The notes beneath the pieces are model-generated. The model saw only the letters and a program-made list of their open reading frames with translations, was not told the DNA's origin and did no database searches. A stretch of DNA of 64,000 nucleotides from Solirubrobacter deserti (GTDB taxonomy: Bacteria; Actinomycetota; Thermoleophilia; Solirubrobacterales; Solirubrobacteraceae): NCBI RefSeq assembly GCF_003344625.1, contig NZ_QPKJ02000005.1, positions 806,001 to 870,000 on the forward strand. Reading direction: 5' to 3'. The first letter of the stretch is position 1, and each line of letters begins with the position of its first letter. Both the position numbers and the translations under genes were made by a program. Positions 1 to 64,000 of this stretch are shown one piece after another.

Positions 1-1
1 C

Positions 2-853
2 ACCGGCGAGATCGTGCAGTGCAGCGCCGGCCAGCAGCCGCCGTTCGGCGACTCGACCAACGACTGCCTCGACAACGAGGGCTTCCATGAGTCGATGGAG
101 TTCGCCTCCGGCAACTACGGTCTGATGCAGTCGGCGCTCGACTACGCCAACGACGTCACGCCGCCGGTCGTCGAGGCCGTCACCGGTTCCATCGACGGCG
201 GCAAGATCGACGTGCGCTTCACCTCCAACGAGGCGTCCTCGATCTACTACACGCTCGACGGCTCGACCCCGACGACGGCGTCCACCGAGTGGAAGCCGAA
301 CCGCGCCCGCGCGCTGCCGCTCCCGCTGCAGCTCGCCCCGAACACGGTCCTGAAGTGGATCGCGGTCGACTTCAAGGGCAACGCGTCCGCGGTCAAGACC
401 AAGGCGTTCGGGTTCACCGAGGGCACGGTCGGCGGCAGCGTGCCGGCGACGCTCTCGCTGACGCTCAATGGTGCGCCGAGCTTCTCGCCGTTCATCCCGG
501 GTGTCGCCAACACCTACACGGCCTCGACCACGGCCTCCGTGACCTCGACCGCCGGCAACGCGACGCTGACCGTCGGGGATCCGTCCTCGGTCGGCACCGG
601 CCATCTGGTCAACGGGTCCTACGTCATGGCGCAGCCGCTGAAGGCCCAGGCCCGCATGACGGGCACGGCCCCGCACCAGTTCTACCCCGTCGGCTCCTCG
701 GCCGCGCCGTTGAACATGTTCTATTGGTCGGCGCCCGTCACCGGGTTCCCGCTCACGATCGAGTTCCAGCAGACGATCGGCGCGAACGACCCGCTCCGCA
801 CGGGCACGTACGCCAAGCCGCTCACGTTCACGCTGTCGACGACGCAGCCGTAA
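2..853 (+). CDS. Secreted protein, C-terminal part (probable M14 zinc carboxypeptidase with chitobiase-like C-terminal domain)
   Basis: The reading frame is open from the first bases of the window, so the N-terminus lies upstream; 283 residues and the TAA stop are visible. The first ~50 residues (DNEGFHESMEFASGNYGL, then ALDYAND) resemble the end of an M14 carboxypeptidase catalytic domain, but the zinc-ligand region is not in view, so the enzyme call is tentative. Then comes a module of about 85 residues with YYTLDGSTPT and a later AVDFKGNAS, the pattern of the chitobiase/beta-hexosaminidase C-terminal (CHB_HEX_C_1) immunoglobulin-like fold. The last ~140 residues are Thr/Ser/Ala-rich beta-type sequence. 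Lack of cytoplasmic features and this architecture suggest an extracellular enzyme. A GC-rich hairpin follows the stop. Confidence 0.55.
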   Translation, partial: TGEIVQCSAGQQPPFGDSTNDCLDNEGFHESMEFASGNYGLMQSALDYANDVTPPVVEAVTGSIDGGKIDVRFTSNEASSIYYTLDGSTPTTASTEWKPNRARALPLPLQLAPNTVLKWIAVDFKGNASAVKTKAFGFTEGTVGGSVPATLSLTLNGAPSFSPFIPGVANTYTASTTASVTSTAGNATLTVGDPSSVGTGHLVNGSYVMAQPLKAQARMTGTAPHQFYPVGSSAAPLNMFYWSAPVTGFPLTIEFQQTIGANDPLRTGTYAKPLTFTLSTTQP

Positions 854-863
854 GAGCGATCTC

Positions 864-892
864 GGCCGGCCGGGTGATCAGCCCGGCCGGCC
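864..892 (+). terminator. Perfect 11-bp stem-loop after the first gene
   Basis: GGCCGGCCGGG (864-874) and CCCGGCCGGCC (882-892) are perfect inverted repeats around the 7-nt loop TGATCAG, beginning 11 nt after the stop codon at 853. There is no U-run. Hairpins without U-tails are common candidate terminators in high-GC actinobacteria, so terminator or 3'-end stabiliser is the likely role. Confidence 0.5.
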
Positions 893-913
893 GTCGCCGC
901 TACCCTGCGGGCG

Positions 914-2038
914 ATGGACGAACGGGTCCTCACCGAGCGCCTGATCACGTACGACACCTCCACCGCGGAGGGCCTGCGAGCCTGTGCCGGGTTCATCAAA
1001 GGCTGGCTCGAAGCACGTGAGATCGCGGTCGAGGACCATCAGTACGGCGAGCTGTTCGCGCTGACCGCGGAGGTCGGCTCCAAGGACGGTCCGACGCTCG
1101 TCTTCCACGGCCACTACGACGTGGTCCCGGCCCGGCCGGAGCAGTTCACGCCGCGCATCCAGGGCGACCGGCTCGAGGGCCGCGGCTCCTATGACATGAA
1201 GGGCGGGCTCGCGGCGATGATGTGCGCCCTGTACGACCTGCGCGACCAGCAGGACGTGCGCGTGCGCTTCGTGGCGGTCCCGGACGAGGAGTCCGAGGAG
1301 ATCGACCAGCGCACCTCCGACCTGCTGGTCAAGGCCGGCTACGTGGGCGACTTCGCGATCACGGGCGAGCCCACCAACCTCCACGTCGGCGTCCAGGCCA
1401 AGGGCGTGCTCGCGCTGCGCATCCTGGTCTTCGGCACCTCCGCCCACGGCTCCACGCCGTGGCTCGGCGACAACGCGGTCTTGAAGGCGATCGACGTCTT
1501 TAGGCGAATTGAGTCGATGCCGTTCACCCTTGAGTCCTCGGAGCTGTTCGACCGGCCGTCGGTGAACCTGGGCCGGATCGTGGGCGGCGACGCGCCGAAC
1601 AAGGTGCCCGAGGAGTGCGCCATGGACGTGGATATCCGCTATCTGCCCGAGCAGGACCCCGGCGAGCTTCTCGCCCAGATCCGCGCGCTGCCGGACGTCC
1701 ACGTCGCTCGCTCGTTCATCTGGCCGCCCGCCCGCGTGTCGCCGCGCAACCCCTACGTGCTGGCGCTCTGCCAGGCCGCATCCCGGCTGACCGACGGCGA
1801 GTCGATGAGCGTCGGCCGCGACGGCGCGTCCGACGCGGTCGCCTTCCAGAAGGCGGGCGTGCCCGCGGTCGAGTTCGGCCCGTCCGGCGGCGGCCATCAC
1901 GGCCCCGACGAATGGGTCTCGATCGACTCGCTGGCCCGCTACCGCCGCGCGCTCGTGGACTTCGCGTGCGACGTGCCCAAGCGCTTTCCCGTCTCCGACA
2001 CCGCCGAGCTGCGCGCCGTGGAGGGCGGGCTGGCATGA
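914..2038 (+). CDS. M20 family metallopeptidase (ArgE/DapE/carboxypeptidase G2-like)
   Basis: 374 residues, cytosolic, no signal peptide. The di-zinc ligands of the M20 family are all visible: FHGHYDVVP near residue 62, GRGSYDMKGG near 95 (bridging Asp), the catalytic Glu pair in PDEESEE near 123, TGEPTN near 155 and a C-terminal GGGHHGPDEW near 333. The dimerisation insert (HGSTPWLGDNA) between the halves is also typical. M20 enzymes hydrolyse N-acyl amino acids, succinyl-diaminopimelate or dipeptides; the substrate cannot be set from sequence alone. The stop overlaps the start of the LCP gene (ATGA), so the two are probably co-transcribed. Confidence 0.85.
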   Translation: MDERVLTERLITYDTSTAEGLRACAGFIKGWLEAREIAVEDHQYGELFALTAEVGSKDGPTLVFHGHYDVVPARPEQFTPRIQGDRLEGRGSYDMKGGLAAMMCALYDLRDQQDVRVRFVAVPDEESEEIDQRTSDLLVKAGYVGDFAITGEPTNLHVGVQAKGVLALRILVFGTSAHGSTPWLGDNAVLKAIDVFRRIESMPFTLESSELFDRPSVNLGRIVGGDAPNKVPEECAMDVDIRYLPEQDPGELLAQIRALPDVHVARSFIWPPARVSPRNPYVLALCQAASRLTDGESMSVGRDGASDAVAFQKAGVPAVEFGPSGGGHHGPDEWVSIDSLARYRRALVDFACDVPKRFPVSDTAELRAVEGGLA

Positions 2039-3588
2039 GGGATCCGGATCGTCCGCCGCGGCCGGGCCGCGGGGTGCTGGTGCGCGCCCTGCTGGCCGCC
2101 GTGCTCACGGTCTTCGTCTCCGCGACCGCGGCCGCGTACGCCGTGCTCAACGAGGTCGACAGCCTCGTCGACGAGTTCGGTGGCGGCGGCAAGGAAGGCC
2201 GCACGTTCGTCAACGTCCCCGAAGTCACGGACGCCGAGGCGGGGGATCCGCGGACGTTCCTCATCCTCGGCACCGATGAGCGCTACGCCGACAAGGTCGC
2301 GGGGGTCAAACCGCGCTCGGACACGATCCTGCTCGCCCGCGTGGACCCCAAGAGCGACCGCATCGCGCTGATGTCGCTCCCGCGTGACCTGAAGGTGCGG
2401 ATCCCGGGCTCGGGCACGAACAAGATCAACGTCGCCTACGAGGTCGGTGGCCCGCGCAAGACGGTCGCGACGGTCAAGCGGCTGTTCGAGGACGCGACGG
2501 GCGAGGAGTTCCCGATCAACCACGTGATCGCGGTCTCGTTCGGCGGGTTCCGGCGCGCGGTGAACTACATCGGCGGCGTCTACGTGGACATCGACCGCCG
2601 CTACTACAACGACAACTCCACGGCCGCGGCCGGCGAGGCGTACGCGACGATCGACGTCCAACCCGGCTACCAGATGCTCAAGGGCCAGGACGCGCTGGAC
2701 TACGTCCGCTACCGCCACGGCGACAACGACTTCTTCCGCGCCTCGCGCCAGCAGGACTTCCTGCGCCAGATCACCCACCAGGACGCGGTCCGCCAGCTGC
2801 TGGACCCGAGCAAGCGCCACGAGCTCGCGCGGATCTTCGGCCGCTACTTCGAGGTCGACAAGAGCTTCACCCGCTCCTCGAACCTGATCGCGCTCGCGCA
2901 GCTCGGCCTCAACATGGCCCAGGCCAAGGCGCCGGTCAACGAGGTCCGCTTCCCGGCGACCGAGGCCGAGAACCCGGCGGTCGACTCCTACCTGTACGTC
3001 AAGGACTCCGACCTCAAGAAGACCTACGACGAGTTCATGACCGGCGAGGGCTCCTCGAACCCGCGCCGGCTGGACGAGACGACCAAGCCCGAGGCGACGG
3101 CGACCCCGGCGCGGACCAAGAAGAAGAACCGCCCGTCGGCCGTGAAGGGGCTCGAGGAGGCGCGCACCGAGGGCGAGAACATGGCCGTCCTGGTCGCGAG
3201 CGAGAACAAGCTCGGGTTCCCGTTCTACTTCCCGGAGCGGCGCAAGACGGGCTCGCGCTACGCCGACCCCGAGCCGCGCATCTACTCGCTGCGCGACGGT
3301 CAGGGCAAGCTGCACCGCGCGTACCGGCTCACGCTCAACGCCGGTTCCTGGAGCGAGTACTACGGCATCCAGGGCATGACGTGGCAGCACCCGCCGATCC
3401 TCGACGACCCGGACCGGGTGCGCGAGGTCAACGGGCGCAAGCTGGAGCTCTTCTACGACGGCTCGCGCATCCGGCTCGTCGCCTGGCGCACCTCCAAGGG
3501 CGTCTACTGGGTGACGAACACGCTCACGCTGTCGATCCCGAACAGCAGGCTGATCGCGATCGCGAGCAGCCTGCGCCGCCTGAAATAG
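2035..3588 (+). CDS. LytR-CpsA-Psr (LCP) family cell-wall glycopolymer ligase
   Basis: 517 residues from the ATG at 2035, which shares ATGA with the upstream stop. A short basic N-terminus leads into one membrane segment (about residues 17-36, LLAAVLTVFVSATAAAYAVL), placing the rest outside the cell. The LCP catalytic domain spans about residues 75-260: FLILGTDER, SDTILLARVDP, SLPRDLKV, NKINVAYEVGGP and YVRYRHGDNDFFRASRQQ carry the conserved Arg/Asp residues that bind the polyprenyl-pyrophosphate donor. LCP proteins transfer teichoic-acid-like or arabinogalactan-type polymers to peptidoglycan. The C-terminal ~200 residues are a less conserved extracellular region with a Lys/Pro-rich linker near 365. 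The start was chosen because upstream in-frame sequence only shadows the M20 gene. Confidence 0.9.
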   Translation: MRDPDRPPRPGRGVLVRALLAAVLTVFVSATAAAYAVLNEVDSLVDEFGGGGKEGRTFVNVPEVTDAEAGDPRTFLILGTDERYADKVAGVKPRSDTILLARVDPKSDRIALMSLPRDLKVRIPGSGTNKINVAYEVGGPRKTVATVKRLFEDATGEEFPINHVIAVSFGGFRRAVNYIGGVYVDIDRRYYNDNSTAAAGEAYATIDVQPGYQMLKGQDALDYVRYRHGDNDFFRASRQQDFLRQITHQDAVRQLLDPSKRHELARIFGRYFEVDKSFTRSSNLIALAQLGLNMAQAKAPVNEVRFPATEAENPAVDSYLYVKDSDLKKTYDEFMTGEGSSNPRRLDETTKPEATATPARTKKKNRPSAVKGLEEARTEGENMAVLVASENKLGFPFYFPERRKTGSRYADPEPRIYSLRDGQGKLHRAYRLTLNAGSWSEYYGIQGMTWQHPPILDDPDRVREVNGRKLELFYDGSRIRLVAWRTSKGVYWVTNTLTLSIPNSRLIAIASSLRRLK

Positions 3589-3643
3589 CTGCGAGTCCAC
3601 CCGCCGTGGCGGCGCGGCACGCCGCCCCGCGGAACTCGCCGAA

Positions 3644-3664
3644 GCATCGCCCGCTGGGCGATGC
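3644..3664. terminator. 9-bp stem-loop between convergent genes
   Basis: GCATCGCCC (3644-3652), loop GCT, GGGCGATGC (3656-3664): a perfect stem in the 78-bp gap between the LCP gene and the leftward RTX gene. Its position between converging stops suggests a bidirectional terminator; no strong U-run is present. Confidence 0.5.
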
Positions 3665-3666
3665 GG

Positions 3667-4875
3667 CTACTTCGACGTCTTGTGGCGAGTGCGCTTCTCG
3701 CAGTCGCCCGAGATCTTGACCAGGCTGCGGTTGCCGGGCCACTCGGACTCGATCACGGTGTCGTTGCCGGGGCCGCACTTCACCGTCGCGCGGCCGCGGG
3801 CGATGATCGCGGTGATGGTGTCGTCGCCGTCACCGCCGTCGACCGTCGTGCGGGCGCCCGAGACGACCTTGATCCTGTCGTTGCCGGCGCCGCCGAACAG
3901 CAGCGCGCGCACGCCGCCCGCCTGCAGAAAGTCGTCGCCCTCGCCGCCGAGCAGCGTGTTGGTGCCGCGGCCGCCGTAGACGGTGTCGTTGCCCGCGCCG
4001 GCGTCGATGACGTCGACGGCCTTGCGCGCGCCCGGCAGCTCGTCGTGGTTCTGGTCGCCCCAGAGGACATCGTCGCCGCCGAGCGCGGTGATCTTGTCCG
4101 AGCCGGCGCCACCGCGCAGGTTGTCGTTGAGGTCGGTGCCGGTGCGGGCGCCGCCGCCGTTGCCGGTCGTGGCGCTGATGCCCTTGAGCGGGTCGACCGT
4201 CGCCGCCTGCTCGATCACGATCTCGCAGTTGACGATCAGCGCGTCGCGGATGCGGGCGAACGTCGCGCGGCCCCAGGAGTTGCTCCGCGGCGGGACGTAC
4301 AGCGTGTCGCTGCCGTTGCCGCAGTCGACGTCGTCGACGACGCTGTCGCCGTTGACGTAGATGACGTCGTCGCCGTCCTCGCCGAAGATGTGGTCTGGGC
4401 CGCTGTCGTAGTAGATCGTGTCGTTGCCGGGGCCGCCGAAGAGCTCGTCGCCGCCGGAGCCGCCGTGGATGGTGTCGTTGCCGTCGCCGCCCTCGACGCG
4501 GTCCGGAGCGGCCTGTCCGTCGAGGTTGTCGTCGCCGGCGCCGCCGGAGAGCGTGTCGTGGCCGAAGCCGCCGGTCGCGACGTCGTTGCCGTCCTCGCCG
4601 GTGAGCGTGTCGTCGCCCGAGCTGCCGTCGAGGATGTCGTCGCCCGCGCCGCCCGCGACGTCGTCGGGGCCGGTGTCGCCGAACAGCCGGTCGCTGCCGC
4701 CGAGCCCGCGGATGCGGTCCGAGCCGCCGTGGCCCTGTATCTTGTCGGCGCCCTCGCTGCCCGTGAGCGCTTCAGCGGCGTTGGAGCCGACGATGGTCTT
4801 GGCGGTGGCCGTCGTGGCCGGGACGAGCACGGCGATCAGCGCCATGACGACAGCAGCGGGGATCCGGAAGGGCAT
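3667..4875 (-). CDS. Exported RTX-type calcium-binding repeat protein
   Basis: 402 residues. The N-terminus (MPFRIPAAVVMALIAVLVPATTATA) is a Sec signal peptide ending near residue 25. The mature protein is largely built of glycine/aspartate nonapeptide repeats of the GGxGxDxhx type (GGAGDD, GGDGND, GGPGND, GGEGDD) at about residues 30-165 and again 240-370. Such repeats fold into a calcium-loaded parallel beta-roll. Between the blocks is a non-repetitive stretch with two Cys (DVDCGNG and NCEIVIE), and a third and fourth Cys lie near the C-terminus. No protease or lipase catalytic domain is seen. The repetitive DNA is coding, not a CRISPR. The gene diverges from ugd with only 42 bp between starts. 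Confidence 0.85.
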   Translation of the reverse strand: MPFRIPAAVVMALIAVLVPATTATAKTIVGSNAAEALTGSEGADKIQGHGGSDRIRGLGGSDRLFGDTGPDDVAGGAGDDILDGSSGDDTLTGEDGNDVATGGFGHDTLSGGAGDDNLDGQAAPDRVEGGDGNDTIHGGSGGDELFGGPGNDTIYYDSGPDHIFGEDGDDVIYVNGDSVVDDVDCGNGSDTLYVPPRSNSWGRATFARIRDALIVNCEIVIEQAATVDPLKGISATTGNGGGARTGTDLNDNLRGGAGSDKITALGGDDVLWGDQNHDELPGARKAVDVIDAGAGNDTVYGGRGTNTLLGGEGDDFLQAGGVRALLFGGAGNDRIKVVSGARTTVDGGDGDDTITAIIARGRATVKCGPGNDTVIESEWPGNRSLVKISGDCEKRTRHKTSK

Positions 4876-4917
4876 GCTCTTCTTATCGACGCCGCTCTTC
4901 TAAGCTGAAGCGCCCTT

Positions 4918-6231
4918 ATGAGCACCAATCGAGAACCGATCGGCGTGATCGGAACAGGCTACGTCGGGCTGGTCACCGCCGCGGGATTCGCGGAGCTCGG
5001 CAACGACGTGTACTGCGTCGACATCGACAGCGAGAAGATCGAGGGCCTCAAGGAGGGTCGGATCCCGATCTGGGAGCCGGGTCTGGAGGAGCTGATCGCC
5101 AAGCACCGCGACCGGCTGCACTTCTCCACCGACCTCAGCGACGCGCTCGAGCACGCGCGCCTGCTGTTCGTGGCCGTGGGCACGCCGCCGACCTACTCCG
5201 GCGACGCGGACCTGTCCGCGGTGCATGCGGTCGTGGACGCGATGCCGCCGTCCGACCAGCACGCGCTGGTCATGAAGTCGACCGTCCCGGTCGGCACGGG
5301 CGAGACGATCAAGCGCGTCTTCGTCGAGCAGGGCAAGGGCGGCTTCCGCTACGTCTCCTGCCCCGAGTTCCTCAAGGAAGGCTCGGCGATCAAGGACTTC
5401 CTGGAGCCCGACCGCGTCGTCGTGGGCGACGACGGGGACTGGGCCGGCGACGCCGTGGTCGAGCTCTACGCGCCGCTCGGCGCGCCGCTCGTGCGCACGG
5501 ACATCAAGAGCGCGGAGATGGTCAAGCTCGCGTCCAACGCGTTCCTGGCCACGAAGATCTCGTTCATCAACGAGATCGCCAACGTGTGCGAGGAGACGGG
5601 CGCGGACGTGGTCGAGGTCGCGCGCGGGATGGGCCTGGACAACCGCATCGGCCCCAAGTTCCTGCAGGCCGGCATCGGCTTCGGCGGCTCCTGTTTCCCG
5701 AAGGACGTCACGGCCCTCAAGCAGCTGGCCGGCAACTCGGGCTATCACTTCCAGCTGCTGAACTCCGTGATCGAGGTCAACGAGCTCCAGAAGCGGCGGG
5801 TCATCGCCAAGCTCGAGAAGCACCTCGGCAAGCTCGTGGACAAGAAGATCGCCCTGCTCGGCCTCGCCTTCAAGCCCAACACCGACGACATGCGCGAAGC
5901 GTCGTCGCTGGTGCTGTCCTCCCGGCTGCAGGCCGCGGGCGCCCACGTGCGCGCGTATGACCCCGTGGCCGAGGAGGAGGCGCGCAAGCTCATCCGCGGC
6001 GTGTCCTTCAAGTCGACCGCGCTGGAGGCGATCGAGGAGGCCGACGCCGTCGTCCTCGTCACGGAATGGCCGGAGTTCGCCGAGCTCTCGCTCACCGAGG
6101 TGCGCGAGGCGATGGCGGGCGACCTGCTCGTCGACGGGCGCAACCTGTTCGATCCGGAGAAGGTCCGCGAAGCCGGCCTGGTCTATGAAGGGGTTGGCCG
6201 GGCCGCGAGCTCAGCGCGTCAGGAGGTCTGA
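4918..6231 (+). CDS. ugd: UDP-glucose 6-dehydrogenase
   Basis: 437 residues, normal for the UDP-glucose/GDP-mannose dehydrogenase family. It oxidises UDP-glucose twice with NAD+ to UDP-glucuronate in the cytosol. N-terminal Rossmann domain starts GVIGTGYVGLVTAAGFAELG (about residues 8-27); the thio-hemiacetal Cys lies in GFGGSCFPKDVTAL (near residue 260); the catalytic Lys/Asn segment is KLASNAFLATKISFINE (near 203); the C-terminal UDP-binding domain contains LGLAFKPNTDDMREA (near 318). It heads an apparent operon with the nucleotidyltransferase (9-bp gap) and the sugar isomerase, consistent with supply of activated sugars for wall or capsule polymers. GDP-mannose dehydrogenase is the main alternative. 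Confidence 0.92.
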   Translation: MSTNREPIGVIGTGYVGLVTAAGFAELGNDVYCVDIDSEKIEGLKEGRIPIWEPGLEELIAKHRDRLHFSTDLSDALEHARLLFVAVGTPPTYSGDADLSAVHAVVDAMPPSDQHALVMKSTVPVGTGETIKRVFVEQGKGGFRYVSCPEFLKEGSAIKDFLEPDRVVVGDDGDWAGDAVVELYAPLGAPLVRTDIKSAEMVKLASNAFLATKISFINEIANVCEETGADVVEVARGMGLDNRIGPKFLQAGIGFGGSCFPKDVTALKQLAGNSGYHFQLLNSVIEVNELQKRRVIAKLEKHLGKLVDKKIALLGLAFKPNTDDMREASSLVLSSRLQAAGAHVRAYDPVAEEEARKLIRGVSFKSTALEAIEEADAVVLVTEWPEFAELSLTEVREAMAGDLLVDGRNLFDPEKVREAGLVYEGVGRAASSARQEV

Positions 6232-6240
6232 CTCTTCGTC

Positions 6241-7341
6241 ATGCAGGCACTCATCCTCGCCGGGGGTGAGGGCACGCGGCTGCGGCCGTTGACCTCGTCC
6301 GTGCCGAAGCCGGTCGTCCCGCTGGTCGACCGGCCGTTCATCGTCTTCGTGATCGACTGGCTGCGCCGGCACGGCGTGGACGACGTGATCATGTCCTGCG
6401 GGCACCTGGCGGAAGGGGTGCGTGACGTGCTGGGCGACGGGAGCGGCGTCGGCGTGCGCCTGCGCTACGTCGAGGAGCCCAAGCCACTCGGCACGGGCGG
6501 GGCGGTGAAGTTCGCCGAGCAGTGGCTGGACGAGCGCTTCCTGATGCTCAACGGCGACACGCTGACGGACATCGACCTCACGGCGCAGCTCGCCGAGCAC
6601 GCGCGCACGGGGGCGCGTGCGACGCTCGCGCTGTACCCGGTCGAGGACCCGTCGTCGTACGGGCTCGTGCGGCTGGAGGCGGACGGTGCCGTGCGCGAGT
6701 TCGTCGAGAAGCCGGCGCCGGACCAGATCGACACCAACAACATCTCCGCGGGCGCGTACGTGCTGGAGAAGTACGTGCTCGACCTGCTGGTGCACGGGGA
6801 GCGGGCGTCGATCGAGCGCGACGTGTTCCCGCGGCTGGTCGGCAACGGGCTCTTCGGGCACGTGTGCGGCGGCTACTGGATGGACATCGGGACGCCGCAG
6901 CGCTACCTGGAGGCGACGTTCGACATCCTCGAGGGCAATGTCGCCACCGAGGTCGGTGAGCGGATGGGCTCGACGTACATGTGCGTGGAGGACGGCGTGG
7001 ACAGCGAAGGGCGGATCGTGCCCGCCGCGCTCGTCGAAGCTGGATGCCGGATCGGCAAGGGCGCGCGCATCGGCGGGCGTGCCGTGCTGGAACGGGATGT
7101 CGTCGTCGGCGAGGGCACGATCGTCGAGCAGTCGGTCGTCATGGCCGGTGCGCAGATCGGCGCGCACTGCCATCTGAACGGCTGCATCGTCGGCCCGGAC
7201 GTGAAAATTGGCGATCATTGCGTGATCGAGGACATGAGTGTCCTCGGGGCCGGCGTTAGCCTTGGCGAAGGCAACACCGTCTCCAGAGGCGCCCGGCTGT
7301 TTCCGGGGGTCTCGCTCCCGGACAAGGCGCTTCTGTTTTGA
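6241..7341 (+). CDS. Sugar-1-phosphate nucleotidyltransferase, mannose-1-phosphate guanylyltransferase-like
   Basis: 366 residues. The N-terminal nucleotidyltransferase domain has the signature LAGGEGTRLRPLTSSVPKPVVPL (residues 6-28, GGxGTRLxPLT...PKP), LNGDTL near 105 with the metal-binding Asp, and a VEKP segment near 155. The C-terminal ~110 residues are hexapeptide repeats (IGKGARIGGRAVL, VVGEGTIVEQSVV, IGAHCHLNG) forming a left-handed beta helix. This two-domain form is used by GDP-mannose and related pyrophosphorylases. The next gene encodes a phosphomannose/phosphoglucose isomerase, which supports mannose-1-P as substrate, but glucose-1-P is possible. Its stop overlaps the TTG start of the isomerase. 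Confidence 0.85.
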   Translation: MQALILAGGEGTRLRPLTSSVPKPVVPLVDRPFIVFVIDWLRRHGVDDVIMSCGHLAEGVRDVLGDGSGVGVRLRYVEEPKPLGTGGAVKFAEQWLDERFLMLNGDTLTDIDLTAQLAEHARTGARATLALYPVEDPSSYGLVRLEADGAVREFVEKPAPDQIDTNNISAGAYVLEKYVLDLLVHGERASIERDVFPRLVGNGLFGHVCGGYWMDIGTPQRYLEATFDILEGNVATEVGERMGSTYMCVEDGVDSEGRIVPAALVEAGCRIGKGARIGGRAVLERDVVVGEGTIVEQSVVMAGAQIGAHCHLNGCIVGPDVKIGDHCVIEDMSVLGAGVSLGEGNTVSRGARLFPGVSLPDKALLF

Positions 7342-8378
7342 CGACCGTCATCGACTACGCCAACGACACCACTGGGCAGCTCGACGAGGTTCTCGGCCTG
7401 TCCGAGCACCTGCGGGACGCGCTCTGGCGGGTGGATTCCTCAGGTGCCAAGCCGGTCGAAGCGACCGGCGGCGTGATCATCGCGGGCATGGGCGGCTCGG
7501 CGTCCGGCGGGCGCCTGGCGCAGGGCGCGATCGGCCCGCGTCTGAAGCGCCCGCTCGTGGTCGCCGACGGCTACGCCCTGCCGAGTTGGGCCGGCCCGTC
7601 GACCCTCGTGCTGCACTCGAGCTACTCCGGCAACACGGAGGAGACGGTGTCCGCGTACGACGACGCGGCGGCCCGCTCCATACCGCGCATCGTCGCGTCC
7701 ACGGGCGGCGCGCTGGTGGACCGCGCGCGCCGCGACGGCGTGCCCGTGGTGCCGATCCCCGGCGGTTTCCAGCCGCGGGCCGCGATCGGCTACTCGCTCG
7801 TCGCCGCGATGGAGGCGGCCGCGCTGGGCGGCGCGGCGCCGTCGCTGCGCGACGAGATCGAGGCGGCGGCCGATCTGGCGGACACGCTCGCGGTCGAGTG
7901 GGGGCCGGACTCCGGCGAGGACTCGCTGGCCAAGTCGCTCGCCCGGGCGCTGCACGGCACCGTGCCCGTGATCGCGGGTGGCGAGCTCGCGGCCTCGGTC
8001 GCCTACCGCTGGAAGTGCCAGTTCAACGAGAACGCCCAGCTGCCGGCGTTCGCGTCCGCCCTGCCGGAGCTCAACCACAACGAGGTGGTGGGCTGGGAGT
8101 CCGCGCGCGAGCTCGGGCGCTTCTCGTACGTGTCGCTCGAGGATCCGGGCGCGCACCCGCGCAACCAGCTCCGCGCCGAGCTGACGGCCGAGATCGCGGC
8201 CGCGGGCGCCGATCCGGTGCTGCGTGTGACGGCGCGCGGCGAGACGCGCGTCGAGCGGCTGATCTCGTTGGTGCTGCTCGGCGATCTCGTCTCGATCTAC
8301 GCCGCGGTGCTGCGCGGCGCGGACCCGATCGACATCCCGGCGATCGACTCGATCAAGGCGTCGCTGTCCTCGCGTTAG
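7338..8378 (+). CDS. Bifunctional phosphoglucose/phosphomannose isomerase
   Basis: 346 residues, TTG start overlapping the previous stop (TTGA). SIS-domain features: GMGGSASGG near residue 50, HSSYSGNTEETVSAY near 95 (phosphate-binding Ser/Thr loop) and a C-terminal SIS half with the conserved Glu/His region (FNENAQLPAF, LPELNHNEVVGW near 235). It interconverts fructose-6-P with glucose-6-P or mannose-6-P, feeding the nucleotidyltransferase upstream. This archaeal/actinobacterial isomerase family is usually about 330-350 residues. Confidence 0.88.
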   Translation: MTTVIDYANDTTGQLDEVLGLSEHLRDALWRVDSSGAKPVEATGGVIIAGMGGSASGGRLAQGAIGPRLKRPLVVADGYALPSWAGPSTLVLHSSYSGNTEETVSAYDDAAARSIPRIVASTGGALVDRARRDGVPVVPIPGGFQPRAAIGYSLVAAMEAAALGGAAPSLRDEIEAAADLADTLAVEWGPDSGEDSLAKSLARALHGTVPVIAGGELAASVAYRWKCQFNENAQLPAFASALPELNHNEVVGWESARELGRFSYVSLEDPGAHPRNQLRAELTAEIAAAGADPVLRVTARGETRVERLISLVLLGDLVSIYAAVLRGADPIDIPAIDSIKASLSSR

Positions 8379-8401
8379 CTCAAGGCGCCGCCGCGGCGGT
8401 C

Positions 8402-9538
8402 GTGCTCGCCCGGCTGGGGCGCGGCCGCGTGCGCCGCGCGCCCCTGTCGGCCGACGCCGCGTTCGACGGCTCGGTCTCGGTGGTGATCCCGGCTCGGGAT
8501 GAAGCGGCGCGGATCGGCCCGTGCCTGGACGGGCTGATGGGGGACCCGGAGGTGTTCGAGGTGATCGTGGTCGACGACGGGTCCACGGACGGCACCGCGT
8601 CGCTCGCCGCGGCACGGGGCGCGCGCGTGGTCGCCGCCGGTGAGCCGCCCGCGGGCTGGGTCGGCAAGCCGTGGGCGCTGCAGCGCGGGCTCGAGGAGGC
8701 GCGGGGCGAGATCGTGGTCTCGGTCGACGCCGACACGCGCCCCCGTCCAGGCCTGGCCCGCGCCGCGGCGGCCGCGCTCGACGCCGCCGAGCGCGTCGCC
8801 GCGGATTCGCCACCCGCACCCGCCGCGGGCTCGCCGGCCGCCCGCGCCATGGGCTCGCCGGCGGCCCCCGTAGGGTCGTCGTCGGCCGCCCCCGTCGCGC
8901 CGGCCCTCGTCAGCGTCGGCTGCCGGTTCGTGTGCTCGGGGCCGGGCGAGCGCTTTCTCCATCCCGCGCTGCTCGCGACGCTCGTCTACCGGTACGGGCC
9001 GCCGGACGCCGACGCGGACGTGCCGGTCGCGCGGCTGATGATCAACGGGCAGTGCACGGCGGTGCGGCGGCAGGCGCTGCTCGAGGCCGGCGGGTACCGC
9101 GAAGCGGCCGGGCACATGACCGACGACGCGGCGTTCGCGCGCGGCCTCGCGCGGCGCGGGTGGCGGGTCGCGTTCCACGACGGCGGCGGGCTGATCGACG
9201 TCGACATGTACGACGGCGCGGCCGAGACCTGGCGGGAGTGGGGGCGCTCGATCGCGCTGCCGGACGTCACCTCGCCGGCGTGGCGGGCGGCGGATCTCGC
9301 CGTGGTGTGGCTGACGCTCGGGCTGCCGTGGGTGCGGCTCGCGGCGCGGCGGGCGACGCGGCTCGATCTCGCGTTGCTGGCGCTGCGGCTGGCGATGGCG
9401 GGCGCGTTCGCTCCCGCCTACGCGAAGCGAGGCGCGCCGTACTGGCTGTCGCCGCTGGCCGACCTCGCCGCCGCAGTCCGGCTCACGTGGTCGGTGGTGC
9501 GCCCGGCGCGGCGCTGGCGGGGACGCGCCTACGGGTGA
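8402..9538 (+). CDS. Glycosyltransferase family 2 (HpnB/CruG-like)
   Basis: 378 residues from the GTG at 8402, 23 nt after the isomerase stop. GT-A fold signals: SVVIPARDEAARIGPCLDGL near residue 25, VIVVDDGSTDGT near 50, then VSVDADTRP (the DxD) near 108. Further features are INGQCTAVRR, MTDDAAFARGLARRG (the acceptor-site D/ED) and WREWGRS, as in hopanoid- or carotenoid-linked GT2 enzymes. The C-terminus has two or three hydrophobic segments. Its place at the edge of a carotenoid cluster suggests a carotenoid 2'-O-glycosyltransferase of the CruG type; this is inference. Odd: a ~40-residue Ala/Pro/Ser insert with repeated GSPAA units sits between the donor and acceptor halves. The last 56 bp overlap the converging plsY gene. 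Confidence 0.75.
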   Translation: MLARLGRGRVRRAPLSADAAFDGSVSVVIPARDEAARIGPCLDGLMGDPEVFEVIVVDDGSTDGTASLAAARGARVVAAGEPPAGWVGKPWALQRGLEEARGEIVVSVDADTRPRPGLARAAAAALDAAERVAADSPPAPAAGSPAARAMGSPAAPVGSSSAAPVAPALVSVGCRFVCSGPGERFLHPALLATLVYRYGPPDADADVPVARLMINGQCTAVRRQALLEAGGYREAAGHMTDDAAFARGLARRGWRVAFHDGGGLIDVDMYDGAAETWREWGRSIALPDVTSPAWRAADLAVVWLTLGLPWVRLAARRATRLDLALLALRLAMAGAFAPAYAKRGAPYWLSPLADLAAAVRLTWSVVRPARRWRGRAYG

Positions 9539-10058
9539 CGAACAGCACGCCGATGAACGTCATCAGCGCGCCGATCGCGGCGACGTGCTCGATCGGGTCG
9601 GTCACGTACAGCACGAACGGGAAAGCGCCCACGGCGGCGCGCGCGGCGTACTTGAACGCCGCCGCGAGCGTGATGACGATCGCCAGCGCGCCGCAGATCC
9701 CGGCGGCGAGCGGCGAGAGCGCGAAGGCGCCGCCGACGAAGCACATGATCGACTTGCCCCCGCGGCTCGGGTGGGGGACCGGGAACGCGTGACCCACCAT
9801 GGCGCCGGCGACCGCGGCGAACGCGGGCCAGTAGCCGAACGCGAGGTGCGCCGCCGCGGCGGGCACCAACGCCTTCGCGCCGTCGCCCACGAACGCGGGC
9901 CAGGCGCGGCGGGCGCCCAGGTGGTCGAGGGCGTTCCAGGCGCCCGGGTTGCGGTCGCCCACCGTGAGCAGGTCGACCCCGTGCCGGCGCGCGACCAGCA
10001 ACGCGACCGGGATCGCGCCGCACAAATAGCCCACCAGGGCTGCTAGTCCGTATTCCAT
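9483..10058 (-). CDS. plsY: Glycerol-3-phosphate acyltransferase PlsY
   Basis: 191 residues with five predicted membrane segments. PlsY motifs: an N-terminal [21 protein letters not shown], then [15 protein letters not shown] (the actinobacterial form of GSGNxGATN), VGDGAKA near residue 58, AxVGHAFPV near 87 and [11 protein letters not shown] near 102 (acyl-phosphate-binding GGKG-type loop, here GGKS). It acylates glycerol-3-phosphate from acyl-phosphate at the inner membrane face. The ATG is only 2 bp from the divergent GTG of the CrtA-like gene, so each promoter must lie inside the other gene's coding sequence. The 3' end overlaps the GT2 gene. Confidence 0.85.
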
Positions 10059-10060
10059 CC

Positions 10061-10765
10061 GTGCCCGTCGCCTCGTTCCACCTCGTTCGCTACCCCGGAA
10101 TCCGCGACGGTCTCCCCTACATGGCCTGGGACCGGCCCGTGCTGGGCCGTGTCGAAGGCTTGCGCTTCTTCCGCCTGCTCGGCACCGGCCGCGGCAGCAC
10201 GATGACGCTGTCGGCGGACTTCCGCCGCTGGGCGCTGTTCGCGGTGTGGGACGACGACGCCGCGCTCGACGCCTTCCTCGCCGGGTCGGAGATCGCCGCC
10301 CGCTGGCGCGCGGCGGAGCACTACACGGTGCGGCTCGCCCCGGTCCGCGCGCACGGCGCGTGGAGCGGAGAGAACCCGCTGGCGGGCGGGGCGAGCGACG
10401 GCGGGCTGGGGGCGACGAGCGGCGACGGCGCGGCCCAACCTGTCGCGATCCTCACGCGCGCTGCGATCCGGCCGCGGCGGCTCGTCGCCTTTCATCGTGC
10501 CGTGCCCGGCCCTGCACGCACGCTGCACGACGCGCCCGGCCTGCTCGCTTCGGTCGCGATCGGCGAGCTGCCCGTGCTGCGCCAGGCGACGTTCTCGCTC
10601 TGGCGCGATCTCGATGCGGCGAAGGGGTACGCGTACCGCAACGCGGCCCACGCGGCGGTGGTCAAGCGGACCCGCGCGGAGGGCTGGTACTCGGAGGAGC
10701 TGTTCGCGCGTTTCGTGCCCTATGGCGCGGAGGGTACGTGGGACGGGCGTGACCCGCTGAGCTGA
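10061..10765 (+). CDS. Spheroidene monooxygenase (CrtA)-like protein
   Basis: 234 residues. The sequence matches the CrtA pattern: an N-terminal beta-alpha segment ([20 protein letters not shown]), [16 protein letters not shown] near residue 35, [18 protein letters not shown] near 55, a middle [18 protein letters not shown] near 165, and a C-terminal [28 protein letters not shown], the most conserved CrtA block. CrtA enzymes introduce keto groups at C-2 of acyclic carotenoids and are haem-linked monooxygenases. The carotenoid operon on the opposite strand converges with it and overlaps its last 46 bp. GTG start; an internal ATG at 10121 would cut into the conserved N-terminal strand. Confidence 0.75.
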
Positions 10766-12069
10766 CGGGCGACGCTGCGCCCGCCGAGCGTGACGAGCGG
10801 CAGGCCGCCGCCCGGGTGCACGGTGCCGCCGGTGAGCCACAGGCCGTCGATGCCGCGGATGCGGTTGCCCGGCCGCAACATCGCGCCGAGCCGGCCGTGC
10901 GGGGCGGCGCCGTAGATCGGGCCGCCGAGGTCCTGCGGCGTCACGCGCTCGACGACGCTCGGCTGCACGCCCAGCCGCTCGACCGCGGCGGCCTGGGTGG
11001 CGTCCCAGTCGGCGGGGGAGGCGGGCGCGTTGACGAGCACGAACCAGCCCTGCTCGGGCGGCGCGCACACGTACAGGGTCGGGTCCTGCGGCATGCGGCG
11101 GTGCGTGAAGATGTCGTCGAACTCGGCGTCGTAGTCGCGCGGGAACAGGATGCGGTGGTGCGCGGGCGCCGGATCGCACACGCCGAGCAGCAGCGCGAGC
11201 CCCGACAGCGACGGCGTGCGCCGCCGCGCGGGCCGGCCGAGCAGGCGCGTGCGCACGACGCGCTCGTCGACGTCCGTGACGACCGCGTCCGCGGCGAACG
11301 CGCCGTCGCCGGTCTCCACGCCGCGCACACGGCCGTTCGCGACGGTGATCCGCTCGACGGGTGTGTTCAGGCGCAGCTCGCCGCCCAGCGCCTCCAACCG
11401 CCGCGTCATCGCCAACGGGATCGCGTACATCCCGCCGCGCGGGTGCCAGGCGCCGAAGGCGTGCTCGACGTACCCGGCCGTCGCGAGCGCCGCGGGCGCG
11501 CGCCGCGGATCGGCGCCCGCGTAGGTCGCGAAGCGCTCGATCACCATCCGCAGCCGCGGGTCGCGCGCGGTGGCGCGGGCGAGGTCGCGCAGCGTCCACC
11601 ACGGCTTCACGCGCAGCGCGTCGCGTGGGTCGGGCGGCGGCTCGCCCGGCGCGGGCCGGCGCGGCGGGAACGGCGGCGGCCCGGTCAGGAAGCGCTCCGA
11701 CGCCCGCCACATGGACGCGCACACGCTGAGGAAGCGCATCCAGTCCGCGCCCGCGCCCGGCGACCACGCCTCCAGCGCCGCGAGCGCGCGCGGCAGGTCG
11801 GCCGACAGCTCGAGCACCGACCCGTCCGCGAACTCGTACCGCGTGACCGGCTCGACCCGCTCGAGCTCGAGCCCGAGGTCCTCGAACACCCACGGCATCG
11901 TCAGCAGCGAAGGTCCGGCGTCCCACACGAAGCCGTCCCGCTCGACCCGCCCGCACTTGCCGCCCGGCGCGTCCGCGCGCTCGAACACGGTCACCGCGTG
12001 CCCCGCACCCGCGAGCTCGATCGCGGCGGCGAGCCCGCCGACGCCTGCTCCCACGACCGCGACCTTCAT
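10720..12069 (-). CDS. Phytoene-desaturase-family oxidoreductase (CrtD-like)
   Basis: 449 residues from the ATG at 12069, which overlaps the stop of the CruF-like gene (ATGA). The FAD-binding dinucleotide fold opens the protein ([19 protein letters not shown], residues 3-21), followed by APGGKCGRV and [11 protein letters not shown], shared by CrtI, CrtD and CrtN. The C-terminal FAD block is [20 protein letters not shown] near residue 405. It is the second desaturase paralogue of this operon and clearly distinct from CrtI upstream. Next to a CruF-type hydratase it best fits the 3,4-desaturase (CrtD) that acts on 1-hydroxylated carotenoid ends; a CrtN/CrtP-type oxidase cannot be excluded. Last gene of the leftward operon. 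Confidence 0.75.
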
Positions 12070-12791
12070 CGGCGCAGCGCCGGCGCCGCGAACGCGCCCA
12101 TCGCGAGCCCGCCGGCGAGTGCGACCACCGGCCGGCGCCAGATGAACGCGTTGGCGATCGCCTCGCCCGCCCAGGTCCACGCGTACAGGGCCACGGCGCC
12201 CGCGTCGTCGCCGGACGAGCCGCCCTCGCGTTCGAGCGCCGCGAAGGCCGCGAACACGCCGAGGCCGGTCACGAACCAGCCCGCGAAGTTCGACGCCGGT
12301 ACGCCCTCGTAGCGGCCGCCGCCGGGCCAGGACCAGTAGCCCTCGCGGACCATGCGCGGGTCCAGGTAGACGTCCCACGCCGTCAGCGCACCGGCGGCGA
12401 GCGGCACCCGCGCGGCCGGATGCCGGGAAAAGCGCCCCGCGACGGCCCACGCCGGCCGCGCCATCATCGCCCACGCCGCGGCGGCCAGCACGGGCACCCC
12501 GCGCACGCGCGGCCCGAGCTGCTCCGAGTACGAGTAGTGCCCGAACGGCTTGCCCGTCGCGACCCCCACGAGCTCGGCGCCGAAGCCGATCGCGCCCGCG
12601 GCCAGCACGGGCCCCGGCCGGCGCGCCTCGGCGAGCGACGTCGCGAGCATCAGCCCCACGATTCCCCGCGTCGCCGCCGGCGTACGGCGGGAGCGCCCGT
12701 ACGCGATCTGGGCGGCCGCGAGCGAGCCGAACAGCGCTGGGAAGAGCCGCGGCCGTGCCAGCCTGTCGCGCGCCGTGGCGAGCGCCTTCAC
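12066..12791 (-). CDS. Carotenoid 1,2-hydratase family membrane protein (CruF/DUF422-like)
   Basis: 241 residues, GTG start at 12791 sharing GTGA with the crtB stop. The protein is almost entirely hydrophobic with about six to seven membrane segments. Recognisable family features are ATGKPFGHYSYSEQLGPRVRGVPVL near residue 75, LTAWDVYLDPRMVREGYWSW near 130 (Asp-rich DxxxDPRM motif) and YEGVPASNFAGW near 160. Characterised members (CruF, Deinococcus C-1',2'-hydratase, haloarchaeal bisanhydrobacterioruberin hydratase) add water across the terminal double bond. In this operon it would make tertiary-hydroxy ends for the CrtD-like enzyme. Membrane location is seen; exact substrate is inferred. Confidence 0.8.
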   Translation of the reverse strand: MKALATARDRLARPRLFPALFGSLAAAQIAYGRSRRTPAATRGIVGLMLATSLAEARRPGPVLAAGAIGFGAELVGVATGKPFGHYSYSEQLGPRVRGVPVLAAAAWAMMARPAWAVAGRFSRHPAARVPLAAGALTAWDVYLDPRMVREGYWSWPGGGRYEGVPASNFAGWFVTGLGVFAAFAALEREGGSSGDDAGAVALYAWTWAGEAIANAFIWRRPVVALAGGLAMGAFAAPALRR

Positions 12792-13585
12792 GCGCGCCAC
12801 GCCGCGCGCGCGGCGATCTTCAACTTGCGCGACCGCGGCACGATCGCGCGACCCGGGCGGACCCCGTAGCCCTCGACCTCCAGCTGGCGCAGCAGCTCGC
12901 GGTACATGTTGGCGGCGGCGAGGATCGCGCGGCGCCCGCGCCGGAGCTCGCCGATCCCCGCGATCCCGCGGTCGTACAGCGCGTCGGCGCGCGGGATCTG
13001 GTCGCGCAGCAGCGCCTCGCGGCGACCCGGCTCGAGCGAGCCGAAGCGGTCCAGCGTCGAGCGGGCGAAGTAGATGCGGCCGTTGGCGACGTCCTCGTCG
13101 ATGTCGCGCAGGATGTTCGTGCGCTGCATCGCCATGCCGAGGGCGGCCGCGGCCGGGCGGGCTCGCTCGAAGTCGTCTGTGCCCAACACGGCGGCCATCA
13201 CGACCCCGACGGTACCGGCGACGCGGTAGCAGTAGCGGTCCACGTCCTCCTCGGTCTCGTAGACGGCGCCGGTCAGGTCCTCGCGCATCCCGGCGCAGAA
13301 GTCGGCCAGCGCGTCGCGCGGCAACGCGTGCCGGCGCTCGAGGTCCGTGAGGATCGTCGTCTCCGGCGTGACCACGGGCTCGCCGGCGGCCCACAGCTCC
13401 ACCGCGCTCACGCGGTCGGCGGCCTCGGGGCGGCCGTCGTCGACGAGGTCGTCCAGCGTGCGGAACACCAGGTACAGCAGGTAGACGTCGTCGCGCACGT
13501 CGCGCGGCAGCAGCCGGCACGCCAGCGCGAACGTGCGCGCGACCTGCTTGGTGGTCGCCCGGGCCTCGTCGAGCACGGCGCTCAA
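12788..13585 (-). CDS. crtB: Phytoene synthase
   Basis: 265 residues if the TTG at 13585 is used (TTGA overlap with the crtI stop); a GTG at 13576 would give 262. Squalene/phytoene synthase hallmarks: KQVARTFALACRLLP near residue 10, first Asp-rich motif RTLDDLVDD near 38 (DxxxD), and the second in MQRTNILRDIDEDVANGRIYF near 155 (DxxxD). YRELLRQLEVEGYGV near the C-terminus is also typical. It condenses two geranylgeranyl diphosphates to phytoene, the first committed carotenoid step. Operon order PAP2-crtI-crtB-cruF-crtD with overlapping starts implies a single transcript. No GGPP synthase is seen in the window. Confidence 0.93.
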   Translation of the reverse strand: MSAVLDEARATTKQVARTFALACRLLPRDVRDDVYLLYLVFRTLDDLVDDGRPEAADRVSAVELWAAGEPVVTPETTILTDLERRHALPRDALADFCAGMREDLTGAVYETEEDVDRYCYRVAGTVGVVMAAVLGTDDFERARPAAAALGMAMQRTNILRDIDEDVANGRIYFARSTLDRFGSLEPGRREALLRDQIPRADALYDRGIAGIGELRRGRRAILAAANMYRELLRQLEVEGYGVRPGRAIVPRSRKLKIAARAAWRA

Positions 13586-15057
13586 GCCCGGACCCCCGCG
13601 TCCGCCGCGACCAGCTCGCCGGTGACGGCCGCTCCCATCAGCACGCCGGGGATCCCCGCCCCCGGGTGCGTTCCCCCTCCGACGTGGTAGAGCCCGCGCA
13701 CGCCCGGCACGCGGTTCGGCGCGCGGAAGTAGGCGGACTGGTGCAGCGTCGGCTCGACCGCGAACGCGTTGCCGTCCACGGCGCCGAAGCGCGACGCGAA
13801 GTCCAGCGGCGTCATCCGGTGCTCCACCCGCACCGAAGCGTCCAGCCCGGAAAGCCCGAACGTCGTCTCCATGTCCCGCACGAGCCCGTCCCGCAACCGG
13901 TCCGCAGCGCTGGCCCAGTCCACGCCCGCCCGCAGGTTCGGGACCGGCAGCAGCACCGCCAGCGAGTCGCCGCCGGGCGCCGCCATCGCCGGCTCGGTCC
14001 GGGCCGGGGCGTGCACGTAGGTCGAGTAGGTGGACGGGAGCCCGCGCCCGCGCGTGACGTCCCGGATGAATTCCCGGTATTCGTGCCCCACGAGCAGCGT
14101 GTGGTGCAGCAGCGCGTCGAACTGCCGGTCGCACCCGAGGTAGAGCAGGAAGGCGGACATCGTCGGCGTCAGCCGCCGCCGCGGCGAGCGCCGCCCGAGC
14201 AGCTCGTGGGTGCGCAGCACGTCGGCGTTGGTCACGACCACGTCGGCCGGCACCCGTTCGCCGCCCTCCAGCCACACCGCGCGCACGCCGCCGGCGCCGG
14301 TCTCGATCCGCTCCACACGAGCACCGCAGCGCACGTCCAGCGGCCGCGCCATCGCCTCCACGAGCGAGTACACGCCGCCGTCCGTGTACCAGCCGCCGTC
14401 CAGCAACTGCAGGTACACGAGCGCGCCGTAGATCGCGGGCACGCGGTACGGGTCGCCGCCGATGAACAGCGAGTGGAAGGAGAACGCCTCACGCACGCGT
14501 GGATTGCGGAAGTGGCGGGAGACGAACGCGTGCAGCGGCAGCACGGCGCGCAGCCGCACCATCGCCGGCACGAGCGCGGCGAACGACAGCGGCGACGGGA
14601 ACGCCTTCTGCCCCGCGGCCAGCAGCCCTTCCTCGTAGATCGGCTTCAGCGCGGCCAGGAAGCCGTCCAGCGCCTTCGCGTCCCGCTCGTCGAAGCGCGC
14701 GATCTCCGCGCGCAGCGCGTCCACGTCCGAAAAGAAGTCCAGGTGGCGCTCCTCGCCCGCCCAGCGGATGCGGTAGAGCGGGTCCAGCCGCCGCATCCTC
14801 ACCTCGGACCACAGGTCGAGCCCGCCCGCCGCGAACGCCTCCTCGAGCACCCACGGCATCGTGATCAATGACGGCCCGGTGTCCCACGTGAAGCCGTCAG
14901 CGCGCAGACGCGCGGCCCGGCCGCCCGGTGCGGAGCCCTGCTCCAGCACCGTTACGTCGAAACCCTGGCCCTGGAGCCTCAGCGCCACGGCCAGGCCACC
15001 CAGGCCCGCCCCGATCACCACCGCGCGCGTTCCCCGCGAGAGCGAAGTCACCGTCAT
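13582..15057 (-). CDS. crtI: Phytoene desaturase
   Basis: 491 residues, normal CrtI length. FAD-binding fold at residues 12-40 (AVVIGAGLGGLAVALRL, then GSAPGGRAARL), DTGPSLITMPWV near 60, RHFRNPRVREAFSFHSLFIGG near 185, and the C-terminal FAD block GLYHVGGGTHPGAGIPGVLM near 455. It converts phytoene to lycopene or a related polyene by successive desaturations using FAD. ATG start at 15057; the upstream PAP2 frame continues 161 bp into this gene in another frame, but the FAD fold begins only 12 residues after the ATG, so a later start is unlikely. Confidence 0.93.
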   Translation of the reverse strand: MTVTSLSRGTRAVVIGAGLGGLAVALRLQGQGFDVTVLEQGSAPGGRAARLRADGFTWDTGPSLITMPWVLEEAFAAGGLDLWSEVRMRRLDPLYRIRWAGEERHLDFFSDVDALRAEIARFDERDAKALDGFLAALKPIYEEGLLAAGQKAFPSPLSFAALVPAMVRLRAVLPLHAFVSRHFRNPRVREAFSFHSLFIGGDPYRVPAIYGALVYLQLLDGGWYTDGGVYSLVEAMARPLDVRCGARVERIETGAGGVRAVWLEGGERVPADVVVTNADVLRTHELLGRRSPRRRLTPTMSAFLLYLGCDRQFDALLHHTLLVGHEYREFIRDVTRGRGLPSTYSTYVHAPARTEPAMAAPGGDSLAVLLPVPNLRAGVDWASAADRLRDGLVRDMETTFGLSGLDASVRVEHRMTPLDFASRFGAVDGNAFAVEPTLHQSAYFRAPNRVPGVRGLYHVGGGTHPGAGIPGVLMGAAVTGELVAADAGVRA

Positions 15058-15745
15058 CGACCTTTCTACGGTGCCCGAGCCGCAGACGGATGCATCGGGC
15101 GGTGAACAATCCGGCGACCGCCGCCGCGGCGCCTCCCATCGCGTCCAGCCAGAAGTGGTTCGCGGTGGCGATGATCACGACGACGACCAGCGCCACGTAC
15201 AGCACCGCGCCCACCCGCAGCGTGCGCGAGCGGACCAGTGCGAACACGACACCCGCCGCCACGCAGGCGAACGCGACGTGCCCGCTCGGCATCGCCGCGT
15301 ACGGGCTCTGCACGGAGTGCGCGAGGGAGTCGGCGCTGGTCCCGTAGACGGTGGCGAGCGTGTCGGAGAAGCCGAGCTCCGGCGCCATCCGGGGCGGCGC
15401 GACCGGCCACGCCAGGTAGCCGACGACGGTGAGCAACTGGGTCGCGACGAACGTGTCGCGCGCCAAACCGAACGCGTGCGGGCGCTCGAGCCGCGCCCAC
15501 ACGAGCGCGCCGATCGTCGCCGGCACGTGCACCCACACGTAGAACAGGCCCGCGGCCGTCATCAGCGCCGGCCGGTCGGCCAGCCACGCGTGCCAGCCGG
15601 GCTCGAACAGCAGCCCGAGCGAGCGCTCGACGTCCGCGAGCGCACGCGTCCTGCCCAGGGGTGCCTCGTCCGGCGCGAGCAGGGCCACGAGGGGGCACAG
15701 CGCGAGCGCGGCGAGGACGACAGCCGCATCCCGCACCAACTTCAT
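14897..15745 (-). CDS. PAP2-superfamily membrane phosphatase/transferase
   Basis: 282 residues as the frame is open. About six membrane segments; the type 2 phosphatidic acid phosphatase motifs are PSGHVAFACVAAG (residues ~152-164) and NHFWLDAMGGAAAAVAG (~195-211, His and Asp of motif 3). This is the PAP2_3/inositol-phosphorylceramide-synthase-like form. The conserved part ends near residue 225; the remaining ~55 residues, Gly/Arg/Ala-rich, are encoded entirely inside crtI in another frame. It heads the carotenoid operon, so a role in processing a prenyl or lipid phosphate is possible but not shown. Confidence 0.75.
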   Translation of the reverse strand: MKLVRDAAVVLAALALCPLVALLAPDEAPLGRTRALADVERSLGLLFEPGWHAWLADRPALMTAAGLFYVWVHVPATIGALVWARLERPHAFGLARDTFVATQLLTVVGYLAWPVAPPRMAPELGFSDTLATVYGTSADSLAHSVQSPYAAMPSGHVAFACVAAGVVFALVRSRTLRVGAVLYVALVVVVIIATANHFWLDAMGGAAAAVAGLFTARCIRLRLGHRRKVDDGDFALAGNARGGDRGGPGWPGRGAEAPGPGFRRNGAGAGLRTGRPGRASAR

Positions 15746-15786
15746 TGCGGCCGGGGCTACCCCGGGACAGGCTCACGCAATGTCCT

Positions 15787-17376
15787 TCAGCGCTTGCGGT
15801 ACCAGTTCGGCGATGTGTTGGGCGGCGGCACGAGCGGCGTCGGCGTCTTGGCCACCAGCACGGAAGGCTGGCCGGTGTCGACGTGCCGGGCGAGCGCCTC
15901 GCCGAAGTCGTCCTCGAGCCCGAACACGGTTTCCGCCCACACACCGAACGACGCCGCCATGGCCTCGAAATCCGGCGTGTGCAGGTCGACGCCGAACGTC
16001 TCGGTGCCCGCGCGAACCTGGTCGTAGCGCAGCATCCCGTAGCCGCCGTCGTCCACGATCACGGCCGTCAGCGGGATCTGCTCCTGCGCCATCGTGGCGA
16101 GCTCGCCCGCGGCGAACAGGAAACCGCCGTCGCCCGACAGCGACACCGTCGGGCCCGTGCCGGCGAGCGCCGCGCCGAGCCCTGCCGGGAACGCGTAGCC
16201 GAGCGTGCCCCAGCCGAGCGGAACCTGGAGCCGGCGGGGCGCGGCGGGCGTGAAGAACCCGGCCATCCAGTAGCCGGGGATGCACATGTCGACGACGATG
16301 TTGGCCTCGGCGGGAACGGCGAAGCGCATGGCGTCCAGAAAGCGCAGCGCGGCCGCGTCGAGGCCCGTGCAGGCCTGCGCGCGGGCGGCGGCGAGCTCGA
16401 GCGCGCCCTCGCGCGGCTTGACCTGCTCGGCCAGTTGGGCGGCGACCGCGGCGTCGCCGGGGACGAACACGTCCGCGCGGTAGTTCGTCGGCTCCTCGAG
16501 GGAGATCGCGATCAGCGTCTCGGGCTGCGGCTGCGCGAAGTTCTGCGTCTGGACGCCGTCGAGGTCCGAGCCGATCGCGACGATCACGTCCGCCTCGTCC
16601 CATAGCCGGCCCGCGGCCTCGACGTGCGGCGGGAGCCCGACGAGGTTCGGGTGCCCGGGCGGCAGGACGCCGGCCGCGCCGTAGGTGGTGAGCACGGGCG
16701 CTGCGAGCTTCTCGGCCAGCGCGCGGACCGCCCCGGCCGCGTCGCGGGCGCCGCCGCCGGCCCAGATCAGTGGACGCCGCGCGCCGTCGAGGGCCGCGAC
16801 CACGCTGGAGAGGTCGTACGCGTCCTCGGCCAGGGCCACCGCGAGTGGGTCCCCCTCGGGCACCTCGGCGGCCAGCAGATCCGTGGCGATCTCCAGGTAC
16901 GCGGGCCGGGTCGGCGCGCTCGTCGCGCTGCGCACTGCGGCCGCGGTGGCGTTCGCGACCTCGCCCGCGCTGCACCCGAGGTGCACGGACTTCACGACGG
17001 GCGCGAACATCGCGGCCTGTCCGTCGGTCTCGTGCAGGACGCCGCGGTACTCGCCGGGGCGGCGCAGGCCGCTCGGGATGTCGGTCGCGATCACGAGGAT
17101 CGGCGAGCGGCTCGCCCACGCCTCCCCGACCGCGCCGAGCGTGTTCGCCGCGCCTGGCCCGGTGGTCGTGATCGCCACGCCCAGCCTGCCGGTCGCCCGC
17201 GCGTAGCCGTCGGCGGCGTACGCGGCGGCCTGCTCGTGGCGGACCCCGACGAGCCGGATCGAGGACTCGCGCAGCGCCGCCCAGAGCGCCAGGTTGTGGA
17301 CTCCCGGTAACCCGAAGCAGACGTCGACCCCCGCCCGCTCGAGCTCCTCGACGATCACCTGCGCACCCGTGGACAT
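15787..17376 (-). CDS. Thiamine-diphosphate enzyme, acetolactate synthase large subunit-like
   Basis: 529 residues from the ATG at 17376; an in-frame TTG seven codons earlier is less likely. The Pyr domain has VCFGLPGVHN and RHEQAAAYAADGYARATG (catalytic Glu, near residue 50) and TGPGAANTLGAVGEAW. The central domain follows, then the PP domain with GDGGFLFAAGELATM and a downstream DDGGYGM (GDG...N-type ThDP/Mg motif, about residues 400-435, here ending in GGYG rather than NN). Length is slightly short for IlvB (about 560-600) and no small subunit is adjacent, so a catabolic or benzoylformate decarboxylase-like role is equally possible. Diverges from the GGDEF gene with 40 bp between starts. 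Confidence 0.75.
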   Translation of the reverse strand: MSTGAQVIVEELERAGVDVCFGLPGVHNLALWAALRESSIRLVGVRHEQAAAYAADGYARATGRLGVAITTTGPGAANTLGAVGEAWASRSPILVIATDIPSGLRRPGEYRGVLHETDGQAAMFAPVVKSVHLGCSAGEVANATAAAVRSATSAPTRPAYLEIATDLLAAEVPEGDPLAVALAEDAYDLSSVVAALDGARRPLIWAGGGARDAAGAVRALAEKLAAPVLTTYGAAGVLPPGHPNLVGLPPHVEAAGRLWDEADVIVAIGSDLDGVQTQNFAQPQPETLIAISLEEPTNYRADVFVPGDAAVAAQLAEQVKPREGALELAAARAQACTGLDAAALRFLDAMRFAVPAEANIVVDMCIPGYWMAGFFTPAAPRRLQVPLGWGTLGYAFPAGLGAALAGTGPTVSLSGDGGFLFAAGELATMAQEQIPLTAVIVDDGGYGMLRYDQVRAGTETFGVDLHTPDFEAMAASFGVWAETVFGLEDDFGEALARHVDTGQPSVLVAKTPTPLVPPPNTSPNWYRKR

Positions 17377-17416
17377 GCTGCGGACCGTACCGCTCAAGTC
17401 GCGGGTGCGGCGGCCG

Positions 17417-18784
17417 ATGGCGAATGCTGTGACCCGTCTTCCTCACGCGATCTTCGCCTGCCTGTTCGCGGGGCTCGCGGTCTTCGCCCTCACCGGCGAC
17501 CTGGTCGTCCGCGACGCCGTCCAGCTGGTCGCGATCGCGCTGATGGCGGTGCAGGCCGTGCGCCGCCCGGACGCGCGGGTCGCGTGGCTGTTGCTGACGG
17601 TCGCGAACACCAGCTGGGCGATCGGCGACCTCGATCCCGAGCGCCTGAACGCGTGCTTCCTCGTGTCCTTCGGCTTCGCGCAGGCGGGCCTGGTGACGCT
17701 CGCCGCGACCCAGATCCGCAGCCGCTGGCTCGCGCTGGACGGCGTCATCGCCGGCCTCACGGCCGCCGCGATCCTGACCGCCTACGTCAGCGACTCACTC
17801 GTCGGGCTCGGGCTGCGCGTGCCGGCCACCGCGCTCGCCGGCGACGCCATGATCGTCACGACGATCCTGCTCGCGTTCGCCGTCAACGGCTGGCGGCCCG
17901 CGCGCGCCTGGTGGATCATCGCCGTCGGCGAGACGTTCCTGGTGGTCAACGACCTCACGCTCACGAACCCGCTCGCGCCGGCGCGGACCACGCTGCTGCT
18001 GTGGGCCGCGGCGCTGGTGCTCACGTCCTACGCCGTCTTCTTTCCGTCAGCCCCGCGCGGCCAGCGCGTCGGTGGCGTGGTCGCCGCGGCCGTGCCCGTC
18101 ACGGGCGGCGCGGTCTGCGTCGCGCTGCTCATGCACGCCGCGCTCACCGGCGGGAGCCCGGTCACGGTGTGGCTGGCGGGCGCGGCGCTGTTCGTCGGTC
18201 TCCTCCGCACCGGGTTCCTGCTGCGCGAGAACCAGCGGCTCGTGCGCAGCGCGCGCGAGGAGGCCGTCACCGACAAGCTCACCGGGCTGCCGAACCGGCG
18301 CGCGCTGACCGATGACCTGGACGCCGCCATCGCCGCGCGCACGCCGCACACGCTCGCGTTCTTCGACCTCGACGGGTTCAAGGAGTACAACGACGCCTTC
18401 GGCCACGCGGCCGGTGACGCGCTGCTGCAGCGGCTCGCGCCCAAGCTCGCCGGCGTCGGTCGCGCCTACCGGCTCGGCGGCGACGAGTTCTGCCTGCTGA
18501 CCGACGAGGCGCCTGCGACGGCCCGCGCCGTCACGGCGCTGACCGAGGGCGACATCACGGCGTCACACGGCGTCGTGGCCATCCCGGGCGAGGCCGACAC
18601 CGCCGCCGACGCGCTCCGGCTCGCCGACGAGCGCATGTACGCGCGCAAGCGCCGCCGGCGCGCCGGGCAGGCCGACGCGCTCATGCGGATGCTGGCCGAG
18701 CACGGCATGGACGCCGAACGCGCTGCGCAGCTCGCGGGCGAGTTCGGGCGCCGCTCGCTCAGCGCGGCTTCCGGCGCGCGCTGA
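17417..18784 (+). CDS. Membrane-anchored diguanylate cyclase (GGDEF)
   Basis: 455 residues from the ATG at 17417; GTG at 17429 is an alternative. The first ~275 residues hold seven to eight hydrophobic segments, an N-terminal membrane sensor with no recognised family. The GGDEF domain covers about residues 285-430: DKLTGLPNRRAL, FFDLDGFKEYNDAFGHAAGDALL (metal Asp and DxxFK), and the intact signature YRLGGDEFCLL. An active site capable of making c-di-GMP from two GTP is therefore predicted. No RxxD inhibitory site is obvious. The 3' end overlaps a small leftward ORF by 26 bp. Confidence 0.88.
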   Translation: MANAVTRLPHAIFACLFAGLAVFALTGDLVVRDAVQLVAIALMAVQAVRRPDARVAWLLLTVANTSWAIGDLDPERLNACFLVSFGFAQAGLVTLAATQIRSRWLALDGVIAGLTAAAILTAYVSDSLVGLGLRVPATALAGDAMIVTTILLAFAVNGWRPARAWWIIAVGETFLVVNDLTLTNPLAPARTTLLLWAAALVLTSYAVFFPSAPRGQRVGGVVAAAVPVTGGAVCVALLMHAALTGGSPVTVWLAGAALFVGLLRTGFLLRENQRLVRSAREEAVTDKLTGLPNRRALTDDLDAAIAARTPHTLAFFDLDGFKEYNDAFGHAAGDALLQRLAPKLAGVGRAYRLGGDEFCLLTDEAPATARAVTALTEGDITASHGVVAIPGEADTAADALRLADERMYARKRRRRAGQADALMRMLAEHGMDAERAAQLAGEFGRRSLSAASGAR

Positions 18785-18911
18785 GCTGGCGCTGCACCTG
18801 GGCGATCTGCTTGCGGCCCTGCGGGCTGCGGGCGTAGGACATGGCGCGGTTCATGGCCCGGCGCCCCTGAGGCGTGCGGGCGAACTTCATCAGGGTGTTC
18901 AGCAACGGCAT
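18759..18911 (-). CDS. Small basic protein with an internal duplication, function unknown
   Basis: 50 residues from the ATG at 18911 (GGAG two nt upstream; an ATG at 18935 would give 58). The protein is highly basic (about 14 Arg/Lys) and contains two similar units, FARTPQGRRAMNRA and YARSPQGRKQIAQV, that is (F/Y)AR(T/S)PQGR twice, 15 residues apart. I do not recognise a characterised family. The gene overlaps the end of the GGDEF gene on the other strand and starts 68 bp from the MerR operator. Confidence 0.5.
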   Translation of the reverse strand: MPLLNTLMKFARTPQGRRAMNRAMSYARSPQGRKQIAQVQRQLSARRKPR

Positions 18912-18978
18912 GTCTCCAGGCTGCCCAAATCGCATGAAGGCCAGCCAAAGCCGAATCGCCCAGGGGCCCTGCGGCAAA

Positions 18979-19012
18979 CCTTGACACAACTCTGTCAAGG
19001 TCTCGCTACACT
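18979..19012 (+). promoter_or_regulatory. MerR-type promoter and operator driving merR-ahcY
   Basis: CCTTGACA (18979-18986) and TGTCAAGG (18993-19000) form a perfect 8-bp inverted repeat with a 6-bp spacer. The left arm contains a consensus -35 TTGACA (18981-18986); TACACT (19007-19012) is a good -10. The spacing is 20 bp, over-long for sigma-70-type promoters but exactly the 19-20 bp class that MerR proteins untwist. The expected start of transcription (about 19019-19021) coincides with the GTG of merR, and no Shine-Dalgarno is visible, so the mRNA is probably leaderless. Confidence 0.75.
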
Positions 19013-19020
19013 GGCCCGCA

Positions 19021-19403
19021 GTGGACGCGCTCACGATCAACGAAGCGGCTGAGACCACGGGCTGGAGCCCGCGGATGCTTCGCTACGTCGAGCGCGTCGG
19101 GCTCCTGGAGCCCACCCGCTCGGCCGCGGGCTACCGGCTGTACGGCCCGGCCGAGCTGCAGCGTCTGCGCACGCTGCGCGAGCTGCTGGACGAACACGCC
19201 ATCGGGCTCTCCGATCTGGCGTTCGCCTTGCGGCTGCGCCGCGACGACGAGCTCCGCCAGGCCACGGACGCCTGGCTGGAGAGCGAGGCCCAGCGCCCGG
19301 ACGACGTCGCGTCGTCCGACTGGCTGCGCTTCGAGCAGGAGAAGCACGAGAAGCTGCTCGCCGCGCTGGCGCGCCGCATCGAAACCCCCACCCCGGAGAC
19401 CGT

Positions 19404-19407
<4 letters not shown>
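19021..19407 (+). CDS. MerR family transcriptional regulator of the SAH hydrolase operon
   Basis: 128 residues, GTG start. N-terminal MerR winged helix-turn-helix at residues 3-70: [25 protein letters not shown], then [24 protein letters not shown]. The C-terminal part is a helical dimerisation region with no metal-binding cysteines, so it is not a metal- or redox-sensing MerR. The stop overlaps the ATG of ahcY (ATGA). With the palindromic 20-bp-spacer promoter immediately upstream, autoregulation and control of the two SAH hydrolase-type genes is the natural reading; the effector is unknown (SAH, adenosine or homocysteine are plausible). Confidence 0.88.
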
Positions 19408-20825
<1,418 letters not shown>

Positions 20826-20838
20826 GCCTTCAGGGCTA

Positions 20839-22017
20839 TTGCGTATCGACTGGGCGGACGGGCAGATGCCCGTCCTCCGGTCGATCCGTGAGCGGTTCGC
20901 CCGCGAGAAGCCCCTGGACGGGCTGACCGTGGGTCTGTGCCTGCACATCACGTCCGAGACGGGCGTGCTGGTGCGGGCACTGAAGGCGGGCGGGGCGGAC
21001 GTGGTGCTGGCCGCGTCGAACCCCTATGCGACGCAGCACGACGTCGCCGCCGCCCTGCGCGACTCCGCCGACGTTCACGCCGGGCCGCCGGAGGCCTGGG
21101 CCGAGGACGTGGCGTCCGTGGCCGCGCGGGCCCCGCGGATCGTCCTCGACGACGGCGCGGACCTGCTGTCGGCGCTGCACGCCGTCCCCCAGCTGCTCGA
21201 GGGGATGCTGGGCGGGACCGAAGAGACCACCACCGGTCTCGCGCGGCTGCGCGCGATGAACCTCACCGTCCCGGTCTTCGCGGTCAACGAGGCGCGCGCC
21301 GAGAAGGCGCTCAACGATCGCTTCGGCACGGGCCAGTCCGTGATGGACGGCATCCTGCGCACGACGAACATCCTGCTGGCCGGGCAGACCGTCGTCGTGC
21401 TGGGCTACGGCTGGACGGGGCGGGGTGTGGCCTTGGCCGCGCACGGCCTGGGCGCGACCGTGATCGTGTGCGAGGTCGACCCGCTGCGCGCCCTGGAGGC
21501 GCGCATGGAGGGCTTCGCCGTCATGCCCGCGCTGGACGCCGCTGCGCGCGGGGACGTCTTCATCACCGTGACGGGCGGCCAGGACGTCCTGCGCGGCGAG
21601 CACTTCGCGGTGATGAAGGACGGCGCCGTGCTCGCCAACGCGGGGCACTTCGACGTCGAGATCTCGCTGCCCGATCTGCGCGAAGCGGCGGTGTCGGTGC
21701 GGGACGTGCTGCCGCTGGTGCAGCAGTACGACCTCGGCGGGCGGCGGCTGAACCTGCTGGCCGGCGGCCGGGTCGTGAACCTCGCCGCCGCCGAGGGGCA
21801 CCCGGCGGCAGTCATGGACGTCTCCTTCGCGCTGCAGGCGCTGGCCGCCGAGGCGCTGGCGCGCGGCTCGTTCGAACCGGGCGTGCATCAGGTCCCGGAC
21901 GCCATCGAGCGCGAGGTCGCCGCGTTGAAGCTGGCGGCGCTGGGCGTCGAGATCGACGAGCTGACGCCCGAGCAGGCCGCCTACCGGTCGCTCACATCGC
22001 CACCGCTCGGCCGCTGA
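20839..22017 (+). CDS. SAH hydrolase-family paralogue, archaeal/short type with altered active-site residues
   Basis: 392 residues, TTG start 13 bp after ahcY. It lacks the internal insertion and the C-terminal KPDHYRY tail, as do archaeal and Thermotoga-type enzymes, some of which prefer S-inosylhomocysteine. Retained: LHITSETGVLVRAL near 34, TEETTTGLARL near 131, NAD loop GYGWTGRGVALAA near 185, NAGHFDVEIS near 270, HPAAVMDVSFA near 320. Altered: in the catalytic segment, ungapped alignment with AhcY puts Glu155 at the catalytic Lys (Lys156 is adjacent), Asn159 at the catalytic Asp and Asp160 at the Asn. Either catalysis uses shifted residues or the protein has another substrate or a regulatory role. 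Co-transcription with ahcY is likely. Confidence 0.8.
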   Translation: MRIDWADGQMPVLRSIRERFAREKPLDGLTVGLCLHITSETGVLVRALKAGGADVVLAASNPYATQHDVAAALRDSADVHAGPPEAWAEDVASVAARAPRIVLDDGADLLSALHAVPQLLEGMLGGTEETTTGLARLRAMNLTVPVFAVNEARAEKALNDRFGTGQSVMDGILRTTNILLAGQTVVVLGYGWTGRGVALAAHGLGATVIVCEVDPLRALEARMEGFAVMPALDAAARGDVFITVTGGQDVLRGEHFAVMKDGAVLANAGHFDVEISLPDLREAAVSVRDVLPLVQQYDLGGRRLNLLAGGRVVNLAAAEGHPAAVMDVSFALQALAAEALARGSFEPGVHQVPDAIEREVAALKLAALGVEIDELTPEQAAYRSLTSPPLGR

Positions 22018-22825
22018 CGCGGATCTCCGGCTCGGTGCCGATGGTGATCGTCAGCAGGCTCGGGCGGCCCATGTCGACGCCCTGGTGGACGGTCACCGTC
22101 GCGGGCGCTTCGATGTTGCCCGTCTCGCGCAGGTAGTTGCCGAACGCGGCCGCCGCCGCGCCGGTCGCCGGGTCCTCGACGACCCCGCCGATCGGGAACG
22201 GGTTGCGCGCGTGGAAGGTGGTCGCGTCCTCGCGGTGGACGAGGTCGACCGTGATCAGGTCGAGGTCGAGCATCAGCTGCTTGAGGGCCTCGAAGTCGTA
22301 GTCGAGGTCGGCGAGGCGCTCGCGGGTCTTGGCCGCCAGGACGAGGTGGCGGGCGCCGGCGTAGGCGATCTTCGGCGGCAGCGCCGGGTCGAGCTCGCGC
22401 TTGTCCCAGCCGAGGGCGTCGAGCGCGGTGCCCAGCACGTCCTCGGGGACGTCTTCGGTGTGGGGCTTCACGCTCGTCAGCGTGGCGGTGATGGCGCCGT
22501 CGGTGCCTTCGGTGTGCACGGGGATGGTGCCCGCCTGGGTGTGGAAGACGAGCGTGCCCGTGCCGTCGCGGTCGGCGAGCGCGACGCCGGTCGCGATCGT
22601 CGCGTGCCCGCAGAACGGGACCTCGGCCTCGGGGGCGAAGTAGCGCACGTCGTACTCATTGGGGGTGTCGCGTGCAACCACGAAGGCGGTCTCGCTGTAG
22701 CCCAGATCGGCCGCGATCTTGAGCATCTGGGTCTCGTCGAGCCCGCGCGCGTCGAGCACGACGCCGGCGGGGTTTCCGCCCTCCGGGGTGTCGGTGAAGG
22801 CGGCATAGCTCAGGATCGCGGTCAT
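21992..22825 (-). CDS. PhzF family isomerase/epimerase
   Basis: 277 residues, typical of the PhzF (diaminopimelate-epimerase-fold) family. The N-terminal GGNPAGVVLDA and the catalytic Glu segment LGYSETAFV (near residue 44), followed by VRYFAPEAEVPFCGHATIATG near 68 and the C-terminal repeat VEDPATGAAAAAFGNYLRE near 220, define the family. Characterised members isomerise a phenazine precursor; no phenazine gene is nearby, so the substrate is unknown. The 3' end overlaps the SAH hydrolase-like gene by 26 bp on the opposite strand. Confidence 0.88.
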   Translation of the reverse strand: MTAILSYAAFTDTPEGGNPAGVVLDARGLDETQMLKIAADLGYSETAFVVARDTPNEYDVRYFAPEAEVPFCGHATIATGVALADRDGTGTLVFHTQAGTIPVHTEGTDGAITATLTSVKPHTEDVPEDVLGTALDALGWDKRELDPALPPKIAYAGARHLVLAAKTRERLADLDYDFEALKQLMLDLDLITVDLVHREDATTFHARNPFPIGGVVEDPATGAAAAAFGNYLRETGNIEAPATVTVHQGVDMGRPSLLTITIGTEPEIRVSGRAVAM

Positions 22826-22916
22826 GCGGTCGATCGTGGCAGCGCGGTGATCGCCGTTCGGTACGGCTGGCTCGTCATCACGAATCTGTAACCGCCGGCC
22901 AACGTTCGGTTATGTC

Positions 22917-22937
22917 TTGTTGAACGACGGTCAACAA
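22917..22937. promoter_or_regulatory. Palindrome overlapping the ribosome-binding region of the CDP-alcohol transferase gene
   Basis: TTGTTGA (22917-22923) and TCAACAA (22931-22937) are perfect inverted repeats with a 7-bp spacer. The right arm runs into AAGGAG (22936-22941), the strong Shine-Dalgarno 7 nt before the ATG at 22949. The element could be a repressor site or an RNA hairpin that occludes the ribosome-binding site. Which is not decidable from sequence. Confidence 0.45.
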
Positions 22938-22948
22938 GGAGAGATTCG

Positions 22949-23587
22949 ATGCAGGACCGCGAGACGACATTCCTCTTGGCCCGGCCCGAGCGGTGGCTGC
23001 TGCGGGCGATCGCTCGGCGGCTGCCCGGCTTCGTGCGGCCGGACCATCTCACCGTGCTGGCGCTGGCGGCGGCGGTCGCCTTCGCCGTCGCTGCGGCCAC
23101 CGGCCACTTCTGGACGGCCGCGGCGCTGCTGGTCGTGCACTGGTTCGGCGACTCGCTGGACGGGACGCTCGCGCGCGTGCGCCGCGCCGAGCGACCGCGC
23201 TACGGCTACTACGTCGACCACCTCGCGGACGCGTTCGCGACGGTCGCGGTCGGCCTCGGCCTCGGGCTGTCGACGTCGATGCATCTGTGGGCCGGCCTGG
23301 TGCTCGTGATCGTCTACCTGGCGCTGTCGATCAACTCGTACCTGGAGACGCACGCGTTCGGGCGCTTCTCGCTCGGCTATGGGCGGCTCGGGCCGACCGA
23401 GGCGCGGATCGCATTGATCGCGCTCCTGAGCGCCGTCGCGCTGGGCGCTGAGGTCTCGTGGCTCGGGCTGACGCTGCTCGACCTGGTCGCGCTCGGCGGC
23501 GCGGCCGTCATGGGCCTCGCGCTGCTCGCGCGCGCGTGCTCGAACCTGAAGGCGCTCGCCGCGCGCGAGCCCTACACGGTGCCGTAG
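22949..23587 (+). CDS. CDP-alcohol phosphatidyltransferase family membrane protein
   Basis: 212 residues, with a strong Shine-Dalgarno (AAGGAG, 7-nt spacing). The catalytic CDP-alcohol motif reads DSLDGTLARVRRAERPRYG then GYYVDHLAD (residues ~66-92), giving D-x2-DG-x2-AR-x9-G-x3-D-x3-D with every Asp present. Around it are five or six membrane segments. Enzymes of this family transfer a phosphoalcohol from a CDP-activated lipid to an acceptor such as glycerol-3-P or inositol-P. The product here cannot be named. The start of this gene sits next to a palindrome; the end overlaps ctaG. Confidence 0.85.
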   Translation: MQDRETTFLLARPERWLLRAIARRLPGFVRPDHLTVLALAAAVAFAVAAATGHFWTAAALLVVHWFGDSLDGTLARVRRAERPRYGYYVDHLADAFATVAVGLGLGLSTSMHLWAGLVLVIVYLALSINSYLETHAFGRFSLGYGRLGPTEARIALIALLSAVALGAEVSWLGLTLLDLVALGGAAVMGLALLARACSNLKALAAREPYTVP

Positions 23588-24408
23588 CGCTCGTCGCGCT
23601 CGTCGGCCTCGTCCGCCTCCGACAGCATGCGGATGAACAGGTACGCGAGCGCGACCCCCATCACCAGCGACTGCTCGAGGGCCATCAGCACGCCGGCCAC
23701 CTGCTGGTCCTCGAGCGCGGTCAGGCCCCAGCGGGTGCCTTCGAACCCGTAGATGTCGTAGAGCAGGCTCGGCGCGAAGCCCAGCAGGATGCCGAGGAAG
23801 CCGACCGCGATCTTCGTGATCGCCATGTACAGCACCGGGCCGATCCCGCCCAGGCGCAGCCGCGAGCGGATCGGCGACAGCAGGTGCCACCAGTACAGCG
23901 CACCCGCGGCGGCGAACGTGAGGTGCTCGAGCGTGTGGATGAAGCTGTTGGAGAGCGCGGCCTCGTACATGAACGGGATGTGCCAGATCCACATCGCGCC
24001 CGCGTAGGCGATCACGCCGAACCACGGGTGCCCGAACGGGCCCGCCTTGCGCTCGAGCGTGTGGATGCGGCGCGTGACCGGGCGCAGGATGTGCTTCGTG
24101 AGCGCGACCGTGAGGCAGATCGGCACCAGGTCGGCGAGGATCAGGTGCTGGACCATGTGGAACGTTGCGAACTGCTCGCCGAGCCGGTCGATCGGCGAGA
24201 TCAGCGCGACGAACAGCAGCGCGATGCCGAGCAGCCACAGCGCCAAGCGCCCGTAGCCCGCCGCGCGCGGCCCGCCCTCCCGGCGCGACGTCCGCCACCG
24301 CGCGACATACACGTACACGTACGCCGCGAGCGCGATGAGGATGATCGGCGCGAAGTTCCAGCCGGCATCGACCGGCTCGGCCTGCCCGAACAGAGTTGGC
24401 ACGAACAC
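23572..24408 (-). CDS. ctaG: Cytochrome c oxidase assembly protein CtaG (caa3_CtaG family)
   Basis: About 278 residues if GTG 24408 is used (GTG 24402 gives 276). Seven predicted membrane segments. The caa3_CtaG signature is seen in FHMVQHLILADLVPICLTVALT (residues ~72-93), WFGVIAYAGAMWIWHIPFMYEAA (~125-147), HTLEHLTFAAAGALYWWHLL (~155-174) and the C-terminal LEDQQVAGVLMALEQSLVMG. The conserved His residues of the HxxxH type are present. The family delivers copper during caa3 oxidase assembly in Bacillus, where CtaG is a distinct family from proteobacterial CtaG/Cox11. No oxidase genes lie in the window. Confidence 0.85.
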   Translation of the reverse strand: MFVPTLFGQAEPVDAGWNFAPIILIALAAYVYVYVARWRTSRREGGPRAAGYGRLALWLLGIALLFVALISPIDRLGEQFATFHMVQHLILADLVPICLTVALTKHILRPVTRRIHTLERKAGPFGHPWFGVIAYAGAMWIWHIPFMYEAALSNSFIHTLEHLTFAAAGALYWWHLLSPIRSRLRLGGIGPVLYMAITKIAVGFLGILLGFAPSLLYDIYGFEGTRWGLTALEDQQVAGVLMALEQSLVMGVALAYLFIRMLSEADEADERDERYGTV

Positions 24409-24472
24409 CGCGCAAAATTGTGACGAAGCCCGTGCTGACCCGTGACACGGTTGCCACGAACATGACCCGACG

Positions 24473-25150
24473 ATGTCGTGGCTCGCGGAAATGGTCGCTC
24501 TGGTCGCGCCGCCGGGCTGCCCTGCGTGCCGGCGCGCGCTGGCCCGCGCCGAGGAGCGCCTGTGCGCGACGTGCACCCGCGCGCTGCCCTGGCTCGCGCC
24601 CGGTTGCCCGCGCTGCGCGCTCCCGCGCCATCGCGGCACGGACTGCCCGGCCGCGGCGGCGTCCTTCTCGCGCGCCTGGGCGCCGCTCGCCTACCAGGGC
24701 GTGGCGCGCCGGCTCGTCGCGGCGTTGAAGTTCCGCGCGGCCCTGCCGGTCGCGGACCTGATGGCGGCGCAGATGGCCGCGAACCTCCCCGCGGCCCTGC
24801 GCGGCCTGGACGTGGCGCTCGTGCCCGTGCCGCCCCAGCCCGCGCGGCGCCGCTCACGCGGCTTCGATCCAGCGGGCGTCCTGACGGCCGCGCTCGCACG
24901 CCGGCTGACGCTGCCGGTCGCGCCGTGCCTGGTGCGCGAGGACCGCGCGGAGCGCCAGGTCGGCGCGAGCGTCCGCACGCGCCGGGCCGAGAACCGCATC
25001 CTCGTGCGCGTGCGCGCCTCGCCGCCACCGCGCGTCGTGCTCGTCGACGACGTCCACACGACCGGCGCGACGCTGGACGCGTGCGCCCGCGCGCTCGTGG
25101 CCGACGGCGTGCTGGTGGTGGCCGCGCTCAGCTACGCGCGCACGCTGTGA
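24473..25150 (+). CDS. ComF family protein (phosphoribosyltransferase fold)
   Basis: 225 residues. N-terminal zinc-finger-like cysteines CPAC (16-19), CATC (31-34), CPRC (45-48) and a further Cys, then the type I PRTase domain: LVPVPPQPARRRSRGFDPAGVL near residue 118 and the PRPP loop RVVLVDDVHTTGATLDAC near 188. ComF (Gram-positive) and GntX are linked to DNA uptake or helicase-assisted transformation; the biochemical reaction is unsettled. Diverges from ctaG. Confidence 0.88.
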   Translation: MSWLAEMVALVAPPGCPACRRALARAEERLCATCTRALPWLAPGCPRCALPRHRGTDCPAAAASFSRAWAPLAYQGVARRLVAALKFRAALPVADLMAAQMAANLPAALRGLDVALVPVPPQPARRRSRGFDPAGVLTAALARRLTLPVAPCLVREDRAERQVGASVRTRRAENRILVRVRASPPPRVVLVDDVHTTGATLDACARALVADGVLVVAALSYARTL

Positions 25151-25162
25151 GGCGCGCGGGGC

Positions 25163-26404
25163 CTACGCGATCGCGCGGCCGGTCTCGTCGGCCCACTCGA
25201 GCGCGGCGCGGTAGGCGCCGGCCATCGTGGGGCGGGAGTCGGTCGAGGGCAGCGTCGGGAACTCGCCGCGCTCGTAGGAGGCGACCGCGGCCAGCAGCTC
25301 GCCCTTCGGGCCTTCGTGGCGCAGCAGGGCGGCCTGGATCTCCTCGGTGAACGGGAGCGACTCCAGCACGTCCGCCATCGGCATGTCCAGCAGCGCGTCG
25401 GCGACCGAGAACAGGCCGATCGTGAAGAGCATCTCGCGCTCCTCGTTGCTGGACTGGCCGGCGAGGATCTCGCACATGTGCGCGCGGCGCAGACCCAGGG
25501 CGATCAGCTCGTCCGGCGTGTCCGGGATCGAGGCGAGGACCATCACGGTCGCCCACCGGGAGACCGTGCGCACGCCGAGCAGCGACAGCGCCTCGTGCAC
25601 GGACGACACGTTGCGCGGCAAGGAGAAGAACGCGCTGTTGACGTAGCGCAGCAACTTCAGTGACAGTCCGACATCGGACGAGATGATCCGCTCGAGGTCC
25701 TCGAACGACACGTCGCCCGTGGACAGCTCGGCGAGCCGGCGCAGCGCGCCCAACCCCGCGGTGGCCACGCCGCGGTGCTTGAAGGTGCGCGGCTGGGCGA
25801 AGTACTCGCCCTGGAAGTAGGTGAAGCCGAGCGCCTTACAGCGCTCGAAGGCGGCGTAGTCGCCGACTTCGGTCGCGACCAGCAGCGCGCCCTGCATCCT
25901 GGGGATGCGCAGCACGCGCGGCAGCTCGTCGACCGACAGCCGCGACACGTCGACGCGCACGATCGAGCACAGCGACATGAGCTCCTCGACGTTGGTCGTC
26001 ATGTCGCCCTCCCACTCGTCCAGGGCGATCGTGTAGCCCTGGCGGGACAGGCGCTGCAGGATCTGCAACAGGTCGTCGCGCGCGTGATACGCCTTGACCT
26101 GCAGCACCGCACGGTCGGGGCGCACCGGCGGCGGGCCGATCTCGACCAGGAAGTTACGGGCGATCGTGACCCACGCGGGGTGGCGGCCGGCGAGCGTCTC
26201 CAGGCCGATGTCGCCGAAGGCCTCGACGAGCAGGGCGGACGTGGCCTTCGCGTCCATCGACGGGTCGCCGAGGTCGATCGAACCGCCGAAACGCAGCTCA
26301 TAGCCCACGACGACGTTGCGTGCATCGGCGATGGGATGGCGGACGACGGCTACTTCTTGGCGGCCGGCCCGTCCGGAGGCGTCGGCTGGCACGGAGATGG
26401 CCAC
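25163..26404 (-). CDS. EAL-HDOD signalling protein
   Basis: 413 residues. Residues ~20-205 form an EAL-type domain that has lost the catalytic EAL motif (position reads YELRFGG) and most metal ligands, although LDEWEG and RVDVSRL remain recognisable; it should not hydrolyse c-di-GMP. Residues ~210-400 are an HDOD domain (LRRLAELSTGDVSFEDLERIISSDVGLSLKLLRYVNS...), a degenerate HD-fold protein-interaction module. This YuxH/CdgJ architecture is used in motility or surface regulation by protein-protein contacts. Overlap of function with the GGDEF gene 7 kb away is possible but not shown. Confidence 0.85.
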   Translation of the reverse strand: MAISVPADASGRAGRQEVAVVRHPIADARNVVVGYELRFGGSIDLGDPSMDAKATSALLVEAFGDIGLETLAGRHPAWVTIARNFLVEIGPPPVRPDRAVLQVKAYHARDDLLQILQRLSRQGYTIALDEWEGDMTTNVEELMSLCSIVRVDVSRLSVDELPRVLRIPRMQGALLVATEVGDYAAFERCKALGFTYFQGEYFAQPRTFKHRGVATAGLGALRRLAELSTGDVSFEDLERIISSDVGLSLKLLRYVNSAFFSLPRNVSSVHEALSLLGVRTVSRWATVMVLASIPDTPDELIALGLRRAHMCEILAGQSSNEEREMLFTIGLFSVADALLDMPMADVLESLPFTEEIQAALLRHEGPKGELLAAVASYERGEFPTLPSTDSRPTMAGAYRAALEWADETGRAIA

Positions 26405-26483
26405 AAGCTACATGGTCGGCCGCATGCGCCTCGGGCTTGAGGGGGTATGGTTCACAAGAAGTTGACCCCGACAGAGGAGTCCC

Positions 26484-26843
26484 ATGCAAATCGAGGTTAA
26501 GGGACGCAACCTTCAGGTCACGGACGAGCTCAGGGAGTACGCCGAGAAGCGATTCGCGAAGATCGCCAAGCAGGTGTCCGACCTGGCCGAGCTCGATCTC
26601 GAGGTGGCCGACGAGAACGTCCCGGGCGACCCGATAGCGGCGGAGGTCGTACTCCGGCTCAAGGGCACGGAGTTGCGCGCCAAGGAGGTCTCCAAAGACC
26701 CCAAGCACGCCGTGAACCTCGTCGCGGACAACTTGGAGCGCCAGGTCAAGCGCCACCGTGACAAACGCCGCGGCCGGCGCGAGTCGAGGGCCGCCGTGGA
26801 CTCCATGCGCACCGCTGACACGGCCCTCGAAGAGGCGTCCTAA
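26484..26843 (+). CDS. hpf: Ribosome hibernation promoting factor (short HPF/RaiA type)
   Basis: 119 residues, ATG preceded by GAGGAG. The beta-alpha-beta-beta-beta-alpha S30AE fold is evident: MQIEVKGRNLQVTDELREYAEKRFAKI at the start, LEVADENVPGDPIAAEVVLRLKGTELRAK in the middle, and DPKHAVNLVADNLERQVKRHRDKRR. It binds the 30S decoding centre of idle ribosomes. The long-form dimerisation domain normally found in actinobacterial HPF is absent; after residue 95 only a basic/acidic tail remains. It lies directly before secA, an arrangement seen in many bacteria. Confidence 0.9.
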   Translation: MQIEVKGRNLQVTDELREYAEKRFAKIAKQVSDLAELDLEVADENVPGDPIAAEVVLRLKGTELRAKEVSKDPKHAVNLVADNLERQVKRHRDKRRGRRESRAAVDSMRTADTALEEAS

Positions 26844-26897
26844 AAGCGCGTAACCGCTTCATAGTCGGAGGGCGCCCGACCGCTAGGCTAGGGAGCT

Positions 26898-29756
<2,859 letters not shown>

Positions 29757-29921
29757 CGCCGCGTCGCTTGCGCGGCTGAACCACCGGGTCGGTCGCGCGC
29801 GCGCCGTTCAGGGTGTGTCGCATGAGGGCCTGGACGTTGATCGGGTACATGCGACGCAGTCTGTGCGCCGGCGAGCATAACTTCAAATAATCGTTCTTAC
29901 GTCGCGATAAGCTGCGCTTCT

Positions 29922-30776
29922 ATGGACCCGCGCCGCGTGCTGACGTTCCGGGCGGTCGCGCACGAGCGGTCGTTCAGTGCCGCCGCCCGCGCGTTGTCGC
30001 TGACCCAGCCGGCGGTGTCGCAGCAGGTGGCGGCGCTGGAGAAGGAGGTCGGCGCCCGGCTGCTGGATCGCGAGAACGCGATGGCGCTGACGGCGGCCGG
30101 CGAGGTCCTGCTCGCACACGCGGACGCGATCGCGGAACGCTTCGCGCTCGCCTCGCGCCAGCTGGGGGAGCTCACGGCGCCGGGCCGGCTGCGGATCGGC
30201 GCGTTCCCGAGCGCGCTGGCCGCGTTGGTGCCGCAAGCCGCGACCCGGATCGGACAGGTCACCTTGGAGGAGGGCTCGACGCCCGAGCTCGCGGAGCGCG
30301 TCCGCCGCGGCGAGCTTCATCTCGCGGTCGGCTTCCAGGACGCGGCGCAACCGCGGCGCGAGCACGACGGCGTCGAGCGGCTGGACCTCGTGCGCGAGTC
30401 GTTCGTCGCGGCGCTCCCGCCGGACCACCCGCTCGCGGCGCGCGAGGAGATCTCGCTCAGCGCGCTCGCCGACGAGCCGTGGGTCGCGCCCAGCGGCGAC
30501 AATCTGATCGCCCGGGCCTGCCGAGCCGCGGGCTTCGAGCCGCGCCTGGTGATGATCAGCCGCGACCCGCTCGCCAATCGCGCGCTCGTCACGCAGGGCA
30601 TGGCCGTGACGATCATGCCGCGGCTGCTCGCACGCGAGTTCACGGGCGTCGCGCTGCGCCCGCTCACCGACCCGCCGCAGCGCGACCTCTACGTGCTCCT
30701 GCCTCCCGGCGGGCGGCACCCGCTCGCCGAGGACGCCTATCGCGCGCTGCGCGAAGTAGCCTCCGAGCTGTCGTGA
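29922..30776 (+). CDS. LysR family transcriptional regulator
   Basis: 284 residues. The winged helix at residues 1-60 ([46 protein letters not shown]) is a clean LysR DNA-binding domain, followed by the periplasmic-binding-like effector domain (from about residue 88). The 165 bp between secA and this ATG carry no gene; just before the start, ATCG-N11-CGAT resembles a LysR half-site pair. Its stop overlaps the purU start (GTGA), so it may govern purU in an operon rather than a divergent target. Confidence 0.88.
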
Positions 30777-31597
30777 ACGGACGCCTCCTGATCACTTGCC
30801 ATGACCGGCACGGCATCGTCGCCGCCGTCGCCGGCTTCCTCGCCGCCTCCGGAGCCAACATCGTCAGCTCCGACCAGCACTCGACCGACCCCGAGGGCGG
30901 CGAGTTCTTCATGCGCATGGAGTTCAACCTCGCCCACGGCGACCTCGACGCGCTCGGCCGAGCGTTCTCGCAGGAGGTCGCGGAACGCTTCGACATGCGC
31001 TGGCGCCTCACCGACGGCTCCATCCCGAAGCGGATGGCGGTCCTCGTCTCCAAGGAGGACCACTGCCTCGTGGACCTGCTGTGGCGCCACCGCCGCGGCG
31101 AGCTCGACGCCACGATCCCGCTCGTCGCGTCCAACCACCCGGACTGGGCCAACGACGTGGGCACGTTCAACATCGCCTACCACCACCTCCCGTTCCCGAA
31201 CGAGCCCGAGCTGATCGAGCTGCTGCGCGGGAACTGCGACCTCGTCGTGCTCGCCCGCTACATGCGCATCCTCAGCGCCGACTTCCTCGAGCAGGTCGGC
31301 GTCCCGATCATCAACATCCACCACTCCTTCCTGCCGGCCTTCGCGGGCGCGAACCCGTACCAGCGCGCCTACGAGCGCGGCGTGAAGATCATCGGCGCGA
31401 CCGCCCACTACGTCACCGAGGAGCTTGACGCGGGCCCGATCATCGAGCAGGACGTCGCGCGCGTCACGCACCGCGAGCACGCCGACACGATGGTCCGCCT
31501 CGGCCGCGACATCGAGCGCACCGTGCTCGCCCGCGCCGTCAAGGCGCACCTCGACGACCGCGTGCTGATCTACGGCAACCGGACGGTGGTCTTCTAA
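30773..31597 (+). CDS. purU: Formyltetrahydrofolate deformylase
   Basis: 274 residues from the GTG at 30773 overlapping the LysR stop. An N-terminal ACT domain ([28 protein letters not shown]) is followed by the formyl-transferase domain with the catalytic Asn/His/Asp: [18 protein letters not shown] near residue 178, [21 protein letters not shown] near 203. PurU hydrolyses 10-formyl-THF to formate and THF, balancing one-carbon pools; in the family the ACT domain binds glycine/methionine. The proximity to SAH metabolism genes is distant and probably incidental. Confidence 0.93.
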
Positions 31598-33741
31598 CAG
31601 CGCGTCGCCGCGCACGCGCGCGCTCGGCTGGAGAAGACGCGCAGCGTCGTCGCCGAGCGGTTGTCGCTCAGGCGCGTCTCGGCCGTGGACGTGTGCACCG
31701 CGACGCGGTTGACGACGCGGCCGAGCAGCGGCGTCGTGTAGGTCGCGTGGAGCGTGACGCGCTGCCCGGGCGCGAGATCCCCGAGCCGGCAGCGCAGTGG
31801 CCGCGTGCCGCGGCAGCGCACGCCGGGCGGCGCCTCGACGTTGACCACGCGGTGCGTCGGCGGCTGCAGCTCCTCCGCGACCACGTCCTCCGCGGTCACC
31901 GTCCCGGTGTTGGTCACGACCACCGTGGAGCGCGCCGGCCGGCCGCGCACGACCGCGCTCGGAGAGACGCGCTTGGTGATGCGCAGGTTGGTCCGCGGGT
32001 TGGCCTGCGAGGTCTCGCCGCGCCTGCCGCTGTCGCCGTCGCCGCCCTCACCGGGCGCATCGCCGGGCCGCCCCGGCGCGCCGCGCGCGAAGGCGTCCGT
32101 GAACGTGCACGACACGTCCGGCGTCTCGGCGGTCAGGCGCACGCGTACGCGGCCCTGCGCGCTGCCGAACGGCACGCCGTTACAGACGACGCCCTCGAGC
32201 CGCCAGGTGCCGTCTTCGCTGCCGGTCGGGGTGGTCTCCTGGATCTCATAGGTGCCGAGCGGCAGGCTGTCGGTCGTGTCGCCGGCGGCGGTTACGGGCA
32301 CCTCCGGGCGCGCCGTGGACGCCTGCTGGTGGAGCACGACCGGCGGCTCACGGTCGACCGGGCGGATGTCGAACCCGGTCGTGCCGGTCGCGCCGGTCGT
32401 GACCTTGCGCAGCCGGATCGAGCCCTCGGCGACGAACTCGTTGATGAACAGGCACACCGCGCCGGCGCCCGGTCCGATCGGGACCCGCAGCGGATCGGTG
32501 AACGGCGTCACGATCCGCCCGTTGCAGCGCACGGCGCGGCGCTCCCAGTGCCCACCCGGCTGGGCCACGGGCGACTCGCCGATCTCGTAGCGCCCGGTGG
32601 CAGAGGCGGCAGCCGCTCGTAGACCGGCACGTCGACGGCTGTCGTCGTCACCGGCGCCTCGGCCTGCAGACCGGGGCCGCGGATCAGGAAGTCGGTGCGC
32701 CCAGCCGTCCCGCGCGTGGCCTTGCCCACCGTGAGGCCGCTCGGTGCCGGCTCCAGCCCGTTGCGGTACGTGCACGTCACCGTGTCGCCGGCGGCGAGCG
32801 CGATCTCGGCGTCCGCGCTCTCGGCCGGCACCCCGATGCGGCTCGCCCCGGTCTGGGAGACGCAGCTGTGGTCGATCAGCGCCCAGCCCGGCTCCGCGAT
32901 CTCGTGCAACCGCCACGGCGTTCCGCCGGCCGACACGGCTGCGCGGTAGAACGTCTGAGCCGAGGGACGGCCGGGCGCGGCGGTCAGCGCGAAGCGGCCG
33001 TCGGCGTTGAAGGAGAGGTTGCCCTCGAACTGGAAGCGGTGCTCGGCGACGTCGGGCGGGGCGTCGAGCTGTTTGCGGACGACGATCGTGCCGCTCGTCG
33101 GCGGCGGCGTGACGTAGTAGGCGAAACAGAACACGTGCCGCGCGCCGAGTGGGTACGCGATGTACTCGACGTTGTCGCCGTTGTAGTTGTCGATCGCGCA
33201 GCGCAGCGCACCGAAGCCGTACTGGCTCGGGTACGGGCCGTTCAAGATCGGGTCGGCGGGCGTGCCGCCCTGCAGCCACAGCGTGCGCCGCGCCGCCAGG
33301 TCGGCTTCCGCGCCCGACAGCGAGAGCGTGACCGCGCCGCGAGCGTGCGACCGGTGCTCGCGCCCGCCGCGTTCAGGAGCGGCACGGACTCGCGCGTGAC
33401 GATCGAGTCGCTGAACGCTCCCGTGACGATCGACAGCGACCCCACGGCCCGCTGATGGCCCGCGACCGGTAGTTCGTCCCGAGCGTGAAGCGCCAGTCGG
33501 GCAGCGGCCGGCACTGCGGCTGGGCGTTCGCCTCCACGTCCGGATCAATGGGCTGCCCCGAGCGGTACGGCGTGTTCGGGCCGAGATCCTGCAGGCTCTC
33601 CTGGATGTCGTTGCGCGCGAGGTTCGCGGCGATCGCGGCGTAGCTCGGGCACGCGCGGGCGGCGAAGGTGACCGACAGCCGCGCCTGGGCCGACCCGGGC
33701 ACGACCAGAACGGCGAACAAGGTGAGCACCATCCACCTCAC
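31594..33741 (-). pseudogene. Exported DUF11/SpaA-like surface protein broken by three frameshifts
   Basis: The coding sense moves through three frames along one gene. Frame A starts with a signal peptide (MRWMVLTLFAVLVVPGSAQA, from 33741). At the CCCC run 33440-33443 sense moves to frame B (SLSIVTGAFSDSIV...), at CC 33337-33338 to frame C (AVTLSLSGAEADLAARRTL...), and at CCC 32593-32595 to the last frame (RYEIGESPVAQPGGHW...) which runs to the stop at 31594. Each step fits the loss of one G on the coding strand. Downstream domains include repeated prealbumin/SpaA-like modules (TYEIQETTPTG, NGVPFG) and a DUF11 repeat (ITKRVSPSAVVRGRPARSTVVVTNTGTV). Intact, it would encode about 715 residues. 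Either a recent pseudogene or uncorrected sequencing indels. Confidence 0.8.
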
Positions 33742-33774
33742 GCAATCAGCATAAGCCCAGATCGCTCAGTATGT

Positions 33775-35208
33775 CTAGCCGTCGACGACCAATGCGTCGA
33801 GGGGTCCGAGCAACCTGCGCGAGCGGCGGGACACACCGGGCAGCTTGACGAGGTGATGCGTCATCGCCGCGCCCGCGCGCCGTCGCTCGAGCTGCTCGCT
33901 CGCGATCGGATGCCACGCCTCGTCGATGAGCGTCGTGGGGTCGCCCGAAGCGTCCTCGCGCTCGAGGTGCTCGCGCCACAACGTCTCCCGGGTCGCGCGG
34001 GCGAGCGCCGGGTCGCACGTGACCACGTCGACCTCGGTGTCGTTGAACAGCGAGTGCTCGTTGAGGTTCGCGGAGCCGACGGCGAGCCACTCGTCGTCGA
34101 CGATCCCGATCTTGGCGTGCACGTACAGCGGGCCGGACTTCTCGCCCGAGCGGGACATGATCGTCGCGGCCAGGAAGTGCTTGCGCCCGTCGTCGGCGGC
34201 CACGAGCCGGCCGAGCATCCCGCGCGTGTCGTCCTGCCCGTTGTTGGCGCGGTGCGGGAGCAGGACCACGACCCGGAACTCGGGTGACGGGGGGTTGCGC
34301 AGCTTGGTCTCCAGGATGTGGACGATCTCCGGCGACCACAGGAACTGGTTCTCGAGGTAGATCAGCCGCTGCGCGCTGCGCAGCGCCCGCACGTAGGTCT
34401 CCAGCACCGAGAACTCGCCGCGCGGGAGCACGCGGTACGCGCCCTCGGGGACCGTGCGGACGAACTGCACCTCGGTCTCGCCCGCGGCGGGGACGTCGGT
34501 CGGCAGCTCGATCGCCTCCTTCGCGGTCGCCTCCCAGCGCATCGCGAAATGCGCGGCGACGTCGCGCACGATCGGCCCGCGCAGCAGCGCGGTCGCGTCG
34601 TGCCAGCCGATCTCCTCCTTGTACTCGTGCGCGTTGGTGTCGTAGCGGTCGCCCGCGAGCGTCGTGAGGTCGATGCCGCCCACGAACGCGAGCTCGTCGT
34701 CGACGATCACGAGCTTCTCGTGATGGCAGTGCATCAGGCGCGTGCACGAGTCCAGCTGGCACTGGATCTTCGTGCCCCGCACCAGCCGCTCGCGCGCGGG
34801 CCGCACCGCGCCCCGGCGGGGCTGGAAGACGGGCACGGGCGCGCCCGCCCACACGATCACCCGCACCGGCACGCGCTCGGCGACCTCGCCCAGCAGCTCG
34901 CGCACGCCGGTCGACTTGCGCGGGCCGGGATCGAAGTCGGGCTCCAGGTGCCAGGAGCACACGTGGACGTGACGTTGCGCGCCACGGATCGCCTCCGCCA
35001 TCCGCGGCAGCGCGTTCGCGCCGTCGATCAGCAGCTCCATCGAGTTGCCCATCCGGGGCGGCGCCCCGGTCTGTGCCCACAGCCCGGGGGTGGCGGGGGC
35101 GACGGCCCGCAGCTGGCCGTGGCGGCGCATCCGGCGCATGTGGTGGTGGATCATCGCCTGCTCGATCCCGCCGCCCACTGCTGCGTCGAAGCGATCGAGA
35201 ACCCTCAT
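33775..35208 (-). CDS. Phospholipase D/cardiolipin synthase-like family protein
   Basis: 477 residues. Two HKD motifs: MHCHHEKLVIVDDELAFVGG (near residue 160, HxKxxxxD) and YVHAKIGIVDDEWLAVGSANLN (near 390, HxKxxxxD with GSxN). The first half also has CSWHLEPDFDP (near 85). PLD-superfamily enzymes use the paired His to cleave or transfer phosphatidyl groups; in bacteria they are usually cardiolipin synthases or phospholipase D. No obvious signal peptide or transmembrane anchor is present, unlike typical Cls. ATG at 35208. Confidence 0.85.
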   Translation of the reverse strand: MRVLDRFDAAVGGGIEQAMIHHHMRRMRRHGQLRAVAPATPGLWAQTGAPPRMGNSMELLIDGANALPRMAEAIRGAQRHVHVCSWHLEPDFDPGPRKSTGVRELLGEVAERVPVRVIVWAGAPVPVFQPRRGAVRPARERLVRGTKIQCQLDSCTRLMHCHHEKLVIVDDELAFVGGIDLTTLAGDRYDTNAHEYKEEIGWHDATALLRGPIVRDVAAHFAMRWEATAKEAIELPTDVPAAGETEVQFVRTVPEGAYRVLPRGEFSVLETYVRALRSAQRLIYLENQFLWSPEIVHILETKLRNPPSPEFRVVVLLPHRANNGQDDTRGMLGRLVAADDGRKHFLAATIMSRSGEKSGPLYVHAKIGIVDDEWLAVGSANLNEHSLFNDTEVDVVTCDPALARATRETLWREHLEREDASGDPTTLIDEAWHPIASEQLERRRAGAAMTHHLVKLPGVSRRSRRLLGPLDALVVDG

Positions 35209-35240
35209 ACGAGACCGCGTACCCGCTAGCCTCATCGGCC

Positions 35241-36348
35241 ATGGCCTCCGATCAGAGCACCAACCAGCGCCTGGCCACTGTCCGCGAGCAGATGTCCCTG
35301 CTCTCGGACTATCTTTGACCCCGCTCAGATGCAGGAGCGCCTGAGCGCGCTCGAAGAGGAGATGGGGTCGGCGGGCTTCTGGGACAACCCGGACTACGCC
35401 GCGAAGGTCGGGGCCGAGCACACGCGTACGCAGCGCCGGCTGGAGAGCTTCGTCAAGCTGCAGGCCGACGCGGAGGACCTTGAAGGCCTGGCCGAGCTGG
35501 CCGAGGAGGACGAGGAGATCGCCGCCGAGCTCGAGGGCGCGATCGCGTCCGTCGAGGCGCGCCTGAGCGAGGCCGAGGAGCAGCGCCTGTTCACCGGCGA
35601 CTACGACGCGGGCGACGCGCTCGTGACCGTCAACGCGGGCGCGGGCGGCACGGACGCCCAGGACTGGGCCGAGATGGTGCTGCGCATGGAGATGCGCTGG
35701 GCCGAGTCCCGCGGCTTCAAGGTCGACTTGCTGGAGGCGAGCGCGGGGGAGGAGGCGGGCATCAAGTCCGCGACTTTCCAGGTCAGCGGCGACAACGCCT
35801 ACGGGCTCTACAGCGCCGAGAAGGGCGTGCACCGGCTCGTGCGCCTGTCCCCGTTCGACTCGGCCAACCGGCGCCAGACGTCGTTCGCGGGCGTCGAGGT
35901 CGCGCCCGTGGTCGAAGAGGCGGGCGACATCGAGATCGACGACGACGACCTGCAGGTCGACACCTACCGCGCGTCCGGCGCCGGCGGCCAGCACGTCAAC
36001 AAGACCGACTCGGCCGTGCGCATCACGCACCGGCCGTCCGGCATCGTCGTCCAGTGCCAGAACGAGCGCTCGCAGTCCGCGAACCGCCAGACCGCGATGA
36101 ACATGCTCCGCGCGAAGCTGATCGAGCGCCAGGAGGCCGAGCGCCAGGCCGAGATCGCCAAGGAGCGCGGCGAGGCGCAGGACGTGAACTTCGGCTCGCA
36201 GATCCGCTCGTACGTGCTGCACCCGTACACGATGGTCAAGGACCACCGGACCGACTTCGAGGTCGGCAACGCGAACGCCGTACTCGACGGCGACCTCGAC
36301 GGCTTCGTGCGCGCCTGGCTCGAAGCCAACGCGAAGTCTCGGGCCTAG
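35241..36348 (+). CDS. prfB: Peptide chain release factor 2 with programmed +1 frameshift
   Basis: The first 25 codons (35241-35315) end at an in-frame TGA (35316-35318); a +1 shift on CTT restores the main frame from GAC at 35317, giving 368 residues (join 35241..35315,35317..36348). RF2 recognises UGA/UAA: the SPF recognition tripeptide is in RLSPFDSANRRQTSFA and the catalytic GGQ in SGAGGQHVNKTDSAVRI. The RF-1-like N-terminal domain is seen in MQERLSALEEEMGSAGFWDN. The premature UGA is the self-regulatory sensor of RF2 supply. Both halves read as conserved RF2, so this is not a sequencing error. Confidence 0.95.
35313..35319 (+). promoter_or_regulatory. Programmed frameshift site of prfB (CTTTGAC)
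   Basis: CTT TGA C at 35313-35319 is the classical RF2 slippage heptamer: the ribosome pauses at UGA, peptidyl-tRNA-Leu slips from CUU to UUU and translation resumes at GAC. The Shine-Dalgarno-like stimulator usually 3-6 nt upstream (AGGGGG in E. coli) is weak or absent here; upstream reads CTCTCGGACTAT. Confidence 0.9.
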
Positions 36349-36833
36349 CCGGCCGACAGCTTGGCGAGCAGCTTGCGCGTGATGCGCGCGAGCTGCTCGC
36401 GTTCGTCCGCGCTGATCGCGGACAGCCACTCGTGCTCGCGCGCGAGGTGCTCGGCGATCACGCGGTCGACGAGGTCGTGCCCCTGGTGGGTGAGCTCGAT
36501 CAGCAGCGCACGCCGGTCGGTCGTGTGCGGGACGCGGCGCAGCAGCCCCCGCTTCTCCAGGCGATCCAGGCGACCGGTCATCGTGCCCGTGGAGACGAGC
36601 AGTGACTCCGACAGCTGGCCCGGTGACAGCCGGCCGGCGCGGCGCAGCGTGAACAACACGTCGCCGTCGGCGACCTGAAGCCCGTGCTCCTTGGCGCTCT
36701 CGCCCAGCAGCGCCTCGATCCGGCGCCCGACGTGCAGCAGGCGCGCGATCACGGCCATCGCCTCCACGTCCTGCAGGTCGGGGCGGACGCGCGCCCACTG
36801 CGCGGCCAGGTCGTCCAGGCGGTCGGTCGGCAC
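36345..36833 (-). CDS. MarR family transcriptional regulator
   Basis: 162 residues from the GTG at 36833; an in-frame TTG at 36857 is possible but would start inside the palindromic operator. Winged helix: GDVLFTLRRAGRLSPGQLSESLLVSTGTMTGRLDRLEKRGLLRRVPHTTDRRALLIELT (about residues 62-120), with the wing DRR. The remaining helices form the dimer interface. It diverges from a cupin gene across an 11-bp-arm palindrome, the usual arrangement for a MarR repressor and its target. The 3' end touches prfB's stop. Confidence 0.88.
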   Translation of the reverse strand: MPTDRLDDLAAQWARVRPDLQDVEAMAVIARLLHVGRRIEALLGESAKEHGLQVADGDVLFTLRRAGRLSPGQLSESLLVSTGTMTGRLDRLEKRGLLRRVPHTTDRRALLIELTHQGHDLVDRVIAEHLAREHEWLSAISADEREQLARITRKLLAKLSAG

Positions 36834-36850
36834 GCGGTCAAGAATAGCTC

Positions 36851-36880
36851 TTGACAAAGTATCTTGATCTCAAGATACTT
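36851..36880. promoter_or_regulatory. Divergent promoter with MarR-type palindromic operator
   Basis: AAGTATCTTGA (36857-36867) and TCAAGATACTT (36870-36880) are perfect 11-bp inverted repeats around TC. Rightward, TTGACA (36851-36856), a 17-bp spacer and GATACT (36874-36879) make a good sigma-70-type promoter for the cupin gene, with its spacer and -10 buried in the palindrome. This is a strong candidate operator for the divergent MarR protein, which would block both directions. Confidence 0.8.
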
Positions 36881-36891
36881 GGACTCAAGCT

Positions 36892-37380
36892 ATGAACCAA
36901 CTCATCCTCACACCGCACGAGACCGTCACCGTCGTCGAGCATGCGCCCGAGCGCCTGGTCGTCGACGTCACCTACGTCCCTGGAGGGAAGCAGCCACCCG
37001 CGCACTTCCATCCCGAGCAGGACGAGCACTTCGAGATCACCGGCGGGATCGTCGGCGTCAAGCTGCCGGGCGAACGGCTGGAGCTCGAGCGCGGCGCGGT
37101 GCTGGAGATCCCGCGCGGGACGCCGCACGTGCTCTGGAACGCAGGCACCGAGCCGGCCACGGCACGCTGGACGACCACGCCGGCCGGCCGCACGCTCGAC
37201 TGGTTCGCCAAGCTGGACGCCCTCAACCGCGAGCACGGCAAGCTGCCCGGGCTGCTCGCCTTCGCGCCGGTGCTGGTCGAGTTCGAGGACGTGTTCCGCG
37301 TCGTCGGCCCGCAGTTCGTCATCCGGACGCTGGCACGCTTCGGGCGCGGGGAGGGCGCGGCGCTGGAATCGACGGCGTGA
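36892..37380 (+). CDS. Cupin domain protein
   Basis: 162 residues. Single cupin barrel: YVPGGKQPPAHFHPEQDEHFEITGG (residues ~28-52) carries the metal-binding motif 1 (HxH...E...), and GAVLEIPRGTPHVLWNAGTEPA (~78-99) motif 2 with its His. A C-terminal ~55-residue helical region follows (LDWFAKLDALNREHGKLPG). Metal and substrate are unknown. Its start is about 12 nt downstream of the -10, giving a very short leader, and it is apparently repressed by the divergent MarR protein. Confidence 0.82.
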   Translation: MNQLILTPHETVTVVEHAPERLVVDVTYVPGGKQPPAHFHPEQDEHFEITGGIVGVKLPGERLELERGAVLEIPRGTPHVLWNAGTEPATARWTTTPAGRTLDWFAKLDALNREHGKLPGLLAFAPVLVEFEDVFRVVGPQFVIRTLARFGRGEGAALESTA

Positions 37381-37428
37381 ACCGGGTTAGGATCGCGGCG
37401 ACCAGTCCACCAGTGAAGGGTTCCGCAC

Positions 37429-38790
37429 ATGTTCGAGCCCGGGACGTACCGCATCGCCGCCGACCTGTTGCGCGTCAGGAGCCGGAGCGACAAGGTGTTC
37501 AGGACGCTGTCGTGGGGCGACCGCCTGAAAGTGACCGGCGCCGACGCCGCCGGCCTGAATGTCGACGTCGACGGGCCGGCGCGGGTGAAGGCGCCGCCGG
37601 CGTCGGCACTCGTCAAGGAGGCTGACGCCCGGTCGCCGCAGGTCCTCAAGGTCGACTTCGTGGACGTCCAGCAGGGCGACGCAACCGTGCTCGAGACCGC
37701 GGACGGCGCCACGATGCTCGTCGACGGCGGAGAGAACCTGCTGTTCGCGCGCTACCTCGCCGGCCGCTTCCGGGGGACGACGAGCGCGGCGCCCAAACCG
37801 ATCGACTGCATCGTGGTCTCGCACGGCGACGCCGACCACTTCGCGGGGCTCACGCGGATCTTCGGGACCGAGTCCGAGGCCCGCAAGCAGCTGTTCCTCG
37901 CCCCCGAGCGCATCTTCCACAACGGGATCGTGCGGCGCGCGGCGGAGCCCAAGCTCGGGGCCACCGTGAAGGTCGGGCGCCGGCGGGTGCTGACCGAGCT
38001 CCACGACGACGTCCGCACGCTTCCCACGGCCGACCTGAGCGACGGCTTCGCCGAGTGGCAGGCCGCCGTGAACGCGTGGTCGGCGCGCCGTCCGACGTTC
38101 CAGATGCGCCGCGTGCAGCGCGGAGATCACGCGCAGTTCGACTTCCTGCGCTCGCGCGGCGTGGACGTGCAGGTGCTGGGCCCGGTGACGATGGACGCCA
38201 ACGGCGGCCCCGGGCTGCCGTGGCTCACGGACGAGGGCAAGACCATCAACGGGCACTCGGTCGTGCTGCTGGTGCGCTTCGGCAACGTGCGCTTCCTGCT
38301 GGCGGGCGACCTCAACACGGCGGCCGAGAAGACGCTGGTCGCCGACCACGAAGCGGGCACGATCGACCTGCGCGCGGACGTGCTGAAGGTCCCGCACCAC
38401 GGCTCGGCCGACTACCTGCCGGAGTTCCTGGAGCGCGTCGCGCCCGGTGTCTCGGTGGTGTCCTCGGGCGACGAGCGCGAGCACATCCACCCGCGCGCGA
38501 CGCTGCTCGCCGCGCTCGGCCGGCACGCCCGCCCGAGCCTGGCCGAGCCGGTGATGTTCATCACCGAGCTGGCCGCGTTCTTCAAGTCCGTCGGCCAGGC
38601 CGACACCGACGGGGACCGGCCGATCTGGGCGTTCGAACGCTCGGCGTTCGGGATCGTCCGCTGCCGCACCGACGGGCAGCGGCTGCTCGTGTACACCGAC
38701 ACCGGCGTCAAGACCAAGAACGAGGCCTACGCGTTCACGGTCGCCGCCGACGGGACGATGGCCGAGGACAAGGTGAGCGTCGTGCCGTGA
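37429..38790 (+). CDS. ComEC/Rec2-like metallo-beta-lactamase-fold hydrolase, cytosolic
   Basis: 453 residues with no membrane segment. The MBL core begins near residue 70: KVDFVDVQQGDATVLET, MLVDGGE, then SHGDADHFAGL (HxHxDH variant reading H-G-D-A-D-H) near 132, GHSVVLLVRFGNVRFLLAGDLN near 280 and KVPHHGSAD near 318 (second metal His pair). This is the stand-alone form of the domain found at the C-terminus of ComEC; such proteins may be nucleases or phosphodiesterases. The first ~65 residues look like an SH3-like module. The C-terminal ~90 residues are unassigned. It is followed directly by nadC. Confidence 0.78.
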   Translation: MFEPGTYRIAADLLRVRSRSDKVFRTLSWGDRLKVTGADAAGLNVDVDGPARVKAPPASALVKEADARSPQVLKVDFVDVQQGDATVLETADGATMLVDGGENLLFARYLAGRFRGTTSAAPKPIDCIVVSHGDADHFAGLTRIFGTESEARKQLFLAPERIFHNGIVRRAAEPKLGATVKVGRRRVLTELHDDVRTLPTADLSDGFAEWQAAVNAWSARRPTFQMRRVQRGDHAQFDFLRSRGVDVQVLGPVTMDANGGPGLPWLTDEGKTINGHSVVLLVRFGNVRFLLAGDLNTAAEKTLVADHEAGTIDLRADVLKVPHHGSADYLPEFLERVAPGVSVVSSGDEREHIHPRATLLAALGRHARPSLAEPVMFITELAAFFKSVGQADTDGDRPIWAFERSAFGIVRCRTDGQRLLVYTDTGVKTKNEAYAFTVAADGTMAEDKVSVVP

Positions 38791-38806
38791 TTTTGGTCGC
38801 GTCGAC

Positions 38807-38812
38807 TATAAT
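38807..38812 (+). promoter_or_regulatory. Likely -10 element of a leaderless nadC transcript
   Basis: TATAAT (38807-38812), a perfect -10 hexamer in 72% GC sequence, lies seven nt before the GTG at 38820. Transcription would start at about that codon. No convincing -35 is seen 16-18 bp upstream. The next upstream ATG (38811) would lie within the -10 itself. Confidence 0.5.
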
Positions 38813-38819
38813 GGTCGGC

Positions 38820-39641
38820 GTGAACGAGATGATCGACCGCGCGCTCGCCGAGGATGTCGGCGACGGTGACGTGACGACCCTGGCGACCGTCGACGCCGCC
38901 GCGCGGGGCGTCGCCACCATCACCCAGAAGGCACCGGGGGTGATCTCGGGGCTGGAGGTGGCCGAGGCGGTGTTCGCGCGCCTGGACCCGGGGGCCGCGC
39001 TCGAGCGGCTCGGACCGGTGGGGGAGTGGCGTGAGGGCGGACCCGTGCTGCGCGTGACGGGCTCCGCGCGGGCGCTGCTCACGGCCGAACGGACCGCGCT
39101 GAACTTCCTCGGCCGGCTGTCGGGCGTCGCCACGGCGACGGCGCGCGTGGTGCGGTCGCTGCCCGAAGACGCCGCGCGCATCCTGGACACGCGCAAGACC
39201 ACGCCCGGTCTGCGGCTGCTCGAGAAGCAGGCGGTGGCCGACGGCGGCGGCGTCAACCATCGCATCGGGCTCTTCGACTTCATCCTCATCAAGGAGAACC
39301 ACTCCGAGCTGGCCGGCGGCGTCGGGGCGGCCGTGCGGCGCGCCCGCGCGGCGCGGCCCGACCTGCCGCTGGCGGTCGAGGTGCGCGACGCCGCGGAGAT
39401 CGCGGAGGCGCTGGAGGCCGGCGCGCCGCGGCTGCTGCTCGACAACATGACGCCGGACGAGGTCCGCGCGGCGGTCGCCCAGGTGGGTGGCCGCGCGGAG
39501 CTCGAGGTGTCCGGTGGCATAGACGAAAAGACAGTTTTGGTCTACGCGACCATTTCTGGTGTAGACTACGTGTCGATCGGCGCCCTGACCCATTCCGCGC
39601 CGGTCCTCGATCTGTCGCTGATCTTGGAGACCGTCCAGTGA
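38820..39641 (+). CDS. nadC: Nicotinate-nucleotide pyrophosphorylase (carboxylating)
   Basis: 273 residues from GTG 38820 (starts at 38787 and 38811 are possible). It converts quinolinate plus PRPP to nicotinate mononucleotide. The start MNEMIDRALAEDVGDGDVTT matches the usual N-terminus. Conserved blocks: TERTALNFLGRLSGVAT near residue 97, LDTRKTTPGLRLLEKQAVADGGGVNHRIGL near 122 (substrate Arg/Lys/His), KENHSEL near 158 and SGGIDEKTV near 230. GTGA overlap with nadA makes an NAD biosynthesis operon; no nadB is next to it. A stretch of rare A/T-ending codons lies at 39519-39567. Confidence 0.93.
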   Translation: MNEMIDRALAEDVGDGDVTTLATVDAAARGVATITQKAPGVISGLEVAEAVFARLDPGAALERLGPVGEWREGGPVLRVTGSARALLTAERTALNFLGRLSGVATATARVVRSLPEDAARILDTRKTTPGLRLLEKQAVADGGGVNHRIGLFDFILIKENHSELAGGVGAAVRRARAARPDLPLAVEVRDAAEIAEALEAGAPRLLLDNMTPDEVRAAVAQVGGRAELEVSGGIDEKTVLVYATISGVDYVSIGALTHSAPVLDLSLILETVQ

Positions 39642-40618
39642 ACCTGCTCACCCTCGAGTCCGTGCCCGCCCTGCAGGCGGAGGTCCGTGCCCTCGCCGCC
39701 GAGCGCGGCGCCGTGATCCTCGCGCACAACTACCAGCGTCCGGAGGTCCAGGACGTGGCCGACTTCGTCGGCGACTCGCTCGGCCTGTCCCAGCAGGCGG
39801 CGAAGACCGACGCGGAGGTGATCGCGTTCTGCGGCGTGCACTTCATGGCCGAGACGGCCTCGGTGCTCTCGCCCCAGAAGACCGTGCTGATCCCCGACCT
39901 GGACGCCGGCTGCTCGCTCGCCGACTCCATCACGGCGCCGCAGCTGCGCGCGTGGAAGGCCAAGCACCCCGGCGCGATCGTGGTGATGTACGTCAACACC
40001 ACGGCCGAGGTGAAGGCCGAGACCGACTACTGCGTGACGTCCTCCAACGCCGTCCAGGTCGTCGAGCACATCTACCGCGAGCACGGCCCCGACACGGAGA
40101 TCCTGTTCGGCCCGGACATGTTCCTCGGCGCCTACGTCGAGAAGCAGACGGGCCGCAAGATGCACGTGTGGGACGGCGAGTGCCACGTGCACGCCGGCAT
40201 CCGCCCGTCGGACATCGCGGACATGCGCGCGGCGCACCCGGGCGCGGACTTTCTCATCCACCCCGAGTGCGGGTGCTCGACGAGCGTCATGGAGTACGTC
40301 GCGGCCGGCGACGTGGACGCCGACGGCGTCCACATGCTCTCGACCGGCGGGATGATGACGTGGGCCGCGCAGGCGCCCGCGGGGGCGACGGCCATCATGG
40401 CCACGGAGACCGGGATGCTGCACCCGCTCCAGATGGCGCGTCCCGACATCGACTTCGTCGCGGCCAACGAGGCGGCCGCGTGCCGCTACATGAAGATGAT
40501 CGAGCTGCCGAAGCTGCGTGACGCGCTGCGCGACCTGTCCGGCGTGGTCAAGGTGCCGGAGGCGATCGCCGAGCGCGCCCGCATCCCGATCGAGCGGATG
40601 GTCGCGATCAACCCCTAG
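39638..40618 (+). CDS. nadA: Quinolinate synthase A
   Basis: 326 residues, GTG start overlapping the nadC stop. Quinolinate synthase condenses iminoaspartate with dihydroxyacetone phosphate on a [4Fe-4S] cluster. Substrate-binding and cluster residues are visible: ILAHNYQRPEVQDVADFVGDSLGLSQQA near residue 27, the first cluster Cys in IAFCGVHFMAET (near 69), LIPDLDAGCSLADS near 85, a Cys in IHPECGCSTSVMEY (near 208) and further downstream ANEAAACRYMKMIELPKL near 278. The three cluster cysteines characteristic of NadA appear present. Converges with the TSP3 gene. Confidence 0.95.
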   Translation: MNLLTLESVPALQAEVRALAAERGAVILAHNYQRPEVQDVADFVGDSLGLSQQAAKTDAEVIAFCGVHFMAETASVLSPQKTVLIPDLDAGCSLADSITAPQLRAWKAKHPGAIVVMYVNTTAEVKAETDYCVTSSNAVQVVEHIYREHGPDTEILFGPDMFLGAYVEKQTGRKMHVWDGECHVHAGIRPSDIADMRAAHPGADFLIHPECGCSTSVMEYVAAGDVDADGVHMLSTGGMMTWAAQAPAGATAIMATETGMLHPLQMARPDIDFVAANEAAACRYMKMIELPKLRDALRDLSGVVKVPEAIAERARIPIERMVAINP

Positions 40619-41247
40619 GCGAGCTCGTACGCGACGAGGAAGCCGTCCTCGAGCTCGGCGCTCTGGAGCACGACGCCCTTCTCGAGGTCCTCGTCGTCGT
40701 CGCAGGAGGAGGTCTCGGCGTCCACGTCGACCTCTTCCTCGACGCCGTCGTCGTCGGCCTCCTCCTCCTGGAAGAACTGGCCGGCCTCCTCGGTGACGTC
40801 GACGAACGTGGAGTCGTCCGCGGCCACGTCCTCGTCGTCGGCCGGCGCGGGGGTGCACTCGGTGTCGAGCGTGGCCGTGACCTTCTTGCCGGTCGCGAAC
40901 TCGCGGATCGTGATCGTCTCGCCGTCGAACGCGGTGACCTCGCCGGCGTGCTCGGCGCCGTCCTTGGTGCCGTCGCCGTCGGTGTCGGCCTTGCGCGGGT
41001 TGTTGCCCGACTCGACCTCGTCGCCGTCCTTGAGGGCGTCCTTGTCGGTGTCGGCCTTGCGCGGGTCCGTCTTGAGCTTGAACTCCTGGAGGTTCTTCAG
41101 GCCGTCCTTGTCGACGTCCTTGCCCTTCCAGGAGCCGCTGAGACGATGCTTGGCGGCGAAGGCTTCGGCCTTCGACTTCGCGGACGCGGTGCTGACGGGA
41201 ACCAGCGTGAGAAGCGCCACGAGGGCGACGGAGCCGAGCTTGCGCAT
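40615..41247 (-). CDS. Exported acidic protein with thrombospondin type-3 repeats
   Basis: 210 residues with a Sec signal peptide (MRKLGSVALVALLTLVPVSTASA). The mature N-terminal half has calcium-binding TSP3-type repeats (DVDKDGLKNLQEF, DPRKADTDKDALKDGDE, NPRKADTDGDGTKDGAE). The rest is very acidic (Asp/Glu-rich around residues 130-180) and includes two Cys (LDTECTPAP, TSSCDDDED). Such proteins are extracellular calcium-stabilised structural or adhesion parts; function here is unknown. The gene overlaps the end of nadA by 4 bp. Confidence 0.82.
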   Translation of the reverse strand: MRKLGSVALVALLTLVPVSTASAKSKAEAFAAKHRLSGSWKGKDVDKDGLKNLQEFKLKTDPRKADTDKDALKDGDEVESGNNPRKADTDGDGTKDGAEHAGEVTAFDGETITIREFATGKKVTATLDTECTPAPADDEDVAADDSTFVDVTEEAGQFFQEEEADDDGVEEEVDVDAETSSCDDDEDLEKGVVLQSAELEDGFLVAYELA

Positions 41248-41277
41248 GCCCGGTACATCGGCCGGGAGCCGCGCGGC

Positions 41278-41640
41278 TTAAGCGTGTTCAGGCAGAAGTT
41301 CGAGGCCCCACTCGGCCGCGTCGCGCACGGCCGGCAGGTTCTCGCGCCGGCGCTCGAACTCGACCGGCGTGTACGCGTGCACGTCGGCGGGTGCGCCCAT
41401 CTCGTAGGCGTCCCACAACGTCCCGGTCACGTACACGCGCTCGAGCCACGGCACGCCGTCGAAGTGCTCGGAGACGAGCACGATCACGTACTCGGGCCCG
41501 CGCTCGCGCTGAGCGCCGGCACCACGCAGATCCGCCACCCGCGCGCCGCCGAGCAGCGCGCGGTCAAGCGGCCACCGGTCCGAGACCCGGCGCACGTAGC
41601 GCTCGAGCTCGCGGTGATTGAGCTCGTCGAAAGCGGTCAC
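41278..41640 (-). CDS. Conserved hypothetical protein (possible nucleotidyltransferase-like)
   Basis: 120 residues from GTG 41640, which has GGAG four nt upstream; an ATG at 41661 would give 127. The sequence EYVIVLVSEHFDGVPWLERVYVTGTLWDAYEMGAPADVHAYTPVEFERRRE reads as a compact alpha/beta protein. I do not see a catalytic GSxxxGxxSDxD signature, so the nucleotidyltransferase suggestion is weak. It lies between two short or broken genes in a low-conservation stretch. Confidence 0.6.
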   Translation of the reverse strand: MTAFDELNHRELERYVRRVSDRWPLDRALLGGARVADLRGAGAQRERGPEYVIVLVSEHFDGVPWLERVYVTGTLWDAYEMGAPADVHAYTPVEFERRRENLPAVRDAAEWGLELLPEHA

Positions 41641-41698
41641 CCAGCTCCTATTGTGGCCCATGGGTGGGGACGGGGCAAGCCGCCCCCACAGCCTTTTC

Positions 41699-42048
41699 TC
41701 ATGGTTGGACGGTTATCCGGTCCAGGGCGGGCGGCGCGAGCGGGGCGCCGGCCGTTGTGCGGCCCATGTACGCGACGAACGCGTCGAGGTCCACGACGCC
41801 GCCGACGCGGTCGGTTCCTGCGGGCAGCACGGCGAAGTTGTCGCCGCCGTCGGCGAGGTAGTGCTGACCGTGATGCGGTAGTTGCCGCTCGGCGTGACCG
41901 CCTCACCGCCGATGGTGAGATCGGTCACGGGATTGGCGGCCGAGGCGCACGCGGTGTTGAGGATCGAGTCCGCGACGTTGCGGTTGAACGTGTAGCGCAC
42001 GGACGCCGACGGCGAGGTCAGCGCCAGGAGAACGGCGATGCGCTGCAT
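41699..42048 (-). pseudogene. Remnant of a 5'-nucleotidase C-terminal domain, frameshifted
   Basis: From 42048 the frame reads SPSASVRYTFNRNVADSILN...TDLTIGGEAVTPSGNYRITVS, matching the start of the 5'-nucleotidase (UshA-type) C-terminal domain. A one-base loss then moves the match to YLADGGDNFAVLPAGTDRVGGVVDLDAFVAYMGRTT and the C-terminus ALDRITVQP*. The metallophosphatase domain is missing altogether. The residual ORF cannot encode a functional enzyme; it is a degraded or misassembled fragment. Confidence 0.75.
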
Positions 42049-42076
42049 AGGCAGCGCACTGCCCGCTCAGCGGGGC

Positions 42077-43327
42077 CTAGTTGAACTCATCCTGTGAATG
42101 CGGGCCGACACACGCGACGGAAAGCGATTCCGAGATGCCGCGCGCCACTTCCACGACGTCGTCGTAGGTCACCGCGTCGAGCGCCTCGATCGCCTTGTCG
42201 GGATCGATGTCCTGCCCGAAGACGACGGTCTGCTGCGCCGCGTGGCGGGCGACGGCGTTCGTGTTCTCGAACGCGAGGACGCGCCGGCCGGCCGCGTACG
42301 CGCGCGCCCGCTCGACCTCCTCCTCGGACGGCCCCTCGGTGCGCAGCTCCTCGACGATCTCGCGCATGCGGGTGAACGCCTCGACGCACTTGCCGGACTC
42401 CAGGCCCGCGGAGAGCTGCAGGATCGGCACGTCCGAGAACGAGTGGTCGATCGCGTACACGCTGTAGGCGAGGCCGCGCTGCTCGCGGATCTCGTCGAAC
42501 AGCCGCGAGCCCATCGAGCCGCCCAGCAGGGTCGAGTAGACGGCCAGCGCGGCGCGCTCGGAACCGACGCGGGGGTCGATCGACGGCCGGTAGGACATCC
42601 GTAGGTGCGACTGGGCCGACTCGCGCTCCTCGACCAGCGTCGTCGGCTGGAACGCCGGCGCCGGCTCGGCCTTGCCGTTGCCCGAGATCGACGGGAAGCG
42701 GCCGAACAGCTCGGCCATCTCGGAGTTCTCGGGCAGGTGGTCCAGGTTGCCGACCAGGAACGCGCCGCCGCGCGAGCCGACCCACTGGCGGCGGCGGAAG
42801 GCGAGGATGCCGTCGCGCGTGAAGGTGTCTCGCAGGTGCTCGGTCGGGCCGAGGACGGGGCGGCCGAGCGGGTGGTCGCCGAACGCGGCCTTGTCGATCA
42901 GGTGCTCGGCGATCACCGACGGCTGGTCGTGCGCGCGCGCGATCTCCTGGATCACGACGCCGCGCTCGCGGTCGAGCTCCTCGGCGTCGATCTTCGGGCG
43001 CCCGACGAAGTCGGTCAGCAGGTCGATCGCCTCCGCGGCGACCTCGGCACGGCACGTGATGTGGAAGGCGACGAGATCGTGGGACGTGTACGCGTTCAGG
43101 ACGGCGCCCATGGTCTCCGCGGTCTGGTTGACCTTGCGGTAGTCGTCGTACTTCTGCCCGCCCTTGAAGACCAGATGCTCCAGGAAGTGGGCCATCCCGT
43201 TCTCCTCGGCCCGCTCCGTGCGCGCGCCCGCGTCAAAGGCGACGAGGATCGTCGTCGACCGCGTGGGCAGCTCGACACGGTGCAGCGGCAGGCCGTTCGG
43301 CAGGGATGAGGACTCGATGCGCGCCAT
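42077..43327 (-). CDS. M16 family zinc peptidase
   Basis: 416 residues, single M16 clan domain pair. The zinc motif HFLEH (HxxEH, residues 47-51) is intact in ENGMAHFLEHLVFKGG; the third ligand Glu is expected in the RERGVVIQEI segment (near 120). The second, inactive half includes RGLAYSVYAIDHSF near 292. Bacterial members of this size (PqqL/YmxG-like, mitochondrial processing peptidase family) degrade oligopeptides in the cytosol. Start is the ATG at 43327; it diverges from ftsE. Confidence 0.87.
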   Translation of the reverse strand: MARIESSSLPNGLPLHRVELPTRSTTILVAFDAGARTERAEENGMAHFLEHLVFKGGQKYDDYRKVNQTAETMGAVLNAYTSHDLVAFHITCRAEVAAEAIDLLTDFVGRPKIDAEELDRERGVVIQEIARAHDQPSVIAEHLIDKAAFGDHPLGRPVLGPTEHLRDTFTRDGILAFRRRQWVGSRGGAFLVGNLDHLPENSEMAELFGRFPSISGNGKAEPAPAFQPTTLVEERESAQSHLRMSYRPSIDPRVGSERAALAVYSTLLGGSMGSRLFDEIREQRGLAYSVYAIDHSFSDVPILQLSAGLESGKCVEAFTRMREIVEELRTEGPSEEEVERARAYAAGRRVLAFENTNAVARHAAQQTVVFGQDIDPDKAIEALDAVTYDDVVEVARGISESLSVACVGPHSQDEFN

Positions 43328-43410
43328 GGTCGGATCAGCGTACTCAACCGGCCTTGCAGGGAACCTTGCGTACCGGGCGTATCCCCCCGCGTACCCTCGA
43401 CGGGAGCCTC

Positions 43411-44225
<815 letters not shown>

Positions 44226-44229
<4 letters not shown>

Positions 44230-45119
44230 AGCCCGTCTTCTTCCTGCGCGAGGCGCTGCGGGCGCTCAAGCGCAACGCGATCCCGAGCTTCGCCGCCATG
44301 GCCACCGTGCTCGTCACGGTGCTCGTGCTCGGCGTGTTCATCCCGGTCGTGCAGGCCACGACCGGCGCGGCCAACGAGGTCCGCGGCAAGGTGATCGCCG
44401 ACGTCTACCTCAAGACGGACGCCAAGCGGGCCGACATCGAGCGTGTCGACCGCCTGCTCAAGTCCGAGCCGATGATCTCGAAGGTCGAGTTCATCTCCAA
44501 GGACCAGGCCTACAAGGCCGAGCGCGAGCGCAACCCGAAGGCCTACGAGCTGCTCGGCTCCAACCCGCTGCCGGACACGTTCCGCATCACGCCGGGCAAT
44601 CCGGACGACATCGGCAAGATCCGCGACGCGCTCGCGCCCTCGGCTCCCGGCGGCGGCCGCACGGTCGTCGATCCCGCGATCGACGAGGTGCGCAACCGCG
44701 AGGAGGACACCAACAAGATCCTCGCGGTGACCAACGTCGTGAAGATCACCATGGCGCTGCTCGCGGGCCTGCTCGGCATCGCGTCGATGCTGCTGATCGC
44801 GAACACGATCCGCCTGTCGCTCTACGCCCGCCGGCGCGAGGTCGAGGTCATGAAGCTCGTGGGCGCGACGGACTGGTTCATCCGCTGGCCGTTCGTGCTC
44901 GAGGGCGTGATCGTCGGCCTGTTCGGCGGCGTGGTCGCGATCCTGCTCCTGGCGGTGGTCAAGATCGCCGTGGTCGACCCGCTCGCCGCGGACTTCGCGC
45001 TGATCGCGGCGCCCGAGACGATCGACTTCCCGCTGCTGATCGGCCTGCTGCTCGTCGCGGCCGTGTCGGTCTCCGCGCTGGGCTCCGGCCTCAGCCTGCG
45101 GAAGTTCCTACGCGTCTAG
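44226..45119 (+). CDS. ftsX: Cell division protein FtsX
   Basis: 297 residues, start overlapping the ftsE stop. Topology: an N-terminal membrane segment (residues ~20-42), a large extracellular loop (~45-172, DVYLKTDAKRADIERVDRLLKSEPMISKVEFISKDQA...), then three more membrane segments (~175-197, ~223-250, ~270-290) in the MacB-like FtsX fold, with MKLVGATDWFIRWPFVLEG (residues ~208-226) coupling to FtsE. The extracellular loop is where FtsX contacts hydrolase partners. Its end overlaps the LOV gene by 29 bp on the other strand. Confidence 0.93.
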
Positions 45120-46734
45120 CGACCAGCACCGCCACGTCGTCGCGGCGCGCCCCCGCGTGCGCCGCGGCGCGGTCCACCCGCCCGGCGATCGAGGACGCGT
45201 CCTCGCGCGTGGCCGCGCGCAGCAGCGCCTCGAGCCCCGCGAGCCCGTACTGGTCGCCGGTCGTGCGGGCCTCGGTCACGCCGTCGGTGAACAGCACGAG
45301 CGACTCCTGCTCGCCGAGCTCGAACGTGACGTCGAGGAGCTTCGGGTCCGGCACCCAGCCGAGCACGGAGCCGGGCTTGCCGACCGGCTCCACGTCGCCG
45401 TCGCGCCGCATCACGAGCGGCATCGGGTGTCCGGCGCAACAGATCGTCGCTCTGAGATCGACCGGTGGGGCTGCCGCCCCCCCGGAGCCCCCGCGCTTCC
45501 GGCCGTTGACCTCGAGCCGGCAGAACGCAACCGTGCAGTAGCGCCCGCCGCCCTCACCGCGCTCCGACAGCAGCGTGCGGTTGATGACGTCGAGGATCCT
45601 GCTCGGGCTCTCCTCGTACTGGGCCGCGGTGCGCACCGTGTGGCGGACCTGCGCGGTGAGCGCGGCGGCGCGCGCGCCCTTGCCGGTGACGTCGCCGATC
45701 ACCAGATCGATGCCGTTCTCGCGGGGCAGGACGTCGTAGAAGTCGCCGCCGATGAGGCTGCCGTCGCCCGCGGGCCGGTAGCGCGCGGCAATGTCCATGC
45801 CGTCGAACGTCGGCAGGCGCTCCGGGAGCAGGCCCTGCTGCAGCGACCGCGCGACCGTGCCGAGGTTCTCGTACAGGCGCGCGTTGTCGATCGCGAGCGC
45901 GGCGCGCAGCGCGAGGTCCTCGGCCAGCACGAGATCCTGCTGGCCGTACTGGCGACCGGGCTGGCAGGCCGCGAAGGTGACGGCGCCGAAGATCGTCCCG
46001 CGCGCCTTCAGCGGCACGATCATCGCCTTGGCCGGCCGTCCGAGCAGCGTGTCGGTGTCGACGATCTCGGCCCGGCCGCTCTGCACGGCGCGCACGAGGG
46101 ACTCGTTGTCCTGCACCGCGGACGGGTTGGGACGCCGGCGCAGCATGTGCTCCATCTCCGCGTCGGCGGCCGCGGACGAGAGCCGGCGCACCTCGTCGTG
46201 GCGGATCTCCTCCACGAGGCAGACGTCGCCCAGGAACGGCACGGACAGGCGCGCCAGCGAGGCGAGCGTCGAGTCCAGGTCCAGCGACGCGTTCAGCAGC
46301 GGACCGGCGTTGGCGAGGAAGCTCGAGCGGCGCTCGGCGATCTCGGCCAGCGCGCGCGGCTCCCGGTAGGCGGTGACGTCGACCTGCACGCCGACGAAGC
46401 GCGCGACCGTGCCGTCCGCGTCGCGCACCGGCGCGATGTGGACCTCGTTCCAGAACGGGGTGCCGTCCTTGCGGTAGTTGCGCAGGTGGACGGTGGTGGA
46501 GCGCTCCTCCGCGATCGCGCGGCGCAGCTCGTCGATCGCCTCCGGGTCCGTGTCGGCCCCCTGCAGGAAGCGGCAGTTGCGCCCGAGCACCTCGTCCTCG
46601 GCGTAGCCCGTCATGTCGAGGAACGACTGGTTGACGTAGACGATCGGGTGGTCCGGCCGGTGCGGGTCCGTGAGCAGGAACCCGGTTCCGGACTGGTCGA
46701 GCGCCTCGTCGAAGAGGGCCAGATCGCCGGCCAC
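45091..46734 (-). CDS. LOV-GAF-PP2C/SpoIIE phosphatase (blue-light sensor)
   Basis: 547 residues. Residues ~5-125 are a photochemically intact LOV domain: GRNCRFLQG with adduct Cys54, NYRKDGTPFWN (Asn86, Asn96) and FVGVQVDVT with Gln117, the flavin-contacting set. A linker and GAF domain (~140-285, SLDLDSTLASLARLSVPFLGD...LAIDNARLYENLG) follow, then an SpoIIE/PP2C phosphatase (~310-545) with FDGMDIAARYRPAGDGSLIGGDFYDV, LVIGDVTGKGARAAALTAQVRH and FTDGVTEAR. Blue light should control dephosphorylation of a STAS anti-anti-sigma factor. The adjacent STAS gene lies 3 bp downstream of its start region. A Gly/Ala-rich insert interrupts the phosphatase near residue 410. Confidence 0.9.
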   Translation of the reverse strand: MAGDLALFDEALDQSGTGFLLTDPHRPDHPIVYVNQSFLDMTGYAEDEVLGRNCRFLQGADTDPEAIDELRRAIAEERSTTVHLRNYRKDGTPFWNEVHIAPVRDADGTVARFVGVQVDVTAYREPRALAEIAERRSSFLANAGPLLNASLDLDSTLASLARLSVPFLGDVCLVEEIRHDEVRRLSSAAADAEMEHMLRRRPNPSAVQDNESLVRAVQSGRAEIVDTDTLLGRPAKAMIVPLKARGTIFGAVTFAACQPGRQYGQQDLVLAEDLALRAALAIDNARLYENLGTVARSLQQGLLPERLPTFDGMDIAARYRPAGDGSLIGGDFYDVLPRENGIDLVIGDVTGKGARAAALTAQVRHTVRTAAQYEESPSRILDVINRTLLSERGEGGGRYCTVAFCRLEVNGRKRGGSGGAAAPPVDLRATICCAGHPMPLVMRRDGDVEPVGKPGSVLGWVPDPKLLDVTFELGEQESLVLFTDGVTEARTTGDQYGLAGLEALLRAATREDASSIAGRVDRAAAHAGARRDDVAVLVARRVGTSAG

Positions 46735-46737
46735 CGG

Positions 46738-47052
46738 CTATTCCTCGAGGTTGAGCCGGTCCGTCACTTCCGCGAGCTCCAGGACACGGCGCGGCTCGCC
46801 GTCACCCGGGATCACGATGAACGTCCGGCCCTCCTCGCGGGCACGGACGTCGGCGTCCAGGACGAGCTGCAGGCCGGTGGAGTCGAAGAACGACACCTCC
46901 CGCAGGTCGAGCACCAGCACCTGGGGCTTGTCCTCCTCGGCGCGGCGGAGCTCCTCCTCCGCGCGAGGCCCCGTCTCCATGTCCAGCTCACCCCGGATCA
47001 CGATCCGGAGCTTGCCGTTGGACTGCTGTCTTTCAACTTTAAATGAGAGCAC
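46738..47052 (-). CDS. STAS domain anti-sigma factor antagonist
   Basis: 104 residues from the GTG at 47052, which has AAGGAA five to ten nt upstream; an ATG at 47094 would add 14 codons but overlaps the divergent gene. STAS fold: LRIVIRGELDMETGPRAEEEL and the phosphorylatable site VLVLDLREVSFFDSTGLQLVLDADV (Ser in DSTGL). Members bind an HATPase anti-sigma factor when dephosphorylated. The LOV-PP2C phosphatase starts 3 bp further downstream on the same strand (46734), so STAS and phosphatase are probably co-transcribed. Confidence 0.88.
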   Translation of the reverse strand: MLSFKVERQQSNGKLRIVIRGELDMETGPRAEEELRRAEEDKPQVLVLDLREVSFFDSTGLQLVLDADVRAREEGRTFIVIPGDGEPRRVLELAEVTDRLNLEE

Positions 47053-47063
47053 GACGTTCCTTG

Positions 47064-47081
47064 CGGGTACGGCTGTACCCG
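47064..47081. promoter_or_regulatory. Inverted repeat between the divergent STAS and HATPase genes
   Basis: CGGGTAC (47064-47070), spacer GGCT, GTACCCG (47075-47081): perfect 7-bp arms in the 40 bp between the STAS GTG and the HATPase ATG. Candidate operator or divergent-promoter element for the module. Confidence 0.5.
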
Positions 47082-47092
47082 TCAACCGGCCC

Positions 47093-47467
47093 ATGGTCTA
47101 CTCGCAAAGCTTCCCAAAAACTCGAGCGGCAGCCGCCCACGCCCGCGAGATGCTGGCGCAGATGGACGGTGCGCTGCCTGAATCGACGCTCGACGACGCC
47201 CGTCTGCTCACCTCCGAGCTGGTCGCCAACGCCGTCGAGCACGTGCCCGATGACGGCGCGGTCGAGGTCCGGATGGACGTCTCGGATGAGCGTCTACGCG
47301 TCGAGGTGTACGACAATGGCGCCGGGTTCGAGTGGGTGCCCCGGCGCGCCGGCGCGGGCAACGAGCGCGGGTGGGGGTTGCACTTCACCGACGCGGTCGC
47401 CTCCCGCTGGGCGGTGGAGCGCGGGGAGCGCACCTGCGTCTGGTTCGAGCTCGAAGTGCGGGCTTAG
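47093..47467 (+). CDS. HATPase_c anti-sigma factor/serine kinase (RsbW-like)
   Basis: 124 residues. GHKL fold: LTSELVANAVEHVP (N-box with the Mg-binding Asn, residues ~42-55), VYDNGAGF (G1 region, ~78-85) and NERGWGLHFTDAVASRWAVE (G2, ~94-113). Such kinases hold a sigma factor and phosphorylate STAS partners. No sigma factor gene is seen in the window. The ATG at 47093 overlaps in CCATGG with an alternative ATG for the STAS gene; no Shine-Dalgarno is evident. Confidence 0.82.
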   Translation: MVYSQSFPKTRAAAAHAREMLAQMDGALPESTLDDARLLTSELVANAVEHVPDDGAVEVRMDVSDERLRVEVYDNGAGFEWVPRRAGAGNERGWGLHFTDAVASRWAVERGERTCVWFELEVRA

Positions 47468-47506
47468 CGTCATCTGACAAACGGGCACTAACGTGAGGCG
47501 TCGTCC

Positions 47507-48679
47507 ATGCGAACGCTCCGCACCGCTCTTCTCATCCTCCTCGTCCCGCTCGCGTTGATCGTCGGCATCCTGCTCGGCGGACACCCCGAGTTCCTGCCCG
47601 GCTTCGCGCGTGACACGCTCGTCGCCGACAGCGACGGGCGCCTGTACGAGGAGGCGGTGGACAAGATCGAGGCCGACTACTACCGCGAGGTCGACCGCGG
47701 CAAGCTGCTCAACACGTCGCTCGAGAAGGCCGTGGAGTCGCTCGACGACCAGTTCTCGCACTACTTCTCGCCGACCGAATACCACGCGTTCCAGCTCGAC
47801 ACCGAGGGCGCCTTCGAGGGCGTCGGGATGAGCGTGACGGCCGTGGCCGAGGGCCTGCGCGTGGCCGAGGTCTACGACGGCTCGCCGGCCAAGGAGGGCG
47901 GGCTCAAGCCCGGCGACGTCATCACCAGCGCCAACGGCAAATCGCTGAAGGGCAAGACCTCCGAGGAGTCCACGACGCTGATCAAGGGGCCGGCCGGAAC
48001 CGAGGTGACGCTGGGGCTCAAGGACGGGCGCAAGCTCAAGCTCGAACGTGCCAAGGTGGACATCCCGATCGTCCAGAGCCGGACCGAGACCCATGACGGC
48101 AAGAAGATCGCGCACGTGTCGCTCGCCGGCTTCACGTCGGGCTCGGGCGACGACGTCGACCGCGCGGTCAAGGAGCAGCTCAAGCGGGGCGCCGAGGGCG
48201 TCGTGTTCGACCTGCGCCACAACGGCGGCGGGCTGCTCAACGAGGCCGTGGAGGTCGCGTCCGTGTTCCTCAAGGACGGGCGGGTCGTGTCCACCAAGGG
48301 CCGCTCGCGGCCGGAGCGCAAGTACAACGCGACGGGCGGCGCGATCGCGTCCGACGTCCCGGTGGTCGTGCTCGTCGACCAGGGCTCGGCGTCGGCGTCG
48401 GAGATCGTCACGGGCGCGCTGCAGGACCGCAAGCGCGCCAAGGTCGTCGGCACGCGCACGTACGGCAAGGGCGTCTTCCAGGAGATCATGCGGCTCGAGA
48501 ACGGCGGCGCGCTGGACATCACCGTCGGCGAGTACTTCACGCCGTCCGGCCGCAACCTCGGCGGCGGTGGGGTGCAGAAGGGCGCGGGTATAACCCCGGA
48601 CATCCAGGCGTCCGACAATCCCGAGACCGAGCCCGACGAGGCGCTCGACAAGGCACTGGAGACGGTGACCAAGGATTGA
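47507..48679 (+). CDS. S41 family C-terminal processing peptidase (CtpA/Prc-like)
   Basis: 390 residues. An N-terminal membrane segment (ALLILLVPLALIVGILLGG) anchors it outside. PDZ domain at about residues 95-175 (FEGVGMSVTAVAEGLRVAEVYDGSPAKEGGLKPGDVI), then the S41 core: FDLRHNGGGLLNEAVEVASVF, QGSASASEIVTGALQDRKRA with the catalytic Ser, and GTRTYGKGVFQE with the general-base Lys. It cleaves C-terminal tails of substrate proteins in the cell envelope. Co-directional with the HATPase gene; overlaps the next gene (TTGA). Confidence 0.92.
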   Translation: MRTLRTALLILLVPLALIVGILLGGHPEFLPGFARDTLVADSDGRLYEEAVDKIEADYYREVDRGKLLNTSLEKAVESLDDQFSHYFSPTEYHAFQLDTEGAFEGVGMSVTAVAEGLRVAEVYDGSPAKEGGLKPGDVITSANGKSLKGKTSEESTTLIKGPAGTEVTLGLKDGRKLKLERAKVDIPIVQSRTETHDGKKIAHVSLAGFTSGSGDDVDRAVKEQLKRGAEGVVFDLRHNGGGLLNEAVEVASVFLKDGRVVSTKGRSRPERKYNATGGAIASDVPVVVLVDQGSASASEIVTGALQDRKRAKVVGTRTYGKGVFQEIMRLENGGALDITVGEYFTPSGRNLGGGGVQKGAGITPDIQASDNPETEPDEALDKALETVTKD

Positions 48680-50322
48680 CGCTGGTCGGCGTCCTCTCCA
48701 AGCACGGCAAGCACTACGCGGTCACGCCGCTCTTCGAGCCCGGGCCGCGGATCGAGGTCGAGAAGCCGCGCCGCGAGGGCGTCGGCGACCTGGTGGAGGT
48801 GGGGGCGGCCAAGGGCCGGCGGTTCCGGGTCGTGCGCCGGCTCGGCCGGCCCGACGTGGCGCGCGACGTGCTGGAGGGGCTGATGCTCCAGCGCGGGCTG
48901 CGGCGGCGCTTCGATCCGCTCGTGGAGCGCGCGGCGCGGGAGGCGGCACCGGACGAGTCCGGGCGGCGCGATCTGCGCGAGCTGCCGACGTTCACGATCG
49001 ACCCGCCGACCGCACGCGACTTCGACGACGCGATCTCCGCCGAGGAGCTCGACGACGGCGCCGTGCGCGTGTGGGTGCATATCGCGGACGTGGCGGCGTT
49101 CGTGCCGGCGGGCTCGCCGGTCGACCGCGAGGCCTTCCGGCGCGGGACGTCGGTGTACGTGCCCGGACTGGTGGAGCCGATGCTGCCGGAGGCGCTCTCG
49201 AACGGCGCGTGCTCGCTGGTGCCGCACCAGGACCGGCTGGCGGTGACGGTGGAGCTCGAGTTCGACGGCGCCGCGGTGCGCCGGACCGCGTTCCACCGGT
49301 CGATCATCCGCTCGGACGCGCGGCTGTCGTACCCCGAGGTGGACGAGCTGTTCGCCGCGGGGGAGGCGGGGCCGCAGGGGCTGGCGGCGGCGCGCCGGGT
49401 GGCGCGGGCGCTGGCGGACAAGCGCGCGGCGCGCGGCGCGCTGACCGTCGAGTCCAGCGAGCCGGAGTTCGCCTTCTCGCGCGAGGGCCACGTGCGCGGC
49501 GTCGAGTCCAGCGAGGCGACCGAGTCGCACGAGCTGATCGAGTTCCTGATGATCGCCGCCAACGAGGCCGTCGCCGACCTGCTGGAGAAGCGCAAGCTCG
49601 CCGGCGTCTTCCGCGTGCACGAGCCGCCCGACCCGGCGCGCGTGGAGCACCTTCTCGACCAGCTCACGTCCCTGGATCTGCCGGTGCCGCCCGCGCCGGA
49701 GCACCTGACCGCCAAGCAGGCCGGCGAGCTGGTGGAGGAGGCCGCGCGGCGCGTCCACGGCCCGGCCTACACGTCGCTGATCCTGCGGTCGCTCAAGCAG
49801 GCGCGCTACAGCGCCCGCAACCTCGGCCACTTCGGCCTGCGCTCGGAGCGCTACTGCCATTTCACGTCGCCGATCCGCCGCTACCCGGACCTCATCTGCC
49901 ACCGTGCGCTGCTGAACGCGCTGGGGTTCGACGAGCCGACGGTGCGCCCGCACGACCTCGAGCCCGCCGCCGAGTGGTGCTCGCAGCGCGAACGCGACGC
50001 GATGAGCATCGAGCGCGCCGCCGACAACGTCGCCCGCGCCTTCCTGCTCGAGTCCGAGCTCTTCCAGACCAGCTGGCAGCGCGAGTTCACCGGCGAGGTG
50101 CGGGGCGTGATCGGCGCGGGCGCGTTCGTCGCCTTCGACGGCTTCGAGGGCCTGCTCCCGGTGCGGGCGCTGCGCGACGACTGGTGGGACCTGAACGAGC
50201 AGGAGACGATGCTGGTCGCCCGCTCGGGCAAGCGCATCCGCATCGGCGACGAGGTGACCGTGCAGGTGGAGAAGATCGACGCGCCGCGAGGGCGCGTCGA
50301 CCTCCTGCCGGTCACGCTGTGA
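48676..50322 (+). CDS. RNB-domain 3'-5' exoribonuclease (RNase II/R family)
   Basis: 548 residues from a TTG overlapping the S41 stop. The first ~90 residues may be a cold-shock-like RNA-binding segment. Catalytic RNB domain (~100-420) shows FTIDPPTARDFDDAI with the metal-binding Asp cluster, VWVHIADVAAFV, MLPEALSNGACSLVPHQDRLAVTVELEF and RYCHFTSPIRRYPDLICHR. A C-terminal S1 domain (from ~460, FTGEVRGVIGAGAFVAFDGFEGLLPV) ends the protein. Shorter than E. coli RNase R (813) because the N-terminal helix-turn-helix and one cold-shock module are absent. It degrades RNA including tmRNA-targeted transcripts, fitting smpB/ssrA nearby. Confidence 0.87.
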   Translation: MTLVGVLSKHGKHYAVTPLFEPGPRIEVEKPRREGVGDLVEVGAAKGRRFRVVRRLGRPDVARDVLEGLMLQRGLRRRFDPLVERAAREAAPDESGRRDLRELPTFTIDPPTARDFDDAISAEELDDGAVRVWVHIADVAAFVPAGSPVDREAFRRGTSVYVPGLVEPMLPEALSNGACSLVPHQDRLAVTVELEFDGAAVRRTAFHRSIIRSDARLSYPEVDELFAAGEAGPQGLAAARRVARALADKRAARGALTVESSEPEFAFSREGHVRGVESSEATESHELIEFLMIAANEAVADLLEKRKLAGVFRVHEPPDPARVEHLLDQLTSLDLPVPPAPEHLTAKQAGELVEEAARRVHGPAYTSLILRSLKQARYSARNLGHFGLRSERYCHFTSPIRRYPDLICHRALLNALGFDEPTVRPHDLEPAAEWCSQRERDAMSIERAADNVARAFLLESELFQTSWQREFTGEVRGVIGAGAFVAFDGFEGLLPVRALRDDWWDLNEQETMLVARSGKRIRIGDEVTVQVEKIDAPRGRVDLLPVTL

Positions 50323-51529
50323 CGAGCCCGTTCGGGTTGATGACGAACTTCACGGACTCGCCCTGGTCGAAGTCCTTGTAGCCCTGCGGGGCCTCGTCGA
50401 GCGAGATCACCTGCGCGTTGACGGCCTTGGCGATCTGCGCGCGGCCGTTGAGGATCGCCTGCATCAGGTCCCGGTGGTACTTCATGACCGGGCACTGACC
50501 GGTCGCGAAGCTGTGCGACTTGGCCCAGCCGAGCCCGATCCGGATCGACAGCGAGCCCTGCTGTGCGGCCTCGTCGGACGCGCCCGGGTCGCCCGTGACG
50601 TAGAGCCCGGGGATGCCGAGCTTACCGCCCGCGCGGGTGAGGTCCATTAGGCTGTTGAGCACGGTCGCGGGGTGCTCGGACTCCGAGTCCGCGCCGTGGC
50701 CGCGGGCCTCGAAGCCGACCGCGTCGACGCCGGCGTCCACCTCCGGCACGCCGAGGATCTGCTCGATCTGGTCCTTCGGGTCGCCCTTGGAGACGTCGAC
50801 CGTCTCGCAGCCGAACGACGCCGCCTGCTTCAGGCGCGCCTGGACCAGGTCGCCGACGATCACGACCGCCGCGCCGAGCAGTTGCGCCGAGTGCGCGGCG
50901 GCGAGCCCGACCGGGCCCGCGCCCGCGACGTACACGGTGCTTCCGGGCCGCACGCCCGCGGTCACGCACCCGTGGAAGCCGGTCGGGAAGATGTCCGACA
51001 GCATCGTCAGGTCGAGGATCTTCTCCATCGCCTGCGCCTTGTCCGGGAACTTCAGGCAGTTGAAGTCGGCGTATGGGACCATCACGTACTCGGCCTGCCC
51101 GCCGACCCAGCCGCCCATGTCGACGTAGCCGTACGCCGCGCCGGGCCGCTCGGGGTTGACGGTGAGGCAGATGCCCGTGTCCTGCTGCTTGCAGTTGCGA
51201 CAGCGCCCGCACGCGATGTTGAACGGCACGGACACCAGGTCGCCCTCGTCGAGGAACTCGACGTCGCGCCCCTTCTCGATCACTTCGCCGGTGATCTCGT
51301 GCCCGAGGATCAACCCCTCGGGTGCGGTCGTGCGGCCGCGGACCATGTGCTGGTCGGAGCCGCAGATGTTGGTCGAGACGATCCGGAGGATCACGCCGTG
51401 ATGGCATTCGCGGCCGACGTTCTCCTCCGGCACGCCAGGCCCAGCCTGGACGGTGAAGCTCGGGAAGTCGATGGTCTGCACCTCGACCTCCCCGGGGCCC
51501 ATGTAGGCGACCCCTCGATTGTCAGCCAT
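50312..51529 (-). CDS. fdhA: Glutathione-independent formaldehyde dehydrogenase-like, zinc-dependent
   Basis: 405 residues, medium-chain dehydrogenase/reductase. Catalytic zinc ligands in NICGSDQHMVRG (Cys, near residue 55) and GHEITGEV (His-Glu, near 76), structural zinc cysteines in ACGRCRNCKQQDTGIC (near 107-122), and NAD-binding AGAGPVGLAAAHSAQLLGA (near 203). The length and the insert after GYVDMGGWVGGQAEYVMVPYADFNCL match the Pseudomonas putida formaldehyde dehydrogenase rather than ordinary alcohol dehydrogenases. It oxidises formaldehyde with tightly bound NAD. 3' end overlaps the RNB gene. Confidence 0.85.
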   Translation of the reverse strand: MADNRGVAYMGPGEVEVQTIDFPSFTVQAGPGVPEENVGRECHHGVILRIVSTNICGSDQHMVRGRTTAPEGLILGHEITGEVIEKGRDVEFLDEGDLVSVPFNIACGRCRNCKQQDTGICLTVNPERPGAAYGYVDMGGWVGGQAEYVMVPYADFNCLKFPDKAQAMEKILDLTMLSDIFPTGFHGCVTAGVRPGSTVYVAGAGPVGLAAAHSAQLLGAAVVIVGDLVQARLKQAASFGCETVDVSKGDPKDQIEQILGVPEVDAGVDAVGFEARGHGADSESEHPATVLNSLMDLTRAGGKLGIPGLYVTGDPGASDEAAQQGSLSIRIGLGWAKSHSFATGQCPVMKYHRDLMQAILNGRAQIAKAVNAQVISLDEAPQGYKDFDQGESVKFVINPNGLVTA

Positions 51530-51587
51530 ATGGCGCGCGTACCCGTCGGGAAGGCCACGGCGCTTTAGCTCACGCGGACGCGGTCCG

Positions 51588-52928
51588 ATGCACTACGTCG
51601 TGGCGGTTCCTGCGTACAAGGGGTCATTCGGTGAAGAGCAGGCGACGCGGTTGCTGTGGCGGGCGGGGTTCGGTCCCAAGCCGGGGCAGGCGGCGGAGCT
51701 GGCCAAGCTCGGCCTGCGCGGCGCGATCCGTTCGCTGACGCGCCCGGAGTCCAGGCGGCTCGTCGGGCCCAACCCGGCCGTGGACGGCGCGCCGCTCGCG
51801 CCGCGCGACGCCTGGGGACACGACCACCTGTGGTGGCTGGACCGGATGGTGCGGACGGAGGCGCCGCTCGTCGAGCGCATGACGCTCGTCTGGCACGACT
51901 GGTTCGCGACCTCCAAGGACGGCGTCCCGCAGAAGCTGATGCTGCGCCAGAACGCGCTGCTGCGCCGGCACGCGCTCGGCAACTTCGAGCGGCTCGCGGT
52001 CGACATCACCAAGGACCCGGCGATGCTGCTGTGGCTCAACGGGACGGCCAACAACGTCTGGAACCCGAACGAGAACTACGCCCGCGAGCTGCAGGAGCTG
52101 TTCTGCCTCGGCGCGGGCAACGGCTACAGCGAGGGCGACGTGCGCCAGCTCGCGCGGGCGCTGACCGGGTTCGCCAACGACTGGACGGACTCCGGCCCGA
52201 CGCGCTTCCGCTACGAGCGCAAACTGCACGACGACAGGGCCAAGCGCATCTACGGCAAGAAGGGCAAGTTCACGTGGCAGGAGGGCGTCCGCCTCGTCAC
52301 GCGACACCGCCGCCACCCGGACTTCTTCGTCACGAAGCTGTGGGGCTACTTCATCCCGACCAAGCCGTCGCCCGCGACGCGCAAGCAGCTGGCCAAGCTC
52401 TACCTGAAGTCCGGTCGTGAGGTGCGGCCCGTGCTGGAGGCGATCCTCGCGCACCCGGACCTCTACGACGCGGGCAAGCGGATGGTCAAGCCGCCCGTCG
52501 TCCAGTGCGCGGGCATGCTGCGCGCCGTCGGCCGCGGCATCGACACGCCCGCGTGGTCGTGGATCTGCGACGCCGCCGGCCAGTACCTGTTCCTGCCGCC
52601 GAACGTCTCCGGGTGGGACGACACGCGCTGGCTGGACACGGCCACGTTCCGCGCCCGCTGGCTGATGGCCCAGCACATCTGCGAGCCCGCCCGCCTGAAC
52701 CCGGACACGCAGACCGCGCCCGCCGATCCGGCGCAGCTGGTGGACCAGGCCGCCGCGTTCCTCGGCTCGCCCAAGCTCAGCGGCCCCGTCCGCGCAGGCC
52801 TCGAGCGCTACGCCGCCGACACGCTGGCCACGGCCGACAAGGACTGGAAGCAGAAGACCTACCCGGTGCTCGCGCTGAACGCGCTCCGCATGCTCGTCGC
52901 CACCTCCCCCGACTACCTCACCGCATGA
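51588..52928 (+). CDS. DUF1800 domain protein
   Basis: 446 residues from the ATG at 51588. DUF1800 features: RLLWRAGFGPKPGQAAELAKLG at the N-terminus, MTLVWHDWFATSKDGV near 105, MLLWLNGTANNVWNPNENYARELQELFCLG near 150 (conserved NEN), and the C-terminal PPNVSGWDDTRWLD (near 345). No signal peptide is apparent; function of the family is unknown, but it is almost always encoded beside a DUF1501 protein, as here (ATGA overlap). Together they are thought to act in the cell envelope. Confidence 0.88.
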   Translation: MHYVVAVPAYKGSFGEEQATRLLWRAGFGPKPGQAAELAKLGLRGAIRSLTRPESRRLVGPNPAVDGAPLAPRDAWGHDHLWWLDRMVRTEAPLVERMTLVWHDWFATSKDGVPQKLMLRQNALLRRHALGNFERLAVDITKDPAMLLWLNGTANNVWNPNENYARELQELFCLGAGNGYSEGDVRQLARALTGFANDWTDSGPTRFRYERKLHDDRAKRIYGKKGKFTWQEGVRLVTRHRRHPDFFVTKLWGYFIPTKPSPATRKQLAKLYLKSGREVRPVLEAILAHPDLYDAGKRMVKPPVVQCAGMLRAVGRGIDTPAWSWICDAAGQYLFLPPNVSGWDDTRWLDTATFRARWLMAQHICEPARLNPDTQTAPADPAQLVDQAAAFLGSPKLSGPVRAGLERYAADTLATADKDWKQKTYPVLALNALRMLVATSPDYLTA

Positions 52929-54271
52929 ACACTTGCTGCACCGAACACGCCCGCGCGTCCGCCGGCCTGCCCGCGATCGAGCCCGGCATGCCCGAGCCCG
53001 CGGGCACGGGCCTCTCGCGCCGGAACTTCCTGCTGCGCAGCGCCGGCCTCGGCCTGGCCGTCTACGGTGCCGGCAAGCTCGCGAAGCTGCCGGCGTTCGA
53101 GACCGGCGTCGCGCACGCCCAGGGCGCGCCGCAGGGCACCGTGCTGCTCAACGTCTTCCTGGACGGCGGCGTCGACAGCCTCTCCGTGCTGGCCCCGGTC
53201 GAGGACGCGACCTACCGCCGGCTGCGCCCGCGTCTGGCGCTCAACGACGGCCGCCCGTTCGCCGAGGACCCGCGCCTGCGCTGGCATCCGTCCGTGAACG
53301 CGCTCGCCGACCTGCACGCCGAGGGCAAGGTCTCCGTCCTGCCCGCGGTCGGCTACACGGGCGCCGACCAGTCGCACTTCACCTCGCGCCACTTCTGGGA
53401 GGTCGGTGCGCTGGACGCCAACCTGCGCACGGGCTGGCTCGGCCGCGTGCTCGACGGCGTCGGCGCGCCCGACAACCCGCTGCAGGGCGTGTCGCTCGAC
53501 GGCCATCTCGCACCCGCGCTCGCGACCGCCCGCAACCCCGTCGCCGCGATCGCCAAGCCGGAGGAGTTCGGCTTCTGGGCGCCCGGCGCGTGGGGACCCG
53601 CGGACGAGCTCGCCGTGCCCGCCTTCACGCAGATCGGCCGATCGTTGCAGGGCTCCGGCGATCCCGCGATCGCGCAGGCCGCGCGCGCCGCCGCCTTCGC
53701 CGGCACCGTGCGCGACGCGCTCGCGCCGCTGGGCGCCGACGGCAAGCCGCTGTACGCGCCCGCCGCCGCCTACCCGCAGACCGCGGACAACTTCCCCAAG
53801 CGGCTCGCCGGGTTCGCCGCGATGCTCGCCGCCGGCCTCCCGATCCGCGCCGCCTCCGTCCGTGCGCCCGGCACCTGGGACACGCACGCCAACCAGCAGG
53901 AGACGATGCCCAAGAACCTCCAGCTCACGTTCGACTCGCTGCTCGCGTTCCAGCGCGACCTCGAGGCGCGCGGGCTCGCCGACCGGGTGCTCACGCTCGT
54001 GTGGTCGGAGTTCGGGCGCCGCGCGGCCGAGAACGGCTCGGGCACCGACCACGGCGCCGCCGGCGTCGGCTTCCTCATCGGCACGCGCGCCGCGGGCCGC
54101 ATGATCGGCGAGTTCCCGGGCGTGGACAAGCTCGACGCGGGCGGCAACCTGCGCGCCACCTCGGACTTCCGCGGGCTCTACGGCGCGCTGTGCGGCGACT
54201 GGTTCGGCGTCGACCCGGCGGCGGTCCTGCCCGACGCGCGCGGCCTCGGGAAGCCGGTGATCCTCAAGTGA
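52925..54271 (+). CDS. Tat-exported DUF1501 protein
   Basis: 448 residues. A twin-arginine signal (LSRRNFLLRSAGLGLAVYGAG, residues ~31-51) directs folded export. The DUF1501/sulfatase-like alkaline-phosphatase-fold shows LLNVFLDGGVDSLSVLAP near residue 75, YTGADQSHFTSRHFWEVGA near 140 and VWSEFGRRAAENGSGTDHGAAG near 360 (metal-ligand-like Asp/His). The activity is unknown. It overlaps the DUF1800 gene upstream and the cupredoxin gene downstream (GTGA), making a three-gene operon. Confidence 0.88.
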   Translation: MNTCCTEHARASAGLPAIEPGMPEPAGTGLSRRNFLLRSAGLGLAVYGAGKLAKLPAFETGVAHAQGAPQGTVLLNVFLDGGVDSLSVLAPVEDATYRRLRPRLALNDGRPFAEDPRLRWHPSVNALADLHAEGKVSVLPAVGYTGADQSHFTSRHFWEVGALDANLRTGWLGRVLDGVGAPDNPLQGVSLDGHLAPALATARNPVAAIAKPEEFGFWAPGAWGPADELAVPAFTQIGRSLQGSGDPAIAQAARAAAFAGTVRDALAPLGADGKPLYAPAAAYPQTADNFPKRLAGFAAMLAAGLPIRAASVRAPGTWDTHANQQETMPKNLQLTFDSLLAFQRDLEARGLADRVLTLVWSEFGRRAAENGSGTDHGAAGVGFLIGTRAAGRMIGEFPGVDKLDAGGNLRATSDFRGLYGALCGDWFGVDPAAVLPDARGLGKPVILK

Positions 54272-54618
54272 GGCGCTTGCTGTTCATCTTCGCGCTGCTG
54301 TACCTCGCCGCCCCCGCGCAGGCCGCGGCGCCGCAGCGCCTGCTGGTCGAGGCGACCGAGTTCCGCTTCACGCTCTCGCGCACGAACGTCAAGCCCGGCG
54401 CGGCCATCGTCCAGCTCGCGATCCGGGGCGAGGATCCGCACGACCTCAAACTGCGTCAGATCGGCAAGGTCCGGGCGCAGATCGCCTCGGTGCCGGAGAC
54501 GCTGCCGGGCGGTGTCGCCGAGTGGCGGGGCAAGCTGAGCAAGGGTCGCTGGGAGCTCTACTGCTCGATCGAAGGGCACAAGCGGGCGGGCATGCGCGCC
54601 GTGCTGAACGTGAGGTAG
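54268..54618 (+). CDS. Exported plastocyanin/cupredoxin-like protein
   Basis: 116 residues from the GTG at 54268. Signal peptide RRLLFIFALLYLAAPAQAA. The mature protein is a ~95-residue cupredoxin with a type 1 copper site: His in GEDPHDLKL (near residue 63) and Cys-x4-His-x4-Met in YCSIEGHKRAGM (near residues 98-109). It is probably a soluble copper electron carrier. Coupled by stop-start overlap to the DUF1501 gene, suggesting the three exported proteins form one system. Confidence 0.82.
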   Translation: MRRLLFIFALLYLAAPAQAAAPQRLLVEATEFRFTLSRTNVKPGAAIVQLAIRGEDPHDLKLRQIGKVRAQIASVPETLPGGVAEWRGKLSKGRWELYCSIEGHKRAGMRAVLNVR

Positions 54619-54638
54619 TTGCCTGTCAAAATGGAGGT

Positions 54639-55079
54639 GTGGCCGATATCGCCAACAACCGCCAGGCTTCCTACAAGTACAACCTGCTCGACAAGTGGGA
54701 GTGCGGCCTCGTGCTCACGGGCACCGAGGTCAAGTCGCTGCGCGACAAGAAGGCGGTCATCAAGGACGGCTACGCGACCGTCTACAACGGCGAGGTCTGG
54801 CTCCACAACGTCCATATCGCGCCGTATCCGCAGGCCACGCGCGAGAACCACGAGCCCGAGCGCCCGCGCAAGCTGCTCATGCACCGGCGCGAGATCGAGA
54901 AGCTGATCGGCAAGACCAAGGAGAAGGGCCTCACGCTGGTCCCGACGCGGCTCTACTTCAAGGGCCGTCACGCCAAGGTCGAGATCGCGCTCGGTCGCGG
55001 CAAGGACGCCAAGGACAAGCGGCACTCGATCAAGGAGCGCGAGATGAAGCGCGAGATCGAGCGCAGCTTCAGGCGGTGA
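54639..55079 (+). CDS. smpB: SsrA-binding protein SmpB
   Basis: 146 residues from GTG 54639, directly after GGAGGT. SmpB binds tmRNA and positions it in stalled ribosomes. Family blocks are clear: NRQASYKYNLLDKWECGLVLTGTEVKSLR near residue 5, NGEVWLHNVHIAPYPQATR near 48, RPRKLLMHRREIEKLIG near 74 and the C-terminal basic tail KDKRHSIKEREMKREIERSFRR that mimics the anticodon stem. The GGAGG adjoins the start with only one spacing nucleotide, so a leaderless transcript (-10-like CAAAAT at 54626) is an alternative. ssrA lies 5.1 kb downstream. Confidence 0.94.
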   Translation: MADIANNRQASYKYNLLDKWECGLVLTGTEVKSLRDKKAVIKDGYATVYNGEVWLHNVHIAPYPQATRENHEPERPRKLLMHRREIEKLIGKTKEKGLTLVPTRLYFKGRHAKVEIALGRGKDAKDKRHSIKEREMKREIERSFRR

Positions 55080-55905
55080 AGCCCAGGTCGAGCGGCCCCT
55101 GCGGGATGATCCGCTTCGGGTTCAGCTCGTCGTGCGTCGTGTAGTAGTGCTCCTTGACCTCGTCGAGCGCGAACGTCTCGGCGACGTGCGGCTGCGCGTA
55201 GAGGTCCCGGGTGTACCGGAGCAGGTTCGGAAATTCGATCAGGCGCTTGCCGTTGCAGCGGAAGTGCGTGTGGTAGACGGCGTCGAAGCGCAGCAGCGTG
55301 GGGAGCAGGCGCCAGTCGGCGAGCGTGATGTCGTCGCCGGCGAGGTAGGTGCGGTCGGCGAGCAGGGCCTCCAGGCGGTCCAGCGCGGAGAACACGCCGC
55401 GGAACGCCTCGTCGTAGGCCTCCTGTGAGCGCGAGAAGCCCGCGCGGTACACGCCGTTCTGGAACTCCTCGTAGATCCAGCCGTTGAGCTCGTCGATCTC
55501 GGCGCGCTTGTCGGCCGGGTACAGCGTGCCGCCCGTCCACTCGTCGAAGATCACGACGATGTCGGCGGACTCGTTGTTCACGATCCGCCCGGTCTCCTTG
55601 TCCCACAGGACCGGCACCGAGACGCGGCCCTCGAAGCTCGGGTCGGTGACGTCGTAGCCCTGTTGCAGGAAAGCGAAGCCGTTGATCTCGTCCGCGAAGC
55701 GGCCGCCGGGAAACGCCCAGCCGCGCTCGTCGCGGAACGGGTGCGCATACGAGATGCCGATCTCCAACCCCGTGACCGCCCGAACGATCGCCGCCCGCTG
55801 ACTCCACGGGCACGCGAGCGCGACGTAGAGGTGGTGGCGTTCCGGTCCACCCTCAGGGCGGTCGCGGAACTTGCTCTGCTGGCGGACGAAGGCTCCGGCG
55901 CTCAC
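55069..55905 (-). CDS. Xi-class glutathione transferase-like, glutathionyl-hydroquinone reductase family
   Basis: 278 residues, GTG start. The N-terminal thioredoxin-fold domain contains CPWSQRAAIVRAVTGL (near residue 32), the xi-class active site cysteine motif (usually CPWAHR), and LQQGYDVTDPSFEGRVSVPVLWDKETGRIVNNES. The C-terminal helical domain has FQNGVYRAGFSRSQEAYDEAF near 148 and YLAGDDITLADWRLLPTLLRFD. Characterised relatives (YqjG, EcM4/PcpF) reduce glutathionyl-hydroquinones; in actinobacteria mycothiol may replace glutathione. Overlaps the end of smpB. Confidence 0.8.
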   Translation of the reverse strand: MSAGAFVRQQSKFRDRPEGGPERHHLYVALACPWSQRAAIVRAVTGLEIGISYAHPFRDERGWAFPGGRFADEINGFAFLQQGYDVTDPSFEGRVSVPVLWDKETGRIVNNESADIVVIFDEWTGGTLYPADKRAEIDELNGWIYEEFQNGVYRAGFSRSQEAYDEAFRGVFSALDRLEALLADRTYLAGDDITLADWRLLPTLLRFDAVYHTHFRCNGKRLIEFPNLLRYTRDLYAQPHVAETFALDEVKEHYYTTHDELNPKRIIPQGPLDLGFTA

Positions 55906-55921
55906 GGGTGGAGTCTTACCG

Positions 55922-56014
55922 TCAGGGCTTGCCGGTGAACACGACCAGTCTGCGGAACGGGGGCTTGGACGTGGTGGTGGGTGCTGCGGTGGGAGTGGGC
56001 GCGGTCTGGGTCAT
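55922..56014 (-). CDS. 30-residue peptide gene with a strong ribosome-binding site
   Basis: ATG at 56012-56014 (read leftward) preceded by AAGGAG with a 7-nt gap (56022-56027), the best Shine-Dalgarno in the region. The product is Thr/Pro/Ala-rich for 15 residues (TQTAPTPTAAPTTTSK) and ends PPFRRLVVFTGKP. No signal peptide or known family is recognised. Its tract of 30 codons and the palindromic upstream region suggest a real, regulated small protein, possibly a leader peptide or peptide precursor. It runs in the same direction as the oxidoreductase gene upstream at 56197-57558, 182 bp away. Confidence 0.55.
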   Translation of the reverse strand: MTQTAPTPTAAPTTTSKPPFRRLVVFTGKP

Positions 56015-56032
56015 GCGGTGACTCCTTCTGCT

Positions 56033-56075
56033 GGTTCGATGGGGATCGTACCAAAGGTTCGACGCGCATCGAAAC
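56033..56075. promoter_or_regulatory. Two tandem 20-bp imperfect palindromes upstream of the peptide gene
   Basis: GGTTCGAT-GGGG-ATCGTACC (56033-56052) and GGTTCGAC-GCGC-ATCGAAAC (56056-56075) share the pattern GGTTCGAY-N4-ATCGWAMC and are spaced 23 bp start to start, about two helical turns. A TACGAT hexamer on the minus strand (56045-56050) could be the -10 of the peptide gene, so a bound regulator would block it. A third site of related sequence lies at 63840-63857. Confidence 0.6.
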
Positions 56076-56100
56076 AGCGGAAAGAGCGTGCGAAATGTCA

Positions 56101-56195
56101 CGAGCGCGCTTGCATCGCGCGCTCGCGGCGGCGTAGGGTCGGCTCAGACGCGGAGGTCGGAGACGCGAAAGTGGCTCCCTCCGCGTCTCGACTTC
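56101..56195 (+). other. Structured intergenic region, candidate small RNA
   Basis: Two strong hairpins in the gap between the peptide gene and the oxidoreductase: CGAGCGCGC-(7 nt)-GCGCGCTCG (56101-56125) and AGACGCGGAG-(23 nt)-CTCCGCGTCT (56146-56155/56179-56188), the second followed by CGACTTCTTT. On the plus strand this resembles a small RNA ending in a terminator-like hairpin; it may instead be the 3' region of the leftward oxidoreductase transcript. No covariance evidence is available. Confidence 0.35.
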
Positions 56196-56196
56196 T

Positions 56197-57558
56197 TTAA
56201 GCGTCGAGCCTGAGCCAGATCTCGGAGCGGGTGGGGAAGCTCGGGATCGCGTGACGCAGCGTGGCGAGCGGCACTTCGCCGACGACCGCGATCGTCGCCG
56301 CGTGCAGGAAGTCCGCGATCTCCGCGCCGGTCATCGTGCAGCCGACGATGATCTTGCGCTCGCGGTCCACCAGCCACTGCACCGTGCCCGGCTGGTCACG
56401 GCCGTAGAACGAGCCGCCGGCGTTGCCCGAGGTCGAGGTCGTGACGACGTCGACGATCAATCCCGCCTGCTCAGCGGTCTCGGTCGTGTGGCCGACCGCC
56501 GCGACCTGCGGCTCGGTGAAGACGACGCGCGGGGACAGCGGGCCGTCGGCGCCGTGCGAGAGCGCGTGATCGTGGCCGAGCACGTGGTCGGCGGCCACCC
56601 GGGCCTGGTACTTGCCCATGTGGGTGAACAGCGCGCGGCCGTTGACGTCGCCGAGCGCGTACAGCCACTCGTGGCCGGCCACGCGCATGTGCGCGTCCAC
56701 GTGGACGGGCTTGCCGGGTTCGAGCCCGAGCTGCTCGAGCCCGACGCCTTCCGTCTGCGGCTTGCGGCCGAGCGCGACGAGCAGCTTCTCGCCCGTCGCC
56801 GTGGTGCCGTCGTCCATATGGACGGTGACCATCCCGTCCTCGGCCTGCTCGACCTTGGTCGCCTTGCGGCCCGTGCGGATGTTCACGCCGAGCTTGCTCA
56901 GCGCCTCGGTGAGCTCGATGCAGGCGAACTCCTCCTCATTGGGGAGCAGCCGGCGCGCGCCCTCGATCAGCGTCACCTGGGAACCGAGCGTCTGGAACGC
57001 CTGCGACATCTCCACGCCGACGACGCCGCCGCCCATCACCACCACGCTCTCCGGGACCGTCTTGGTGACCGTCGCGTCGCGGTTGGTCCACGCGCCGTCG
57101 ATGGCGTCGAGCCCTTCGATCGGCGGCATCAGCGGGAGCGAGCCCGTCGCCAGGAACACGGCGCGCTTGGCCTCGAGCTCCTCGTCGCCGACGGTCACGC
57201 GCCGCTCGCCGGTGATCACGGCGCGGCCGCGGATGAGCTCGATCCCGCGGTCCTCGAGCCACGGCATCTGCGCGCTGTCGTCGAGGTCGTGGATGATCTC
57301 GTCGCGGCGCGCGAGCACGGCCGCGGCGTCGAGCTCGCCCGTTACGGCCTCCGCCGCGCCCGGGATGCGCTTGACCTCGGCCAGCGCCTCATACGGCCGC
57401 AGCAGCGCCTTCGACGGCATGCACGCCCAGTACGAGCACTCGCCCCCGACGAGGCGATCCTCGACGATCGCGACGCTCAGTCCCTTCTCCGCGAGCCGGC
57501 CCGCGGCCACCTCGCCCGCTGGTCCCGCACCGATCACCACGACATCGAAGCTCCGCAT
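56197..57558 (-). CDS. Class I pyridine nucleotide-disulfide oxidoreductase (lipoamide/mercuric-reductase-like)
   Basis: 453 residues. FAD fold VVVIGAGPAGEVAAGRLAEKG (residues 5-25), redox-active disulfide in GGECSYWACMPSKAL (C-x4-C, near 40), NAD fold VVMGGGVVGVEMSQAFQTLG near 172, and LYALGDVNGRALFTHMGKYQ near 293. The C-terminus reads RHAIPSFPTRSEIWLRL rather than the HxxPTxSE dihydrolipoyl-dehydrogenase form, as in actinobacterial flavin oxidoreductases of unassigned substrate. No E2 or lipoyl gene is close. ATG at 57558; it lies 5 bp downstream of the MMPL stop and probably belongs to that transcript. Confidence 0.83.
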   Translation of the reverse strand: MRSFDVVVIGAGPAGEVAAGRLAEKGLSVAIVEDRLVGGECSYWACMPSKALLRPYEALAEVKRIPGAAEAVTGELDAAAVLARRDEIIHDLDDSAQMPWLEDRGIELIRGRAVITGERRVTVGDEELEAKRAVFLATGSLPLMPPIEGLDAIDGAWTNRDATVTKTVPESVVVMGGGVVGVEMSQAFQTLGSQVTLIEGARRLLPNEEEFACIELTEALSKLGVNIRTGRKATKVEQAEDGMVTVHMDDGTTATGEKLLVALGRKPQTEGVGLEQLGLEPGKPVHVDAHMRVAGHEWLYALGDVNGRALFTHMGKYQARVAADHVLGHDHALSHGADGPLSPRVVFTEPQVAAVGHTTETAEQAGLIVDVVTTSTSGNAGGSFYGRDQPGTVQWLVDRERKIIVGCTMTGAEIADFLHAATIAVVGEVPLATLRHAIPSFPTRSEIWLRLDA

Positions 57559-57562
57559 GGCG

Positions 57563-59557
57563 TCACCCTAGCTTCGACGGCCACCAGACCTTCGCGCCGA
57601 GGTCGTGCACGAGGGCGGGCACGAGCACGCTGCGCACGAGCAGCGTGTCGAGCAGGACGCCGAACGCGACCACGGTGCCGAGCTGCGTGAGCACCACCAG
57701 CGGCAGGACGGCGAGCGCGCTGAACGTGCCCGCGAGCACGATGCCCGCCGACGTGATGACGCCGCCGGTGACCGCCAGCGCCGCGATCACCCCGCGGCGC
57801 GTGCCCTGCTGGAGCGCCTCCTCGCGGGCGCGCGCCATCAGGAAGATCGTGTAGTCGATCCCGAGCGCGACCAGGAACACGAACGCGAGCAGCGGAAGCG
57901 CGGGGTCGACCGCCGGCAGGCCGAGGATGACGTCGAAGATCACGACGCCCGCGCCGAGCGCGGCGGCCGCCGACAGCGCGGTCGCGAGCAGCAGCAGGAC
58001 CGGCGCGACGAGCGCGCGCAGCAGGCCGATCAGGACGATCAGGACGACGAGCAGCGTCAGCGGCGGGATCACGAGGTTGTCGCGCTCGGCGGCCTGCCGC
58101 AGGTCGTAGGACTGGGCGGTCTGCCCGCCGACCAGGGCGCGTGGCTCGGCCTGCTGGACGGCGTCCCGCAGGCGCGGGATGGACTGCACCGCCTCCTCGG
58201 AGAACGGGTCGTCGGCGAGCACGACGCTCAGCTGCGTGCCCGGTTCGCCCTCCTCCTCGCGCTGGACCTCGACCGCGTTCTTGACGGCGTCCACGTCGCC
58301 GCCGCGCGGCACGATGACCGTCGCAGGCGCGGAGGTGCCAGGCGGGAACTGCTCGCCCAGGAGCTCCTGGCCTTCAACCGCTTCCGGGTTCCCGCGCAGC
58401 TGCTGCTCCTGCGTGAGCGAGGTGTCCAGGCCCGTGAGGCCGAGCGCGAGGATGACCAGGACGATCATGCTGCCGACCCACAGCGGACGCGGGCGGGCGG
58501 CGATGCGCCGGCCGAGGGCGCGCCAGCTCCTGTAATCGTCGTCGAGGTCGTCGCCGTGGCGCGGGATGAACGGCCAGAACGCGCGCCGGCCGGCGATCGT
58601 GAGCGTGGCGGGGAGGAGCGTGAGGCTCATCAGCAGCGCGACGGCGACGCCCGCCGCGCCGAGCGGGCCGATCGATGCGGACGAGTCCACCGCGGCGAAG
58701 ACGAGCGTGAACAGGCCGACGATGACCGTCGCGCCGGAGGCGAGGATCGCGGGCGCGGCGCCCTTGAGCGCGGTGGCCATCGCGTCGGTCGCGCGCTCGT
58801 GGCGGGTCAGCTCCTCCCGGTAGCGGGCGACCAGCAGCAGCGCGTAGTCCGTCGCCGCGCCGAACACGAGCACGGACAGGATGCCCGCGTTCTGGCCGTT
58901 GATGACCAGGCCCGCCTCACCGAGCAGGGCGGCCAGGCCGCGCGTGGCGCCCTCGGTGAGGATGACGGTGAAGAACGGCACCAGCCAGAAGACCGGCGAG
59001 CGGTAGATGAGGATCAGCAGCAGTAGGACGAGCCCGCCGGTCACCGCCAGCAGGCGCGTGTCCGCGCCGGCGAAGACGTTCTTGAGGTCGGTCGAGAAGC
59101 CCGCCGGGCCGGTCACGGCGTGCTCGAGGCCGTCCGGGAAGGACTGCTCGCGCAACGTGTCCACCGCCTCGGCGACGAGGTCGGAGTTCTGGCCCTTGAG
59201 CGGGATCGCGAGCAGGCCGGCGTCGTCGGTGAACGTGGGCTCGGGGACCTGCGGCGTCGCGAGCGGGAGGCCGTCAAGGTCGCGCAGGCCGTTCAGCGCG
59301 TCCTTGTCCTGCTGGGTCAGCCCGCCCTCGCGCGCGATCACGACCACCGCGGGGCTGACGTCGCCGGACGGGAAGGCGCGCGCCGCCTGCAGCGCCTGCA
59401 CCGACTCGGCGTCGCCGGGCAGGAACTCCGCGAGGTCGCTCTTCTGGACCTCCTCGAGCTTGCCCGCCTGGGACGACAGCCCGCCGGCGATCAGCACGGC
59501 CAGCACCGCGACGACGAAGCGCGACCGGCGGCCCGCTGAGATCAAGAGAAGACGCAC
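57563..59557 (-). CDS. MMPL/RND superfamily membrane transporter
   Basis: 664 residues, GTG start. Eleven to twelve membrane segments in two halves with large extracellular loops, as in MmpL and hydrophobe/amphiphile exporters. Signature segments: NAGILSVLVFGAATDYALLLVARYREE (near residue 225, Asp in TM4-like helix of the GFGTDYA type), LPLLAFVFLVALGIDYTIFLMARAREE (near 545). Such pumps move lipids, wall precursors or drugs by proton motive force. Divergent from a TetR gene 55 bp away, suggesting TetR regulation of the pump and the co-transcribed oxidoreductase. Confidence 0.9.
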   Translation of the reverse strand: MRLLLISAGRRSRFVVAVLAVLIAGGLSSQAGKLEEVQKSDLAEFLPGDAESVQALQAARAFPSGDVSPAVVVIAREGGLTQQDKDALNGLRDLDGLPLATPQVPEPTFTDDAGLLAIPLKGQNSDLVAEAVDTLREQSFPDGLEHAVTGPAGFSTDLKNVFAGADTRLLAVTGGLVLLLLILIYRSPVFWLVPFFTVILTEGATRGLAALLGEAGLVINGQNAGILSVLVFGAATDYALLLVARYREELTRHERATDAMATALKGAAPAILASGATVIVGLFTLVFAAVDSSASIGPLGAAGVAVALLMSLTLLPATLTIAGRRAFWPFIPRHGDDLDDDYRSWRALGRRIAARPRPLWVGSMIVLVILALGLTGLDTSLTQEQQLRGNPEAVEGQELLGEQFPPGTSAPATVIVPRGGDVDAVKNAVEVQREEEGEPGTQLSVVLADDPFSEEAVQSIPRLRDAVQQAEPRALVGGQTAQSYDLRQAAERDNLVIPPLTLLVVLIVLIGLLRALVAPVLLLLATALSAAAALGAGVVIFDVILGLPAVDPALPLLAFVFLVALGIDYTIFLMARAREEALQQGTRRGVIAALAVTGGVITSAGIVLAGTFSALAVLPLVVLTQLGTVVAFGVLLDTLLVRSVLVPALVHDLGAKVWWPSKLG

Positions 59558-59580
59558 AGAGTTGACTCCAACTGTCTAAA

Positions 59581-59604
59581 TGGCAGTGACTGTCAGCGTA
59601 TACG
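59581..59604 (+). promoter_or_regulatory. Promoter and imperfect palindrome between MMPL and TetR genes
   Basis: TGGCAGT-G-ACTGTCA (59581-59595, 6 of 7 arm positions match) sits just upstream of TATACG (59599-59604), a good -10. A start near 59611-59613 would make the TetR transcript leaderless at its GTG 59613. A second short palindrome, AGTTG-ACTC-CAACT (59560-59573), lies next to the MMPL start. Candidate TetR operators; not proven. Confidence 0.5.
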
Positions 59605-59612
59605 CTTCTCGT

Positions 59613-60203
59613 GTGCCGGAGGATCGCCCGACGCTGCGTGACCGCAACCGCGCCCGTGCGCGGGCCGAGATCGTCGCCGCCGCGCAGACGCTGTTCGTCG
59701 AGCAGGGCTACGCCGAGACGTCGGTCGAGCAGATCGCCGAGGCGGCCGGCGTCGCGCCCCGGACGGTGTTCCGCCACTTCCCGCGCAAGGACGACATCGT
59801 CTTCCACCGGCACGCCGAGCAGGTCGGCCGCTTCGCCGAGCTGCTGAACGAGGCCCCGGCGGCGACGCCCACGCTCGACGCCATGGTCGACGCGCTGCTC
59901 GCGCTCCTGCGCCTGGACGACCCGACCTCCGACGGCACCATGCTCCGTGTCCTGGACCGCGAGCCCGAGCTCCAGCGCCGCGACGCGGCCCTGGTCGCCG
60001 ACCACCACGCCGCGGTCGTCACCTTCCTGCGTGGACGCGGTGCCGACGCCCAGCGCGCCGAGCTGCTGGCGGGCGCGTTCATGGGCGCGATGAGCGCCGC
60101 ACGCCGGCTCGTGCTCCTGCAGCCGGACGTTCCGCCGCGAGAACACCTGGCCGCGGCCGTCTCACTGCTGCGCGGACTGGATTGGCCGGCCCCGAGCCTC
60201 TAG
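59613..60203 (+). CDS. TetR family transcriptional repressor
   Basis: 196 residues from the GTG at 59613. TetR helix-turn-helix at residues ~10-60: RARARAEIVAAAQTLFVEQGYAETSVEQIAEAAGVAPRTVFRHFPRKDDI. The C-terminal ligand-binding helices are unassigned. Divergent gene is an MMPL exporter, the classic repressor-pump pair. The stop codon TAG (60201-60203) is shared with the -10 TAGAAT of ssrA. Confidence 0.88.
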   Translation: MPEDRPTLRDRNRARARAEIVAAAQTLFVEQGYAETSVEQIAEAAGVAPRTVFRHFPRKDDIVFHRHAEQVGRFAELLNEAPAATPTLDAMVDALLALLRLDDPTSDGTMLRVLDREPELQRRDAALVADHHAAVVTFLRGRGADAQRAELLAGAFMGAMSAARRLVLLQPDVPPREHLAAAVSLLRGLDWPAPSL

Positions 60204-60206
60204 AAT
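60201..60206 (+). promoter_or_regulatory. Probable -10 hexamer of ssrA
   Basis: TAGAAT (60201-60206), five of six to TATAAT, overlapping the TetR stop. RNase P would then trim the 5' leader to the mature end at 60223. A clear -35 is not seen. Confidence 0.5.
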
Positions 60207-60222
60207 GTCGTGCTCGACACCA

Positions 60223-60608
60223 GGGGACGACAGGCTTCGACGTGGTCGGTTCGTGGGGTCGGTTGCGAGTCGGGGTACCGGAGGCCCCGTAAAAAACCGG
60301 TACAACACAAATGCGGACAAGAATCCCGCTCTCGTGGCCGATGAGGCTCACGAGTACGCTCTCGCCGTCTAGCCGAAACTAGAAGGTGAGCCTCAGCTCC
60401 CGGAGCCTACGACGGGGATCAGCTGAGTCATAAGTAGGCTCGCCCTCCAGACGCCTGCCTGAGCCGACGGAGGGGACTTCCGATCGGGCTGGCCCCTCTC
60501 AACCTTTGTCGGTGGAGCAAGCGAGGGGCGAGATCCAGACCACCGAATACGCTCGTAGACGCCGGCTTGGCGCGACTGCGGACGCGGGTTCAATTCCCGC
60601 CGTCTCCA
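60223..60608 (+). ncRNA. ssrA: Transfer-messenger RNA
   Basis: About 386 nt. The 5' end GGGGACGACAGGCTTCGACG pairs with the 3' CGTCTCC (60601-60607) to form the alanine-type acceptor stem, with one G-U pair, and the T arm GCGGGTTCAATTCCCGC precedes it (60584-60600). The tag-coding region sits in the 5' third (60313-60372), followed by A/G-rich pseudoknot sequence. The last nucleotide before CCA addition is about 60608. tmRNA with SmpB rescues stalled ribosomes and marks nascent chains for ClpXP. The D-like and tag regions are confidently placed; pseudoknot boundaries are approximate. Confidence 0.95.
60313..60372 (+). other. tmRNA tag-peptide reading frame
   Basis: Resume codon GCG at 60313; the tag after the charged alanine reads ADKNPALVADEAHEYALAV, then TAG (60370-60372). 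Nineteen encoded residues plus alanine, longer than the E. coli tag (11). It ends LAV instead of LAA; the LAx end is the ClpX recognition site. Upstream sequence (GTAAAAAACC...) carries the A-rich determinant that sets the resume codon. Confidence 0.9.
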
Positions 60609-60613
60609 CTCGT

Positions 60614-60667
60614 ACAACCCGTCGCGCAGGACCTCGAATTGGGGGCCTGTGCGGCGGGTTGTTCTTT
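60614..60667 (+). terminator. Intrinsic terminator of ssrA
   Basis: ACAACCCG-T-CGCGCAGG (60614-60630) pairs with CCTGTGCG-G-CGGGTTGT (60646-60662) across a 15-nt loop and ends in TCTTT (60663-60667). Only one G-U and one mismatch interrupt a 16-bp stem. Confidence 0.85.
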
Positions 60668-61036
60668 GCGCGGGTCCGAACGGCCGCGCAGCGGAAAACC
60701 GCTCCTTGCGAGCGCGATCGGGTGCGTAGGGAGCAAGTGGGGAGCACGCTGCTCCCTATCGCGTGGGTCGTGCTCCTCACGTTGTCGCGGTCCGCCTGAG
60801 CGTTCGGCCCAGGAACGAAAAAGACCGGGTGCCCGCCCGGTCTCGTTCTGCGGCCGTCGCCGGCCACTCCGGCTCTGACGCGGTTCGCGTCGGAGCCCAC
60901 ATATGAACTGTTCTTGAATCGTACCCGTCCGCCGGATGGATCGCGTGCGGCCTGATTCGGGACCCTCCCAGCTGCGCCGCGAGCGTCCGTTCGCGAGCGA
61001 GCTGCTTCGTGCTGCCCTGCGCCGCTGGCGCTGGCG
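60668..61036. other. Gene-free stretch after ssrA
   Basis: No convincing protein gene is seen. It contains the leftward terminator at 60822-60843 and a 9-of-10 hairpin CTCTGACGCG-GTT-CGCGTCGGAG (60874-60896). G+C falls slightly here. If the downstream region is a tmRNA-linked mobile element, attL would lie at the boundary near 60600-60610. Confidence 0.4.
60822..60843 (-). terminator. Leftward intrinsic terminator with no obvious upstream gene
   Basis: AGACCGGG-TGCCCG-CCCGGTCT (60822-60843); read leftward it continues into TTTTTCG, a good U-tail. It would end minus-strand transcripts from the right, yet no credible minus-strand gene precedes it, so it may close a small RNA or short transcript between 60843 and about 60935. 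Confidence 0.6.
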
Positions 61037-62632
61037 GTGCCGCTGGACACTGCTTCTTCTCGCCGCCGCTGGTACCGGCCGGCGATCGAGCCGCTGCCGC
61101 CCGAACCGGGCCGCCTCATCGTGTGCGCGCTGCTCAGCCGAGCGCGCGCCGCGCGCGGCTGCAGCACGCCCGGCGACGATCGGCTGGAGACGCGGGTTCA
61201 CGCCGTGAAGCGCTACCTGTTCCGGCTCGGGCACGCGAGCCGCTCGGCGCGCTACGCGACGTCGATCGCGCAGCTTGTCGTCGGGCTCGCGCCGGTCATG
61301 GGCTGGGGGCCGGTCCCGCGAGGCGGTGCCGCGCGGGAGCGCTTCGTCCGTGCGCATCGGCGGAGCGTGCAGCGCTGGCTCGACGACCTCGAGGCCGCCG
61401 GCGTGGTCGTGCACGAGCCCGAGCGCGACGACGGTGGCCGCCGGTGGCGCACGCAAATCGTCCTGCAGCGGGCACCCGGGCCGGCCGTCCACGAGCTCGC
61501 TGCAGCTCGTCGGCGCGCGTGCCGCTGGCGAGCACGCGAACGAGCTCGGCGGCAAACGGCGCGACGCGCGCCGGCGCTCGGTGCGATCCGTGACCGCAGC
61601 GCCGTCCCGGCCGCTCGGACCCGAGCGCGCCTGGCGGTCGCGCGGCGGGTCGAGGAACACGAGCGTCGACGCCGCGCGGCAGTCGAGGCAGCGATAGCTC
61701 ATAGAGAACTGACGCATCCCTTCGGAGCGCCTCCTCCGTCGGCGCCCTCGCCGGTCTCCGCGAAACGCTGTCGGAGACCTGAGACGTCGCAGATCGGGGT
61801 TCCGGCCGTTCGGTTGGCAGCCCGAGCCGCTTGGGAGGTCGAAACCGTTGTCGCTGAGACGGGCGCGCACGAGCGCGAGAACGAGTTCGCCGAGCGCCTG
61901 GCGGCGCTCCGGCGCGCCGCCGCGGAGCGCGCGGCGCTGCTCGCGCCGCAGGTCGAGGCACGAGCCTATGAGGCTCGCCATTGGCCAGCCGGTCAGCGCT
62001 GTCCGCTCGGCCGTCTCCGAGAAGCCTGGGTGGTGTACCGCTACGGGCTGGCCAGGGCGATCGACACGGGCGGCGCCTCCGCCGGTCGCGTCTCCGTCGA
62101 ACGCGTCGCTCGCGCCGTCGGACTCTACGAGGCGTTCGCGGCACACCGGCCACCTGGCTGGCCGACCAGCGGAGCGGCAGCGTTGTGCGTGCTGGCCGCG
62201 ATCGGACGCGCCGATCGGCTGGCCGGTGATGTCGCGAACCTGCAGCGGCTCGCGTTGGGCATGCGCGCGGTCGCCGGCGAGCGAGACCCCGTTCGGCTCG
62301 CCCGAGCCTGCGGCCGCGCGGAACGGCGCCGCGACGGGCGAAGGGCGCAGCAGCGGTCGATCGCCTTCCGAATGGCGGTGGCCCGGGCGGAGACCGCCGA
62401 GCGCCGGCGCCGGCGTGTGCGCGACCTCGTGCTGCTCGCGGGCGGCAACCCGGCGAGCTGGCCGAACGCCGAGCTCGCCCTTGGGCACCTGCGCGCACTG
62501 GCCGACCGGCAGCCACGGCTGATGGAGCCGGATCGCTTCGAGGAGCTCGACGGGATCGGCGCACGCGTCACCCGCTACCGCGACGAGCTCGCGCAGGGCC
62601 GCTGGCGACTTCAGGAGGACCTCCAGCTATGA
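61037..62632 (+). CDS. Winged-helix protein of a probable mobile element, function unknown
   Basis: 531 residues from GTG 61037 (start uncertain; no Shine-Dalgarno). Residues ~1-70 are Arg-rich; a winged-helix-like block (FVRAHRRSVQRWLDDLEAAGVVVHEPERDDGGRRWRTQIVL, residues ~103-143) suggests DNA binding. The rest is Arg/Ala/Glu-rich helical sequence with a coiled-coil feel (HERENEFAERLAALRRAAAERAALLAPQVEARA). I do not recognise the family. Such proteins accompany replication modules on actinobacterial plasmids and ICEs, so a replication or partition role is a reasonable guess only. Confidence 0.6.
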   Translation: MPLDTASSRRRWYRPAIEPLPPEPGRLIVCALLSRARAARGCSTPGDDRLETRVHAVKRYLFRLGHASRSARYATSIAQLVVGLAPVMGWGPVPRGGAARERFVRAHRRSVQRWLDDLEAAGVVVHEPERDDGGRRWRTQIVLQRAPGPAVHELAAARRRACRWRARERARRQTARRAPALGAIRDRSAVPAARTRARLAVARRVEEHERRRRAAVEAAIAHRELTHPFGAPPPSAPSPVSAKRCRRPETSQIGVPAVRLAARAAWEVETVVAETGAHERENEFAERLAALRRAAAERAALLAPQVEARAYEARHWPAGQRCPLGRLREAWVVYRYGLARAIDTGGASAGRVSVERVARAVGLYEAFAAHRPPGWPTSGAAALCVLAAIGRADRLAGDVANLQRLALGMRAVAGERDPVRLARACGRAERRRDGRRAQQRSIAFRMAVARAETAERRRRRVRDLVLLAGGNPASWPNAELALGHLRALADRQPRLMEPDRFEELDGIGARVTRYRDELAQGRWRLQEDLQL

Positions 62633-63028
62633 CCACGTTCACGACGCTCCGGGCGGATCAGGGGCTACGCAATTCGCTACACAACGGATTCTGTAGCGCC
62701 CGTCCGCTGATCCCTGGTGTGGGGCGGTGGTGGTGGGGGGCTTGGATCCGACCCCGCCCGCCCTACGTGACATTTGAGGGTGGTGGCGAGCGGGGTCGGA
62801 TCCAATCCCCCCAAGAGGTGGTGGTGAGGGATCAGCGGACGGGCGAGGTGGTGCAGGGACAGGGGGAAACAGCAGAGAACTGGAAGCGAGGGCAGGGACA
62901 AGAACGGCAACGGCAGCACGGCCACAGGAGAGAAGAAGGGGAGAGGGCCGTATATCGGCGCGAAAGCCGACGAGCGGCGGGAGTCGCGGGAGACAGCAGG
63001 CGTGCGGCCAGTGGGCAGGAGGCGCGCG
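62633..63028. other. Gene-free spacer with dense inverted repeats
   Basis: 396 bp between the winged-helix gene and the replication-relaxation-like gene, without a convincing ORF. Its left half holds the nested inverted repeats 62675-62845. The right half (62846-63016) is purine-rich and low in structure, ending with the AGGAGG ribosome-binding site. Confidence 0.5.
62675..62845. repeat. Nested perfect inverted repeats
   Basis: Outer arms CGCCCGTCCGCTGATCCCT (62697-62715) and AGGGATCAGCGGACGGGCG (62827-62845) match 19/19. Nested inside, GGGGGG-C-TTGGATCCGACCCCGC (62735-62757) pairs with GCGGGGTCGGATCCAA-T-CCCCCC (62790-62812), 22 of 23. Upstream, CGCTACA-(10 nt)-TGTAGCG (62675-62698) is a third perfect hairpin whose right end abuts the outer arm, and GGATCAG at 62655-62661 repeats the sequence of the right outer arm. 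Together they can form a long multi-branched stem or cruciform between the two element genes. Confidence 0.85.
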
Positions 63029-63796
63029 GTGAGTGTCCGGGGTGGTCGAGGGCGTGCGCGCGGGCCAGGGCCGCGAAGCATGGAGGCGTTGCGGTGGCTG
63101 GCGCGGGTGGAGGTGGCCGGGATCGAGCCGTTGTGGTGTGCGATCGGCGTCGGCTGGCGCACCGGCTACTCGCACGTCGAGCGGCTCGAGAAGGCTGGCC
63201 TGGTCGAGCGCACCTTCGACCCGGGCGGCTCGGTCGTGTCGATTATCGCCGCGGGCCGGCGGGCGGTGGCCGCCGACCATCGCACCATCCGCGCCCGCAC
63301 GCACGGCTCCGGGCTTCGGCACGCGCGAGCCGTCTCATGGGTCGCCGCGCTCGTCACGGTGCGCGAGCGCATTTGGGTCAGCGACCTCGAGGCGCGATCG
63401 CGCGAGGCGTGGCTGGTCCCGGTGGTGTGGGCCGATCGCCGCGCTCGACATCGTCCCGGCCTCGGGATCGAACTGCGTGGCGCTCGCATCGCGGTCGAGG
63501 TGGAGCTGTCGGCCAAGGCGCCCCGACGCCTTGACGCGATCCTCGGCGGCTACGAGCACGCACTGGCTTCTGGGGCCCTCGCTGGGTTGATCTACGTCAG
63601 CGATCGTCCCGACGTGCTGGAGGCCGTGAATCGGTCCGCCGCTCGGGTCGGACTTCCGCGATCGAAGCTCCGAACGAGAACGCTGGAGAGCGTCAAGGAC
63701 GACGTCCGCCAACGGACGGGGACTCGGTCGGTTATCCCGAGCTCGTCAATCGAGACCGCTGGTCAGCAACGTGATCGGAGTCAGTTACAGCCCTAG
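63029..63796 (+). CDS. Replication-relaxation-like protein (winged helix plus PD-(D/E)XK-like fold)
   Basis: 255 residues from GTG 63029, six nt after a perfect AGGAGG; a GTG 27 nt upstream is less likely. Residues ~18-80 form a winged helix (EALRWLARVEVAGIEPLWCAIGVGWRTGYSHVERLEKAGLVERTF). The C-terminal part IELRGARIAVEVELSAKAPRRLDAILGGYEHALASGALAGLIYVSD (residues ~145-190) has the E-V-E...K pattern of the nuclease-like domain of the replication-relaxation family found on Streptomyces plasmids and ICEs. Catalysis is unproven. It would assist replication or mobilisation of the element. Confidence 0.7.
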   Translation: MSVRGGRGRARGPGPRSMEALRWLARVEVAGIEPLWCAIGVGWRTGYSHVERLEKAGLVERTFDPGGSVVSIIAAGRRAVAADHRTIRARTHGSGLRHARAVSWVAALVTVRERIWVSDLEARSREAWLVPVVWADRRARHRPGLGIELRGARIAVEVELSAKAPRRLDAILGGYEHALASGALAGLIYVSDRPDVLEAVNRSAARVGLPRSKLRTRTLESVKDDVRQRTGTRSVIPSSSIETAGQQRDRSQLQP

Positions 63797-63872
63797 TTCG
63801 ACGCTCGTCGAAAATAGCGTCTATCCACACAAGCGCTACTTTCGATCGCTGTCGAAACAGCGGTTGTCCACC
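63797..63872 (+). other. Putative replication-origin-like region with palindromes and DnaA-box-like sites
   Basis: Directly after the replication-relaxation-like gene: TTCGACG-CT-CGTCGAA (63797-63812, perfect), TTTCGA-N6-TCGAAA (63840-63857, perfect), CTATCCACA (63821-63829) and TTGTCCACC (63864-63872), each one base from a DnaA box (TTATCCACA or actinobacterial TTGTCCACA). The region is also A/T-richer than its surroundings. It could be the element's own origin or a regulatory site. From about 63873 to the window's end no gene is supported (see rejected items). Confidence 0.45.
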
Positions 63873-64000
63873 ACCTCCCAGCGCCGAGACACGCATGAAC
63901 ACGAGCACTGTTCTCGGACCCGCGTCACGACGCGCCAGCGCGGTGAGTACGGCCAGCTGTCCATGCCTATCGCAGCTGCCGCCGACGCCCTCGCTGACGA

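What the first reader, a model, noticed from the sequence alone, without database searches (positions are those of the whole stretch)
45091..47467. Blue-light LOV-GAF-PP2C phosphatase with STAS and RsbW-like kinase
The phosphatase has the full LOV flavin-adduct set (GRNCRFLQG Cys54, Asn86/Asn96, Gln117) joined to GAF and SpoIIE-type PP2C domains. STAS lies 3 bp away on the same strand, the HATPase diverges. That assembles a light-input partner switch, like stressosome or RsbU/V/W systems, but with the sensor fused to the phosphatase. No sigma factor is in the window, so the output is open; the carotenoid cluster 30 kb away is an attractive target.
Basis: partly seen in the sequence, partly recalled or inferred. 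Interest (0 to 1): 0.75.

Follow-up and report, generated by a model that had tools for sequence, protein, structure and literature searches.

The report
Blue-light phosphatase switch in Solirubrobacter
A soil actinobacterium carries a blue-light sensor fused to a protein phosphatase, with two partner proteins that probably relay light to gene control; the design is an ordinary one built from known parts, but relatives have repeatedly deleted the light sensor while keeping the rest.

Summary
A LOV-GAF-SpoIIE(PP2C) phosphatase (45091-46734, -) follows a STAS gene on the same strand; an RsbW-like HATPase gene diverges. The four LOV photochemistry residues, PP2C acidic motifs, STAS phospho-serine and HATPase motifs are intact. 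The three genes are a unit: linked in 10 of 10 genomes with a close orthologue, at more than one chromosomal site and in two gene orders. Most likely mechanism: blue light acts through helical linkers to change phosphatase activity on phospho-STAS; the HATPase re-phosphorylates STAS and holds an unlinked target, probably one of six SigB/F/G-type sigma factors. The biochemistry is inferred, not shown. Nothing found ties it to the carotenoid cluster. LOV-SpoIIE phosphatases are a known class.

The parts
45091..46734 (-). LOV-GAF-SpoIIE/PP2C phosphatase, 547 aa, GTG start; converges on ftsX with a 29-bp 3' overlap (45091-45119)
   Evidence: orthologues; model
46369..46659 (-). LOV domain (PAS_9 residues 26-122); Cys54 codon 46573-46575; Asn86, Asn96, Gln117
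46291..46374 (-). LOV-to-GAF linker, one continuous helix in the model (about residues 121-148)
45889..46281 (-). GAF domain (residues 152-282)
45829..45942 (-). 38-residue helix joining GAF to PP2C (about residues 265-302)
   Evidence: 14 residues between positions 283 and 298 in 120 of 120 listed homologues, the window's own included
45112..45717 (-). SpoIIE/PP2C catalytic domain by Pfam (residues 340-541); invariant GDVTGKG-, TDG- and RDD-type acidic motifs, and GGDFYD (Asp331) just before it
46738..47052 (-). STAS anti-anti-sigma-like protein, revised start GTG 47052-47050; phospho-acceptor Ser in FDSTGL
47093..47467 (+). RsbW-like HATPase (HATPase_c_2), 124 aa; E42/N46, D74-x-G-x-G and GWGL motifs; 39 bp before the S41 protease gene
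47065..47080 (.). Palindrome GGGTAC-N4-GTACCC between the divergent genes; candidate operator or promoter element

Best explanation
A light-gated partner switch. Blue light forms the flavin-Cys54 adduct in the LOV domain; the change passes through a continuous LOV-GAF helix and the long GAF-PP2C helix of a presumed dimer and changes PP2C activity. The phosphatase removes phosphate from the serine of the adjacent STAS protein; the divergent HATPase puts it back with ATP. Unphosphorylated STAS binds the HATPase and frees its target, most likely one of the SigB/F/G-type sigma factors encoded elsewhere. Whether light raises or lowers phosphatase activity cannot be read from sequence. Shown here: domain make-up, intact active residues, linkage, helices in a model. 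Inferred: photocycle, dimerisation, substrate, kinase activity, sigma target, direction of the response.
For: Domains. LOV quartet complete; of 120 listed homologues (the window's own included), all 105 with most of the LOV domain have the Cys and 102 of 105 the full quartet (exceptions P0021, P0030, P0042). PP2C acidic residues invariant in 52 of 52 aligned proteins, chosen from the 120. STAS motif DSTGL or DSSGL in 10 of 10 orthologous loci. HATPase E42, N46 and G76 in 121 of 121 aligned sequences and D74 in 117. STAS directly upstream of the phosphatase and the HATPase close by in 10 of 10 genomes with an orthologue at E below 1e-100 (own, G001, G003, G004, G005, G013, G031, G152, G155, G156), divergent in 8 and downstream on the same strand in 2. 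The unit sits between ftsX and ctpA in Solirubrobacter but elsewhere in G013 and G031, whose ftsX and ctpA are adjacent, so it moved as a block. Helical linkers in a model of mean pLDDT 90.5 fit the coiled-coil linker mechanism reported for RsbU and proposed for other PPM phosphatases (PMC12143880, abstract and passages). The third-best HATPase match in this genome, the window's own counted first, is part of a SpoIIE-HATPase ORF next to a SigBFG factor.
Against: No SigBFG-like gene in 20 kb around the module in G013 and G152, 12.9 kb in G031, 8.2 kb in G156 or 5.5 kb in G155. Other sigma types do occur nearby in some: an ECF-like ORF about 3.8 kb from the phosphatase in S. soli (L057), a weak sigma match at a similar distance in S. 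phytolaccae (L056), and an ECF-like ORF about 9 kb away in G031 (L069:611-1153, by eye); none is in the window. The congener G002 keeps the HATPase at this site with phosphatase and STAS gone, so the HATPase must have a further role or partner. The HATPase is far below the RsbW and SpoIIAB equivalog cut-offs (26.9 of 145 and 26.4 of 135 bits). The genome has 25 SpoIIE, 33 STAS and 62 HATPase_c_2 matches, so cross-talk is likely and the nearest neighbour need not be the partner.
Confidence: 0.72

Rival explanations
1. GAF-PP2C-STAS-HATPase is the core device and answers mainly to another signal through GAF; the LOV is an accessory modulator.
For: LOV presence needs five changes in a 62-protein clade whose outgroup rows all carry LOV (5, bootstrap 5-6, no tree with 1; 4 without the doubtful row P0092, 3 without P0052/P0053 as well). 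LOV-less forms keep STAS and HATPase beside them in 2 of 2 loci seen (S. soli, G031).
Against: Where LOV remains its Cys is never lost (105 of 105), so it is probably kept for light sensing. No GAF ligand is known.
Confidence: 0.38
2. The output is not a sigma factor: STAS and HATPase control another protein, for example an enzyme or a cell-envelope process, since the HATPase is 39 bp upstream of ctpA and the unit lies beside ftsEX.
For: No SigBFG-like gene in 5 of 5 stretches outside the genus, of 5.5-20 kb; HATPase retained alone before ctpA in G002.
Against: In G013, G031, G152, G155 and G156 no ftsX or ctpA match lies in the stretch that holds the unit, so these are not conserved partners. 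The HATPase class is joined to SpoIIE beside a SigBFG factor elsewhere in this genome.
Confidence: 0.25
3. The HATPase works like RsbT, binding and activating the phosphatase, rather than like RsbW.
For: RsbT, the partner that activates RsbU (PMC12143880), is to my knowledge of the same HATPase class (recalled); the weak RsbW scores leave this open.
Against: The phosphatase has LOV and GAF where RsbU has its RsbT-binding domain; the HATPase persists without the phosphatase in G002.
Confidence: 0.1
4. The LOV senses redox or flavin state rather than light.
For: General possibility for LOV domains (recalled, not tested here).
Against: Complete adduct quartet in 102 of 105.
Confidence: 0.08

Closest known systems
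B. subtilis RsbP/RsbQ-RsbV-RsbW-SigB energy-stress branch
   Same: PAS-type sensor, helical linker and PP2C in one phosphatase that activates a sigma factor by partner switching (start of the abstract of PMC3183031 in a listing; PMC12143880 passages; the RsbV/RsbW details recalled)
   Different: LOV in place of a PAS not known as a light sensor, plus a GAF; HATPase well below the RsbW cut-off; no linked SigB-type factor
LOV-SpoIIE phosphatases as a class of bacterial photoreceptors
   Different: Here with GAF between, and with STAS and HATPase genes as a conserved unit; I saw no characterised member in the listings and passages of ten searches
YtvA / RsbL (Lmo0799) LOV-STAS input to the SigB stress response
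   Same: LOV input to a partner-switch network (PMC4844311 passages)
   Different: LOV sits on a stressosome protein there (its STAS partner domain recalled); fused to the phosphatase here
GAF/PAS-PPM regulators OsaC (S. coelicolor) and Rv1364c
   Same: Sensor domains on a PPM phosphatase that initiates a general stress response, actinobacterial (PMC12143880 passage)
   Different: In Rv1364c anti-sigma and anti-anti-sigma domains are fused on; here they are separate genes and the sensor is LOV

Membership tests
LOV photoreceptor domain | GxNCRFLQ with adduct Cys, two Asn and Gln around the flavin | tested here: met
   C54, N86, N96, Q117; YtvA_fam 2.5e-48 by its LOV part
LOV photoreceptor domain | 450-nm adduct and dark recovery | not testable with these tools
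   needs purified protein
YtvA family (NCBIfam NF052652) | whole-protein score over cut-off | tested here: not met
   164.7 of 250 bits; LOV part only
SpoIIE/RsbU-type PP2C (PPM) phosphatase | Pfam SpoIIE over cut-off and metal-binding Asp motifs | tested here: met
   125.5 of 25 bits; motifs invariant in 52 of 52
SpoIIE/RsbU-type PP2C (PPM) phosphatase | helical linker into the PPM domain, dimer | tested here: inconclusive
   38-residue helix in a monomer model; dimer not tested
Anti-anti-sigma STAS (RsbV/SpoIIAA) | STAS fold with phospho-acceptor Ser in DS(S/T)GL | tested here: met
   Pfam STAS 49.2 of 22.6 bits; motif in 10 of 10 orthologues; phosphorylation not tested
Anti-anti-sigma STAS (RsbV/SpoIIAA) | over NCBIfam ant_ant_sig cut-off | tested here: not met
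   48.2 of 53.45 bits
RsbW / SpoIIAB anti-sigma kinase | HATPase_c_2 with N box and G1/G2 boxes | tested here: met
   51.2 of 27.4 bits; motifs conserved
RsbW / SpoIIAB anti-sigma kinase | equivalog model over cut-off | tested here: not met
   26.9 of 145 and 26.4 of 135 bits
RsbW / SpoIIAB anti-sigma kinase | binds a sigma factor | not testable with these tools
   no linked SigBFG-like gene
Stressosome | RsbR/RsbS/RsbT genes linked | tested here: inconclusive
   no RsbR-, RsbS- or RsbT-named model among the NCBIfam matches of the three proteins at E up to 0.01; the rest of the genome was not searched for them

The most novel reading that the evidence does not exclude
A partner switch whose light input is evolutionarily detachable: one phosphatase lineage sheds its receiver-like and LOV domains repeatedly while the GAF-PP2C core, STAS and HATPase stay, and in one species the HATPase alone survives behind the same kind of palindrome. 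That would make light-responsive and light-blind sister species a natural experiment on how a stress switch gains and loses photosensing, with the HATPase as an autoregulated hub.
Probability: 0.37. Interest if true: 0.6.

Novelty: new member of a known kind. Interest (0 to 1): 0.42.

Why it matters
It is the only LOV domain found in this S. deserti-type assembly (96.7% complete) at E up to 1e-15, so a single knock-out would test LOV-mediated photobiology in the genus. The sister species S. soli has the same three genes at the same place without LOV, which allows a direct comparison of switches with and without light input. The unit may also serve as a ready-made light-controlled serine phosphatase.

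Tried and rejected
Heptad rule for the LOV-GAF spacer. In the first 103 LOV-bearing homologues spacer lengths were 14 (1), 15 (1), 18 (24), 22 (11), 25 (8), 29 (3), 32 (43) and 163 (12, extra PAS), nearly all of the short ones 1 or 4 modulo 7. I predicted the same for a fresh search; of 25 new proteins 5 had 32, 11 had 33 (a Paraconexibacter-type group), 7 had 163 and 2 lacked LOV. The prediction failed for that group, so I do not claim quantised linkers. (My note says the new search would be seeded with P0082; it was seeded with P0097.)

Palindrome as a SigB-type -10 (GGGTAC): I saw no GNNT or GTTT at the usual spacing by eye on either strand, and the consensus is recalled; not claimed. Palindrome as a regulon motif: exactly one site per genome in 4 of 4 genomes, so no regulon, and one site per genome is about what chance gives (reversed control pattern 0, 1, 0, 1). 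What counts is that it is the same orthologous site with 12 of 12 arm bases identical against 10 of 25 flank bases. Sigma-70 promoter scan: 0 found, 0.1 expected. Carotenoid cluster as target: no evidence. Stressosome reading: set aside.

Structure: phosphatase model obtained. The HATPase model was still unfinished when I stopped and no fold search was accepted. The Glantz et al. 2016 survey of LOV topologies is not held, so how it treats LOV-GAF-SpoIIE is unchecked.

LOV counts: of 120 listed proteins 105 have LOV and 15 do not; 3 of the 15 (P0090, P0094, P0102) begin inside GAF and were dropped from the trees, and 3 (P0049, P0059, P0089) begin at the last LOV strand and may be mis-called starts (8 changes with them, 5 without). 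Without P0092, another possible mis-call, 4; without P0052 and P0053 (PAS remnants on short contigs) as well, 3.
Full report
What is there. The window lies in a 7.55-Mb assembly of 428 contigs; the phosphatase is identical over 547 aa to one in Solirubrobacter deserti CPCC 204708 (Thermoleophilia). Between ftsX (44226-45119, +) and an S41 protease gene, ctpA-like (47507-48679, +), lie a LOV-GAF-SpoIIE phosphatase and a STAS gene on the minus strand and an RsbW-like HATPase gene on the plus strand. The LOV assignment rests on the NCBIfam YtvA family (2.5e-48) and LOV-kinase models, which match by the LOV part only and below their cut-offs, on LOV proteins as best PDB matches and on the full set Cys54, Asn86, Asn96, Gln117. 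The STAS and HATPase ATGs of the longest ORFs overlap in one CCATGG. Three congeners have ATG at the codon matching GTG 47052-47050, and a GGAAC upstream is shared by all four, so the STAS start is most likely 47052.

Is it a unit? In the family sample, 12 of 146 genomes have a match to the phosphatase at E up to 1e-75. One is another assembly of the same species (G165, not examined further), and one (G024) is a weaker match to a different protein, with a STAS but no HATPase match in its 4.5-kb locus. In the other 10, STAS lies directly upstream and the HATPase close by in 10 of 10: divergent in 8 and downstream on the same strand in 2. In Solirubrobacter the unit sits at ftsX-ctpA (own, G001, G003, G004, G005), while in G013 and G031 ftsX and ctpA are adjacent and the unit lies elsewhere. 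It has therefore moved as a block. By eye, ten longest-contig lengths coincide between the 120 listed phosphatases and the 120 listed HATPases, which also suggests linkage, weakly.

How it probably works. The model (mean pLDDT 90.5, pTM 0.65) shows LOV, one helix 120-147, GAF, one helix 264-301 (model numbering, one less than the full protein), and PP2C. Helical linkers that dimerise and activate PPM phosphatases have been reported for RsbU and proposed for GAF-, PAS- and receiver-regulated relatives (PMC12143880, abstract and passages). The PP2C acidic motifs are invariant in 52 of 52 aligned proteins, the STAS serine motif is present in 10 of 10 orthologous loci, and HATPase E42 and N46 are invariant in 121 of 121 aligned sequences (the window's and 120 listed, one of them its own record), D74 in 117. 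Hence the partner-switch reading. The photocycle, the sign of the light effect, the substrate and the kinase step are inferred.

Output. The genome has 6 matches over the SigBFG cut-off among 24 SigBFG matches, 25 SpoIIE, 62 HATPase_c_2, many of them probably histidine kinases (my reading), and 33 STAS. None of 107 Sigma70_r2 matches lies in the window. No SigBFG-like gene lies in the five stretches outside the genus. Against a simple 'no linked sigma' rule: an ECF-like ORF lies about 3.8 kb from the phosphatase in S. soli, beyond ftsX, ftsE and the M16 protease gene, a weak sigma match lies at a similar place in S. phytolaccae, and an ECF-like ORF lies about 9 kb away in G031 (by eye). The two nearest HATPase paralogues in the own genome are parts of ORFs that also hold SpoIIE, and one of them, at C1:1421513, is adjacent to a SigBFG factor. 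A SigB-type target in trans is therefore the likeliest output, but unproven. The carotenoid cluster is real (SQS_PSY 12788-13603, Caroten_synth 12147-12980, Amino_oxidase 13582-15057 and 10720-12138, all -), but nothing found here connects it.

Evolution. Of 120 listed homologues the 105 with LOV all keep the Cys, as do the 23 with LOV among 25 further ones. Most Solirubrobacterales-type relatives carry a receiver-like domain before LOV; the window's clade has lost it; the 12 outgroup rows (one named Rubrobacter sp.) have no receiver and an extra PAS, so the root state is unsure. A careful tree of 62 GAF-PP2C sequences needs 5 changes of LOV presence (bootstrap range 5-6; none of 200 bootstrap trees with one), three ambiguous rows left out; dropping one more doubtful row gives 4, and the two PAS-remnant rows 3. 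LOV-less forms also occur outside that clade (P0257, P0261; G031). S. soli is the clean case: the phosphatase frame begins 1 bp after the STAS stop with a stretch that looks like a receiver start and runs straight into the linker, and STAS and HATPase are retained. G031 has receiver-like-GAF-PP2C with STAS and HATPase. In G002 only the HATPase remains between ftsX and ctpA, and the 12 STAS matches in that genome are at most 41% identical. At E up to 1e-15 the LOV here is the only one in the own assembly, as in G003 and G004; G002 has none; S. soli and G001 have a separate LOV protein, Cys intact, with GGDEF- and EAL-like sequence (my reading of the translations), and G031 has another Cys-bearing LOV.

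Promoter. GGGTACGGCTGTACCC (47065-47080) is in the divergent gap. It occurs once in each of four genomes searched, each time here. The arms are identical in 12 of 12 positions against 10 of 25 in the flanks, part of the conserved flank being the GGAAC before STAS. G002 has GGGTAC-N5-GTACCC before its lone HATPase; in S. soli only one arm is intact. It may be an operator for autoregulation; not tested.

Standing. [quoted passage not shown] In ten searches of the open library no listed title or abstract start described a LOV-GAF-PP2C with STAS and HATPase partners; listings were capped (20 of 25, 10 of 22) and subscription papers are mostly not held, so this is weak evidence of absence. I file it as a new member of a known kind. 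The repeated loss of the light domain, with its cysteine kept wherever it stays, is the part worth following.

Noticed in passing
L048 (G002), about 1054-1450: A congener keeps only the HATPase between ftsX and ctpA, with a GGGTAC-N5-GTACCC palindrome upstream; phosphatase and STAS are gone.
   Followed up: partly
P0082, P0060 and other homologues, N-terminus: The N-terminal receiver-like domain seems, by eye, to lack the phospho-acceptor Asp and the conserved Lys, so a pseudo-receiver may be a further input of this phosphatase family.
   Followed up: no
window 45454-45495 (residues 414-427 of the phosphatase): A 14-residue Gly/Ala-rich insert in the PP2C domain, filled in at most 3 of the other 119 listed homologues at any position; low confidence in the model.
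   Followed up: partly
L084 (S. soli) and L086 (G001): A second LOV protein with GGDEF- and EAL-like sequence; in S. soli it is the only LOV match left.
   Followed up: partly
L057:11039-12424 (S. soli): An ECF-sigma-like ORF with a long Ser/Gly/Pro-rich tail near the ftsEX locus; it has no Sigma70_r2 counterpart in the window.
   Followed up: partly
window 47468-47506: Only 39 bp separate the HATPase stop from the S41 protease start on the same strand, so the two may be co-transcribed in Solirubrobacter.
   Followed up: no
window 60223-60611: tmRNA gene (ARAGORN; Rfam).
   Followed up: no
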